Shown here one piece after another: positions 1-64,000 of a DNA stretch of 64,000 bases. The DNA lies in the NCBI GenBank assembly GCA_001695595.3, contig MBPM02000079.1:62001-126000 (forward strand). Reading direction: 5' to 3'. The position numbers and the translations under genes are program-made. Source of the stretch: Plasmopara viticola. Its lineage: Eukaryota; Oomycota; Peronosporomycetes; Peronosporales; Peronosporaceae. Under the pieces are notes generated by a model. That model saw nothing but the letters and a program-made list of their open reading frames with translations, was not told the DNA's origin and ran no database searches. Each line of letters opens with the position of its first letter. Within the stretch, counting starts at the first letter, position 1.

Positions 1-3000
1 ACATTGCTGCCAACGGTGTAGGTGGGGCCACGTCGTCGTCGTCACTGTCATCAGGAGCTTGTGCAACAGATCGCTCCATATCAGCAATGACGTCATCGAG
101 ACCTGAAGAAGAAGTGGACGCCAAAAGTGCGCGATCGAACGTCTCGCGAGACACATAAGGCCGGCAGCAACCGCGAAGTCGCTTTGTGACCTCATATACG
201 TCCTCTCCTGGTAGAAAAACCATCGTTTTGCGCAAAAATGGCCGGAGAAGCGGACTTAAAAAGACGTTGGCGTCCACACTGCGCAATTTTAACGCTAATT
301 CTCCCATCAACTTAAGCACAGCATGGCGAATCCACCAGCTTGGATGTAACAGTAGCGAGCACGTCATGCGAGCCTTTTCCACCAATGTACTAATTTTCTT
401 TTGAAACAGTCCAAGCTGACACAAACTAGAAAGACACTCCACTGCTTTGGTAATTACGATTTCTTGTACATCAAAAAGAGCCTGCTCAATGCAAGGCAAA
501 ATGTTGTGCTCAACGGCCACGGGCCCTACAAAAGAGCATACGCCAACAATATAGTCAAAGAATGCACCACGAAGTTCCCAATCTGGATCATTCAAAAAGG
601 TGATCAGCTGTGGCAAAACCACATCCAATGTACGTTCTTGGCCGAAAAACACACAAAGCCTTGTAATGTCGACGAGGAGAGCACGCTTGACCAGCGATGA
701 TGAAGCTTTTTGATCAGGAGTTGTTAGTTGAATCACAAATCGCGATATCATCTTGTGCAGCACACTCAATTCCTTGTCAAAACTGCTAGACGCCATGTAC
801 ATCGTACTTGAAGCAGAATCGTTACTTCGATTGGACAGTGTGGCCAGCGATGCGGCAGAGCCTGACGATGTCAGCGTCTTCTGTTTCATTGCGTGCGCAA
901 GTTCCAAGAAACGACGACTTGTCTCTGCTAATTGGGGCAAGCATTCAGCAAATGTAATACGCACCAACTCATCCGGATCCGACTGAAAGGGGACCATGGC
1001 GGGCAGCACGTATTGTGGAAAGACTGAGGCGTCAGCAAGGGGGAAAGATAGCACCAGAGATAGCAAATACGTAATTGTGCGAAGAGCTAAGGCTCGTACA
1101 GTCGCACTTGGATCGTCAATCACTTCAAGAAGATAAGGAATCAGACGCTGAAGTCGGGCTTCGTCGCTTGTAAACTGACCCAGCGCACGAATCAGGTACA
1201 ACGCGGTCAATTTCGATTCGGGAACTTGAACATGCCGTAGACTGGAGCAAATTAGCGACAAGACTATAACGATACCATTACGATCATGCGGCCATGGCAC
1301 GCTTGCAGGATATGACGGTGGCTTCATCCGTCGCGTCTTAGCTTTGTGCAGTGGAAGTGAAGACGAACTCCCTTTGGTCAATGATCCGCGCATATGCATT
1401 TCGTCATCATCTTTGGCTTCCGCGTCCTCAACTGTTTCTTCATCCAAATGACTCGTTGTTGACACGCGCGAGTAGTCAAGAAGTAGCAAATTGTTTTTTT
1501 TTTGAGTAAGAGCATTAAACTGATCGTGAAGCTTCTCAATTTTTTTCTTTTGCAGAGTGGAGCTTAGTCCGCGCATGTCATTTTCTTTGTCTTTTACCTT
1601 TTGTAGCTTTGTGATAGCAACGTTGTCTCGTTCGGCCTTGTGTTTACCATGTTTCGCGGGAATATTCTGGTATAATTCTTCAAGTACACGCTGCGCAACA
1701 TAATTTTGTTGTACGCTTCCTGAAGCAGTTGTTAAGCGGTCGGAGCCGTAGCCTTCCTTAAGGCGCAACTTAAAAAACTCTTCTCCTTCAGTGTCTTCAA
1801 CTCCCGCGATCTCACGCACTAACCGACCGTAGTACTTGCAAACAAGACGAATACGTGCATCCGGTACTTTTCCTCCTCGACTTAGCACCAGCACAAGAAA
1901 TCGAAATAAAAAGTTGTCGAAATATGTTGGAAATAGACCGTTCAAACTAGTATATTTTGCAAGATATCCGCTTGCCGAATTTCGGGCGTTCGGATCCAAC
2001 TGTAGCATGTGTAAAAGCAACTCTTCGAGATTTGGATCCCCCACCTTCTTAAGTTGATGCCTCAGCGCCTCTGCATTCCCGGTACGATATTTGAGTAGTG
2101 TCGGAAGATCAAATAGTGGCTTGCCACCTAAGAAAAGCTCAGCGATTACACATCCAGCCGAAAATATATCCATGGATTCTAATAAATTCCCTTCACGACG
2201 CGAACGAGAATAAGATGAAGGTGCACTTCCACTTGATGTGGTTGACGGCGGCGTTTGCATGGAAGTTCCTGCCATGGCTCCACTGCCCATACCCATCGCT
2301 GAAATCTGCTTATCCACTTCTTCTACAGTTACGTCACTATCTGCCATTTTTGAGAGCATTATTGCAGCATCGGGCGTTTTAACAGCACTGACACCCCCAG
2401 GCCCAGAAGTTGGTCCAGACGATCCACCAGAGGAAGCGTACCCTTTACCGTAAAACCTTTCTGGCGCCACGCTGCACCCACGTCGAGTGGCGTCAATGGC
2501 ACAAAAGTAATAGTTATAATCTGCAGGGTCGTCTTCAGGGATATAGGTCGGTTTAAACGGTGCAAAATCCGTCAGAAAGACCCAGTTCCAGCTCGTGACC
2601 ATAACATTTTCTTGCTTAATATCTCCGTGGCAAATGCCCTTTGCATGACTCTGCTCCAGCGCCCTCAATATCTGAAAAGCGATCCACTTTTTCTCCACCA
2701 TTGTAAGAAACGGTCTTGAGCAGATGCGGTCGTACAAATTCGAGGCAAAATATTGGCGCACCATAAATGCCACATTGTATTTATTGGATAATTGAAAGTC
2801 TGCGTAAGGAATGACATTAGGTTGCTGTTCGACCGAGAAAGCAAGTACAAGACGACGCAGTGCCACCTCAGCACTTGTTAACGACTCTCGTTCATCGTAT
2901 TTGCGATAGATTTTCACGACCAAATGTCCCTCGTCACACTTGCACGAGATGCTCTTGAGAAACTTGCCGTCTCCAATTAAACTGCCAAACATCATATCCA

Positions 3001-3094
3001 TCGAGCGCGGCGTATAGTCCATGAGAAAGGTACGGTACTGCGACGCGCTGTCTAGCACGCTCTGAGGCTGTGCACGCGGCGCGGCGTTACCCAT
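1..3094 (-). CDS. VPS15: VPS15 / PI3-kinase regulatory subunit 4 (5' part, runs off the window)
   Basis: One uninterrupted frame runs from the ATG at 3094 to base 1 (about 1031 codons), with no stop and no need for introns. The start gives MGNAAPR; Gly2 fits the N-myristoylation site of VPS15. The kinase-like domain (about residues 35-330) has VVKIY, HGDIKQENVM (H156, D158), a TSWNW stretch and LTDFAPFKP at D176, where DFG is replaced by DFA as in known VPS15 proteins. APERF lies near 212 and MDIFSAGCVIAELF near 305, separated by a Gly/Ser-rich insert. Residues 400-1031 resemble the HEAT-repeat region, including an acidic low-complexity linker. The C-terminal WD40 propeller expected for the family would lie outside the window. 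Known role: scaffold and regulator of the VPS34 class III PI3-kinase at endosomes and autophagosomes. It matches the family's VPS34-partner rather than a generic kinase. Confidence 0.95.
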   Translation of the reverse strand, partial: MGNAAPRAQPQSVLDSASQYRTFLMDYTPRSMDMMFGSLIGDGKFLKSISCKCDEGHLVVKIYRKYDERESLTSAEVALRRLVLAFSVEQQPNVIPYADFQLSNKYNVAFMVRQYFASNLYDRICSRPFLTMVEKKWIAFQILRALEQSHAKGICHGDIKQENVMVTSWNWVFLTDFAPFKPTYIPEDDPADYNYYFCAIDATRRGCSVAPERFYGKGYASSGGSSGPTSGPGGVSAVKTPDAAIMLSKMADSDVTVEEVDKQISAMGMGSGAMAGTSMQTPPSTTSSGSAPSSYSRSRREGNLLESMDIFSAGCVIAELFLGGKPLFDLPTLLKYRTGNAEALRHQLKKVGDPNLEELLLHMLQLDPNARNSASGYLAKYTSLNGLFPTYFDNFLFRFLVLVLSRGGKVPDARIRLVCKYYGRLVREIAGVEDTEGEEFFKLRLKEGYGSDRLTTASGSVQQNYVAQRVLEELYQNIPAKHGKHKAERDNVAITKLQKVKDKENDMRGLSSTLQKKKIEKLHDQFNALTQKKNNLLLLDYSRVSTTSHLDEETVEDAEAKDDDEMHMRGSLTKGSSSSLPLHKAKTRRMKPPSYPASVPWPHDRNGIVIVLSLICSSLRHVQVPESKLTALYLIRALGQFTSDEARLQRLIPYLLEVIDDPSATVRALALRTITYLLSLVLSFPLADASVFPQYVLPAMVPFQSDPDELVRITFAECLPQLAETSRRFLELAHAMKQKTLTSSGSAASLATLSNRSNDSASSTMYMASSSFDKELSVLHKMISRFVIQLTTPDQKASSSLVKRALLVDITRLCVFFGQERTLDVVLPQLITFLNDPDWELRGAFFDYIVGVCSFVGPVAVEHNILPCIEQALFDVQEIVITKAVECLSSLCQLGLFQKKISTLVEKARMTCSLLLHPSWWIRHAVLKLMGELALKLRSVDANVFLSPLLRPFLRKTMVFLPGEDVYEVTKRLRGCCRPYVSRETFDRALLASTSSSGLDDVIADMERSVAQAPDDSDDDDVAPPTPLAAM

Positions 3095-3430
3095 GCTGAT
3101 AACTTGCTTTGCAATAGGGTCTGACGTAAACGTATGTCGCCCAGCTATTGGCTTTAAAAAGTCTTACAAACTTAACATTGAAATTCCTAATATGCTTACT
3201 AAGGGGTTGATCAAGATTTTTCTCGTGAAAAAGGGAGGATTTTTGTACCTTTCCAGAATTTGGTGAAAGTGGTTAACAGATCTTCAACATGATTTTTCAG
3301 AGCGGAATATATCGCCTTAATAACCTACCAGAAATTTTACGATATAATATTAAAACTCTCCTCTTAAAACGTTTATTCAAATATGTGGTATGGATGTTAC
3401 TTGTGCTGTATTGAAAGATAGACGATATGA
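3095..3430. other. Intergenic, upstream of VPS15
   Basis: A+T-rich 5' flank of VPS15. I see no gene and no recognisable oomycete initiator motif. It probably holds the VPS15 promoter and 5' UTR. Confidence 0.5.
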
Positions 3431-3439
3431 TTTCCTCGC

Positions 3440-4349
3440 TTTAGTGTCCTTTAGGCTCGACGAACGAATCCATGGCGATACAAAAAGCGGTGAAGCAGCC
3501 AAAAAAGCAAGTCATAGACCACATCGCACCAGTTCTTAATATTCCAAGTACGATGATTTAGGAGAAGGGAAAAATTAGCTACAGCACATCTGTTAACATG
3601 TTTTCTTAGTTTGGGAAAGCGAAAAGTATGCCGTGTGGCATGTTGTCAACCGCGAGGTGACTCCGACGTGTGTTGACCCTCGTGCCTCGGACGAATATGT
3701 CAGGACAAGCAACATTGCTTTTGGATTGATGCTGCTCCATATGGATGCGGACTATCACCACCTTGTTGATGACTGCGAGGAAGCGTGGGTTGCGTGGGCG
3801 CGTATTAAGCCGCTGTACGGCGGATCGCAAAAGGCTGGTCGCATCTACTTGAAGCGACAACTCTTTAGCATGGAGATGGCCGAAGGTGGTAATGTCTTGC
3901 ATCACTGCAATGAAGTCCTCAATACCAGCGCAAAGCTTTCCAGTATCGGCGCGAAAATGGAGGACGAAGACGTTGCAATCTGCCTTTTGCGAAGTCTGCC
4001 CAAGAGCTACGAGAATGTCGTGCTCAACTTGGAGATCAGCAATGCGGAGTTGAGGACTCAGGATGTGGTTAAAGTGCTGACGAATGAGCACATTAAGCGA
4101 CAAGGGTCGAAAACCACGACAGTCAAGACTGAGGAAGTGGCAAAGGCGTTCAGCGCAGAGCGAGAAAATCGCCAGTGCGCATACTGCGGAAAATTGGGGC
4201 ACTCGGCGGAGCGGTGCTGGACCAAGCAGAAGGATGAGAATCGGAATGCTCGACGCGGCGGCCAAGCTCGTGGACGCGGAGCAAACAATGTTCACTATCG
4301 ACCAAGCGGGAGCAACCACAGAAGGTGTATATATTTTAAAGTTAAATAA
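3440..4349 (+). pseudogene. Ty1/copia gag remnant (UBN2-like region plus CCHC knuckle)
   Basis: An open stretch at about 3615-4349 reads as the gag part of a copia polyprotein. It has an [11 protein letters not shown] motif, a Tyr-Leu-Lys-Arg-Gln-Leu segment, [10 protein letters not shown] and a zinc knuckle [14 protein letters not shown] (C-X2-C-X4-H-X4-C) followed by an Arg/Gly-rich tail. Upstream, at 3440-3600, related coding traces (Arg-Leu-Asp, Trp-Arg-Tyr-Lys) sit in other frames, so the N-terminus is broken. The frame stops at 4349 and no protease, integrase or reverse transcriptase follows. In copia elements gag forms the particle that packages the RNA; this copy cannot be autonomous. 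A 270-codon frame on the opposite strand (4418-3606) is its shadow. Confidence 0.85.
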
Positions 4350-7300
4350 AGGAATTTTTCGAAGAACAACAGAATTTGATGTAATCGACATTTTGTTAAT
4401 CTTGTAATAGTCTCGCATTGCAAAAAATCACCCTGAATCGTCCAGTCAAACTTCATCTTAGTTCTTGGTTACGACTCGATCTTGCGCATGCAATGGCTAA
4501 TGAGTCCGTGATCGATTGGCGGGACAATTCCACGCAACAGGCCTTCGGTGGTTTACGTATTCACGGCTCGTTTAAAAACAATCCTGGGCAAGGATACACC
4601 CGAGGTAAATTATACACAAAACAAGACACACTCGGCTTGTATAATCCCCTCACTCTAATGTTTTTTAAAAAGAGCATCAGAAACAAGTCATTTTCATTTT
4701 GTCGGGCTAAATAAACGGCTCAAGAGGCTCCTTAAATCTTAACTGACCTGGCTGTGAGATTTGAGGAATTCGACAGCACAGACCGATATCTACCCGAAGG
4801 TAGATGTGACAAAAGTCTTAATAGATTTTTTAGCGGGTGAACACATTTGCTAGTAGCACCGCTCGTCGGAGGTGCTAGAGATACTGCTTTAAAAATAGTA
4901 GCATAGCTCTACAAGCTGATCAATAATTGTGGGTTACAAAGGTTCCGCAAGTCTCGATACCTCCCGCTGCCAATGCGCTCACGATTTATGTTTTGCGTGA
5001 TGCACATCCCAATATCATCTATGCGTGCGCAGCGAGTGCAACGCAGTGGAACCCGAGCGGCATCTGTTCTTCAAATGCATTCTGCCACACAAGCTGACTT
5101 GTTTCTATGTTACGATCTGATATGACTTGACATCGCCCTTGGTCGCCCACCATCCTTTACGCCCGCTTGGCGCAACCATGCTGCCGTGGTACATGACTTG
5201 TGGCAGATCACTAGTTGCATCACGCTCCACTTGCTGTAAACAGTGCACATTAACGGTTTGTCCCGCCAGCGTATGCCTCTACATTTGGTGTCTGCGCTTC
5301 GGATTGTGTGCACCATGTTGAGTGCGCACGTGCGTGCGTGCATGCATGCGTGGGGTTCACGATAAAAATCAGCAAGCGTTGATCCAGTCTATGCTAACCC
5401 GGCTTCGTTTCTCTCGCTCGATTGGTACCCTTATCCCAGCGCACCGCTGTATGCAGTGCGTTTCCTGTAGCCGCCCCCGGGTCTGCCAATACCTTGCCTT
5501 CAGCCATTTTTCCGCCAATTGACTTGACTCGACTCCAAAACTATCCCTAGCGTACCAAAATCTCAATTCACCTGTGCGTTTTTTCTAATTTGTACAGAAC
5601 ATCAAATTTTAGAGTGATCAATCTGGGAGGGGAATGAAGAATGACAACTGATTCCGCGCCTCTCTCAATTTTCCTTTAAGTACCCGAGTCAAGCCGATCT
5701 ATCCCCGAGACAATCAGGATCGCCCAATCGGCGGCCAGTGCCTCCAAACCAGATCTCCTTCAATGCGGCTAAGGAGAAATTTGTCGACAAATTGTTTGGT
5801 CAAAAGTCAGTGATGTCGCGTGACTAAATGATTCGACTACACTATGCGTTTGTTAGCCCTTGTGACCTTACAAATACTTTTTAGCATACATCTAGGCACA
5901 TTAGCCGCCTTAGGGGTATACTCAGCACATTAATTGGTTTTGATACCGAACATAGCGCACTTTACTTTGTTAATTCGGTAATTCATAGAAAAACGTATCC
6001 TCCTTTGTAAAGAGTGTTTGTGCAAACATTGTTGCACTATTTAGCTTATGATACGCGTAAGCCAGTTGCCACTTTTTACTAAGGTTTTGGGTACAGAGAA
6101 TTAGTTATCAGTGTGCAAATGACGACTCTTGCCATGCCATGCCAATTTTATTTTATCTGCGAAGGAGGCATCAAAGAGCTGACATTGCTTTCGCAACAGT
6201 AGCCAACACCTTACAACACATTACTTCGTGCCTACTCTTTTATTCATTCGGTGGAAAGACGTCGGGTCTCTAAATACCACATTTGAGTATTATTTCTATC
6301 ACGAGTGTATTCGGCTATCAGGAGCGTTCATTAAAGGCACAGCATAGACTACAACTCCGTCTGTAAAAAAAAAGCTGTAATTATGTTTTGAGGCTTAGGT
6401 ACTCGACTACAGATATAATTGTGGCTCCCAGCTCTCAGCTAAAAATTCAGTAACTATGAATAATTCGACACTCAGTAGCTCTTACACCACTGGTAGGGCC
6501 TAATTGGAGCGCGTGTGTCACGGCCAGTTGATCTTTCAATCATCACGGCTCTCTGTCGATCACGAGGTACCGAGGATTCAATTCGTATCGCAACGCTTTT
6601 ATCACCAAGCGAAGCTACGCCACCCACTTTAAATTGTCCTAAGCTGCAAGTCTTTATATACTGGAAGCAGCAACGGACGTAGACGCTTGGACTGGTTCAC
6701 AAGTACCTTACTATTGGTTGTCATGGCGTGTGCATCGTGCGGCTAGATTACGTGTGGCTTCGTGGGCGTTGAGGAGCAATTTGGATGGTGGCACCAAGGG
6801 TACAACGCATACGCTTTCTCCCACAGGCACAACGAGCCTGGGTGAGTTACACCCAGGCCACGCCTTAAGGTGAGAGCGACGCATTGGTGCCTAGATCGCG
6901 AGGTCGCTCAAAGAATTGGGTAGCTTCGTGTTCCAGGCGTCGGAGTCACAGGTACTGCCGGTATACAGAGATGGACGTGAGGTGTCAATCGATGTGGCCG
7001 CGCACAAATGCATCAGCATCCAAGAAGTCAGCAAACCCAGAGCCTAAACATTGTTGCAGTGTGCTAATGATAGCTGCGCTGGGGCTCGGCAACCATGCAT
7101 AGACTAGCCGCTGTATTTCCATGCTGCCACCATGGGCGGTGCGTTCAAAGTGAAAATTGGCGTCGGCGTGGAATCAGGCCGATTACTTCCGTGCATAGCC
7201 AATGCGGGCGACTAGAGTGAGAACCCGCCGTAAGACTTCTCAGACGCCAGACCTGATGCCACCACTGGGATATGACATCCTACTGAAGCAAAGCATCGTG

Positions 7301-8600
7301 GCGCATGAGGCTAACCGTAGAGAGGTTGAGGGGTCGCCAGGGAGCAGCACAAGCGACAGGAACACAACTCCTGGTGTGATTCAGTTACGATGGGTCAAGG
7401 TCGGCGCAGCGATATACTGGAGCAGCACATTGAGCTTCTGACGCTTGAGTGAGTATCGATGCTGGGTGCTGACACATCAACGTCGAAGTGAGGTTGGAAC
7501 AATAACTCCTCGGGAAACAGCTGGACGTGCTTGGCGCCGCGTCCGTAGCGACGTGCGAGTTTTAAGCGGTTGAGCATGGACTGCCACTGCTTGACGACCC
7601 ACTGCGGGATCGGAACATGTACGGTTTAGTGCCGCAACCGAGAGAGCACCATCGTTTGCGCGACTAGCAGACGTCCTCGCAAGGTGCAAGCGCGTGAGAA
7701 CAACACTAAGAGAAACCTTTGTAGAAGCTTTTGTTTAAGAGCTCTACGATGGCGTCGTCGACCGGATCCTGACCAAACAGGATGTCCAGAAATTTAACTT
7801 CCTAACCACACTGGAGCACCCTGAAGCAGTCGACGCTTGAGGTCTACTCTGACCACTTGAGAATAGAATTAAAGCAACTTGGGCCAACATTGTAAATGGG
7901 AAAGGTATCGGCTGCTTTTTAAGTAGCTATGGGGTTTGAGGACTCTTGAAAAAGAATAAGTCGCTTAGCCCATAATGGAGGTACAGCTCTCACTATGCGG
8001 ACCTTGGAAAGGCTTTCTTCAATTTACTGAAAATCTTATGATAATCGTTGAACTCCCAAAAGCTTATCATTCACAGCTTTATTTTTGACTTGCCAGAGGT
8101 AAGCTACAACAGTGCGAGCATAATTGTTGTTTTCGTGTGCCTCAAAAAAAGAATTAAATCCATCGCGTGCTTAAGCCAGTATAGAAGAAAAACAAGCAGC
8201 AATGTCGTTAATGTATGATGTATTTAAATGCTATGACCTTTTGGACACAATGTTTTCAAAAAATTCCAATTATTACCGTTGCGCTCTGACAAATGCTGTA
8301 TAAAATATGGGGCAACTGCTTGCTGATATCTACAGCAAACCGTTCACGAGCAAATCTTCAGATATGAGGGGTCAACCTGCCCAATGTGAGCACTGAAGCG
8401 CCATATTTGTGAAAAAATGAGTTTTTGATGGCTGATTTCGCACTTTAACGAATCGACAATGCTTGCATTCTTTTGCTTAGACGGCCTGAAGATCCTTTTT
8501 GAGCATCAAAGCTTCAGGAATAAATGGAATAGAGGACTTATGAAACAATTCCTTTAAGGAACAAAGTGAGATTTCTTTTTATTTTGGACTTCGCACTAAT
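4350..8600. other. Repeat-rich intergenic stretch without a supportable gene
   Basis: Only short frames without recognisable domains are present, such as 4418-4714 (+, 98 codons), 5110-5566 and 6884-7441 (+). The segment at 6500-7700 is richer in G+C than its surroundings and contains TGTCACGG near 6515, possibly the edge of an old LTR element. That is a guess from composition. No splice-linked coding series was found. Confidence 0.4.
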
Positions 8601-8943
8601 TAAACCAGCAGCAGGGCAAAAGATGCGATTGAAATCACCCAAAAAAGAAGAAAAGTAAAGCTGTTTGATAAAGGTGGTACATTATTGCTGGATATTAGCG
8701 TTGATGAAAAGGATAAGGCTAGAATCCTAAGAAATTGAATCAGTTTTATCGGGTTTCTAGTGGTCTTGAACTCGTATGGACCGGCGTACACCATCGACGT
8801 TCTTAAGACAATGTCGGCACCCAGAATTTCATCAGGAGCGTTGTGTCCACATTTAGAATTCCGACTCACACGTGAGTCCTTACCAATATATTTTTCTCGA
8901 AGTATTGTTCCCATGGTTGACCTCGTTAGTAAAGCGAGTACAG

Positions 8944-9192
8944 ATGAATATACGTCGGTTAATAGTGTCGATAGTGGCCACCGTTTTGGCCGTAGGTCTG
9001 ACGGCAAAGGCTGTGCGCTTGAGTGGCCTCCCAAGACTAGATATTGCTATGAAACAAAATCACAACGCAGCTGGAGATCTCACGCCGACACGCGCGACTG
9101 ACGATCGGACTATGAAGCCTACAAATTTCCCTGCTGACTCTTTCCGAAGTGCGTCAACGGTCTGGGGTTGCTTTAAAAAGGTTGCGACATAG
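8944..9192 (+). CDS. Candidate small secreted protein (82 aa)
   Basis: The ATG at 8944 opens an 82-residue frame with a signal-peptide-like start: a basic MNIRR, then a hydrophobic core LIVSIVATVLAVGLTA, with a plausible cleavage after Ala-Lys-Ala near residue 23. The rest is short and polar, with no recognised domain. RLSG follows the putative cleavage site but is not an RXLR motif, and I see no EER. The region is gene-poor, where oomycete secreted proteins often sit; that is context only. It could be a genuine small secreted protein, a truncated effector relic or chance. Longer frames overlap it on both strands (8760-9101 + and 9034-8600 -), and neither shows a domain. Confidence 0.3.
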   Translation: MNIRRLIVSIVATVLAVGLTAKAVRLSGLPRLDIAMKQNHNAAGDLTPTRATDDRTMKPTNFPADSFRSASTVWGCFKKVAT

Positions 9193-11292
9193 ACACCAAA
9201 AACGACCCCAAAATGAACGTTGAGTTCGTACACTCAGTCGCGCAGAAGGTATTGCTGTCAACAGAGAAGTCGTAAGCTCGAGAGAGAAAATGCCCCCTTG
9301 GGCACACCTTGATTGACAAGGTCGGCAGTGAAATGCGGGTCGAAGTAAAGGCGCTCTCATGAGCGCTAGATGCTTTTTGTGTAGTGACGCAATTTTGTCT
9401 ACTCACAGAACTTGCATAAGCCGTCGAGTCAGCTCCAGTGTGGCTGCTTGATGGCTGTTACGATTGTAATTAGAAAAATGGTCAAATAGTGTATAAGCCT
9501 CTGTATTTTGGTCGCGCGTCAAGGTATGGTAGGACTCTTGCTCGGAAATTACATCTCAAGAGTCTAGCCAATGAGACATCTCGAAGGTGAGTTGTATCAG
9601 AACTACCCACGTAAGCGTAGCGTATTGCAATCTAAGCTTACCGACTAAGAGTGAATCACCCAAGGTGATCAAGTTGATTTACTCGCTTTTCCAATTGAAC
9701 CGTGATCCACATACTTCGTTTTTGTCTTCAAGCTTTCGTAAACGCTATGTAAGGAATTAAGCGGAATTTGATGGGGTGTTGTATTTTGCGCGTAGCTGCC
9801 GTAAGATTTTGCGAGGGTATAGACTCTCATTAAGCCAATTTTAATACAGTGATGCTACGCAAAGGATGACCCTCACGGGAGCAAGCGTACCGCTTGACAC
9901 CATAGCTAGGATCGGAGGATTAGTTACCATCCAGAAGGACCTCCTCTTGCTCATCGGAATTGTTTCCTGGAAATTTTGTAGACCTCTAACGGGACGATAA
10001 ATTGCGTTGGTGTTCGGCTGAAGACGAGTCACAAAATTCTTTCCCCACTGCATCAGTGCCATCACCCACTATATATTCCGAGGGTTGTGACTTCGACTAT
10101 AATTTCTTCTTAGGCCACCAATTTTAAATTTTTCTCATGAATACGTCCTAGGTGTCTTGACTCCTGAATGACGCGGACTTATCTGTCATTCTAGATAAAA
10201 TATTTCGCGAGGCCGGTACACTTTTGCAGGTACACTTGGGCGAAGAAGCTGTATTTACAGCGATGTCGTTGACCAGAAGCTTCTTTGCGGCCTTGCAGGT
10301 AAAGAACAGGGTAAGTAGCCACTATGTTTACCGTTTGAAGGTGAAGGTATCTTTGCTTCCCGACATGATGGAGTGGGAGGTTATTCTAACGCTTTCCCTG
10401 CCTAAGCGGCTCTCTAATTACTGACCGATACCGCAGCAATATTCTTCTTGTCTAGCCTGGTAGTCGTGTAATCTTTTTGCTTTGGTAACCGTCATGATGA
10501 AGTCAAACGACCCTTCCCTCCTATTGCATGTAATTCAAGGGGGAGGAGAAACCGCGATTATAGCAGGAACTTCATATGTTTGTTAAGGCTTATTAGCTTT
10601 AAGCTAAACAAGTTCTATTTTCTAGCCTTATTAAAACAGGTATCATCTTCTGGGTCGTCTCGACGAGCTTGACCTGTCCTTGCGCATCTAGTCTGTTGAA
10701 GAGGATGCAGAAGATGGATCGTCTCTTCAAAGGCACGTCTATTGACACTCTCAATGGGTATGCCGGTACACAATCTCGCAATTTCGTTGCTTTGTTTCCC
10801 CATGTACACGTCGGGATAAGTCAGGACTTAGCGGCGCTCAAGATGGCACCGCGGATACACTTATATGGTAAGTAACTTATTACACGGCTTTCGATGCTGG
10901 TGTATACCAGTAGCGGTGTATCCTTAGATTCTATTCACATATCAACCACTTTACGCGCTAAAATGCTAATTATTTTTGCCATGTTGGCGCGAAATTGTCA
11001 ATTCGTATAGTGTCGACATTATAAAAGGGCAATTGCATCATTTTAAATATAAAAACGTAAAACGTCCCAGTATTTTCCTAACTTGAATGCGTTACTGAAA
11101 GCTTCATACAAATACAAACCGGATGTGTTAGACTTTATGCCACCAAAGCAAAACAGAATGCTTGTAAAACACCTCGACAGTACTACTCGCTTGGACACGC
11201 CTTTTTACCGCTTGCATGGTTTAGATGTGTGCGAGCTTATTCCTGTATTATCAGACTGTGCATCGTGCAAAAAAACATAACGCGACAAGAAT
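9193..11292. other. Intergenic, no recognisable gene
   Basis: Short frames (10224-10424 +, 10669-10875 +, 11083-11280 +) carry no motif I recognise. Composition matches the neighbouring decayed repeats. Confidence 0.4.
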
Positions 11293-11602
11293 GCAGCTAT
11301 GCTTTAGCCTACACAAAGATTTGCAATTGATGACTAGAACTTAGGAATTACGAAATACAGAGATGAGGCTGCTCGATAGTACTAAAGCAGCTTTTCGGGG
11401 GTTGGCCCTTTCTCGTTACACATCTGGGGTCCGAGCCTGGTCTGATACCTTGTGACAGCTATGCTCTTGCCTACACAAAGCTTTACAATAGATGACTAGA
11501 AAATTAGAATTACGAAGTACAGAGATGAGGCTGCTGGATAAAACTAAAGCAGCTTTTAAACGCTTGGCGCTTTCGCGTTATACATCTAGGGTACGAGCCT
11601 GG
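11293..11602. repeat. Diverged tandem duplication, two ~148-bp units
   Basis: Unit 1 is 11293-11440 and unit 2 is about 11456-11602. Both contain, in order, an AGCTATGCT block, CCTACACAAAG, GATGACTAGA, a shared ACAGAGATGAGGCTGCT block, AAAGCAGCTTTT, TACACATCT (TATACATCT in unit 2) and GAGCCTGG. The many point differences make it an old duplication. No coding content was seen. Confidence 0.8.
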
Positions 11603-12761
11603 GTTTAGTTCATCAAAGGCGTGTCCCGTTTTGCATTGTTACGACGACTTTCCAACTTAGGTTCGGGGAACAGAGTGGGTTTTATATATATGTCAGCCGG
11701 TTAAGAATGAAAGCGCTCACTTTAAGATGCCTTTACTCCCAGATTGTGGTAGATGAAGATGATGATAACTTCCTCTCTACTTTCTCTGAAGATAGAAGAA
11801 AATTACATCACCAAGCAAGTGGATGTGGTGAAGAAGACCTTGGATGTGCGGGTGAAAAAAAGGGTATATATAAATTAGCAAACGCGAGAATGCTTGGTCA
11901 AATGGAAAAGTCTTCCTAACCTAGTGGCTGGCTACCAACAAGAACCTAGTATGACTTGTGGAGCTAACGCAGCTAACAAAAGCTATTTTACAAGACAAGG
12001 TGGGCTTAATCATCCATGCAATCCATAACAACAGATATAATCCAGACGATACATGCACTAGGATGGAGAAAGTTGATATTTGTAGAAGATTGGACGCAAA
12101 CATAGTCACAGTATACGATGAGGCGTCGTAGAGCCCAAAGTGCAGGTGAGCAAGGCACAAATCTTGTCAAGTTACCGCAGCGCACGAATAAAACCAATAC
12201 CAGATGTCAACAAGGAAAGCCGAGCGTTTTTCAAATCGAAAGACATCCTGAACCATTGGTAATGTACGAATGAGCAAATAAATGCTGAGCTCTTTTTGTC
12301 GTCAGGATGGCACAGATGTCCCTTGCCATACTGATAAAGCACTTGTTGTTTTTAAAGCCGATTAACAGGTCGTGCAAGCGAAAAAGGATTATGTAGGAAA
12401 TTTAAAAAAAACGATAGGTGGTATATATTACTTTGAATGTCTTTTTTGTATTTCTTGGCACTATCACGGAGTCAACGTTTACAGCTACTTCTTGCGCAAG
12501 TTATATATATACTCAATTAACTAGGCATATATTATGAGACCTTCATACATCCGAGGCTACCCAGAAAAATGTTCTGATGCCGCTTAGTTATACTCGCTCC
12601 TAATCGTAAAGTGACGTACCAATTGTCATGCAAAATAGGACAGCAATGACAAAATTATTGTGCTTTCCGTTGCACTGCTATATTATTTAGATGACTTCTT
12701 TCACAGCTCGAATTTTAAGTGAGGTACCACGTGAAGTAAGACATAATTTTGTGTAAGGGTA
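11603..12761. other. Intergenic downstream of the SAS-4-like gene
   Basis: A 70-codon acidic frame at 11707-11919 (+) has no known domain. The A+T-rich stretch 12400-12761 is likely the 3' flank of the minus-strand gene. Nothing else is supportable. Confidence 0.4.
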
Positions 12762-15700
12762 TTACGTACTCGTCATGAGCTGGTTTAGCTCCGAGTCGGA
12801 CTGAACGCGAGTTTCCAAACCATCAGGAGCAACGCATACCATTTGTCCGTCAGGAAAATAGCGAATTTTCTGTTTACTAAGTAGCGTTACCTCGCGCAGT
12901 CCATCAGGAAACTCAAGCATGGTCGTGCCATCTGGAAATACTGAGAACTCGGTGCCGTCTGGGCTTATTGTCTTTTTGATGCCATCAGCAAATTGAATCT
13001 CGGTCGTGCCGTCAGGTAGACTTGTCTCGACCTGCTCATTTGGGAATTCGTAAACTTTTCGATTATCCGGATATGTTGTTAGCTTCGTTTGGGCTTCAAA
13101 GTAATAATACACACTGATCCCCATGTCTGGGAAAATCTAAAAGAAGCAACAGTGGTAAGGTTAGTCGCAACGTTTCCAGCTCACTTTGCTTAAAGCGGCT
13201 GACTTACCTCTTTCTGGTCACCATTCGTGAATTTGATGACGACATGGCCGTTTGCGTCAATCTCTTTTTCATTGCCGTCCGGAAAAGTGATCTTTTTGCT
13301 GCCATCAAAGAACAGCAATTCTTTTTTCCCACCAGGATAAATAATTTCTTTCGACGTCATACTGTGCTTTGACAGGATCGACGTTGGTACCGCAGCCGTT
13401 ATACCGCCACTGGATAAGAAGTTATTACTTTGGAGTGCTTTATCATCAGCAGCAACACGTTTTGCCGATTCGAGAGGAGTAGCTGTAGAGCTTTTTAGAC
13501 TTACTGGGTTGATTACACTATCTCCGTTCGTGCTTTCAAAACCACTTTCTCCGTTCGTGCTTTCAAAACCACTTTCTCCGTTCGTGCTTTCAAAACCACT
13601 TTCATCGGTATATAGCTTTGGCTCGTCCGATCGATAAGAATCTCTGCGATCAATACTGTAACGCTTTGGATTGTACACGTCCGTTCCATTGCATCGCACA
13701 TTTTTATGGTCTGGACCTGCAGTCGTCGTCAAAACAGTTTCTTTATGATCGCGGTGCGAACCATCACCGCGAGAAAAATTCCATCTCTGTAAAAGATCGT
13801 CGGCCGTTTCTTTGATCAAGGCAACGTCTTCTATCGTGCGAAACTCACCTAAGTCGCTAGACCTTGAAATTGTGGTCTTACATTTTAAATTTGACTCGCA
13901 GGCGTCTTCTCTTTCTTTGACTAAACATTCATACTTTTCCCACTGTTCCAATCGGTCTTTTTCTAAAAACTTGATGTCTTCAGCTAATTCCCGGTTTCTA
14001 TCCTCTAGTTCCTGCATGAGCGGACACATCCACAATGAGCAAGATTCGAGCGATTAAGCGCACAACTCCTTAAGCAACTACATACCGTTATACGCTGCCG
14101 CAAATTGTCATTCCCAGCTTTCAGCTTACTCACACGAGCATTTTCGTCCAGCTTCATTTTAACGATTTGAGCCTTAAGCATCTCAACCTCGCCTCGGTCC
14201 TTCCGATCCTGATGAGATATGGTGGCATTCATGCGCAGCTTCCATTGTCGCTCTTGATTTTTTTCTTCCTTCTTCATTCTGACCCGCTCTTGTTCCCTTT
14301 CCTTTTCAATTAATAAGCGTTGTTCTTGCTGATACTGAACAAATTTGTCTCGCTCGAGCGACAGTCTCTTTACCTCTTGGTCGTAAAAGTCCTTTCGTTT
14401 CTTCAAATGTAGCGTCTCCGATTTGTAAAACTTGACTTCTTCCTCTAATTCAAGCAATTTTTCTTCAATCACAGCTGGTAGTACCAAACCAGTGCCTACA
14501 GGAGACGCTCGACTGCGGAGATGCGGCGCCTTTCCAGTACCTACACCTGATTTCTGCTTCATTGACGTGCGTCCAGTTGGTTTCACTTTTGTTGCACCAA
14601 TTGCTCTTGTTTTACCTACGAGCTCTTTTGAAGTAGACAGGCTCTGCTTGCCATGGAGCTTCTGTTTCAGCACTGATAACGACTTGTCCTGAATTGACGG
14701 TAGAGGAGGCTTGGATAAATCGGTTGACGCTCCATTTATTTGTATCCGATTACCTCTAGCATTGTTGAAGATCATATTGTCATCAACAGAATTTACGCTA
14801 TTATCATCGTTTTCGTCTTGCAAGTGTCCCCCAAATATTTGCTGAACTAAAGACGAAACAGGCGGATCTGTATCAGGTATACGCGTAATGCCTGCCTTGC
14901 TGCATTCGAGTGTGTCCATGTTTTTATCACCGGAATCTGCAAAAGAAACTTTACGTATTGTTGTTCGTAATCCATTGTCTATTTTTTGTGTGTCGTCGAC
15001 TGATGCACGCTGTTTGAGCTGAGACTCTAATAAGTCATTGTCAGCACCAGCATTTGAACACTCTCCATGAGCCGAACTTTGCCGTGGCTGGAATGACAAA
15101 CCGTCATCCCACGGCACAGAATCATCAAAGCTGACAGCACTTAGGTCTGACGATATGTCACCGACATTGTTATTGTATTCCAAACGGTAGCGAAGCTGAT
15201 CAGTCATACCATTAGCTTCGGTCACATAGTCATACTTGGACAAGTTTGAGTAGTCGTCAAGTACGAGTGCAGAGTCTGGTCCTTCGTTAAAATTGTCGTC
15301 AACAATTTCTTGCCCATCGTTTTGCCACCTTGATAGCTCTTGATCGTTAATTTCCGACACAAACGAGGAAGATGAAAGCATCAAATCGTCAACTTGATTG
15401 TCGTGAAGAGGACCTTCATCTAGTAAATCTGCTCGAGCAGATAATAGCTGCTGCTTTTCCTCAAAATACGCCTCTTTTTCTGCCGCCAAGTCCTGCTCGA
15501 TTGCCTCGAACTCGGCCATTTCGTCCGCTTCACGCTCTCGATTTGCTTCAAAAGAATGTCTAAGAATCTTCCAGCTCATCGTATCGGTACTCGTAGTGGA
15601 ACGAAGCGACCCGGTTTTCCACGCGGCAACTTCTTGTCTACTTTGCAGCACCTTATCTTCATCGCCATTAATCTGATAGCTATAGCGAGTCCGCCTAATC

Positions 15701-16247
15701 GGCGACACTGTCGGCGAGGGTGTCGGGGCTGTACGAATCTGTTTTGGCGGTGTCAAAACAGGAGAAAGTGTCTCTGACGACGAGACTGACGGGTGCCTTT
15801 GACTCCTAGACAAATGTTTTGCAGATTTCTTTCGAGTACTGTTAATTCCACTATTTCCAGCATCTTCCTCTTCTCCCTTTGACACGAGCGTGTGCTTAAC
15901 CACCTTCTGCTTAGCTCCTGGCCGTCGCATCCACCAGCCACGTGATAATTTTTTAAGATAAGGCTTCTTTGACGCCTTGGCACTCGATTTGATCTCTAAT
16001 ACAGAGCCATCTCCCTCCAATTTGTTCAGTTCTCGGGCTAAAAGCTCTTCAAAAGGGACTATACGTATTAACCCGTGAGCGATCGTGTTGTATAATTACA
16101 ATACAAACGAATATTTTAAAGTTATGAACAGCACGAACCATCTGCACCAGCCAAAGGGATATTCTCAATGGAGTCGGTACTGACACGCCGACTATCTGTG
16201 TCGTACTTGTTGCCACATTTGCGAGTTTCTTGCCGACCAGACGCCAT
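12762..16247 (-). CDS. Centriole assembly protein, SAS-4/CPAP (CENPJ)-like, TCP10 domain
   Basis: Spliced model: exons 16247-16139, 16058-14086, 14011-13208 and 13136-12762, with GT-AG introns of 80, 74 and 71 nt and frame kept throughout (1086 aa). The first exon starts at ATG 16247 and joins at a Val codon to give PFEELLAREL. An acidic low-complexity N-terminal half is followed by a charged coiled coil (about 566-745). At about 915-1075 lies the T-complex-10 region: repeated short strands of the type [YF]PDG, for example FPDGTTMLEFPDG. This regular strand-turn repeat is the diagnostic domain of CPAP/SAS-4 proteins, which set centriole length and recruit pericentriolar material. Residues 831-857 hold a threefold nine-residue repeat. 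The donor of intron 1 is the least certain; an alternative GT lies a few bases upstream in the same phase. Confidence 0.88.
13521..13601 (-). repeat. 27-bp coding minisatellite, three exact copies
   Basis: Three perfect tandem copies of a 27-bp unit (13521-13547, 13548-13574, 13575-13601) lie inside exon 3 of the SAS-4-like gene and encode three nine-residue repeats of the type ESGFESTNG. Sequence identity implies recent duplication or homogenisation, so copy number may vary between strains. Confidence 0.95.
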
Positions 16248-17071
16248 GAAAATGCAAAACTGTAAAATTTGTGTATTATACATATGTAATTAGAAAAAGC
16301 AATATTCTATGAGCTTGGCGTAAATATACGCGTAAAAAGTAATTATGTAGCCAATCCAACGCTTTAAAAGTAAGTGGCTGAGCTACTCTCGAGTTCGTCG
16401 ATTGTTTGCCTCACTTTGAATAGGCGAGCGGGAGGGACAAGTGCATGACGATCGTGAAATGCATATGTGCATTAGTCTTTACTCTCAACTGGTGAAAATG
16501 ATGACACTTTTATCTCGATATCATTCACGACGGTCATCTGAGCTGGCCGCCGGTCCGCGTTGTTGAGAATCGAGAAGCGAAACAAACTCTGATACTTCCA
16601 GTGTTAGTTGTTAATTATGTATTATTTGCGCGTGTTGCGATGGTGGCAATGATGAAACATCTAACAATCTGTCAATCCACTGAGGGTGACGGTGAAGATA
16701 AATGATATATAGCTTTTTTAACTGCAATCTGACAGCCAACAAATTTAATATCGCCACGTATAGTAGTACAAGTACTACATTTAGTAGGGCATAAACGAAA
16801 GTAACGCTTGCATAGCCGGGAAATACTGCTCGATATAATTGTACGTTTCGACTTGGGCTGATGATTTTCATTAGGTTTGCAATGCTGAAGCAGTAGTAGA
16901 ATTAAAATAATCAAAAGATTGAGAATAAATTTTGTGAGAAATATGTATTATTAAGTGTGATTTATATTCTTACTTTAACGCCACATCTGGTCTGTACGCT
17001 CTCAATACTGATATACAAATATTAAGCAAAAATCTGGGAAAAAATAGTTAAAAGTCTTCTTGATAAGGGAG
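16248..17071. promoter_or_regulatory. Divergent intergenic region between the SAS-4-like and NDUFB10-like genes
   Basis: About 820 bp lies between two head-to-head start codons and should hold both promoters. An 86-codon minus-strand frame at 16871-16611 has hydrophobic stretches but no family signal. No specific core-promoter motif was recognised. Confidence 0.4.
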
Positions 17072-17415
17072 ATGTTTGTGGCGCAGCTTCGCTCAAAGGA
17101 CGAAATCTTGGCCATCCGCGCCGCTGAGCGCGAATACGCTAAGCGCGTGCTGCTCGCACAAGAAACGATTAAGATCGTGCGCGCTGAGCTGGCTACATGC
17201 TATCGCGAAAACGGTGTTAATCACAAAGTAGCCTGCAAGCGCTTACGTGAAGAGTACGCCAAACTCATTCAAGACCCCACGCACGGCGCTGGATATCCGG
17301 TATGTCTGAGTAATAGGCATCGACAAACGACTTTTTGATTTGCTGAAATTGTTATTTATGGTGTCTCTGGGGGCACCTGCAGACGCGACCAGATTTCTCG
17401 ACGCCACGAGGTTAA
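17072..17415 (+). CDS. Complex I subunit, NDUFB10/PDSW-like (mitochondrial)
   Basis: Model: exon 17072-17299, intron 17300-17382 (83 nt, GTATGT to CTGCAG) and exon 17383-17415, giving 86 aa. The frame without splicing would end in unrelated residues, while splicing adds TRPDFSTPRG and a stop. The protein is highly charged and helical. It has two cysteines in the spacing ELATCYRENGVNHKVACKRL, resembling the Cys-containing helical segment of NDUFB10-type accessory subunits of NADH:ubiquinone oxidoreductase. These act in the membrane arm on the intermembrane-space side. Assignment rests on remembered similarity of this segment. An unseen upstream exon is possible because the start at MFVAQL is close to the conserved core. 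Its stop is only 73 bp from the convergent gene. Confidence 0.6.
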
Positions 17416-17488
17416 ATGGACTAAATGGAAGCTTTATCGACCAAGAACGATGAAAATTTATGCAACCACGATCTTTTATTTTTTTGTC

Positions 17489-19020
17489 TCAACGTTGGGG
17501 GTAGCATCTCGTATTGGGTGCTGCATTGCTGATACCGTCGGCGTTGTATCGTCGGCGTTTAGAGCGAAGTCGTTCAATACGCTGGAGTGCAATGACGAGG
17601 CCTTCGTCCTCCATCTCACTGATTTTAAAATCGGCCCAGGGTCCATCGCCGGTGTTGTTAGGTCTAGCTCCTAAATGTGCAAGAGTCGGGGAAGCAAAGC
17701 AGCCTTCAGCCATTATTTGTCGGTACGAACTTCGTCGTCTCTTTCTAGGAAGTGCGTCAGAGGCCGAGACGTATTTCGCATGTCTAGTGTCCTTACGGCA
17801 GATGCATGATGAATTTGTGAAGGCTGACAGCAGTGCTTCATGCTTTTTTGAGTCTTCTCGAACAACTTGCGCTACAAGACTCGAGCACGACTTTACGTCA
17901 CCTTCAACGGATTCCATCTTTGCTTGGAGCTCAGATAGTGCAGTGTTTACCGCATTCGATTCGTTTATTTTTGCCATTCGGGCTTTTTCATTAGCTGCTA
18001 TGTTGCCAAAACTCTAGAAATGCATCATGCAAGGTAAGTTCAGCCTGTCATCAAGATTAGCGCAATACACACAACCACACAACCTGTTGATAGAGCGTTG
18101 TCACCAAATCGGTCATACTATTGATGCTCTTATCAAGCTCTTTGATTGCCACCAAATGCATCTGTTGGCTTTCGTGGCCAATTTCCAACTCTGCTTTGAC
18201 CTCTACTATCGATTTCTCAATTGGACTAAGAAGATGCGCCAGAAGGTCTTTTTGCTGATGCATTTGTTCGCGAGTTTGTGCAACAAATGCCTTGGTAAGG
18301 CTTGTCTCCAGCTGCTGCAGTTTTTCCGTGCCGTCGCAGATAGCAGGAGACTTAAAAGTTGGAATTGCCTGCTCAGCCTGCCACTTTTGAAGTCGATACA
18401 GCTACAATACGATGTAAGCGATTTTGCACTAATCACGTTAATATTTCTCGCTATAACCTGGTCATCCTGACTTGGTCCTAGCAAATTTTGCGACTGAGTC
18501 TGAGGGAAGGATGACTGCGACATCGACGTCATGGCACTCATCTGCTCGCTCTCTCCCTCGAACACTGTAAAGTCAGTCAGTGAAAGGTCGTCACAATTTC
18601 GAGTGGCTAATTCAAAATCGCATCACCTTCTTGAGAAATAGCTGGCAAGTCATTGCGTCTTTGAAAGCTTCCTCCAAAATCTGGCTGTGGCCTCACTACG
18701 CGACTAGCATCCAATCCGCGCTGCGAAGAGATTGCTGGTCGGGATTCCAAGCTTGTTGGGTTTTCCGCAAATAATGCCATTTGATCATTTCCCACTTCTA
18801 CGGTCTTATGTCCCGCAGACAATGGTGCTTCCGCTTTTCGTCTTGAGGTTTGCAGTGGCAAAGGGGGAATGCGTCCAATTCCTCGATTTGAACGCCTGCA
18901 TCAACATGCCCTAACCTTTAAGCTCAGAACAAATTAAAGTTCGCGCATACTCCATACGTACGAAGTTTCGCTGCGGCGCAACAGCTGCGAAAGCGAGACC
19001 ACTTCGCGACGAACCGACAT
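17489..19020 (-). CDS. Coiled-coil protein of unknown function (425 aa, five exons)
   Basis: Model: exons 19020-18962, 18895-18627, 18564-18458, 18401-18084 and 18013-17489. Introns are 66, 62, 56 and 70 nt with donors GTACGT, GTGATG, GTTATA and GTTGTG and AG acceptors. Frame is kept at every junction and stops in the unspliced frames are removed. The N-terminal ~130 residues are basic and Pro/Gln-rich. A Ser/Gln-rich linker (about 112-145) follows, then a long heptad-rich helix (about 148-300: KLQQLETSLTKAF, LLAHLLSPIEKSIVEVKAEL). The C-terminus has a basic RKRRR cluster that could be a nuclear signal. I do not recognise the family. A meiotic or chromosome-structure role is possible but unsupported. 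Two plus-strand frames over the same exons (17514-18017 and 18027-18470) are shadows. Confidence 0.7.
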
Positions 19021-19150
19021 AGTGTTCCTTCCTGAGTGCGCGCGAGATCGAGAGTGACTTCAACTTCAACTTACTACGCTACCAAGGAGCTAAAGCGATT
19101 GGCTTTAAATGCTTATCGATGACACTTGATAAATATCGCTATAATTTTTT

Positions 19151-19332
19151 AGGGAACCGTTAAGCTGCCGGTATCCTTTTGGTAAACTTCCGGTACCCCT
19201 TGATTTAAGCCAATAAGATTAATCTAAATTCACCATTGGGAGCAGTTTATCTCTGTCAATGAACACAGTGTCTTTTTCAACCAAGTAAAAAAGAGAGCAA
19301 TACCCATCCGGTACCCCTTTTTGTCAACTGCC
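19151..19332 (+). repeat. Left terminal inverted repeat of the MULE
   Basis: About 182 bp, pairing with 20267-20445 in reverse complement with scattered mismatches and small gaps. It contains three spaced copies of a CCGG-type motif (CTGCCGGTA, CTTCCGGTA, CATCCGGTA), possible transposase binding sites. Confidence 0.85.
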
Positions 19333-20266
19333 TTGTTTATATGAAATAACTCCTACTTACCTCTTCTCAATATTACTCTTTCAACATCCCTCTTCTCAAT
19401 ATCACTCTTCTCGCACTCTTCTTCTCCCAATAAACACTATGGAACCCCTTAAAGAGCTCTCGTACAGCACTCTGGAAGTGGCAAAGTCGGCGGTTCTCAT
19501 GCACGCGCGCGCCCAAGGTTATGAGCTTTGTGTTTGCTGTTTATATCTGGTTCATTCCGTCCCGATCGTTCGATTAAAATAGGTCACACTAAATATCTAC
19601 TAGACGCACCCGTAAGGACTGTAATGAAGTTGGCCACCGAGACCTCGAAGCCGCGATAATCGACCTCGGCGTTTTTTCCATAGCTGCGTTGGACACATAA
19701 TCGAATCAGCAGGTGCATACAAAGCTAACGTGATGCAGGATGAACACACACAGATTTTATTTTGGCTTCGACTGTTAAATACTTGTCCAGAAAAGCACTT
19801 GCGAGGATTGCACGGCATTTGGTCCACCAGCATCAAGATGTTCTACAACAGTAGCGTCGCATTGTCAATAAGCAAGGTATGACGAATTGTCTTTCAACAT
19901 TGTCTTACCTGGCTGTCTGGAATCCCAAGACGCTTGACTGAGTGGTAGTGATAACGCATTCGCAATGTGTCTGTAATTATTCCAAAAGCGAGACGTGTCG
20001 ACCTACAGCAAATGACGCACATTATTATACAAGGAATGGAACCATACTACGGATACCTTGCTTACAATCACCGCCCAATTGTTCATGTGACGATGGTATT
20101 CCTCTCCGCAAGCGCAACTCACAATCAGCAGTAACAACACCCAGAAAGAAGACGTAAAGGAAGGCGCATTTCGATAACTTGTTCAGTGCTGCTTTCATTG
20201 ACAGAAAAATATCGCTCTCATTGACGAGATTGCACCTTTTTTCATTGGCTAAAAACAGGGGAAACC

Positions 20267-20445
20267 GGCAGTTTACGAAAAAGGGGTACCGAACGGGTAT
20301 TGCTTTCTCTTATTGGTTGAAAAGACACTGTGTTCATTAACAGAGATAAAGTGCTCCCATTGGTGGATTTAGTTTAATCTCATTGGCTTAAATCAAAGGG
20401 TTCCGGCAGTTTACCAAAAGGGTACCGGCAGTTTAACGGTTCCCT
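20267..20445 (-). repeat. Right terminal inverted repeat of the MULE
   Basis: About 179 bp, inverted relative to 19151-19332. It ends in GGTTCCCT followed by a run of T. It keeps the same order of motifs as the left repeat, which defines the element's length of about 1295 bp. Confidence 0.85.
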
Positions 20446-20481
20446 TTTTTTTTTAATTTTCGTACGGAAATGGTTTTCACC

Positions 20482-20766
20482 TAGAGAAATTTAAACCCAC
20501 GCGCAAGGACTATCGCGGGTTGCTGGTAGCAATCCGACCCATATTGGGACCGGGTTCAGTGCCCCTCATTACACTATGGGGCTTTTTCAGGTCCCCCACC
20601 CAACCCATTTATTACCCAATCGGGCGTGAGTTTGTAGGGCAGTCACACACTCGGATGTGATGGCTCGTTCACTTTAGTGACCTATCTCCGGCTGCCTTAA
20701 TTCGGATCCTATAGGTATCGAATTCCGGTCCTAGGTCGAACGGCCAACCGCTCGAGCCACTGGGTC
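20482..20766 (-). mobile_element. tRNA-derived SINE
   Basis: Read on the minus strand from 20766, the element begins GACCCAG and has a pol III A-box-like TGGCTCGAGCGG (20759-20748, starting at nucleotide 8 as in tRNAs) and a B-box-like GGAATTCGATACC (20726-20714). A 16-bp imperfect direct repeat flanks it: GGAAATGGTTTTCACC at 20466-20481 and GGGAATGGCTTTCACC at 20767-20782 (14/16 identical), as expected for a target-site duplication from retroposition. Length is about 285 bp. The body carries no frame of note. The diverged duplication indicates an old insertion. It sits 37 bp from the right end of the MULE. Confidence 0.75.
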
Positions 20767-20782
20767 GGGAATGGCTTTCACC

Positions 20783-23700
20783 GAAAGCGTACGTCGCACC
20801 GCGTGGTCCTGAATTGGTCTATGTCTTAATGCGCACATTCCAATCCCAGAATCGTACAATACGGTCTGTAAGCGCTATTCTTAAATAGAAACAAACTTTT
20901 GTGTGAGTATCTGTCAGCGCAAATTACGAGACATGGTATGAGCTACACTAGACTAACAGCGGTTCCTGTCATGAAAAAATACCGCTCTAGAATTACGTTT
21001 TCCGTCTTATGCTTCCGTTTTCGCAATAGGATACATTGTTTGCCCAACCTACAAGTGCACACCGGCTATCACAGCTTATGAGCGCTAGCGTGCTGATTAA
21101 TGTTGCAGCCATGAGCTAAATCAATAACGTGCCGTCTTGTATGCGCGACTGTTGTGAGCACACCACTCAGCGACACAAACGATCGGCTGTAGAAATATTG
21201 AAGTGAATTGCTGTAACATTCCTCGGACTCGAGCGTAGCCACATTCAGACACTGTGCGGTCGTCCAAATGTATGCAACTTGTTTATATAGCTAGCCTAAC
21301 TGATGGGCCGGAAATGACCCAAAGCCGATAGACCCGCGTCCGCCCGATCCATAATGGCTTAAGTAAGCCCACGCAGGGCACTGGGTGAGTTTAAATTCTC
21401 CTTCGAGTATCAAGCGTAAATGCAAAGTATTTAAGAAACGATTTTGATTGGTTTAATGAATGGTGGGCGTAGTTTAGCTAATAAATAATACTTACTACGA
21501 CCAAATTATTATACTTCGCCGTATTTTGCCTACGTCTGAAGGTATGAAGATTTCAACCACAAAGTCTTCAACTTGCTAAGATCAACGATATGATCGAGCG
21601 CTGTGGCTAATCCACGCATTCGCTGCAATATATGTCTTCGATGACACTGCTTTCTAGCTCTAAATGACCACTGAAGTGCATTTGGCTAGCTGTATGCATG
21701 ATAAACCCACGGTAACATGAAGCCTAGTAGGTGAATCTAAGCATATAATAATCATATCGGTAAGATCCACGCGGAAATTTGAATTGCCAAGATTAGAACG
21801 CAACTTTCGATCTTTTTATTCAGTGTTTGATTGCAGCATGCAGAGCCGTGGTATGTTCTGCCGCCGCGTTACAGACGTATAAATCCCGTACTTTTTGCAA
21901 AATCCTCAACAGTGACCTAGTCACTTTCGAGGGATTTAATTTGTATTATACAAGTATTTGGTAAGGCCAAATCTCGTTTTGATGTTTCCGCTTTGATTAA
22001 GCTAGCCAATCCACAATGGTGTTTTCCATAGCGAGGTGACATCGTTTAACAAAATACCTTTAAGCGGCATTTTTTTCGCGCCAAAGACACACTTGTTTGC
22101 ATGAGCTTACTGTTGGCTCGTGTAGATCCACTTCAACACTGCTCACAAGTAGGCAATAAATTGAACACATCTGTCTTTCCATGTTCTGCACGACGTTAAG
22201 CAACATATGATATCAAACTAAATCTATGTATGGGGACGAAGGATTGAGTAGCCGGATGGCAGAACGTCGCAGGCCCTTTTGAGCGCTCTTGGGCCATGCC
22301 TAATCAGTCCCAAACATAAGCGCGCTGATCCAAGTCAACAATATGTCACTCTGGGAACTGATGGTACCCGTTGAATTTACATGTGCAGTGTACGTCGGAC
22401 ATCCCACCATTAAATTTGCAGCACATCTTATCGAGAAATTGACGTATGTGCTAAGATGGTGGTCGCATTCAGTGTATCAAAAGTGTGTCCGATGCATCAC
22501 TTGCCGCTTGGCATTTAATGCCGGTGAGAAACAGAGAATTCCTATTTGAATCTGTGCTTAATGCAAAATTATCCACCAATGACGCCAAACTTCTCTTTTA
22601 ATGAAAACCACTGATTATTTGGTTCCTTGAACTAAGTCGACTTAGTGACTTGAACACCTACTAGATGGTAGCACCGCTGCCGTTTTCATCCAACCACACA
22701 ATGCTATTTCGTTTGAAAAGTACAATGATTCGGGCTTTGTACTTAGTGTCGTTCGAGACCGCTACATTTGGAAGCAATATGAAGACGGTTCCTTCCCTAG
22801 GTCAAATGAGGCTATGTTGTCAAATTTACAAGCCTTTTCAAACTTTGTCACGAATATCTCGTTCAGCTCAAACAGAGCATCCACCAACGGAATACGGTCC
22901 AGGCTGATCATGTGCCAAATACTCCTATATTCAAACTTAAAATTAAGAGCTCAACCGTTATTTATCGACACGCTTGCTTCGATTCTACCAGCTTGAGATG
23001 AGACGCTTTGTATTGAGCGAGGATTCCCGTGCGTCGCTGTTGAGATTTTGGACAAGGCTATTGATGAGTGCACAATAACACTCAAAGCGACGAAGTGTGC
23101 TGCAATAGCTTTTACACAATCACAGCCAGATATTTGTATTGACACTTAGCGAAAATCTGTTGCTCGTCAGACCCTCGTTTAGCAAAATATATGCTGCTCC
23201 ACCAGCAGATCCCCAGAATCTTGGATCTACGACCGATTGTGTCTTGTCTGACAAACAGCAAATAATGTTTGAGATGAGCGATAATGTGTGTCTTGAATAC
23301 CACTTCATATGCCTGATTTGGGCCTCGCTCGCAATGCCTTGTTTTAATTTATCTATGTTATGCAGCAAGCGAAATGTACAATAAGATTTGCCTCGCAAAA
23401 AATCGCTACATCATGCGTGTTTATAGAGCCTCATCGATTTTGCTTTGACCGAAAGACATCCTGAATGTAGCGGGTGCCTCCCTATGTTTCGGCCCAGTAC
23501 TTTGCGATGGGGTGCCTTGGATCAAGACTTATTGTGTCATCATCAAAACGTAGAAAATTGTGCTTTTTAAGAGTGACATTTAGTAGTGTACGCGCCACTC
23601 TACGTACAGTAGCAGGGACTCGCCCATATTTGATCGACCATTCTCTTTTATCCATAGTAAAAGGTTTTTTTTCTTTCAGGTGCTATCGCTGGGGCTACCA

Positions 23701-24145
23701 GTGTCTGTGTGATCCTCATCCCCAAAGCATCATCTCTGCTCGTAGAGCTCGAGCGCGTACGTTTTTAAGTAGCAGGGATGGCTATAAATGCACCTCCTCA
23801 GGCATTTTGTAGCCGCCAAGCCTCCGGCAGATACGGAAAGATTCTGCGGTACATCCAGAGATCAAGTCATTAGATGAATTATTAAGTGCAACAGTAGCAA
23901 TGAGTCACAACACTTTGCACACAGGCGTGCACAATCTTTTCTGAACTTTAGTAAATTTGAGCAATAGGTAAGGACTGACTTATTTGATACAATGTTTTGA
24001 AGATTTGGTCCAATATATGATAATTGACTAAATTTGCTACCGCATTTATGGCAGGGACGGCCGAAACAAATATCCTGAACCTAGTAATCGACAACTCTTC
24101 AACCGATTCTGGCCACAAGTTTGACACGCCCAAGAAACAAATTGC
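20783..24145. other. Decayed repeat region downstream of CDC48
   Basis: No intact gene was found. The 22343-22549 frame (+) carries a possible integrase zinc-binding pattern, described separately. Other frames (22665-22907, 23139-23384, 23474-23812 +) have no recognised domain. The last ~200 bases before 24146 are likely the CDC48 3' UTR. Confidence 0.4.
22343..22549 (+). pseudogene. Possible Ty3/gypsy integrase zinc-binding (H2C2) fragment
   Basis: A 68-codon frame contains His, seven residues, His, about 22 residues, then CITC. This matches the H-x-H...C-x2-C order of retroelement integrase N-terminal zinc domains, and the region also has the GHPTIK and AAHLIEKL flavour of those segments. 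No catalytic DDE core follows. Assignment is tentative because only this short motif supports it. Confidence 0.35.
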
Positions 24146-26627
<2,482 letters not shown>

Positions 26628-27064
26628 TTTTTCAACGTTTCTTAGCTAGAAATGTCTCGGCCAAGTGTTGTTTCAATAACAAACGTAGCTCTGTAGACAT
26701 TAGAGATGAAGACGTTAGCTTTATTGATCTAAATCGATGTAAACGATTGTGTCTTGCTGCTTCCTCGTCGTTACAGATATTGCTAAAAGATTGGGCTGAG
26801 GCCGCAATGCAGCGAAAGACAGCAGCTATCTGACATCTACACTCACCTTAAGGCGTGACTGAAAATGGGAGAATTTCCCCCCCTTCGAAAGATACCTGCC
26901 AGTTCGTGTGGCTTACACAGATACGTTCTACTCGAGAAAATTCTGATGGTGTATTCGAGCTCCAAAGTGTAAGCACTTAATGAGACAAAGTTTTTCTTAT
27001 TCAAGTAGAAAAATCGTAAAAGAAAAATGCATGCTTCGTGGTCCAGAAAAATTGCTCCTTGCTC
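26628..27064. promoter_or_regulatory. CDC48 upstream region / BI-1 3' flank
   Basis: This 437-bp gap lies between two minus-strand genes and must contain the CDC48 promoter and the BI-1 3' UTR. A plus-strand frame at 26597-26833 has no domain and overlaps CDC48 exon 1, so it is not called. No defined promoter motif was recognised. Confidence 0.45.
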
Positions 27065-28052
27065 TTAATCGCGGCGGCGACTGCGAGGCGAATTACTGCC
27101 CTTATTGTTCTTTAGCAATGCAACAAGGATACGCACAAAAATAGATATCAGGTCTGCAAGAAAACAAATGTTAGGAAAATTAACAGCCTCTAAAGAAGAA
27201 TGACGCACGCACCCAAAAACAGACCCAGTGTGTGCGCAAGCACATCCTTGTCGCCCAAACTGGCCTTCTCGATGATGAGTTGCGTGTCATAAACCACGTA
27301 GCCGCAGAATAAGAAGAGTCCGCCGTACTGCAGCAGCAATAACAAATTAGCCTTATTCTACATACTTTTAACTGCCGCATATACCAGGTTTGCGTGAAAC
27401 AGAAACGACGAGTATTTAAAGATACTTAGCACGTTTGTAAAAAGCAGCACCAATAACGCTGAGCTCAGAAATCCACCCAAATACAAGTAGGCGCGGCGAG
27501 TAGCTACAACAATAACATATGCAATGGTGTCAAATTTTCGATCACACGCCAGATTTGCAACGTCTCGCACCAAGTAGCGCACTTCCCGTGAAGCAAAGAA
27601 ACACCAGCGTCGTCAGCATACTATAGACATACAGTTACAATTGTAAGCTTTAATCTCCTTCAAGTTATGAAATGTTACATTTGCGCTCACAGTGCCGAAA
27701 CAAGAATGCTGGGGTCGACTTTGATTGCCACAGCCACGAGAGTGGACACGCTTAAACCCGTAGATGCCGAAATCGCGATAAGGATACCGAAACGTCTGTA
27801 ATAATTCTGCACAGGTTCCATGTAGAGCCATAGAGACCCGATCGTAGCCACAAACGACGATCCCATGAGTGCGAAGCGCTCTGGGCCAAACGCCAGTGTG
27901 ATGGCCGCGCTGAGCATCGCCGACAGCACGCAGGCTGCCAACGTCGCGTAGACACGAACCAGGTGTTTTTGAACATCTTCAGTGATGCCGCTGGTCTTCA
28001 TCATCGTCGACATGCTCCATTGCGGCGACGTACGCGCCCCGAAAGAATTCAT
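27065..28052 (-). CDS. Bax inhibitor-1 family protein (TMBIM6-like)
   Basis: Five exons: 28052-27691, 27620-27571 (50 nt), 27503-27385, 27327-27213 and 27153-27065, with introns of 70, 67, 57 and 59 nt, all GT-AG. Codon phase agrees at each junction and the product is 244 aa, near the family length of about 237. The spliced protein has several hydrophobic helices, a VDPSILVSA segment running into LVFLCFTGSALLATRRAYLYLGG, then FHANLYGGLFLF and the diagnostic YDTQLIIEKASLGDKD. The C-terminus is basic (SPRSRRRD), as in BI-1. Known role: ER membrane protein that limits calcium-linked and stress-induced cell death. Unspliced, each exon ends in a stop, so a frame-based annotation would miss exons 2-5. 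Confidence 0.95.
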
Positions 28053-28640
28053 CGCAGTCTTCCTTACTTATTCGCTCGTTTGTTCTGTGTCGGACACACA
28101 CCACTTATAGAATAAAAGTAAACAGGTATTTGTTTTAAGCAAGAATGTAATTGTGTATTGACGAGGAATGCCTCTAATTACTAGCTTTTAGTGTATCTCT
28201 TTCTATTAAACAAAGTATACAAGAGAAAAAGGATTATATATAATCGTTTTTCTTAAAGTTGAGCTTTAATGTTGAATTACTGGCTTTTATCAAAAGGGGC
28301 GATAGGTACCAATAATATACCGGTTTGCAAATCAAGGCAACTTCGAAATGGATATAGTCTTGCGGTAGTAAATGTCGACGCTTTTAGGTAGGTAGACAGT
28401 CAAATAGATCAAATTATAATCTACAGAGTATTGCACACTTCGAATCCTTTAGACCGCAAATAGTGAACACTCATTAATTGGAAAATTGCATGTTTTCCTG
28501 CGCCCCTTCTCTATCACAGAAAGCCAATTCTACGCTGCTTGACTAACTGAATTTTTAGTCGTAGCACCTTCCTGCTTCTGTCGAACGTATGGTTTGCGCC
28601 GCTCAGAAGATATACTGGCTATTTCAGGCATGAGTAGGCA
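28053..28640. other. Intergenic upstream of BI-1
   Basis: A+T-rich. It probably contains the BI-1 promoter in the ~100 bases next to the start. No gene was seen. Confidence 0.4.
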
Positions 28641-29457
28641 TTTGCATTGGAAGCCATCGCTACAGCTAAGCAGATAGAATGCATTATGGCGCTCGAAATT
28701 TACGCGCAAGTCTATACTGCAGGGTTATGCGACACAGTCTTCAGTAACTCCACCGGTAGTGTCTACATCGAGGTCCGTGCCAGTAGAGTTGAAGGTTTCC
28801 GCCTTCGAAGGGAAGAAACACCAGAACCTTTTCTAACGGAAGACCACTTAGGCGGTCTTGCTGATGTTGTGTTGCGCTCGAACTCTCTGACCTTAGTGAT
28901 CAAGCTAAGAGCAGGGTACGTATAGGTAAAGTGACTTTACCTAAGTAATTTTTGTCTTATGCAGGCAAGTTGGATAGAATATATTATTAAATTCAAGACT
29001 TAATGGCCTTCATCATCAAACTGCTACTCATCAAACAAAATGAGGTGAATGTGTTATGGATGGCGCAAGGAAGACCTCTCTGGCAGGATACTCTTTCAAA
29101 TGCAAGCAGCGATGATGGAAGGAGCAATGCGAAAAAAGGAGTACAACCATATAAAAACCAGCACCTCTAAAATGCCATGGATAAGTAATTACCTGCCTTG
29201 GATATTGATTGTGTCCAAAATCTAGCAAAATCGAGCTTAGGCACTGTCGTGTATAGCATCATCCGCTGCTTTAGCTAGGGTACATGAGCTGTGGCTATTT
29301 TAAGAGATCCGATAAACTAGTGTTTGCTTCGCCTGAAGGGTTGGTTGTAAAATTGACGGCCCCAGAGCCTAAACATTGACGGTCGCCATTATTGGCGGGC
29401 CACCCTACTATATTATATAATGCTTGTGCGGTTAGTAGCATATCCACTCAAGATTTA

Positions 29458-29592
29458 AATGCACTGAATCGAGCTTTGGTAGACTCCGGTGCGTCGAGAA
29501 AATTTGCGGTCCAGCAAACAATTTTTTTTTGCGGTCGACTTGACTTGCAAGAGCAACGACAACGAGTCGGTTTGAGTCAAACGGACTGATTT
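29458..29592 (+). pseudogene. Possible gypsy-type protease fragment
   Basis: The frame reads ALVDSGASRKFA, matching the D-S/T-G-A active-site motif of retroviral-type aspartic proteases in the sequence context usual for Ty3/gypsy polyproteins (ALVDSGA). It is interrupted shortly after, so it is a relic. Evidence is one motif only. Confidence 0.4.
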
Positions 29593-31458
29593 AGACGTAC
29601 CTATAATTTACTCGACACTATTGTAAAATATTAGAACTTTGACAGCTTGAAGTCATTTGTCGCTTTTGAAACGGACAAGCAAGACTTAATCCTGGGTGTG
29701 TCACGGCTAGAAGAGCACAAATTTTGATTCGAAGAGCGGTTTGAGCTCATGCGCTTCTGCGTCCTAATCCCGCTCGATAAGTTAGTTGTTTAACCGTTGT
29801 GCGTATCGCTCCTATACAAGGGGGCTTAATGAAAACAAATATAGAAGATTTGAGGGTATTGTTGGCATCTTTAAACGCGATAACGTCTGCAAAAATATTC
29901 GTAGCATGATATCAAACTCCGTTGGCAGCCGCGTCTACCAGGATGTTCATCATAACATTCTAGGTGCTAGTAATATTGTTCAGCAGGTTGTTAACATCGC
30001 ATCGTCAGCTGGAGGTAGCAAAGGCTTGCAAAGGGTAACATAGGTCCTGAGAATGAATGTGTTGGCTAAAACGAGTCCGAATGCACGTTATACAATAGGT
30101 GGATCGCGATATCAAGCCAATATGAAGGAGTATTTTCTCTCGGCATCTAATACGTCTACGAAGTAATTAGTGATGCCACAGATCAAAAGCCGCGGCGATT
30201 TTTATTGCTCCGTACATGCGTTAACGATATAGCCCAACGCTTTGTCAAGGCGAACTTGACTAGATTTTCTTGTCAAAGGCACCTGAAGCGTGATAAGGTC
30301 ACACAGCAACTTGCAAAACAGGGAGATATGCAATCTCTCGGTAGACGACTTTTCACTTTGCGCGGCCTTAAGGGCACGAAGTTTGCAATAACTGCATTAA
30401 CGATTCGTCAAGTTCATACAATTTTGTTCGGTCTTAGCTTAAACCTTCGATAAGCTAGTAGATGTATTGCCGTAATTTAGGCGGAGACGCTATCGTTTTG
30501 TTGTCAATTCTTATATACCTCACTATGCGCTTTGGCCTCAACACGCAACGATTGCCGGTTTTGCACCAGCAGCGACCATTGTTTTATGGCTCCTTTTAAC
30601 AGAAAGCCTGTCTTGAGCTTAAAAAATAAGGTTTACGTGACGGCTTGTCACATACTTGCATCCAATGATTGAGGAAGGAGTGTTATGTATACTTCTTTGA
30701 CTTTTATATGAAAGTCGATTTGATCATAATCATGTTTTAAATGGGTAAAGGAAAAGGCTGAAAGTTGCTCGGATCATTCAGTAATGGACAAAAGATCCTA
30801 AAGTAGGCTGCTTTAGCACTAGAAAGTGACTTCACAACAAATTTAGTATGCGTGCCTACTTCAGGGGCCGTGCGTATCTAAGAAATTGCGCCCAGAACAA
30901 AGACTACGCCTGCGCCTTGAGCAACGAGCTTGATAAAGCTTAGCTTCCAAAGGGTTTATCGGACCCAGAAGCCTATAAAGATTCATCAATCAAACTACGG
31001 CAGAAAGCGCGTGCGTACCGTTCTTTTATGCTTGGTTGTCTGCACATACCTCAACCTTCAAGCGGTAAAGACAACAAAGGGATCTTAAGGGTACCGGCTT
31101 CCTTGCCTCCTGAGGCTGCGAAGAAAGCTCGAGTATAAAAAAATGCTCTTAACGGCTTCACCGCTCGGAAGTAAGCCTCAGATGTGCTAGACTTGTCGTC
31201 AGACTCAGCGACAAAGCGAAAGTTTTATCTGTCACGACAAAAAAGCCCAAGATGATCTTCACAACCATAGAATCGAACCGGGATGCCCTATTTTATGATG
31301 TTACTAAGAATGGAAGGTAGAAAAAAGGATTTAAGTCAGAAATGGCAGCTACGGCTCACTTCTAAGGTAGGATCAGGGATTTAAACCACGAACACAGCTG
31401 GCGATAAGTGCCACCTCACCAGGTCTACTCTCTTTGTGAAAATTGGATCTAGCGTCAT

Positions 31459-31510
31459 ATGTTACTCATGCGATGAAGGGCATGGCACCAACCAGTGTTA
31501 TCGACGGTTT
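31459..31510 (+). pseudogene. Possible gag zinc-knuckle fragment
   Basis: A short stretch encodes CYSCDEGHGTNQC, that is C-X2-C-X3-H-X4-C, one residue short of the canonical CCHC knuckle, followed by Tyr-Arg-Arg-Phe. It may be a decayed gag of the surrounding retroelement. Confidence 0.3.
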
Positions 31511-33372
31511 CACACGCTAAACGGAATCTTCGGAGACGACTTCTCACGTGAAGCTTACGAAAAGACTAAATCGAAAAAGAGTCATTGTTAAAGCGCGACC
31601 TTACGGCACCATGCACGTGCTTCTAGTATCGCATTTAATTCTGCTCTAGATCTCACTCGACAGCCAAAAGATGGCGGCATGCACCGCTTTAGAGCGAAGT
31701 GATCAGTTCCGCTGGCAAGACCTCATTTTCTGGTGCTAGGGCTGAGAGCGTGCAGGCCCCATAGATACCGATGTGAAAGCAGTGCTCAAGGAAGCACGGT
31801 GCTGCTAGCCAAAGATCATAGATGGTTGTTTGCTGGCTAGTCTTCGACGAGTCTTTAATCATAGTGACTTTTAAAAAGGTACCGCTCCACTCACATAAGC
31901 TATCGCAAAGTACCAGCAGAAAGAAAAGCTTTTTTTTGTTTCGAGTGCGCAAAAGCTTTCATGCGTTTTATGGTGTCATGTTAGGCAAAATCCGTATTCC
32001 ATTGATGGCTCCGCTCTTTTGAGCTACCAAGCAATCTCGGTAGCAGAAAGAACTCTTAAGAGTCAGCAACATACTGCGTGCTTAGTATGCTAAGTGTCTG
32101 TGGAGCCAGGAAGCTTGATATACAGGCATTTATAGTACCTGAGATAGTTGCCTAGGCTATCATAGCGAGGTCGTTTTTTGCTGCCCGCAAGTTGAGAATG
32201 AAGCAAGATACTGATCGCTTCGACTGCACCTCAAGTTGTTTCGTCGCATCAAAGTTTCAGTTTTTAAGCTCCGGATCATCGGCAACAAATGCTAGATCGA
32301 GGATTGAGCCTTTAGTATATTGAATGCGCAAAGAGTACACTAGTTGCTTGCAAGCACAAGGTGGGTTATGCACGGATTTGCAAGTATGTAACGTACAGTA
32401 CGTAAAGTACGTTCAAAGGCTTTGCACGCGACAGCATCACGCGGGACGAGCCACCAGCTTTCGAGCAGGGCTCGGACTTGTACTGAGGGGAGCACTTACC
32501 CTCTTTACTTATGAAAGAGTCAATAGACTGAAATCTCGCCCTCTTCGAGAAGAGCGTGACCAACCACACAACACAACTGTGCTCATTTTGTCGTCCGAAC
32601 GGCATTCGTTCACCACTGTGGTATTAAATCACGTGAGCTACTGTAATAATTATCTGTACTGGATTCCGGTGATGCTCTAGATGGGGACGTGAGGCAATCG
32701 GTTGACCTCGGGTTTGCATGCTCGAATGGGCTTTGTAATTTCGCTGTTCTGGCTTCTGCCAATTATTAGTGGTGATGCCTGACATACAAATTTTAAATGA
32801 ACAAGGCTTCAATATGTTTTTTAGAGAGTCGGACATCTTGATGGGTAGATTGTGTAAGATAACACGAGCTTAGTGTGAGTCACTCCGATTGGTATCACGC
32901 GACAACGCTAGAGATGTTTTGAAGTTTAGTGAGAAGGCAGCACTTAGTACTGATGAAATAAGAAAGCTGCACATGTTCAATTCGCCGTTATATACAAAAA
33001 TCGATAGGAATAATTTACCTAGAAAACTAATTTACCACAGGGGCTTCTGTCGATAAACATAAAAAAAATCTCGATTTTAATTAAATGATTATTTCTTTTT
33101 ACTAGGTCATGGTGCTACCTCTAGTACCAACTTTTGAAGTCAGGTCGATACTCGTATCGACTATAAGCCTAGAACAAAGGTCTGATATTTTAAGCAAAAA
33201 GTGCGTCAGTCCCACTAAAAGACGAGCTCGAAAAAAATTTGCTTTGGCGCAAAGAGTACTACGAGCTTGCCTACACCAGTCGTTTCGAAAACTTCCGAGG
33301 CAAACAAAACCATGAGGCGCATAAAACGTGATACCAAATATAGCCGTCTTGCGAAATCTTCTCACAGAAATA

Positions 33373-33450
33373 TATAGATCTAAGCTAATTGCTCATCGAC
33401 AGCGATCTCATCTATAGATCTAAGCTAATTGCTCATCGACAGCGATCTCA
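33373..33450. repeat. Exact 38-bp direct repeat (40-bp period)
   Basis: 33373-33410 and 33413-33450 are identical over 38 bp (beginning TATAGATCTAAGC) and are separated by two bases (TC). Identity implies a recent local duplication or an assembly artefact. Confidence 0.97.
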
Positions 33451-34381
33451 ATTACTTAGCTATAGGTGAGCAGATGGTTTGCTTTACTATAAGTAGGTCC
33501 AGAGACTATGTGCCGATTAGAGGCCACTTGGGCCGAAAGATAACTTTGCTCGATATTTTATACATGGCTCGATTCTACATGTATGTGTGGGTGCGCAGAT
33601 CCGTGATACCTGCCAAAGAAGCAGTCCGATGGCTCACACGTTGGTTCAAGTGCGTCTGTCGTTCAACCTCGCCCGGTGATCCGCAGACATCTACGCCTTC
33701 AAGTAATGGGTATAGCAAACACTTGCCTTTTTCCTCGCCTCAGAGCTGCGAAAAAATTCAAGTTAATGACAGCGTTGTCATAACAATACTATCTCCAAAA
33801 GATACGCCCGTGGAGGTGTAAGACGTGAGGTCACAATCGCCGATCAGGCTACAGGTTTAACCTAAAGGAACAGGGAAGTCTATGATATCTACGGGCAAAG
33901 GCGTGACCTGGAAGGCTCTTAATGACAATTGACCGAAATTGGGGGCCATAAGGATAAGAGTAAACAGACCTTAACGGAACAGCAATCACATAGCCTTTGT
34001 CCATTGCGTAAGCGACGCAACTGCCCAAGATTTTTTTCCTTGAAAACAAAAACTGAAATCACAGCTGAAAAACTGAATCCAAAGCAACAGCAAAAGTTCC
34101 TTGAGTAATATCTTTGCTAGCGTAGTGAGCAAAGACTATGCAATTCGCTCGGCGCCGAGTCCAGACGCAAGCCGCCTTCAAGTAAAAGGTTTATTCAATC
34201 CTTGGACAGCGTATCCGGTGTAAACGAGCAGACACATAGATGGTCATGGCGCCAAACGGTATGCTTATTTGCTTTGTGCGCTGCGGGGCTCTCTATAGAT
34301 TACTTCTCGGTTAGCATCTATAAGCAAAGCTGGTTTAGAAATTACCACTACCTTAAGGTAATTTAGCGCACATTTTGGCTG
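33451..34381. other. No supportable gene; one open frame
   Basis: A 130-codon frame at 33429-33821 (+), partly created by the 38-bp duplication, has a basic and aromatic middle and a Ser/Pro-rich end but no known domain. It has no ATG at its listed start. I do not call it a gene. Confidence 0.35.
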
Positions 34382-34787
34382 TAGCACCGCATCAAAGCTA
34401 ATACAAGGTATTCACTCGGTGCCGTAAGTAGTCTGAGCACAAGACTTTCTTGTGCTCAAAACTGGTAATACTTGGGTACTGTCGTCACCACAATTTAAAA
34501 AGAGGATCAATATTGAGATCAGGCAAGCCTTTATGGTATTACAAAGTAGCAACCGTGGACAAATTAACCTTACGTTGGCTGTGCGCGTTTTTTTAGCACC
34601 GCAACAAACCTTACTATAAGTATTCACTCGGCGCTATAAAAAGTCTGAGCACAAGGATGGCTTGCGCTCGGTATTAGGATTCCCTTATGAACTGTCGTCG
34701 CCACCATTAATAAAAAATCAGTTCAGGGATCAAGTAAACCCTCAAAATGTTACAACCCGGCGATCTTGGACAATTTGTTATACGTCT
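34382..34787. repeat. Diverged tandem repeat, two ~193-bp units
   Basis: Units at about 34382-34574 and 34594-34787 share TAGCACCGCA, TATTCACTCGG, AGTCTGAGCACAAG, TACTGTCGTC/AACTGTCGTCG, GATCA and a TTGGACAA/GTGGACAA block near the end. They have diverged substantially. This may be an old LTR pair or a tandem duplication. Confidence 0.7.
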
Positions 34788-35285
34788 GTAAGTATAAATA
34801 CAATCTCACCTGGGAGTCAGAGGCAACTCACCTCCGAGATCCCACGGCTTCAACCCAATACCAAGCCAGAAGAATTTCGAAGCGCGAACATTAACACGCG
34901 AAAGAAAGAGACTGCGCTTGCATCTCAGATGCGTGAATCGGGTTTTAAGGTGCAAACATAAGCATATATAACTTTCCGAGTTACAATGTGGTGTCTCAGG
35001 GCGCGTGTTGCACAACGTGTCCTCTATTGCATGTCTGATTGGAAAAGGAGATCAGCAAGGAGCTGGAACAGCGCCATCTTAAAAGTAGCATAAATCCTCG
35101 GCTTTTTATAACACCATCGTGTTCGGAAGGACACGATTTTCAAATATCTCTTTTATATATAGATTTCCAATTGTTTCTAAATTATGCTGGCTGGAATAAG
35201 TGTCAAATACGCTAGGTGGCACATGAACATCACTTTGCCCGTGTTGCTAATAATTTCTGATAAGTGAGAGCCAGAGTCGAAGCGT
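34788..35285. other. Intergenic, transposon island
   Basis: No gene or clear repeat was recognised apart from a short Ser/Thr-rich frame continuing to 34961. Confidence 0.4.
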
Positions 35286-35452
35286 ATGGGTTTAAAGACT
35301 TGCAAGACTTCAAAGGAGCCAACAAGGCACGTGTCCCGAAAGATTGCAAGTTGGTTGAAATTCTTCGCTCGACATAATTTTCACGTTGAGTTCAAGCCTG
35401 GTCAACTCAATGTACTTATCAGTCCGCATTTAAACAGGCCAAATAATGAATT
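35286..35452 (+). pseudogene. Ty3/gypsy RNase H fragment, cut by a SINE-like insertion
   Basis: The frame gives SRKIASWLKFFARHNFHVEFKPGQLNVL, the hallmark segment at the end of gypsy reverse transcriptase-RNase H (cf. the family consensus ...W...Y.F...KPG..N..ADALSR). The following residues align loosely with the ADALSRRP stretch. The coding trace then stops at the 13-bp target duplication of the inserted repeat at 35453. No integrase is present downstream, so this is a dead fragment. Confidence 0.8.
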
Positions 35453-35774
35453 TTTCGGAAAAGGTTGGGGTGACGCCCTCCTTCCAAGCGCGGGGGCTAA
35501 ATGCTCGCGCGCTTCGGGCAGGTGCTCTCGGGCATCTGCAGGTCTCTAACGAGTCTCACCCTCGACGCGACGGTCTCCAGCACCAGGGCGCCACCTGGGC
35601 ACTTACCAAGTCAGAAGTACACAAAATAATGGAAGACCCTCACGGCCTCGGTGCTGGCTGCACTGCCCGCCGAACGAGACTCGACGTATGCGGACACCAC
35701 TCTATGCCGTGGACTAGCCATAGAGCCTAGCACGTGCATAACTTGGCAACGCGATAACGTAATACAATACAATA
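35453..35774 (+). mobile_element. SINE-like repeat, copy A (full length, with target-site duplication)
   Basis: A G+C-rich 322-bp element with a simple 3' tail of AATAC units is flanked by identical 13-bp direct repeats, CAAATAATGAATT, at 35440-35452 and 35775-35787. Two further copies lie at 37798-38123 and 42573-42900. A short simple tail plus a variable-sequence target duplication are hallmarks of LINE-dependent retroposition. I see no clear pol III A/B boxes, so its origin is unknown. A ~94-codon frame across the element is conserved in copy C but broken in copy B, so it is probably incidental. Confidence 0.85.
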
Positions 35775-35787
35775 CAAATAATGAATT

Positions 35788-37785
35788 AACAAAAATTTGT
35801 TATATCAGGGGGAGTAATAAAAGCGCTTAATAATATTATTTTTAAATAAAAATTTTTCTTAAATTAATAATTATTTTAATTTTATTTTTTCTTCTTTTAT
35901 TTATATTTTTTTAATTTTTATTTATTTCTTTATTGTTTTTTTTTTCGTATTTAATAATATTTATAAAAGGATACCAATCTAAATCATTCGATGTGATCCT
36001 TTATTGCAGGCAAAGAAACACAAGTCAAGCGTTTAATTCTTAATGGCATGGCTATGCGTGGATAGACGGTATGCCATGATCCGGCCGATACAATCCGAAT
36101 AGCTGGTACGAAAAAATACTGTTGAGGGCACAGAACGCTCAATTTGGCAGTTCTATATACCTATCTTCGCCGTTAGAACAACAGTAATTTCATTTTGTGA
36201 CATAATATTTGATAATCCTACGATCAAAATAGACAAATAACACGTTGGGCCACCAATATGTCGTGGACTCTCGGGCTCCAAAGTGCCCAAGTGGGCTGTC
36301 AAGTATGTAAAGCTTGCGGACGCAAAGGGCGCGGAAGCCATACGATGCATTTCATTTGTGTGAACTTCATAACAAGTGACGCCTTGTCATACACAGGGTA
36401 CATTCATTGAGCAGCTCTAAATTTTCTGGACTGAAGCGAGACGGATCGCTCATATCCGTCCTTATCGAGTTGCAGTAACGCGCAAACGATAACGTGGTCG
36501 GTATTGCCGCAAATTGTTTTGACGGCTTTCTTCTTCCGGTGATTCTGAAGGCTTTTCTCAATGCTATTCATAGCAATCTCTTCCACTATCCTTTCCAATA
36601 GATCAGACAAAGGCTTCGCGAGATAGCACTTTTCTCGTGCAAGTAATCGTCAAGGTAAATAGTTCTTCCTTTATATAAACAAAGAAAAATGGCAAAGATA
36701 AGTCGTTCTCCTATACCGAGACACAACGATAGGCGTTTTGGTGATACATAGTAAGTAAGCCTGGTGGTGGGTTAAAGCCACCATTCATTATACCGAGTAA
36801 CCATGCACTCTTTATCTTTTTCCGCAGGGATGTGGCTATATTATCAAGAAGGTCCGATGTATTTACCCAGTAAGGCATTTACGTAAATTGCCACCATCTA
36901 GCCCTTGACCTTCTTAGCGAGTTGCCTTCTGGTAAAAAGTCAGTAGTGGGCACCAAAAAGAGCTTTACGAGTGAAGAAGATACTCATCACGACTTTTATG
37001 TCGGTGTGCGCGCAATGAAGTGCTTTGATATTGAGTTATTAGTTCGGACCGTGGTTCACGAAGTGCTTGAAATCCGTATTGTGGCGGTGATGTCCTCATA
37101 CTTTCTTTCCAAAAACCAAAAGATCCATTGGTAATGTCTAGAATAGTGTCCTAATATAATTATTATTCCGGTCTGGGTCGACGAACCCAGCCGATGTATT
37201 AAATCAGTGAGGACAACGCTTGTTCAGCCCCACAGAAATTAGTGAATTCGCGTTCGCGTGACAGACCATAATTATCTTTGACTTTGTGCGCCACTTGTCC
37301 GTTATTACAATGTAGAAGTAAATAGTCATAGTAATTTTTGTAGTCGAAGTCTTTATCACATTTGTAATCATAGCGTATGCGTAGTCTTAGTCGCAAGTAT
37401 ATTCGTAGTCGTATATATGTCGTGACAAACGACTATACTATCATACCACGTCTGCTTCTTCCATGTCTTCTGCGACAATTCATCGAAGTGTGCTTGGCAT
37501 AGTGACGGCTATGACATTGGCTTACTCTCTGCCGGCTATGATGCAATGTCCGCGGGCTTGCTAACTTAATGGAGGCTCTAAGCATGGTTGCTGACGAAGG
37601 CCGCACAAGTTGAAATCTCCTCGATGTAAATAACTTGACTGCAATGAAGTTAAAGTGCACGTAAATACAGCGTCGAATATGTCAAGTGCCACTTGTATAG
37701 CGAAATTTCCGTAAAGCTTGGTTGTAGTAGAAGGAAGTCTACAACTTCCCAAGAAGAACGACCATTAATTAGGTCTTGGAAAGAC
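35788..37785. other. A+T-rich low-complexity block and intergenic DNA
   Basis: 35790-35965 is extremely A+T-rich, with long T runs. Later, 37315-37430 holds imperfect GTAGTC/TCGTAG-type simple repeats. A 70-codon frame at 36922-37134 (+) has no recognised domain. No gene was called. Confidence 0.5.
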
Positions 37786-37797
37786 TCAAGTTTAAAA

Positions 37798-38123
37798 TGT
37801 AATGTAATGTATTACGTTATCGCGTTGCCAAGTTATGCACGTGCTAGGCTCAGTCTGGCTAGTCCACGGCATAGAGTGGTGTCCGCATACGTCGAGTCTC
37901 GTTCGGCGGGCAGTGCAGCCAGCACCGAGGTCTTGAGGGTCTTCCATTAGTTTGTTTATCTCTGACTTGGTAAGAGCCCAGGTGGCGCCCGGTGCTGGAG
38001 ACCGTCGCGTCGAGGGTGAGACTCGTTAGAGACCTGCAGATGCCCGAGAGCACCTGCCCGAAGCGCGCGAGCATTTAGCCCCCGCGCTTGGAAGGAAGGC
38101 GTCACCCCAACCTTTTCCAAGCT
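37798..38123 (-). mobile_element. SINE-like repeat, copy B
   Basis: This copy is in inverse orientation to copy A. Its tail (seen on the plus strand as TAATG units at 37797-37815) abuts a left target duplication TCAAGTTTAAAA at 37786-37797, and the identical 12 bases recur at 38124-38135. Relative to copies A and C it has small changes, for example a CAGTCTGGC insertion-like difference near 37850 and a loss in the GGCGCC...GGTGC region near 37985. It ends about 200 bp upstream of the DUS2-like start codon, so it may lie in or near that gene's promoter. Confidence 0.85.
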
Positions 38124-38337
38124 TCAAGTTTAAAAGTTTTTCTATAATGAGTTCCAAAGGATGTGGTCTAGCAAACATTTAGTTAGGCTTCAATCCTTTC
38201 GGAGATTTGAGTAGGGTTAACCATCCTTATAAAGCTCTTTACAACAAAAGCTGAGCTTTATGTAACGGCCCGTCTTAGAATTTGTCTTTAAAATGTGTGG
38301 ACCTAATTCTTTAACTGAATTGAATAAGTACAAAACG

Positions 38338-40084
38338 ATGTCAGAGCTCTACGAGAACAAAGTATGCTTGTCTCCTATGGTCCGCTCGGTATGTGCCACA
38401 GCGTAAAGTGCTCCAACAGCCTATTTCATTACCATTGCTATTTGTATAAGGGCACTCTACCATTGCGACTACTGTCGCTGCGCTATGGTGCCGACCTCGT
38501 GTACGGCGAAGAGATTGTCGACAAACGCATTGTCTCGGCTGTTCGTGTACCAAATGGTACTATTGGCTGCTAGCTTAGCTTATGGATTACCAGTTGACGT
38601 CCTATTCATGGTTTTTATCGATCTTGTAGAGGTCGTTAATGCAGTGGACTTTATGAGTCGCGACGGTGACTCGGTAGTATTTCGCACATGTCCAGAAGAG
38701 TCCGAAAAAGTGATTTTTCAGATCGGGACAGCCGATGCGGTCCTGGCACTAAAGGCGGCTGAGGTCGTGTGAGTCGTTTTGATAGGCACAAACTTTGATC
38801 CGAAAGCAGACTTTTAATCGTGTTGATTGTCTACAAATTGTAGAGCACGTGACGTAGCCGCTGTAGACATCAATATGGGCTGTCCCAAACATTTTTCTAT
38901 TCAGGGAGGGATGGGAGCAGCACTTTTACAAAAGCCTCAAGTGGCTTGCGATGTAGGCGAAAGGCTGATAAAAATTTTGTATCACGTGTGGCAGCTGATA
39001 GGTCTTTGTGTATATGGATAAAGATCATGAAAACACTGCGGCGAAATCTTAATATTCCAGTGTCATGCAAGATTCGTCTTCTTCCAGAAACTCAAGACAC
39101 CGTACGATACGTTACTTTTACTGCAATGATAAGTATCATTTAGTTAAAACCCTTCTTTGATAGATTGATTTGGCAAGACGCCTTGTAGATGCTGGAGCTT
39201 GTGCACTTGGTGTGCACATGCGGCAAGTTCATCAGCGTCCTCATGACAAAGCGAGCTGGGATAGGTTGGCGCCCGTAGTATCGGCTCTATCTGTTCCCGT
39301 GCTCGCGAACGGCGACGTGTTTATGTATGAGGACATGCAAAAGCTTCGAGAGATGTCTAGTGCATCTTCCTTTCTCATTGCTCGCGGGGCACTAGCCAAT
39401 GCATCAATATTTCGAAAAGAAGGGCTTTTGCCACTTGATCAAGTAGTGCGTGAGTACCTGATGGCTGCTGCAGAAACGGACAATGTATTTCAAAACACAA
39501 AATACAACGTGATGCGTATGATTCCAAACTCGCTGGCGGACGCGCACGCTAGTGGCAACAAATTTGGGTATGCAAAGGATGCCCATGTCGTCACTGTTAC
39601 TGAAGTGGCTGCGACAAAGAATGTCTTGCAACTGTACTCGCTGTGGAATTTGCAGAGTTGTTACCACCAGTACCAAAATCGATTTTGTGCAAAGGCGGCT
39701 GCAGTGAAAAGCAACCATTTAATCGATATTTTGAACACTCTGCCGCCTGCAAGCGATCGCTGCGCCAATGATGTATCAATGAAAGCCGAGTGTCGAGAAA
39801 GTCTTACCAGCAAGCCTGAATTTTACTGCGAGACTTGCAACAAGCAACTACTAAGTGAGCAAGACGTCAAATTGCATTATAAGGGTCGAAAACACAAAAA
39901 TGTGTTGCGTCGTCAAACCTCCGCCACCATCTCGAAGTTTATGGCCAAAACACAGCTGGAACAAAACCTTGCGACGGATGACGCTACACGACCAAACATT
40001 ACAGAGAATGGGGTGGAGTTTCGACCATGCAAAGACGAAAGCAAGCGTGATTTTAAACGCACCAAACTTATTACAACAGAATAG
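38338..40084 (+). CDS. tRNA dihydrouridine synthase, DUS2-like, with C-terminal C2H2 zinc finger
   Basis: Six exons: 38338-38388, 38451-38556, 38630-38768, 38844-38952, 39024-39101 and 39164-40084. Introns are 62, 73, 75, 71 and 62 nt, all GT-AG, and frame is continuous for 467 aa. Spliced motifs follow the DUS2 order: LSPMVRSGTLPLRLL (FMN site), YGADLVYGEEIVD, VVFRTCPEE, VIFQIGTADA, DINMGCPKHFSIQGGMGAALL with catalytic Cys112, PVSCKIRLLPE, and PVLANGDV...ASSFLIARGAL. The enzyme reduces uridine in the tRNA D-loop (position 20 for DUS2) using FMN and NAD(P)H. Instead of the dsRNA-binding domain of animal DUS2, the C-terminus carries a matrin/U1-type finger (C383, C386, H399, H405). A SINE-like copy ends 203 bp upstream. 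Confidence 0.93.
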
Positions 40085-40497
40085 CCAAGAGCCGTGTTGC
40101 ATCTTTCAAGCATCAAAAGGTGATAGCAAACGCCTACTTTTGGCTTATTTTTTCTGCCTACCAACTGCATGCTTAGATAAGCGTATTCTGGTAAAGTGTG
40201 ACGTAGAGGGGCGTCTATAACAATTAGTAAAAAATAGAGTTTGAAAATTGCATGTTGCTTAATCAACACCTGACATTACAACAACATTGTAAAATTCTGG
40301 CTGCTTCCAAACAGTAACAAAAACACTACATCCTCGCAAGAATCAGCTAAAAGTCGGGCCAGCCCTTACATAATTAAGAATCGCTCTCGCTGGCATCATT
40401 TGCGCCGCGACTTTAAGCCTGCGAGTACCGCGTGAAACACTTCTTGTTAGGTACTCCCAAATCAATTTTTTTGACAAAAGTGAAGCTTCATTGAAAG
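40085..40497. other. Convergent intergenic region (DUS2-like and MOK-like 3' ends)
   Basis: 413 bp between two converging genes. It may contain a third exon of the MOK-like gene (coding end at 40396 if an additional 90-nt intron at 40419-40508 is used). Otherwise it holds 3' UTRs. Confidence 0.5.
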
Positions 40498-41966
40498 CTA
40501 GCTCCTACCTGAGACGTCCGTATAGGCTGCAGAGATGGCAATGATTCTCTTAGGTCGCGCGGATGCAATATTTTTCTTGAACGTTATGCCGGTCACGTGT
40601 TTGCGAGCCTTAATGTCATGACACGTAGATCTGTTTGTGCTGCCTCCGTTTGTGAGTCCAACTTTCGATGCTTTGTTCAAAACTCCATGATACAATGTCC
40701 CTCCTCCTCCACTACCGTCGCCAATTTTGTTACTATTGCTATTTTTGCCGTAGGTATGCTTGCTCACTTTGCTTGTGGAAAAGCTTACAACGTTGTTGAT
40801 GGGCGGTAATTCATCTTCACTTGCGTCGCATGCACCGTACTCCTTGGTGTCAGTCGTAGCCTGCTGTCCGTGTAATCTAAATTGATTAACCAAGTTAAAA
40901 TTGATGCCAAAAAGAAGTTTCAGCAAGACTGGCGATGTGCAACTCACCCAATTTGAAGTGACGGTAGTGGCGATTTTTCGTCAACATTTTCAATACCCTT
41001 GCGCCGTTTGTAAGCTGGAGGCTGTTTCTGCGATTGACATGCAAGTTGCTGTTGCTGCTGCTGTGTCCGTAGTGTTGCCTCTTCAAATTCACGTAATTCT
41101 CGAAAATACTCATGCCGCAACGCCTCTCGTGCATTCATGCGTTTACTCGGGTCGTACTCCAGCATTTTCTGCATAAGGTCAATAGCTGCAGGAGATGCGT
41201 GTGGAATAAGTTTGGCAATGTTAGTTCCATCCTCTTTGGCAAAATCAAAGTCAACATGTGCAGCGCCTTTGCGCTTAAAAATCTCGAGCACGTCCAAGGG
41301 CGGAGTACCTAAGACTTTGTGAATGCGGTGGATTTGATCAAGCTCGTTGGAGCCTGGAAATAGCGGGTATAGCGATGTAATTTCAAAGAAAACACAGCCA
41401 GCGCCCCACATATCCATTTCTGGCCCATAGTAGCCATCAGTAAGCAAGCACTCTGGTGCACGATACCATCGCGTGGAAATGTATTCGGTATACGGCTGCT
41501 TCGAGTAAATACCACGACACGACCCAAAATCAGCTAGCTTGAGCTTGCTGTTGTTTTCCACTAATATATTTTCCGGTTTAATGTCACGGTGAAAAATTCC
41601 TTTGTTGTGCATGTGATCGAGCGACTTCACGAGTTGAAACATGAGCGATTGCACGAGTTCAGGCTTAAGGTAATGTTGTCGACCACGAATCATCTCGTAC
41701 AGATTGGCATCCATCAACTCAAAAACAAGTGCAAGACGACCCGATGGCTGGTCGTACAGCACTTCTTCCAGCTTCACAATGTGCTGATGTGGAGAAAGTC
41801 TTCGCAGCGCCTGGATCTCGCGAAGGTTATTCACTTGATCAATGCTTTCAAAATGATTCTTCATGCACTTGATAGCGTGAAACTTGCTGTCCTTGACGTT
41901 TTGGGCCTTGAGCACCTCGGAGAAAGTGCCTTCGCCTTTTTTGGCCACTAATCTATACTTTCGCAT
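40498..41966 (-). CDS. MOK-like (RCK/MAK family) serine/threonine kinase
   Basis: Exon 1 41966-40948, intron 40947-40877 (71 nt, GTGAGT to TTTAG) and exon 2 40876-40498 give 465 aa. The kinase domain (4-287) has GEGTFSEV, K33, the NNLREIQALRRL helix, HRDIKPEN (126-133), DFGSC (146-150) and the TEY activation motif at 160-162 in YSKQPYTEYISTRWYRAPE. This is closer to MOK than to MAK/ICK (which have TDY). The tail is Gln-rich then basic, with no domain. MOK-family kinases are linked to cilia and flagella in other eukaryotes. Without splicing the protein would end at PSLQIG. A second intron (40419-40508, with a CTAAC branch-like site) could give an alternative C-terminus ending at 40396. Confidence 0.92.
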
Positions 41967-42561
41967 CGCGATTGTCGGAGATCGTGGGCAAGTTCGAAGA
42001 CAGCGACGCAGGGCTCGATAACTATAATATGAGATCGTATTTATAGATTGCTGCTACTTGTTTAACGGACGGCTCAACGCAAAGCTCGTAGTCATGATGA
42101 GGATTATGATACTAGTATCGAAAGTTTATTTGTTTCAATTTTCACTCACCTTCTATCGCAATAGGTCTATTGTACATGTCCTCAACGAATTACCCTATGT
42201 CTTACACATTATGATGATTCGCCCGACCTACCTTAGTGCTTTATATTTGTTTTCCACCACTCTCTTGTTAGTGGTGCAAGCTTTTTGGCTCCAGGGTCTA
42301 ACATGCTAGAAATATTGCACACTACAGTATGTGTCATGGACTTTTTAGAGCTTTGAAACTCAGGCAGGTAGCAATTTGCAGCTCGAACGTAGATCAAGAA
42401 CCTTAACTCACACTTTCTTTACGCAGCGAGCTACTGAGAACTTGAAGTTGATCGCAAAATTTGCGAGGCACTCGGCAGTCTTTCCGTTACAAAAAGCCTA
42501 AAGCTGGCTTTCCGTATGAAGAACCCCGTTAAAATTTTGACCGGTATGCAAGTCGACAAAT
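41967..42561. promoter_or_regulatory. MOK-like upstream region
   Basis: About 600 bp holds the presumed promoter, then low-complexity intergenic DNA up to the target duplication of SINE-like copy C. An 83-codon hydrophobic plus-strand frame at 42058-42309 has no family signal. Confidence 0.4.
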
Positions 42562-42572
42562 TTTCGAAGTAT

Positions 42573-42900
42573 TGTATTGTATTGTATTACGTTATCGCGT
42601 TGCCAAGTTATGCACGTGCTAGGCTCTATGGCTAGTCCACGGCATAGAGTGGTGTCCGCATACGTCGAGTCTCGTTCGGCGGGCAGTGCAGCCAGCACCG
42701 AGGCCGTGAGGGTCTTCCATTATTTTGTGTACTTCTGACTTGGTAAGAGCCCAGGTGGCGCCCTGGTGCTGGAGACCGTCGCGTCGAGGGTGAGACTCGT
42801 TAGAGACCTGCAGATGCCCGAGAGCACCTGCCCGAAGCGCGCGAGCATTTAGTCCCCGCGCTTGGAAGGAGGGCGTCACCCCAACCTTTTCCGAAAAAAA
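42573..42900 (-). mobile_element. SINE-like repeat, copy C
   Basis: Nearly identical to copy A in opposite orientation, with a tail of GTATT units on the plus strand (42571-42590). Direct repeats TTTCGAAGTAT flank it at 42562-42572 and 42901-42911 (11 bp, extendable with one mismatch). The clean duplications and high similarity to copy A suggest recent activity. Confidence 0.85.
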
Positions 42901-42911
42901 TTTCGAAGTAT

Positions 42912-45900
42912 ATTGTAAAAAGCTGCCCAAATTGCGATAGCAATTCTAGTCGCTGATTTGTAGGACCCAGAACACATAAGTATTGTACTTTACGAATCAG
43001 TCTTTAACTTGCACTGTAATGCACAATACTATCTCGAAATAGAGAGCATTCGTTCACTGGAAGATCACATATTTTCTTACACGCCGCATTATTGCAAAAT
43101 GATGTATGACCTCGCAACAGTTAAATGTCGATCCTACGCTTAGGCGGTTTTAATTTTTGTTTGAATTATTGTTTTTTTTCAAATTGATCTTAATACCTTT
43201 CTCCAAGAGCATTATATGCTGCTCAAGATAATTGCTTACTTTTACGAGACTGTCAAGTGTATCAAGTATCTGCAACATGTAACGGCATTTGATCTCTACG
43301 GACAGGGTAAAAGCTCTATGGCCCGGGAGAACAGGCTTTGGTAGCTTAAAGTAATGGGGTTTAAGCAAATGACTTATGCTTTAACCGTTAAATGAAGCAC
43401 CTCAGTATACAAATCGGCATAACATTTCAAAAGGTATCTCTTCGTGCACCGAATAGCCGTTATTCTTATAGGACTATTCCAAACGTGGAGCCAGTTTTAG
43501 GTACAAAAGCTCAGCTTGATGTAACAGCAGCTCGTCAGACCATCCACCACACGATTTAAATAACTTAAGAAAAACATTTGCACCAAAGAAGGCTGACAGT
43601 CGGCCATATCATTTTGCGACGACCAAGTCACTGCACCAAATGGACCTCTTAGTCCAAGGCTGTACCGGCAACAAATGTTGCACCTAAAAATACAGCTGCA
43701 CAAGTCACAGAAGCTATGTCTGTGTCAGGGGCTGAAAGCCATAAAATGTTCAGAGAGAAAGCCTCTCAGGCAAATAAATTTCAGGTAGAGCGCATTGCTC
43801 CACGGTAGTAGAGAATGCGTGCCTATAACCGGTAGCCAAAGATACTTACGCCTATGGATGATCGGTTTGACGAGAAGCGCTGCGTGCGCTTTGACAGACA
43901 CTCGTCTGACTCTTCGCCCATTATGGCTCAAAAGAAGTCATTAGGGACCCAACATTGTTTAGATAGCCTTGTCACTCGGGAGTACGCCTCAAAGATGGTG
44001 TCCAAGATCAGACCTACCGGCTACGTAAGAAAAATTATTAAAGAGAAGAACGTCTATGGTTTATAAGACCCGATCAGGGGCGTCCTTGTTGATAATTTTA
44101 CCAAGATGAAGACTATGAGGTCAGAACAACATCGTTTTGTACACCAATCGCGGCCAAAGTCATTATAGCAAGAGATTAGGGTTTTCGTGACTCATCCACC
44201 ACTGAGGACCGGCGCAAATCGCCGTCTTGTAAGAGACCATCTCGCCTTTCGGTCAGCACATCGGGCGATGTAGAGGGAAAATACTACTAGGCCGATACAG
44301 ACCATGGTGCCAAACGTTCGTTCACCTTTTTTGCGTGCCTCTAGGTCTATCTGAAAGGCCATTCAGACAGGAAATATTCGAGCAAAATTGGGCTCAATAG
44401 GAGCGATCATATCAGTGCGTCCTTGAAGTGGCTATGCGCATGCTCATAGCATGACATTAGCTATCTTTGATACATTACCTGAGGTAGTACGAGGTTAGAA
44501 GACGAGGGTGTCTATCAGTACCGCAGTTCTGCGACTTCTGCGATTTATTTGGGAAGCTATTTCTGGTATAAGAAACATTTCGGGGTGTTGCTACCAAATC
44601 TCAACCATTTTGTTCAAATCACTTTGCGTCCGTAAGCTTGGCATACTATTCGCGCACTTGGTTGGTCAAAGACAACTTAAATTATATACGTATCGATTTC
44701 GGCAGCGGGTCAAGCGAAGCGCTGAAGTGCTTTAAATCTGAGCTCGAAAATAAGCTTATTCTTACCGTTCCCAAACTTGCAGCTAAAAAATCGCGACTCA
44801 CTTCCAAAGCGACCGTCGAATCAATGTCAAATCGCAGTGGTCTTTGGCCACTCGTGTCCGTGCCGTTTCAATTGTCTTTTCAAATTCTGGAAACCCGAAT
44901 GACCACAGCAATTTACAAGCAGCTCTTTAAGATCAGGATAGTGTTTCTGCTTTTCAGCGCACTCCACATGAATGTGCTTCTTTTGTTCCTAACGCCTTTA
45001 TTTCGCGAGGAGCATCACCTTTTGCGCAACTGAAAGCACGCGCTTGACAATCGTTTGAAAGTTGGCCCTGATAATGAGATTGTGGCTTCTTGAGGACGAC
45101 TCCGCGACCTTGAGGCTTTTTCTCCGGAAACAAATTCTTCAGCTATGTCACTCATAAGCTTTCAGTGTGAATTGACCGCCGCGCATCTCAGTGCGAGGAA
45201 TTTGAATTGCACTGGAAAACCAGTTCAGTTCTTCGTAAGCTCCAGAATCAGACGACCGCTCAAACTGCAAAGATTTACACGTACTCCCTCCCAACCTTAT
45301 GCGGTGGTTATGGGAAATACAAAGCGCCGTTTGTTCACCCATACTCGCCTTTTTAACAAAAGTCTAGCGCGGGGGAGGTCCTTTAAAGAAATGCCGGGGT
45401 ACCTCTAAGCTCGTATGAGGTTCGCGGACCTGAGGGTTGTGATACTTGCTCCACGACAATGCTGTGTGCGCAATATTGCTTAGGAAGGTCAATGAAGTGC
45501 AACAAACCAAATGTTTGCAGCAACACGAAAACTTTAATGATGCAGTGATCCATCGTGGTCATAAATACCATCACTACCCACTTCGATGGTAAGTTGTCAG
45601 TAGCTTACATCTTCAATATAGAGGATAAATTTCATCTTCAAAGCAACGTAAAGTTTCATTAGTTTTTGTTTGGGTAGATGCGATTGCTTTCCTTGTCCTG
45701 CTGGATGAAACTGAAGGCTTAGGAAGAATATTTTCTGAGGTACTCCCTCTAATTAATAAATATTTGATCTTCAAAGCGTACGCGAAAATCTCGGGTGTCT
45801 CAATGCACGGACACAATCGAGCCACAACTAAGCGTAGAAGAATCCTTATGACGCACTGAGGTGCTTTGCGGCAGCAGATTCGTCCTGTCTTGAGAAAAAA

Positions 45901-48900
45901 AGTGCTGAGACGCTGTACGACCGCGGATGCGTCCTTTTTTTCTATCTAGATATTCACAATCACAAATTGTATAATAAATTAGATGCACGAGCCGAACTAT
46001 AGCTGATGCGTACTGTGAAGTTCCACCCGATCATATATAGGTGAAAAGTCTGTTGTTGACATCAGAAATCGGGTATTCAATAGCGCTTGACGATAGAGTG
46101 CAGGTCTTTGTATTACATCATCGTGCTTAAATTGCCATTTTATTCAGACAACATATCCTTTGACAGCCTTATTCTTGTCTACCCAGTTATACACAATAAA
46201 ATTGATGCCAAATGCCCTTTTTTAAGGCGACACACGTAGATCACATTTTCCATCGATTTATTCCCGGTAAGCCAAGACAAAGTCGGAATCATCTTAAATA
46301 GTCCAACAGAGCTGTCAGGCGGGCCATTATTGGAGCTCTGGTAGCTTTCATAGGTCCTCATATACTCGACCTTACACTTGTTTACGTTGGGTCGCGTATG
46401 TGCAGTAGAAATCAAAAAAGAAACTATTTTGGACTTGATGATCGCTGCATCATGTGCATGAGCATTAAGTCTTCGTCGTTCGGGCTTGTGCTGCATCTGT
46501 CGAAACTACAATGCGTCCCCTTATAGCACTTCAACTACAATCACTGTTTTGTTGTTTCACGGATTGACCACTTTGCTTGCGAAGAAGAATCCCATTGAAG
46601 GCTTTGGCAATTTTGCCGAAGAAAACAGTTCCTTTTAGAGCGTTGAACCCTGCTGATGCAACAATGCATGGTCCGCGTGAAAGCGCATGCGCAGCACAGG
46701 TGGCCTTACCTACTAATCTCGTTGAATTTTGCTAGGCATACTAGCTGTTGTGAGAATCATAATAGACTCTCTTATTTGGAATTAATGGTAGCCATCAACC
46801 AAATACAGAGCACTGTACAACATACATCAGGACATGCTGTCATGCAATACACAAATGTTTGCACACGAGTAAACGTATTAAAATGAGCTAGTCGCTATTT
46901 TGCTTTTGATACTTGAACACACTATAGTCCATATTACTCTAGAGTAAGTGATCATTGGCTGTTGACACAGGCTTAAGGTCAATCTAGTGCCACACTCGCC
47001 TATCAGGTATTATTTTGACGATGCGTTTCGAGATATCACAATTTAGTTCTCTTTGACAAAGAAAGTTATAGATCTTCATTTTCCTTATAATCTATGAGCT
47101 TGAACGCAACGTGAGCTGCCTGTTAGTTTGATCAGAAGCGTTTTCGTCCAGAGCGAAAAAAAACATAGGAGGAGTTGTCACCTTAAGAAATACTACGTTA
47201 AGAACTTTTACGGCTGCAGCTAAGCCATGGACTCATAAGCTTAGATTCGCCAATCTCTTTGAGGCTCTGTAGCTTTGACATCTCTGACAGTGACTCCAAT
47301 ATAAGTGCTTGTGCCATGACATAAGGACCGGCTGAGTTGTTTACATTCTCTAAAATATCGAACACAAAATTTTGGAGCCTGTAACTGTCGCTTATTGAAC
47401 CTTGTTGACCGTAATTGATGGCACACCTGTACAAATATCTTGTCCACATTGGAGAGCTATCTTTAGCGTCTTGAGCAGCGTGGCTACTAGTCAAAGACAA
47501 ACTCATCGACGTTGTCACTTTAATTCTGGTGAAGATACCTGTACCACCTCTCATGCTTATCTCGGGAACAGAGGTGCTTAGGCTTTCTCTTGAAGGAGCC
47601 GAACACAGAGAAAATGACCAACAAAAGCCTTGTTGCGCGATATTGAGCAGCTGGAACCAATGGCGAGGGTCTGTCAATCGGCTCAGGTCCTGTGCCTTAA
47701 AGCTACGATATACATTAGAAGCAAGTCATACTAGCCCATTCAAAAAGAAAAATTTGTTCCATGCTGTCAACATGGTCAATTGCAACATTCGATTCGATCA
47801 TAAATAGAATCGTCTCATCAGCCGGTCGTAGAAAATTTGGCTTTGTTGGTGCTAGGCTGACATGCCGGCGCACAAAATTATGTGGCACACATGAGTCCAC
47901 TACGACTCGAAATGCGTTTTTTGAAAAACCTTGTACGCATTTGCTGCTGCTTTCTCATTTGAGAGCCATCGAGCTCTTTAAATTTAGCTCTTATGGTATG
48001 CAACAGCGACACACCGATCATGTGGACTTAATTTATGAATAACGTTTTTTTTGCTCGGCGGCGCGGCCTCTACCAGCAATCCTCTAAAGCCCTAAAGCTA
48101 GACAAAGGCTTCAATCTTATGGATAGGCTTACCTTGCTCACCGTAGCCAATGCTGCTTTGCTTGGCAGCACCGGGTCTGACCTGAGTCAGTTTCTTATAT
48201 AGGGGACCGTGTAGACCAATGTACCGGCATTTCGAAAGAGCGAGTCTACTTGTGAGTGCGCTTTTATAAAAAAGCATTTAAAGGACATCGAATAAAGTTG
48301 CTTTCTGGACCTTGAAGAGCTGAGTGCAAAGTAGGCGTTCCCTTGGGCCATTCATCATAACGTCTTGGCCAAGGAGTGGCGCCCCGTCAATGGGGGCCGA
48401 AAACCAATCCACATATACGCTCATACAGCTTGCACATACTTAGCTTTCAGTTAGAGAAGCGGGATTGACGGTGTCTCCCAAATTTGACAAAAAAAGAAAG
48501 TTTCGTACAACTGTGATCCCATGACAAGTGAAGTTGTCTCCCTTATGAGTGCTCACCATTTTTCGAATCAAGAGAATGCGATTGCCACGCGCACTTGGTC
48601 ATCAGGGATCAAAACCGCCAGAGTAAGGTTTTGGCTTGCCTTCTTTTGAAAGACGGAGCCTTAGCTTCAGTCGATTAAGCCTTACTGTAGGAACTACCGT
48701 CTGGGTTATTTGAGCCTTTGCGACCCAATCACTCGAGCATAGACATTGTTTCTTTTTAAATCTCGAAAGCCACGATGCGTTGTAGGTGCTTGGCACAAAT
48801 TGAGCCGCCTTATGGCTCATAGAAGCCAGCAAGTCTTCCAATGAGTGCAAATTGCACGTCCAGCAGATGCGATTAGGTTGATCTACCCATCTTAAAGCCT

Positions 48901-49584
48901 TTACGAGGATTCAGGCAGACAATTATCCGCGTAAGCGTGCGATTGACCACCAGGTGTCACACAGAACCTTGCATAGAGGAAATATGCCAAAAGATCAATA
49001 ATCGTCCTATAAACGACCATGAAATGAACAATGCAATATAAACATTGATCTATGCAACACAATGTTGATTATATCGGTCGTGCGTAAACTTTTCAATACA
49101 ACAAAACACTTTAGGAGGTTCGCACCGACATAAATTACCACGATTACAAGTTATATAAAAGAAAGAACAGCTACCACAAAAGCTCGGTCATATGTAACGG
49201 CTTTTTGAAAAGGTGCTGTGCGACTAGAATAGCGACAATGACACGTCGACTTTTGCGGGCAATACCTCATGTTTGTGGCACGATTTGCAACCCATGTGAT
49301 TTGCTGTCAAGGCAGCACTTAATGAATACAGCTAACAGCTAAGCTGCATCCAGACTTTACACACAGCAAAGCGATATCATGCCTAATTCTAAGAGAATAT
49401 AAACCATAACAGCTCGCCAAACTTTTCCTTAGGCTCGCACCTCACCTGATTCTCAAAACATAGTGCTGGCTTGTATAAAGTGTGAGAGGTTAAACGCTAC
49501 TTTTTACTTGACGTGCAGGTCGTGTATCGTACACTGACAAGCACGGAGTATTATAGTACTAGGCAATGAATTCGCTCACTCCAC
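42912..49584. other. Repeat island without an intact gene
   Basis: Many short frames are present, none with a convincing family assignment: 43854-44066 and 44638-45033 (+); 46496-46179, 47677-47198 and 48850-48602 (-). At 43503 the motif ACAAAAGCTCAGCTTGATGTAAC resembles one at 38248 and may mark LTR edges. TATA-like TTATATAAAAG occurs near 49150. The last few hundred bases may serve as promoter for the glycosyltransferase copy at 49585. Confidence 0.4.
47198..47677 (-). pseudogene. Unidentified open frame, possible gene fragment
   Basis: A 159-codon frame has a host-protein-like composition, including FVFDILENVNNSAGPYVMAQ and LESLSEMSKLQSLKEI, which suggest helical repeats. It has no convincing ATG start at its upstream end and no flanking exon that I could join with confidence. 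It may be the remnant of a helical-repeat protein captured in the repeat island. I do not recognise the family. Confidence 0.25.
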
Positions 49585-51227
49585 ATGTCCTCGCCCTCGC
49601 CCAAGCGTTCCGACAGCGCGGGCCTGACGCGCTATCGTTCGCTTCACGTTATGCTAGGCGTGCTTATGGTGTTTGTTCTGGGTAAATTGCTCTTAGAGAT
49701 GTCCTTCGTGTTCATGGATGGCGAAGTAGAAATACACCAGGATGTATCTCTTGTGTTAGCTGCCGTCGCCGAGTCCTCTCTCAGCACTTCAACTCGTACC
49801 GCTGACAAATTTTACCCGGACGAAGTGTTTACCATTGACTGGAGTCAGTATATTAAAAAAAGTGACATTTTGCACCAAGCGGCATTGCACCGGGCTTGCT
49901 TGCGTCACAAGACGAGTGTCATCCCGTGGACTTATGGGCAGTCCGGAAAAAACGAGATTTGGAATTTCATGCAACTTGTGAATGAATCTTACTCGCAGCG
50001 ACTTCAGAAGCTACGACGATGTCCTGATTTTGACGTTTTCGTACCCGAACGAATTCGAAATTATGGATATTGCGAGGACGCTGCGGCTTACACGAAATGT
50101 ACGTTACCGAAATACATCGTGCAATATTTCTTAATAACAAGCACTTTTTTGCTCCAAGTCCTTAAAGCAAGGATGCTACCTTACTGGGCGCTGGACCCGA
50201 CAAGAGCAAGCGGTGTATCGATTAATTATCACGACTTGTGTCCGAACACACCCGTGATTTTTTTTAATCACTATTCGGATGGACTCCTTGATCTTCCAAA
50301 CTGGCCAGCAAGTAACCAGTTTACTTGATGCCGAATATTGAGATGTTTGAACTCGAGAGTGAGCACTTTTGGAGAGCAGATGTCATTTTGTGCAAGACAG
50401 CACTGTGTGTTGACTATTTGAACAAGTGGCACAAACAAGAGGGCAATCCTAGAGGTACTAAAGTACTTTACACACGCCACACGACGTCCAATTTGGCATT
50501 GGTAGGCAAGAGCCAATTAAATGCAGATGGAAAAGCGACAGGCCTAGAAAAAGATTTTGCAAATGTTTCGTTTGTACACACGGCGGGCAGCAGTACCAGT
50601 AAAGGAACGCGGCAAATGCTGGGTTGCTGGTTGAGTCGCCCCGACTTGCCGCGATTGGATGTGTACGTCTCTCAAAGTATCTACGACGACTTTAAGAGAC
50701 GGAGATATCTGAGGTGGATTAACAATAGTTCCAACATCTTTCTCCATACTGGACAAATGGAACCCGCCGCTTTTGGACAGCTCATTTCGAAGTCGGCGTA
50801 CTTTATGTGTCCGAGTTTACACGAGGGATACGGACATTACATTAACCAGGCGCGATCGTCGCGTGCCTTGATTGTTACCACGGACATCGCGCCCATGAAC
50901 GAGTTGATCACGCCGACGTCCGGTGCACTGATTCCAGTGAGAAAGACGGCGCTCGAGGATCAATTCTTAGGTGGCACGTCTATGAAAAAGCATGCGCTGA
51001 GAGGCGTCGAGGGATATTATGCCGTCTTTCAGCCCGTCGCTTTGTGCGACACCGTGACAACTCTGCTCAACACAACAATAGAAGAACGCGTGAAGCGCGC
51101 TGACAAGGCTTTGCAGCAGTACTACTTCGACACGGTCTTCTTTGCACACAGCATGAAAAATCTGCGCGCGATAGTGCAAACTCACCATCTTCATAACCTT
51201 TTGCGGCACGACGGTGATGATAAGTAG
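49585..51227 (+). pseudogene. Type II membrane glycosyltransferase paralogue, frameshifted
   Basis: The ATG at 49585 starts a protein with a signal-anchor (about residues 20-38: VMLGVLMVFVLGKLLLEMS). An intron at 50099-50158 (60 nt, GTACGT to CCAAG) matches the position of the intron in the paralogue at 62244-63972; splicing yields AAAYTKFLKARMLPYW. The frame then breaks at 50316-50318. One base is missing relative to the paralogue, giving PASNQFT and a stop at 50326-50328, while the correct frame resumes as VYLMPNIEMFELE and runs to 51227. The C-terminal part has a glycosyltransferase GT-B-like EGYGHYINQARS motif and a TTDIAPMNELI segment. The single defect could be a true pseudogenising mutation or an assembly error. 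It is a close paralogue of the copy at the right edge, in opposite orientation. Confidence 0.8.
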
Positions 51228-52253
51228 TTTTCCGTCGTTTGTAATATAGGGAAGATAACACTTGGTCGTACTGAAATTTAGCTGTAAAGATCTGTACATT
51301 TTTATTGGCTGCCTTTTATAACCACGTTCGCAACGAATTTATTAGAATACGCTGGGTTCAGATTGTGTAATTCAAAAAAACCAATAAACGAAGCCTATGC
51401 CAACACCATTGCCCACGGTGCGAGCACCGCGAATGCATTTAAACTTAAGGCCAGCGAGATTATTGGTGTAGCTGTAGTCACCTCGAAAGAACAACCTAAA
51501 CCTTGTACAAATATCAGTCCTACCCCACAGCAGCAACGTAGGCCTTGTACAAATAGTAATCATACATCAACCATGATTGCTAACGGTAGGACTGTTTGGC
51601 TCTCTTTTATGTGCGCTAGGGAGCGGCGTTGATGCTGCAACGATTCTGTTCACCTCATTTCAAGCCGGGTTTGTGCAATGGATTTTTTCTACTGGACGTT
51701 TGTAAGCCCGTATGTGATTCAAGTCAAGTCCTATTCTTGCGCGTAAACGAGGTCAATGAGAGAAGCCGACGACAGCAGTACATACACTACCGGTAGCATC
51801 GGTTATGTCCATTTGGCGGTAGTAACAGACGATCCGGATGTCATTTACGAAAAGCAGCCTGGTCCGGCACTGAGACCAAGCACACTAATATTCATATGAA
51901 ACGGCTCTATTATTTAGTACATTAAAAGGTGCACAACAGTGTTACTGTGCCAGATACCCAAAGCCCGACAACCCAACTTGAAGAAAAGTCACAACCCCTT
52001 CCACTATTCTGTACCACAGGCTAACTTTATTGCTAGTTTGATCCACCCTTCTCATCCCGATTTTTGGCTTTGGCAGGATATTACCCAACGTAGGAAAAAT
52101 GTCGCGGCTACAGCTGTAAATAGCATAATCCAGAGAAATTATACTGTCGCCTCCCGTAATCTTGGCCATCATTTTAACATCCACCAAAAAAATTCAACGG
52201 ATACAGCGAAAGACCAGACCAAACTTTTCCAAGAGCGCAAGACTACTCCAGCT
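51228..52253. other. Intergenic; 5' flank of the Cys-rich membrane protein
   Basis: A continuous frame precedes the chosen start of the next gene from 51939, but its residues have no family character and are treated as 5' UTR. Short frame 51363-51632 (+) contains two imperfect CCTTGTACAAATA-type repeats near 51500 and 51544. No gene was called. Confidence 0.4.
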
Positions 52254-52868
52254 ATGGCAGAAAAGAAACACACAACGCTCCCACCAAAGCTCGCGACTGA
52301 TCCAGCCTTTGTAGGAGCAAGCCCCAGCAACGATGGGTACGTGACTGTGCTAACGCCCGACAACAAACCGCTGGTGCCTGGTATGGCGGACCCCGATTTT
52401 GATCCAAACGGCTTGCGCATGCATATGTGGACCGTGAATCTTCATGAAGCTGATATGCGTACTGCCTACTATTGGTGGGTCTGCTGTTGCCCGTGCTTGC
52501 CGCTAGCGCAATTGGAGACTCGCTTAGGACTCAACTCGTTCAGTCTCGGGCTATTGACCAATCTGGCGGCCTACAGCGGGCGCTTGTTTTTTTTTGTGGT
52601 GGCCCTGATTGCCCTGTGCATGGGTAAATTTGTTACGTTCGCCGTGTGCCTTGCGCTCTTTGTATTATGCCTAATTTGGGTCGGTCAAAGCGTCGCACGG
52701 GTTCGTATACAGACCCGTGAGCGTCTGGCTATTGCTGGCTCCCCCAAGGATGATCGTCGTGTGGGATGCGTACGTAGCGCCAGTGCCATTCGTCAAATGG
52801 CTGTCCAGTTGAAGTGCGATCAGCTGCATTTTGGCGCGCCCGCTACGCTACAAGCTTACCAGGTGTAG
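52254..52868 (+). CDS. Small cysteine-rich membrane protein, PLAC8-like
   Basis: A 204-aa frame from the ATG at 52254, chosen because conserved-looking sequence begins at MAEKKH. In-frame codons upstream to 51939 look untranslated. A hydrophilic N-terminus is followed by YYWWVCCCPCLPLAQLETRLG (about 72-92), reminiscent of the CCxxC-type motif of PLAC8/Cys-rich-domain proteins. Two hydrophobic segments follow (about 107-123 and 127-146), then a basic C-terminal tail. Such proteins are often plasma-membrane located and linked to metal tolerance or cell-size control in plants. Only the first Cys block is seen and the second PLAC8 Cys block is absent, so the family call is weak. The reading frame itself looks real: unbroken, biased codons and two membrane helices. 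Confidence 0.6.
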   Translation: MAEKKHTTLPPKLATDPAFVGASPSNDGYVTVLTPDNKPLVPGMADPDFDPNGLRMHMWTVNLHEADMRTAYYWWVCCCPCLPLAQLETRLGLNSFSLGLLTNLAAYSGRLFFFVVALIALCMGKFVTFAVCLALFVLCLIWVGQSVARVRIQTRERLAIAGSPKDDRRVGCVRSASAIRQMAVQLKCDQLHFGAPATLQAYQV

Positions 52869-53132
52869 GCGCAAGTATGGCTCGGTTTTCGCTCATGTTG
52901 TTATTGCAAAAATTGAAAAGCAAAATAAAAAAAATCAAATTTTGATGGTGTATAATATTTCAGATATTGGCAAGATTCGTATTAATGATGGTAGCACCTT
53001 TTTACTTAACTCACCTACTTTCCTACCAAATGAAGTTCCAAACTTTACCTACAAGCCCGCTAGACACACTTCTAGCATTTAAGCATTAATTGCAGCACCT
53101 ACATCTTCGTCGTATAACTTTAGAACATAAAA
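52869..53132. other. Convergent intergenic gap
   Basis: 264 bp between converging stops. An overlapping frame (52831-53082) shows no domain. It presumably holds 3' UTRs only. Confidence 0.5.
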
Positions 53133-55184
53133 TCAGTCGACGGCACTCATGTCGAGTCTGGTATTCTCCTGACGAGTGAGCGTATGTTTTCTTGCGACTT
53201 GAAACACATTGTCAGCGGCATTGCAAAGCTCTGCAAATTTTGCCAGCACTTCTTGGGTCGAGGCTCCAGCGTTGATCCGATGAATAGCCGTTGGCTGTGG
53301 AATGGATGGCGCCGAACTTTGATCGTCAATACTTGACCACAAATTCTCCGTCCTTTTTGAAAGAGAAGGCGTCAAGGACCCAGGCAATTTCTTGTTGGTT
53401 GGACTCGAAACAACCGCTCCCCAAGCGAACTGCATCTCAGCTTCAGGAAGTGAGCTTTCGAGCATTGGCATTTCTGGCGGTATATCCACGAATCCTTCAT
53501 CAAAATGGTCATTGTAGTCGAAATTATCACTATTCCTTTCGATGTACAAAAAGTCAGATTTGCTCGAAATTAAGCGCTTGCCCGCGTTTCGGCTGTTGCT
53601 CTGCGTTTTCGTAACATTTGTGCATGTTTTGCTTGGTCCAGGAGCTAGAGGCAGCAGTTGCACCCCTGACACGTCACTTTTCTTCGAGTTATGGTTCCAA
53701 GATGGCTGCGCAATTAAGTTCTGAAGATCAAACTGATACGACTCTTGATTTGTTTTTCGCGGACCAGTGAGAAATACCATTTCATCTTCAGAGGATTCCG
53801 GCTCGGCTGTGCGTCCCAAGCCAGTGCCGCGTCGTTGTTTATTGGCATCAGGTTGGCTATTGCTTCGGCTGTGGCGCGATGAAACTTGCGCTCGCTGAGT
53901 AAAGCCACGTCGTCGATTCAGTTGTTGCCGCTCTTTCACTTCTTCCTCTGCAACTTTCGATGCGTCCAACTTCCGAGCATATGTGAGACAGTGCGTGCAA
54001 GCAACAATTGAGCGTTGTTCAATCGACTTGTGTGCTAGACTTGAAAAGCTCAACTTTTTCTTGACGTGGCAGGAGGAGCACACTCGTTTATTACAAACTC
54101 GACACGAGAAGCTTCGCGAGAAGGCACCCATTGACCTCTTACATACTGCACAATCGTTTCGTTTTTTTCTCCGCACATTGTTCGGACGTGCCGATCCAGC
54201 TTCGATCTCGACAGTCGTTGGATGAGCCAGCAACCACGACAACTTTTTATTATGAGCGCATAGTGACGACTTAATGCATTGCGTAAGACTGGTTGCAGCC
54301 GAGAGTAAAGCGACGCCATTCGGCTCACAGTTTGTCTTCATGTACACATCCACAGCGTTTGGGGAAATCTGACGATAGAAATAACAAGACGAGACTCGAC
54401 CACGCACGATCCGCTTTTCATTAAGCGGACCATAGCCAGTACCAAGATTTACCGAGTGCATTATGTGATAACCCACCCTTTCGCCACCTTGACGATTCAA
54501 TGTACCAGTAGCTGCGAGAAAAAGAAAGTCTTGAGGCCACATAAAGGAGTTGACCGAGGACGAATTGGACTTGACGACCCACTTGATTTCACGAAACCGA
54601 AAGGGCTCATCTGCGGTCGGGCCCTGGAGTTGAAACAAAGTTTCTGCATCTAGAATTTTTTCAGCAGTATACGACGACTGAATCAACGTTTCCACGGCAT
54701 CAAACGAGACGGAACTGTACATGACGTCGTCAAGCGTGCCTTCGATCGTTCCTACTTGAAGAAGCGTAGGCATGTTCCCCTCACTGTCACTCGTTCGACT
54801 CTCAGAACAGGAAACACTTGTCCCAGCTTCGTTTGGAGTGACAGAGGCAGAGCCGATCGCTGCTTCCAATACCATGGTTTCAAGTGTTCGACTACGCGCC
54901 CGTTGCCGTGATCCTTGTGCGTGTGCCGTCACTACTTCGTCGTCGGCCGATATTCTACGGTAGACTGTGAGTTGTTCGCACGTCTTGATGGGCTTCCACG
55001 TAGCCGGATGGAGTTGGTACCGGAGATTCGGCGATTGGGACGCCTGCCACGTCCGAAACGTGTCGTAATCACGCAATCCTTTTGTGAGTTGCGTTGACGC
55101 AGTTATGTTGAATTTGTCCTTCTGGGACTCGGACAATTGCAATGGCGGGAAAACTGCCTCCTCAATCGGGAACCGGTGACTCAT
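53133..55184 (-). CDS. START-like / FYVE-type zinc-finger protein
   Basis: Single-exon 683-aa frame from ATG 55184. Residues ~35-325 resemble the START-like lipid-binding region common in oomycete FYVE proteins (WKPIKTCEQLTVYRR, FREIKWVVKSNSSSV, PQDFLFLAATGT). A FYVE-type finger follows at 345-399 with eight zinc ligands in C-X2-C pairs: C345/C348, C361/C364, C369/C372 and C396/C399. The canonical RRHHCR-type PI3P-binding patch is replaced by RSFSCRVCNKRVC, so PI3P binding is uncertain. The C-terminal ~280 residues are Ser/Arg-rich and acidic with no domain (short LIAQPSWNHN and helical end). Its location at endosomes is inferred from the family and fits the VPS15/PI3P pathway seen at the other end of the window. 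Confidence 0.88.
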   Translation of the reverse strand: MSHRFPIEEAVFPPLQLSESQKDKFNITASTQLTKGLRDYDTFRTWQASQSPNLRYQLHPATWKPIKTCEQLTVYRRISADDEVVTAHAQGSRQRARSRTLETMVLEAAIGSASVTPNEAGTSVSCSESRTSDSEGNMPTLLQVGTIEGTLDDVMYSSVSFDAVETLIQSSYTAEKILDAETLFQLQGPTADEPFRFREIKWVVKSNSSSVNSFMWPQDFLFLAATGTLNRQGGERVGYHIMHSVNLGTGYGPLNEKRIVRGRVSSCYFYRQISPNAVDVYMKTNCEPNGVALLSAATSLTQCIKSSLCAHNKKLSWLLAHPTTVEIEAGSARPNNVRRKKRNDCAVCKRSMGAFSRSFSCRVCNKRVCSSCHVKKKLSFSSLAHKSIEQRSIVACTHCLTYARKLDASKVAEEEVKERQQLNRRRGFTQRAQVSSRHSRSNSQPDANKQRRGTGLGRTAEPESSEDEMVFLTGPRKTNQESYQFDLQNLIAQPSWNHNSKKSDVSGVQLLPLAPGPSKTCTNVTKTQSNSRNAGKRLISSKSDFLYIERNSDNFDYNDHFDEGFVDIPPEMPMLESSLPEAEMQFAWGAVVSSPTNKKLPGSLTPSLSKRTENLWSSIDDQSSAPSIPQPTAIHRINAGASTQEVLAKFAELCNAADNVFQVARKHTLTRQENTRLDMSAVD

Positions 55185-57329
55185 GCCTGCAATGTCAATA
55201 CTGCACCCTTCGCGAAGAGCGATGCCGAAAGTTTCTGCGTTCTAGGAAAAGTAAGAATGAGGACTGCTGTCGCAAACGTGCCGAGCATTGTCCAAGCGGC
55301 TGTTCTATGGGTAGGGTGTTACTACCAGGGTGTTAGCTAATGCGTCAAGAAGTGTAGGCAATCTAGTAGAATGGACCAAATGTTTGGTTTTGGGCTATTT
55401 GTTCACTTAGTAAACCCGGATGTTTGCAGTGTCTCAGATAATCAAGCCTGAGGTTCCAGTACATTGTGCGAGCTAACTTACCAGCATGCCAAAATTTATA
55501 GAGCACTTTTCATTTTCTAGATTTGAATCTCGCCTATTTTCCTGATACACAATTTACGGTTACCATTGTACCAATCGTTTACTTATACGCCTGCAAAGTC
55601 TCGGCGATCGTATGTAGTGATACGAAGCAGATCAAACAATCATTGCAATATTTGTACCTCGTGTATGTTACCAGCTACATACAGTATCAAGTATCAAGAA
55701 TGTATAGCACGTGCTATTAATACGGTATTTGTTCTAACTAAAAGCATGAATAACTGTCGTGAAGATTTTGCTACATCTAAAATGCAACTTGTGAGTCCTT
55801 TAGTAGTACTTTTTTTTTGTTTTTGATAGGCCTTAAGATACACGTATTAATTATGCTCTGGTCGCACCCTAAAATATATTACCGATCTAGTAATACAGTG
55901 TCTGTGGCTTATGCAAGTGTACAGCACGCGGTCCCTTAAGTTTGCTGTAATCTAAAAGCACAGCTTCGCGGCCAACTAAAGTTACCATACTAGCAGAACG
56001 CACTTCGTATCTAACTTTTTTTATTTGAGATCCACGTAATGAACTGGAAATTATAGGTTTTTTGTTATTGACCATGAAACAATATCACAAAATTGGAAAG
56101 GCACCGTGCATATATATGTATAATCCGCCGCTGTTGCGTAAATAGCAAACGCGAAAAGATGCAATTTGCGCTGGCAATGAACGCGCACGAGCACTTTGTC
56201 ACGCTTTCACCTGGACAGGGGCAAGACCCGTTGGCGAAAAATGCTGAAGCCTGTGATTTTTTTAGCCACGAGCTTAGGGAATCATACACCATAAAACGTT
56301 CTTTTTTGAATGTACGACACTGTGAAGGATTACCTTTTGTTCAAGCGCATATCTAAGGAATGCAAGTGAATGGCAGTAGGCTTTGCAAAGCAATGGATGC
56401 TTGGTTAGCTATAGTCGCAAGGATTACAATTACCAGACTGATTGAAGGCGTCGTTCATGTAAAGCAGATATGACATGCTACGTGGGAGATCAGATTCTTG
56501 TTGAACCATTTTTGGACAAGTTGCAATCCTCGAAGCGTGGTCCTCCCAAGTCCGCAAAGCGTGTCATTCACTCTCACCACCTTAAAAGACCGGGTCGGCC
56601 GCGAAAGTTACTTTACATCATCAAGACCAGAGTCTCCAAGTAGCAAAAGCCAGATATAGCTAAATCGTTCTTGCTTACCACGATGCGATAAAATATGCGA
56701 TTTTGCTAAGATGTACTCAAAAACAGAATAAATGCATCGTTTATTGTGTGCATTTATTTTCAAAACGCAATTCACGACAGCACGACCGCCAAAATACAGA
56801 TCAAAATAATTTTTTATACGTTTTGTCATGTCCAGGTAGGTATGTTTGTCCGTAAACCATAGCAGTTCCTCTGTCACACTGCTGCAAGTACAAATGCGCA
56901 AAGGTGTAGGTCAAAGCCGGCCTTGCATTACGGAGTGATTGTATTTTACATACTAAAATGGGAGAGGAGTTCTTAGTTTTTTGGAACGTACAGTTATTTA
57001 CCCTGTACCACAATATGCCATGGCAAAACTTTACCTGACCAGAGTCGGACCCGGACCCGACTTTCGGAGTTTGCTTCCTTACGCATAAACCCAACGCCTA
57101 GCTCTTCAATAAGCTTTGCAAGTGCTTATCACGCCATCAGTTTTTAATCGAGCGCTTCCTCTCACGCTATCTTGAACACATGGACAATTGCGCCAAGACG
57201 GCAATAAACACTAAAACTCGATACAAAAGCAAAGTATAAATAGTTTACTCAGTTTCAAGATATTGACTATGAACATGCACCATAATCAACGTATAGTACC
57301 AATCGAAAATGATACATGACCACGTAAAA
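55185..57329. other. Intergenic between the START/FYVE and WD40/EF-hand genes
   Basis: Presumed START/FYVE promoter next to 55185. The rest has short frames only. 56093-56356 (+) and 57094-56608 (-) lack domains. A 56520-56640 (+) stretch encodes RGPPKSAKRVIHSHHLKRPGRPRK, a basic segment perhaps from an old transposon. No gene was called. Confidence 0.4.
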
Positions 57330-60300
57330 TTACGCTTTCGGCACTTTTAAATGCAGATTCGCTATTGCATCCGTCTTCGCATTCGTCGTGTAATTTGGTC
57401 GTAGCTCATGGGTTCGCAACGCCTCGTTCATGCGACGTTTGGTCCTCTCCAAATGTTGGCGCAAGACTTCCACTTTCCTCGTCGTGCCGTTGCTAAGCTC
57501 ATTATGGATTTGTTCAGTTGACCCAAGCAGGACCCTACTGCGCTGACGTATGGTAGGGGCTGTACAAGGTCTTGTGGACGCACAATCCTGCTTGCAATAT
57601 GTGTGCACTTTATCAATAATGTCATTGATTTCCCGTAATTTACAAAACGATCTCGGCTCTTGCAAGCTGCCATCGCTTTCCATAGTCTCATTTGTCTTTT
57701 GATACAAAATCCTGTCCTGACGATAGCAATACGTTTCTTCTGTAAAAACGTCATCGAGCGAACTTCGTCGCCGACACTTGTCAACTTTCAACATTTTCGA
57801 AATCGAAGGCTGAAAGAAAGCGTCCTTCCTTGTCGGAAGCAAACTTTCGGATGCCGACACTTGCAGCTGCTGCACTTTATTTTTCCTTGCATGGTACGAA
57901 GCAACGTCTCTTGTACTCGCGCTCTTCTTGAGGCTACGCGTAGGGGCGGTTTGGGGTCGACCAGCGAGTACAGAGGGTGGAAAATGCTGTTTGAGAAAGT
58001 TGGACGCCTCCAAGTCTTGGTCTTCGCCATCTGGCCGATGTTTCCGATGTTTCGAAAGGACGACTTCCATGTTGCTATACATCTCTCGTGCTTTTCGTGC
58101 GAGCTTTGCACGAGTGGCAACGGCTTCTTGAGCTACTTTGTACTCCTGCTGCGTCTGTTGTCGAATAGCTGCGTCTCTTGTAGGTCGACGGCCACGTGAC
58201 GAAGCCACTGGACACGTGATCGAGAGCTCCGTTTCGAGGTACGTTTTATCCATTTTAAGATCTTCGACTTCCAAAAAGGCAATTTGGTCCATCGTCCGAT
58301 GTGCCCCTTTGTGTCCCGACCTTCTAGCTTGCACTCGAAGGCCAAGTTGATTTAAACTCTGCAAACGCAACAGTTGCCTCGGAGTGGTGAGTGTAGGTGC
58401 GCTTGTCACCTGTGTCGCTAATGTTGGTGATGATGTATCCTGGACTTCTCGAAGCTTGAAATTCTTGCTTGTTTCCTTGGTTTCAGCTTGACTTTCAAGC
58501 TCGAGCAATTTGATCTCCGAATTCTTGCTAATGACGTGTTCGAGCAACAGAGCATTCACCTGACGTCCCTTGTTCGAAGTAGCGCGATCGACCTGTTCAG
58601 CGTACAGCGTTTGCCGACGCACTTTGATCTTTTCCGTCGCCGTGCGCTCAATCTGTTGCAACAGCTTGTCGACTAAATTCTCACGCGCCGTTGTTCGCAT
58701 GGCACTATCTTTTTGAAAGCACCAAGGCCACGGTCCTTGATTTTCAGGGTCAAAGAGCTTGCCCAAGCACACTCCTTCCCAATTCCAGACAAACACGCAC
58801 ATGTCCAAGCCACACGTTACGACAATGTTTGGATGGTGACTGATCTCTAAACTAGTCACCGCGTCAGTGTGCGCCTGCCAACGACGCACAAGCATCACAT
58901 CTTGAGGAAAACGTTCGTAGCACGCTTTACCAGGCCAAGCCTTGAACGACTTTGATGCCGTTCTCGAGGAGAGTGGGCGGTGTTTTGCAAACGTCGACGC
59001 TTTGCCTTTGCAACGTAAAAACTCGGCAGCGGCCACAACATTTGCAGCCGTACTTTCCTTCACATGTACGTGTGCCAACGACGTTCGTCTTGGTGATTGA
59101 GGACTGTGCAAGCCTCGACTCAGTTTGCGATGCCGTAGCTTTGACTTATGATCCGATGTTCGAGCATTTCTACGCATCGTGTCGTTCTCAGGCAAAAAAG
59201 GTGTGGTCGTACCACCTGCGCAATCCCGACGCATACTTTGTCGATGCCCAACGCGCTGCTTCATCTCGCTCCCGTCTCTGCTCAATGGCTTTTCAAGGTA
59301 ACTGCGTTGAAACATTGCCTTTGGCTGATACCCACGACGCAAATGCCTGCACTTCTTCTTTGCAATCTTGGCCAACGCCAATCGTTGTACCATAGGGGAA
59401 GGATCCCAGATTCCAACATTCCCTTGGTCGTCGCCGATGAACAGCAAATACCGCTCCCTTTCTTCGTCAACTACCATCTTCATACAAGTCACAACGGACG
59501 CTGCTAATAAGGTGCAAGGAACTGGTAAGGGCTCAATCATTGATGTGGGTGACAAGTAATACTTTTGAAGGCGTTTAGCTGAAACCTTTCGCGCGACCAC
59601 CTTTTTCAAGCCTTCCTCTGCTTTCCTTTGTCTCCTTTTGCTCTCGACGTCAACCGTTTCGTCGATAGTACGATGGACTTCCTTCTGTTGCGCGTTTTCA
59701 ACGTGGTCGCGATTGATAAAAGCATGTAGCAACTTTCCGGTACGTGCGTGAGGTAGTGGACGGACGGCAAAAAAGTATACACCTCCACACGCGTCACTCG
59801 CCAATAGTATTGGCAATTCGCTCCAGAATTCCAGCTTTTGGATACTCCAGCCGGACGCACCTCGTAACGCATCGTCTTCATTGTCGAAATCGCAGTTGCC
59901 TACATGCGCTAACGTTTCAAAGTCCCAAAGCGCAATTTTCACAGAATTAGAGTCCACGGCAACGGTTGCAACTATCGACGCGTGGAAACTATAGGCACTT
60001 GCAGAGATGCTACCGGGTATGTTGCTCAGACGACGCAAGATGACCATGCCGTTCGACAAATCTTGGCTGGAACTGTCATCAATGACGGTGATGGCGCTAG
60101 TCCCGGCGTCGGCCACGATCACGAGTTTATTGTCAGAGCAATAGTGCAATCCCGCCACGGCGCACGATTTGGCCAACGTTCCATCGGGTCCTTTCTTCGC
60201 ACTCAAACTAGGCCGAGCAGCACGAGTTGAGGATAAAAAGGATTCGTTACATTGCCGAAGTTGCACGAAATTCTGACAGTTTAACACACTCAGTGTTCCC

Positions 60301-62138
60301 TGTTCCGACATGACTGCCAGTTTCCGACATTTGACATCGTTCGCACAGATCAATACGTCGAATCCTGCTTCGTTCTGACCTAAAACACTAGCTTTAGAGA
60401 CGGAAGGGGCAAGATGCGAAGGTGGTGCAAGACATGCGGCAGAATGTGATTCAGACAATGACTTTCTCGCTTCTTTTCTCGACGTACTATCCGAAATTCC
60501 AGTATCCTTCTCCCTTGTTGCAACTCTCGTAACTTCATTACTACAACAACCCGTTTCGCCATCCCAGAGACTACACACTGAGCCAGACACGACGATAAAT
60601 TGATTCACCAAAGAGTGGTAAAACGCTCGGAGAGGCACTTCATCAAGTTGTTGCACGCGCACGCTGTCAAGACGCTGGAGCGTGCACGAGTTGGACGCAG
60701 CAACCCAAAGGTCTCGACTGTGTGGATACATGCTCACAAAGGCCACGGGCTCCATCGGCGTTGACGACGTTCCCACGTGAAAGGTTTCGAGCTGTACTGC
60801 TTGAGAAATGCTTGCGTTCGTGGACTTGGCATTGCCTCGCGAGATATCCCACACCTTGAACACGCCTTGACAGTCTGCCGTGATGGCCCGTTCCGACTGA
60901 AAAGTGGCGAGCTGGAGACCAACGAGGGGTGCGCGATGCCCCGATAACTCGACCACCACTTGGCGAGACGCGAGATCCCACGCAAAAGCATTATAATCAA
61001 ACCCAGCACTCAGGAGCAAATCGTGCTGCTTAGAGTAGCAAAGTTGGCGAACGCCACGGTCATGGGCGACAAGAGGGCCGCGAGTTCGACCGTCGCTGAG
61101 GTTCCACAATTGGATCCCGTGTCGAAGGTCGCACGTTGCTAGCAAGTCGTGGACGGGGATCTCGAGTGCGTCCATGAGCAAGTCCAAGTGCCCGGAAAGA
61201 CGGTGCACGAGAACTTGCGTCTCGTTATCAAGCAGTTTCCATACGTTGACGGTCAAATCATTTCCTGAACCAAGGAGCAAAGCAGAAGAGTCGCAAAAGC
61301 GGAGCATTCTCTGTGCGGTAGTGGTCGTAAGGCCCGCATGTGGCAACCATTTAAACGTTCTGCTTGGTGGCGTCGTGTACGGCACTGAAACCTTCCGTGA
61401 CTCGACCAATTCGTAGAACGAGATCCCACAATCTGTTGTACTCACGCCGAGCCACAGGAAACGATGAATAAAAACTGCGTCGAGGATCGAAACACTGGAC
61501 GATTGTAAAGGAGGTACTGCTACGTACTCGTCCACACGTGCTACGGGCGTTTTCAACTTCCCCGTCCCAATTCGACTTGCAATTGTTGCAAAAGATGGTT
61601 GGCATCCCTTTGCACTTGCCACGTTCACATGCGTGACGAAGTTGCCGTCGCCTGTGAACACTTTCACGGCTTGTGCGGCCTTTTCCAAAACGAGAAACAG
61701 TTGAAACTCGGCCGACCATTTCAGTGTGTGAACCTCAGTGTTGAGCGGATTCAAACCAGTACTTTCATGCGCTTTCGAGAGTAATCTTGGGTATGCCGTC
61801 GTCTTCAGTGCATGTTTTACATTACGTTCATATCGATGCTTGAGGGTAACCGTGCCTTGCGTTCGTGACGCAATCATCCCGGCATCGACGCAGAAACTTG
61901 TGAATTCGTTAAATTCCATCCTGCCGTCCCCATTAATGTCAATTTCTTCAAACAGATCGATCAGTGCACTGACAATTGCAACCTTTTCTTCTCGTGTCTT
62001 GGACAGAGGCAAATTCGACAAGACAATGTCGACAAAATCGACGAGTGGCAACCCACTCTTCAATCGCTTTTCCCGCTCGCGAAAGGCATTGGCAATAGTG
62101 GAGAAGCCGGCACCTTTCAGGCGCAACACTATGTCCAT
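57330..62138 (-). CDS. Large WD40-repeat protein with N-terminal EF-hand (1602 aa)
   Basis: One unbroken 1602-codon frame from the first in-frame ATG at 62138; the frame opens slightly earlier, at a TTG, which I do not use. Near residues 67-78 is a canonical EF-hand loop, DINGDGRMEFNE (D-x-N-x-D-G-x-x-x-F-x-E). WD40-type blades follow across about 150-900 (VNVWKLL, HGIQLWNLS, FAWDL, FKVWDIS, VGIWDPS) and another, VTCGLDMCVFVWNWE, near 1140. The C-terminal third is basic, Lys/Arg-rich and helical. EF-hand plus WD40 architecture resembles WDR49/WDR64-type proteins, some of which are found in cilia; that link is inference. Its stop lies 85 bp before nothing coding, and upstream only ~105 bp separate it from the next gene's stop. 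Confidence 0.9.
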   Translation of the reverse strand: MDIVLRLKGAGFSTIANAFREREKRLKSGLPLVDFVDIVLSNLPLSKTREEKVAIVSALIDLFEEIDINGDGRMEFNEFTSFCVDAGMIASRTQGTVTLKHRYERNVKHALKTTAYPRLLSKAHESTGLNPLNTEVHTLKWSAEFQLFLVLEKAAQAVKVFTGDGNFVTHVNVASAKGCQPSFATIASRIGTGKLKTPVARVDEYVAVPPLQSSSVSILDAVFIHRFLWLGVSTTDCGISFYELVESRKVSVPYTTPPSRTFKWLPHAGLTTTTAQRMLRFCDSSALLLGSGNDLTVNVWKLLDNETQVLVHRLSGHLDLLMDALEIPVHDLLATCDLRHGIQLWNLSDGRTRGPLVAHDRGVRQLCYSKQHDLLLSAGFDYNAFAWDLASRQVVVELSGHRAPLVGLQLATFQSERAITADCQGVFKVWDISRGNAKSTNASISQAVQLETFHVGTSSTPMEPVAFVSMYPHSRDLWVAASNSCTLQRLDSVRVQQLDEVPLRAFYHSLVNQFIVVSGSVCSLWDGETGCCSNEVTRVATREKDTGISDSTSRKEARKSLSESHSAACLAPPSHLAPSVSKASVLGQNEAGFDVLICANDVKCRKLAVMSEQGTLSVLNCQNFVQLRQCNESFLSSTRAARPSLSAKKGPDGTLAKSCAVAGLHYCSDNKLVIVADAGTSAITVIDDSSSQDLSNGMVILRRLSNIPGSISASAYSFHASIVATVAVDSNSVKIALWDFETLAHVGNCDFDNEDDALRGASGWSIQKLEFWSELPILLASDACGGVYFFAVRPLPHARTGKLLHAFINRDHVENAQQKEVHRTIDETVDVESKRRQRKAEEGLKKVVARKVSAKRLQKYYLSPTSMIEPLPVPCTLLAASVVTCMKMVVDEERERYLLFIGDDQGNVGIWDPSPMVQRLALAKIAKKKCRHLRRGYQPKAMFQRSYLEKPLSRDGSEMKQRVGHRQSMRRDCAGGTTTPFLPENDTMRRNARTSDHKSKLRHRKLSRGLHSPQSPRRTSLAHVHVKESTAANVVAAAEFLRCKGKASTFAKHRPLSSRTASKSFKAWPGKACYERFPQDVMLVRRWQAHTDAVTSLEISHHPNIVVTCGLDMCVFVWNWEGVCLGKLFDPENQGPWPWCFQKDSAMRTTARENLVDKLLQQIERTATEKIKVRRQTLYAEQVDRATSNKGRQVNALLLEHVISKNSEIKLLELESQAETKETSKNFKLREVQDTSSPTLATQVTSAPTLTTPRQLLRLQSLNQLGLRVQARRSGHKGAHRTMDQIAFLEVEDLKMDKTYLETELSITCPVASSRGRRPTRDAAIRQQTQQEYKVAQEAVATRAKLARKAREMYSNMEVVLSKHRKHRPDGEDQDLEASNFLKQHFPPSVLAGRPQTAPTRSLKKSASTRDVASYHARKNKVQQLQVSASESLLPTRKDAFFQPSISKMLKVDKCRRRSSLDDVFTEETYCYRQDRILYQKTNETMESDGSLQEPRSFCKLREINDIIDKVHTYCKQDCASTRPCTAPTIRQRSRVLLGSTEQIHNELSNGTTRKVEVLRQHLERTKRRMNEALRTHELRPNYTTNAKTDAIANLHLKVPKA

Positions 62139-62243
62139 GGCTTGGACGACAAAATACAAGGGCAGTTGGCGTGGTCGTGCCGCCTTTTCGAGACCGTGTC
62201 ATTGAGGAAACCCAAATTTAGGAACTTTCAAAATTGATTTTAT
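62139..62243. other. Very short intergenic gap (WD40/EF-hand promoter)
   Basis: 105 bp between the stop of the glycosyltransferase and the ATG of the WD40/EF-hand gene, both minus-strand. The promoter must lie here or within the upstream gene's 3' end. Confidence 0.5.
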
Positions 62244-63972
62244 TTACAGACCTACGCCGGCATCCACACCGTGTTGGTTCCGGATCCTGCCACGCAAGCT
62301 CGGGTGGCTCTTGGCATAGGAATACGAGCGTAGTGCCTTCATCTTGCGTGCAAAAAAGACGGTATCAAAGTAATATTGCTGCAGCGCTTTGTGCGCCCGT
62401 TGCTCGCGCTCTTGTAGCGTGGAATTTTGCAAGACTGTCATGACCGTATCGCACACGTCGTCGTACTCAAACTTGCCGACGAGGCCCGAGATGTTGCGGA
62501 GGGCAAACGGTCGATTGGAGACGCCCCCCATAAACTGCTCGCCGTACGAAATCACTCGTGCGTGGATGAGCGCCCCAGACGACGGGGTGATCAACTCGTT
62601 CATTGGCGCGGCATTCGTCGTGATGATGAACGCATTGGCCGACCGGGCCTGGTTGATGTAGTGCCCGTAGCCTTCCATCATGCTTGGACACAAGAAGTAC
62701 CGGCCTTGAGCAACGACGTGGCCAAACTCAGTGGCGGACAATCGCCCCGTGTGCAAATAGACGTTTGGACTCTTGGTCAGGCGTGGCCCGTAGTCGGAAA
62801 ACGAGCCATTGTACAATTCCTGGTCCACGTAAAAGTCGAGGCGTGGCAAGTCCGGCTCTCTGAGCCAGCAGTCCAATACTTGGCGCGTGCCTTTTTGAAT
62901 GCTCTTGCCTGCTGTATGGAGGAACGAGACGTTGGCAAACTGCTTTGGCGGCGCCGTAGGGCCTGGATTTGCAGCCAACTCTTTTTGGACCAAGAGGGCC
63001 AAGTTTGTCGTCGTGTGGCGCGTATACACGACACGCGTGTCTCGCGGATTGCCCTCCTGACGAAACCACTTGTTTAAATATCGCGCACAGAGCGCCGTTT
63101 TGCATAAAATGACATTTGCTCGCCAGTAGTGCCTTTCGTTTAGCTCATACATTTCAATATTTGGCATCAGGTACAATGGCTTCGTGCGCGGCCAATCTAG
63201 GGCATCGGGAACTCCCTCCCAATAGTGATTAAAAAAGAGCATGGGGGTATGAGGACATAAGTCATGGTACGTGATACTCCGGTTACGTTTCACGTCCTCA
63301 AACTTTACTTCGAGCACCCATCGAGGCAACATGCGGGACCCTAAAACTGTTGATGAGAATGTCAGTAAAAAGCCAAGAAGCAACTTTAGAATACGTGCTT
63401 GTCGTACATTTTGTATACGCTGCGGCATCTTCGCAATAGCCAAAATTGCGCAAATGATGCGGAAGAAAAAGTTCGACATCCGGACAAACGCGAAGTTTCT
63501 CGAGCAACATGGGGTCACTACGATTTACGATTTCACGTAGCTCTTCAACTCTGTCCTGTCCATTGTGTCCAAATGTCCACGGGATGACACTGTTCTTGTG
63601 CGTCACACACGCTCGATGGAGGGCGTTTTCGTGCAAGAGATCGCTCTCGTCAATGTAGTGACTCCAGTCCACCTCAAATATTTCTTCAGGATAGTAGGAA
63701 GCGTCATTCACAGAGGACTCATTCGAAGAAGCAAGAATTGGCGAAGCTTCTTCTGCTGCATTCAGCAATTGCTGGACTCGATCATCAGGTGTGACGTCTG
63801 ATTTTAAATACGCGACTTCAAAAAGAATGCCACACAGGGTTGCTATCAATACTGCACACAGAAGCAACTGCAACACTACGGGCGGTGCGGGGCGCGACTT
63901 TGCAGTGCTTGCTTCCTTTGTCGATTGCACGACCGAGGTGGTAAAGGCACTTCGTGACACATCAATCGACAT
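62244..63972 (-). CDS. Type II membrane glycosyltransferase, GT-B/GT4-like (intact copy)
   Basis: Exon 1 63972-63408, intron 63407-63347 (61 nt, GTACGA donor, CTGAC branch-like site, CAACAG acceptor) and exon 2 63346-62244 give 555 aa. Without splicing the reading frame breaks, because the 61-nt intron is not a multiple of three. With it the junction AAAYTKFLGSRMLPRW matches the paralogue at 49585. A signal-anchor lies at about residues 30-52 (VLQLLLCAVLIATLCGILFEVAYL). Conserved blocks shared with the paralogue are DWSHYI, GYCEDAAAYTK, YHDLCPHTP, LMPNIEMYEL, RANVILCKTALC, TRHTTTNLAL and EGYGHYINQARS. The last resembles the acceptor/nucleotide-binding motif of GT-B transferases. A Golgi location is expected; substrate unknown. 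The ATG at 63972 is used (the frame opens at a TTG upstream). Confidence 0.88.
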
Positions 63973-64000
63973 GTCCAACGTAGCTGCCCAGTAGAAAGAC
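63973..64000. other. Window edge
   Basis: 28 bases upstream of the glycosyltransferase start codon; too short to interpret. Confidence 0.5.

What the first reader, a model, noticed from the sequence alone, without database searches (positions are those of the whole stretch)
35440..42911. Three full-length copies of one ~325-bp SINE-like family, each with its own target-site duplication
Copies at 35453-35774 (+), 37798-38123 (-) and 42573-42900 (-) share G+C-rich bodies and a pentamer-repeat tail. Their flanking direct repeats are CAAATAATGAATT, TCAAGTTTAAAA and TTTCGAAGTAT, all different, which is strong evidence of independent retroposition. I found no clear A/B boxes, so the origin of the head is unknown.
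Basis: partly seen in the sequence, partly recalled or inferred. Interest (0 to 1): 0.75.

Follow-up and report, generated by a model that had tools for sequence, protein, structure and literature searches.

The report
LINE-derived SINE-like retroposon in downy mildew
Three short repeats in this water-mould genome are stripped-down copies of a longer jumping gene; they kept its two ends, lost nearly all of its middle, and now far outnumber it, very probably by using its copying enzyme.

Summary
Three ~325-bp copies sit at the stated places, each between exact direct repeats of 11-13 bp. Empty sites of related copies show that such repeats are target duplications. The family is large: 1,280 exact matches to its internal joint in the 93-Mb genome.

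The element is not a SINE with a tRNA, 5S or 7SL head. It is an internally deleted derivative (SIDE) of a ~3.19-kb LINE in the same genome: LINE nt 1-136, a 28-bp piece of its coding region (2655-2682), an A-rich linker, then the last 135 coding nt plus a pentamer tail. Five LINE loci have open frames of 1,035 or 1,042 aa with an endonuclease match; two read in full also carry reverse transcriptase. A second, ~1.15-kb derivative is also abundant.

Exact SIDE joints outnumber places that keep the deleted LINE region about 60 to 1. The assembly statistics match Plasmopara viticola. Mobilisation by the LINE enzyme in trans is inferred. SIDEs are known but called rare; the searches listed showed none from oomycetes.

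The parts
35440..35452 (+). copy 1, upstream target-site duplication CAAATAATGAATT (last T shared with element start)
   Evidence: exact repeat
35452..35587 (+). copy 1 head = LINE nt 1-136, 100% identical (49-nt LINE 5'UTR plus start of its ORF)
35588..35615 (+). copy 1 middle piece = LINE nt 2655-2682 (inside the LINE ORF, after the Pfam RT match), 96.4%
35616..35629 (+). copy 1 A-rich linker, no match to the LINE
35630..35762 (+). copy 1 3' part = LINE nt 3044-3178 (last 135 nt of the LINE ORF), 94.8%
35763..35774 (+). copy 1 TACAA pentamer tail (boundary with TSD ambiguous)
   Evidence: as L002
35775..35787 (+). copy 1, downstream target-site duplication
38124..38135 (-). copy 2, target-site duplication at its 5' side
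38119..38123 (-). copy 2 first five bases AGCTT (differs from the TTTTC start of copies 1 and 3)
37987..38118 (-). copy 2 head = LINE nt 6-137, 98.5%
37960..37988 (-). copy 2 middle piece = LINE nt 2655-2683, 100%
37947..37959 (-). copy 2 A-rich linker
37812..37946 (-). copy 2 3' part = LINE nt 3044-3178, 97.0%
37798..37811 (-). copy 2 TACAT pentamer tail (same type as the LINE copies L070 and L071)
37786..37797 (-). copy 2, target-site duplication at its 3' side
42901..42911 (-). copy 3, target-site duplication at its 5' side
42762..42897 (-). copy 3 head = LINE nt 1-136, 99.3% (three extra T at 42898-42900)
42734..42761 (-). copy 3 middle piece = LINE nt 2655-2682, 100%
42720..42733 (-). copy 3 A-rich linker
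42587..42719 (-). copy 3 3' part = LINE nt 3044-3178, 94.8%
42573..42586 (-). copy 3 TACAA pentamer tail
42562..42572 (-). copy 3, target-site duplication at its 3' side

Best explanation
The three repeats are copies of a short internally deleted element (SIDE) made from a ~3.19-kb, single-ORF, APE-endonuclease LINE that still has open-frame copies in the same genome. Shown: the piece-by-piece identity with the LINE, target-site duplications, empty sites, copy numbers, open partner ORFs. Inferred: the element is transcribed from the LINE's own 5' end (nt 1-136 or a part of it); the LINE protein recognises the last ~135 nt plus pentamer tail, nicks the target and copies the RNA by target-primed reverse transcription, giving duplications mostly of 11-13 bp. 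Inferred with less confidence: the deletions arose when the LINE reverse transcriptase jumped between RNA templates, which would explain an A-rich patch at a joint in both derivative families.
For: SIDE = LINE 1-136 + 2655-2682 + linker + 3044-3178. LINE L070/L071, one 1,042-aa ORF each; P0001 (from L071) has Pfam PF03372 at 45-280 and RVT_1 PF00078 at 570-786. Five of 11 PF14529 loci have 1,035- or 1,042-aa open frames, and all five carry the SIDE head at 100%. LINE, 1.15-kb and most SIDE copies share the start TTTTCGG, a pentamer tail and the TSD length. Empty sites. Exact SIDE joint 1,280 times; 3' 23-mer 2,868; head 22-mer 2,437; reversed-pattern controls 0 each. LINE stretch absent from both derivatives: 21 candidates, all scored, 27 pieces. 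Eleven places identical to copy 1 over 322 bases, itself included, so activity is recent. Rfam at E<=10 on copy 1: one lncRNA hit at E 9.2, far below its cut-off. Best A- and B-box scores of copy 3 not above 500 shuffles. The linker varies most: 0.118 against 0.017-0.025 elsewhere, 30 copies.
Against: No transcript, promoter or enzyme assay was possible. The 28-bp internal piece and the linker are not what a single deletion gives. Twelve of 40 SIDE copies and 3 of 20 1.15-kb copies have no flank match of 9 or more bases. Of ten further LINE copies, two lacked a head in the fetched stretch and two had no clear TSD. The breakpoints show no convincing microhomology, and no AATAAA, ATTAAA or A6 lies in the LINE read, so neither the deletion route nor a poly(A) origin of the linker is settled.
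Confidence: 0.92

Rival explanations
1. A true SINE: a Pol III RNA gene fused to a LINE 3' end.
For: Length, copy number, shared LINE 3' end and TSDs are as in SINEs.
Against: The head is 98.5-100% identical to LINE nt 1-136; no tRNA found in the window (bacterial-code ARAGORN); no structured RNA family at E<=10 other than one lncRNA hit at E 9.2; no A/B box above shuffles.
Confidence: 0.04
2. The deletions are ordinary DNA-level deletions (recombination or repair), after which one deleted copy was amplified. This rivals only the template-jump step.
For: Eickbush and Eickbush (PMC3414825, Discussion) call this more likely for R2 SIDEs; the SIDE joins three non-adjacent LINE pieces, which stepwise deletions of a longer derivative can give.
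Against: Extra A-rich bases sit at a joint in both the SIDE and the 1.15-kb family, which simple deletion does not give; no clear microhomology.
Confidence: 0.4
3. Splicing of LINE RNA produced the short forms (as in human SpIREs).
For: Spliced LINE RNAs are a known source of deleted copies (PMC5860796, seen in the listing only).
Against: At none of the three joints (two in the SIDE, one in the 1.15-kb form) does the LINE continue with GT on the left or end in AG on the right.
Confidence: 0.02
4. A 5' self-cleaving HDV-like ribozyme defines the 5' end, as in R2 SIDE and RIME/NARTc.
For: Uniform 5' end TTTTCGG in most copies and a high share of complete copies: 28 of 31 3' ends in the 30 loci chosen by the 3' 23-mer keep a 5' end.
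Against: No HDV family match at E<=10; no perfect 7-bp P1 partner for a start within the first 12 bases of copy 3 and only two weak 6-bp candidates.
Confidence: 0.05

Closest known systems
Persaeus SIDE and its CR1 partner Zenon, Lepidoptera (PMC6740152; abstract, Introduction and Discussion read)
   Same: High-copy non-autonomous element made of LINE 5' end + short centre + LINE 3' end, living beside its partner; central stretch not clearly related to the LINE.
   Different: Partner is a CR1 LINE in insects; here a compact single-ORF LINE of another build in an oomycete. Here the centre holds an identifiable internal LINE piece plus an A-rich linker, the 3' part is coding sequence of the parent, and only about 20 places keep the partner's deleted region.
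[quoted passage not shown] abstract and Discussion read)
   Same: Internally deleted non-LTR element keeping both ends, moved by the partner's enzyme.
   Different: Site-specific in rDNA, 5' ribozyme, cotranscribed with 28S; here dispersed, with variable TSDs, no ribozyme found.
RIME/ingi and NARTc/L1Tc, trypanosomatids (PMC4035085; passages read)
   Same: Short elements with high similarity to the LINE 5' and 3' ends, there explicitly also called SIDE; the passages call L1Tc/NARTc and ingi/RIME the most abundant repeats of their genomes, so abundance alone is not new.
   Different: 77-nt Pr77 promoter/ribozyme; no such match found here.
RTE-clade LINEs such as RTE-1 and SR3 (PMC1291365; passages read)
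   Same: 3.2-3.3 kb, one main ORF of 922-1,066 aa with APE and RT, very short 3'UTR of AT-rich short repeats, TSD 10-12 bp (SR3). That paper also mentions RTE-derived SINEs in molluscs and flatworms.
   Different: No RT tree was made here, so clade membership is untested; the parent here has practically no 3'UTR before the tail.
infSINE families of Phytophthora infestans (Whisson 2005, seen only as cited in PMC3522703 passages)
   Same: Short retroposons in an oomycete.
   Different: infSINEp is described there as tRNA-like; this head is LINE-derived. The other infSINE families could not be compared.

Membership tests
SIDE (short internally deleted element) | 5' end identical to the 5' terminus of a LINE | tested here: met
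   98.5-100% over LINE 1-136 (copy 2: 6-137)
SIDE (short internally deleted element) | 3' end shared with the same LINE | tested here: met
   94.8-97.0% over LINE 3044-3178
SIDE (short internally deleted element) | coding centre removed | tested here: met
   LINE 138-2654 and 2684-3043 absent from the three window copies
SIDE (short internally deleted element) | only the two ends remain | tested here: not met
   a 28-bp internal LINE piece and an A-rich linker lie between them; not a strict requirement, since Persaeus also has a central region
SIDE (short internally deleted element) | autonomous partner in the same genome | tested here: met
   five loci with 1,035/1,042-aa open frames; two read in full. 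Enzyme activity not testable
SIDE (short internally deleted element) | propagated by target-primed reverse transcription | tested here: inconclusive
   TSDs and empty sites fit; no enzyme assay
SINE (strict sense) | head from a Pol III-transcribed RNA gene | tested here: not met
SINE (strict sense) | transcribed by Pol III | not testable with these tools
   needs transcripts; boxes not above shuffles
RTE-clade LINE (for the parent) | about 3.2 kb, single APE+RT ORF, short 3'UTR of short AT-rich repeats, short variable TSD | tested here: met
   criteria from PMC1291365 passages
RTE-clade LINE (for the parent) | RT groups with RTE in a tree | not tested
   no labelled clade references were at hand

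The most novel reading that the evidence does not exclude
A compact oomycete LINE repeatedly produces its own parasites by reverse-transcriptase template jumping that leaves A-rich patches. Because the parent has almost no 3'UTR, the RNA signal that the parasites use lies inside the last 45 codons of the LINE's own protein gene, so the LINE cannot easily change that signal to escape them. This would help explain why only about 20 places keep the partner's deleted region while exact joints of its two derivatives exceed 1,400.
Probability: 0.3. Interest if true: 0.65.

Novelty: new member of a known kind. Interest (0 to 1): 0.5.

Why it matters
SIDEs are described as rare (PMC6740152: fruit flies, Anopheles, Trypanosoma brucei, then Lepidoptera), although the trypanosomatid forms are called abundant in PMC4035085. 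This is a large, recently active family in an oomycete with an open-frame partner LINE present, about a 60-fold excess over places that keep the partner's deleted region, a second larger derivative of the same LINE, and a 3' signal apparently inside coding sequence. It gives a clean system for asking what minimal RNA ends a LINE enzyme needs, how such parasites arise, and how they affect their partner. It also warns that 'SINE' annotation in oomycetes may hide LINE derivatives.

Tried and rejected
Pol III head: Rfam at gathering scores on the window (no match) and at E<=10 on copy 1 (one lncRNA hit at E 9.2); ARAGORN (none; bacterial-code setting); A/B-box scan of copy 3 with 500 shuffles (best A 10 of 12, best B 7 of 11, both reached or exceeded by nearly all shuffles). 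HDV-like ribozyme: and a P1 search, nothing convincing. Splicing: no GT/AG at the joints. Plasmid search for the element: no match, as expected. Which ancestor gave the SIDE, LINE or 1.15-kb form: majority bases of the shared ends do not decide. Clade by named homologues: the named oomycete hits (120 of 171 listed) are 42-62% identical, two named animal hits 35-37%, most others unnamed; the link of the name 'craniofacial development protein 2' to RTE is recalled, and the literature listings did not settle it. PDB sequence matches led by LINE-1 ORF2p do not inform on the clade.

Limits of the counts. Pattern counts are of short strings and include fragments and nested copies. The first-look number for the 1.15-kb form (509) is candidates, of which 40 were scored. 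One search used 38 of 40 SIDE copies and 18 of 20 1.15-kb copies (the rest failed a 3' anchor or length filter). One search left out L001-L008 (copy 1 was put back from the window) and two SIDEs with internal deletions (L015, L021). One of its 31 rows departed by 0.49; one search shows that it is a SIDE with an internal inversion (L064), and the means given in this report are those without it (with it: 0.036, 0.037, 0.138, 0.038).
Full report
WHERE. The window is contig 79, bases 62001-126000, of an assembly of 92,937,831 bases in 358 contigs. Window proteins looked oomycete-like to me by eye. Plasmopara viticola has a published assembly of 92.94 Mb in 358 scaffolds with 44.85% GC (PMC6660063; abstract and found passages; the abstract says 359), which fits these numbers and the window's 42-51% GC. 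The tools name no organism, so this identification is an inference.

OBSERVATION. They align at 93% mean column identity with flanks included. BLAST of the element against the window finds only these three. TSDs are exact and differ. Across 40 SIDE copies (37 outside the window plus the window's three, copy 1 counted as L002), 28 have an exact flank match of 9 or more bases, 20 of them of 11-13; among 1,560 mismatched pairings 30 reach 9. Seven of the 37 had been fetched for identity to copy 1; without them it is 21 of 33. For the 1.15-kb form it is 17 of 20 against 10 of 380.

EMPTY SITES. Joining flanks and searching the held loci gave seven rows that span an insertion point, from five insertions. 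I inspected four pairs: L001 against L049, L014 against a second place in L014 and against L031, and the 1.15-kb insertion of L049 against L001. In each the empty version has one target copy, the insert begins at TTTTC and ends in pentamers. So the direct repeats are target duplications. The two rows in which L040's insertions hit L040 itself, and one further L014-L031 row, were not examined.

FAMILY SIZE. The 23-mer near the 3' end occurs 2,868 times at up to 2 mismatches, the 22-mer of the head 2,437 times at up to 2, the exact SIDE joint (0-1 extra base) 1,280 times, a 26-mer present in the LINE and the 1.15-kb form but not in the SIDE 454 times at up to 2, and the exact A-run joint of the 1.15-kb form 170 times. 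Reversed-pattern controls were 0 in each case. A LINE stretch missing from both derivatives (LINE nt 423-2323) gave 21 first-look candidates, all scored, as 27 matched pieces; 13 are near complete over that stretch and the rest are fragments, some of them parts of one broken copy. Exact SIDE joints to LINE places: about 1,280 to 21, or 60-fold. Eleven places are identical to copy 1 over all 322 bases, the window's own included. Of 31 3' ends in the 30 loci fetched by the 3' 23-mer, 26 are SIDEs with a head, 2 are 1.15-kb copies with a head, and 3 are 5'-truncated; these loci all lie on contig 1.

ORIGIN OF THE HEAD. Locus L035 showed SIDE nt 1-135, 136-163 and 176-318 at three separated places inside a longer element with LINE-like protein pieces. 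A search of the genome with the endonuclease family PF14529 gave 11 loci, of which five had open frames of 1,042 or 1,035 aa; those five carry the SIDE head complete and at 100%, L064 carries it at 99%, and L065 from nt 31. Two were fetched whole: each is about 3.19 kb with one 1,042-aa ORF. The ORF starts at LINE nt 50 and its TAA stop directly abuts the pentamer tail. Pfam finds an endonuclease/exonuclease/phosphatase domain at 45-280 and a reverse transcriptase at 570-786. The best named database proteins are from Phytophthora, Nothophytophthora and Achlya. In window coordinates the SIDE is LINE 1-136, 2655-2682, a 13-14-nt linker and 3044-3178. The linker is A-rich in the copies listed and is the most variable region: 0.118 mean departure from the majority, against 0.022, 0.017 and 0.025 in head, middle piece and 3' part, 30 copies.

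SECOND DERIVATIVE. About 1.15 kb: LINE 1 to about 340, a run of roughly 10-20 A (sometimes interrupted), and LINE 2384 to the end (20 copies printed). Both derivative families therefore keep LINE nt 1-136 and the last ~135 nt, and both carry extra A-rich bases at a joint.

LINE COPIES. Ends of ten more LINE copies were fetched. Eight had a head in the fetched stretch (one of them shifted); six of these have TSDs of 9-16 bases and two have none that is clear; two of ten had no head there. The two LINEs fetched whole have TSDs of 13 and 12. LINE tails are mostly of TACAT type, but two of the ten end in TACAA; I did not check that those two 3' ends belong to the LINE rather than to a SIDE at the same place. 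SIDE copies come with either tail: 29 were classed TACAA and 9 TACAT. Copy 2 of the window is of the TACAT type, copies 1 and 3 of the TACAA type. Nineteen of the 29 TACAA copies share a 2-base deletion that would break the LINE reading frame, which fits an element freed from coding. One search used 38 of 40 SIDE copies, 18 of 20 1.15-kb copies and 12 LINEs (10 of them also with a 5' end).

HOW IT WORKS. The shared ends, common start, pentamer tail, TSDs and open-frame partner make mobilisation by the LINE protein the natural reading. The 5' part kept by both derivatives is the first 136 nt; I infer it carries the start of transcription. In the SIDE the 3' part is 135 nt of what is, in the parent, coding sequence up to the stop codon; I infer that the recognition signal is there or in the tail. 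R2 and R1, the stringent LINEs of PMC3414825, have the signal in the 3'UTR; here there is practically none. How the deletions arose is open: template jumping fits the A-rich joints, DNA-level recombination or repair is the other route; both are discussed for other SIDEs (PMC3414825, PMC6740152 Discussions).

COMPARISON AND NOVELTY. By its anatomy it is a SIDE, a kind described from R2/R1 in Drosophila, RIME/NARTc in trypanosomatids, Ag-Sponge in Anopheles, and Persaeus in Lepidoptera. PMC6740152 calls SIDEs rare and says almost all earlier ones are low in copy number; against that, PMC4035085 calls L1Tc/NARTc and ingi/RIME the most abundant repeats of their genomes, and PMC1291365 mentions RTE-derived SINEs in molluscs and flatworms. 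Searches for SIDE, internally deleted LINE and oomycete or Plasmopara terms (listings only apart from the papers named) showed no oomycete SIDE; most subscription papers are not covered, and the two P. viticola genome papers looked at by term (PMC6660063, PMC5394536) describe repeats only in bulk in the passages seen. The parent meets the structural description of RTE-clade LINEs in PMC1291365, but no tree was made. I therefore file the finding as a new member of a known kind, notable for host group, abundance relative to its partner, an open-frame partner and the coding 3' end.

Noticed in passing
L064 about 2449-2756 (+) (contig 14): A SIDE copy whose inner part (element nt 42-270) is inverted while both ends keep their orientation: an inversion of the kind left by irregular reverse transcription or later rearrangement. 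It lies between a LINE copy and another SIDE.
   Followed up: partly
G000 contig 3, about 548000-553850 (minus strand): Four hits of the 1.15-kb LINE derivative at a constant spacing of 1,794 bases: a tandem array of a larger unit containing it.
   Followed up: no
L066-L069 (contigs 71, 38, 29, 5): A second LINE-like family with an endonuclease match and, by eye in L067 and L068, reverse-transcriptase-like sequence; BLAST of the SIDE finds nothing at these four loci.
   Followed up: partly
protein P0007 (Phytophthora megakarya): A database protein named 'RxLR effector protein' has precomputed reverse transcriptase and endonuclease domains and is a relative of this LINE: probably a misnamed transposon protein.
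   Followed up: no
L059-L063: Open LINE frames come as 1,042 aa (three loci) and 1,035 aa (two loci). The seven-codon difference equals the distance to an earlier in-frame TAA seen in the derivatives, but I did not read the 1,035-aa ends directly.
   Followed up: partly
window 3633-4349 (+): ORF with a CCHC zinc-knuckle motif, resembling a Copia-type Gag by eye.
   Followed up: no
window 49585-51227 (+) and 62244-63978 (-): Two related pairs of ORFs (similar sequences by eye): apparently a duplicated gene family, each split over two ORFs.
   Followed up: no
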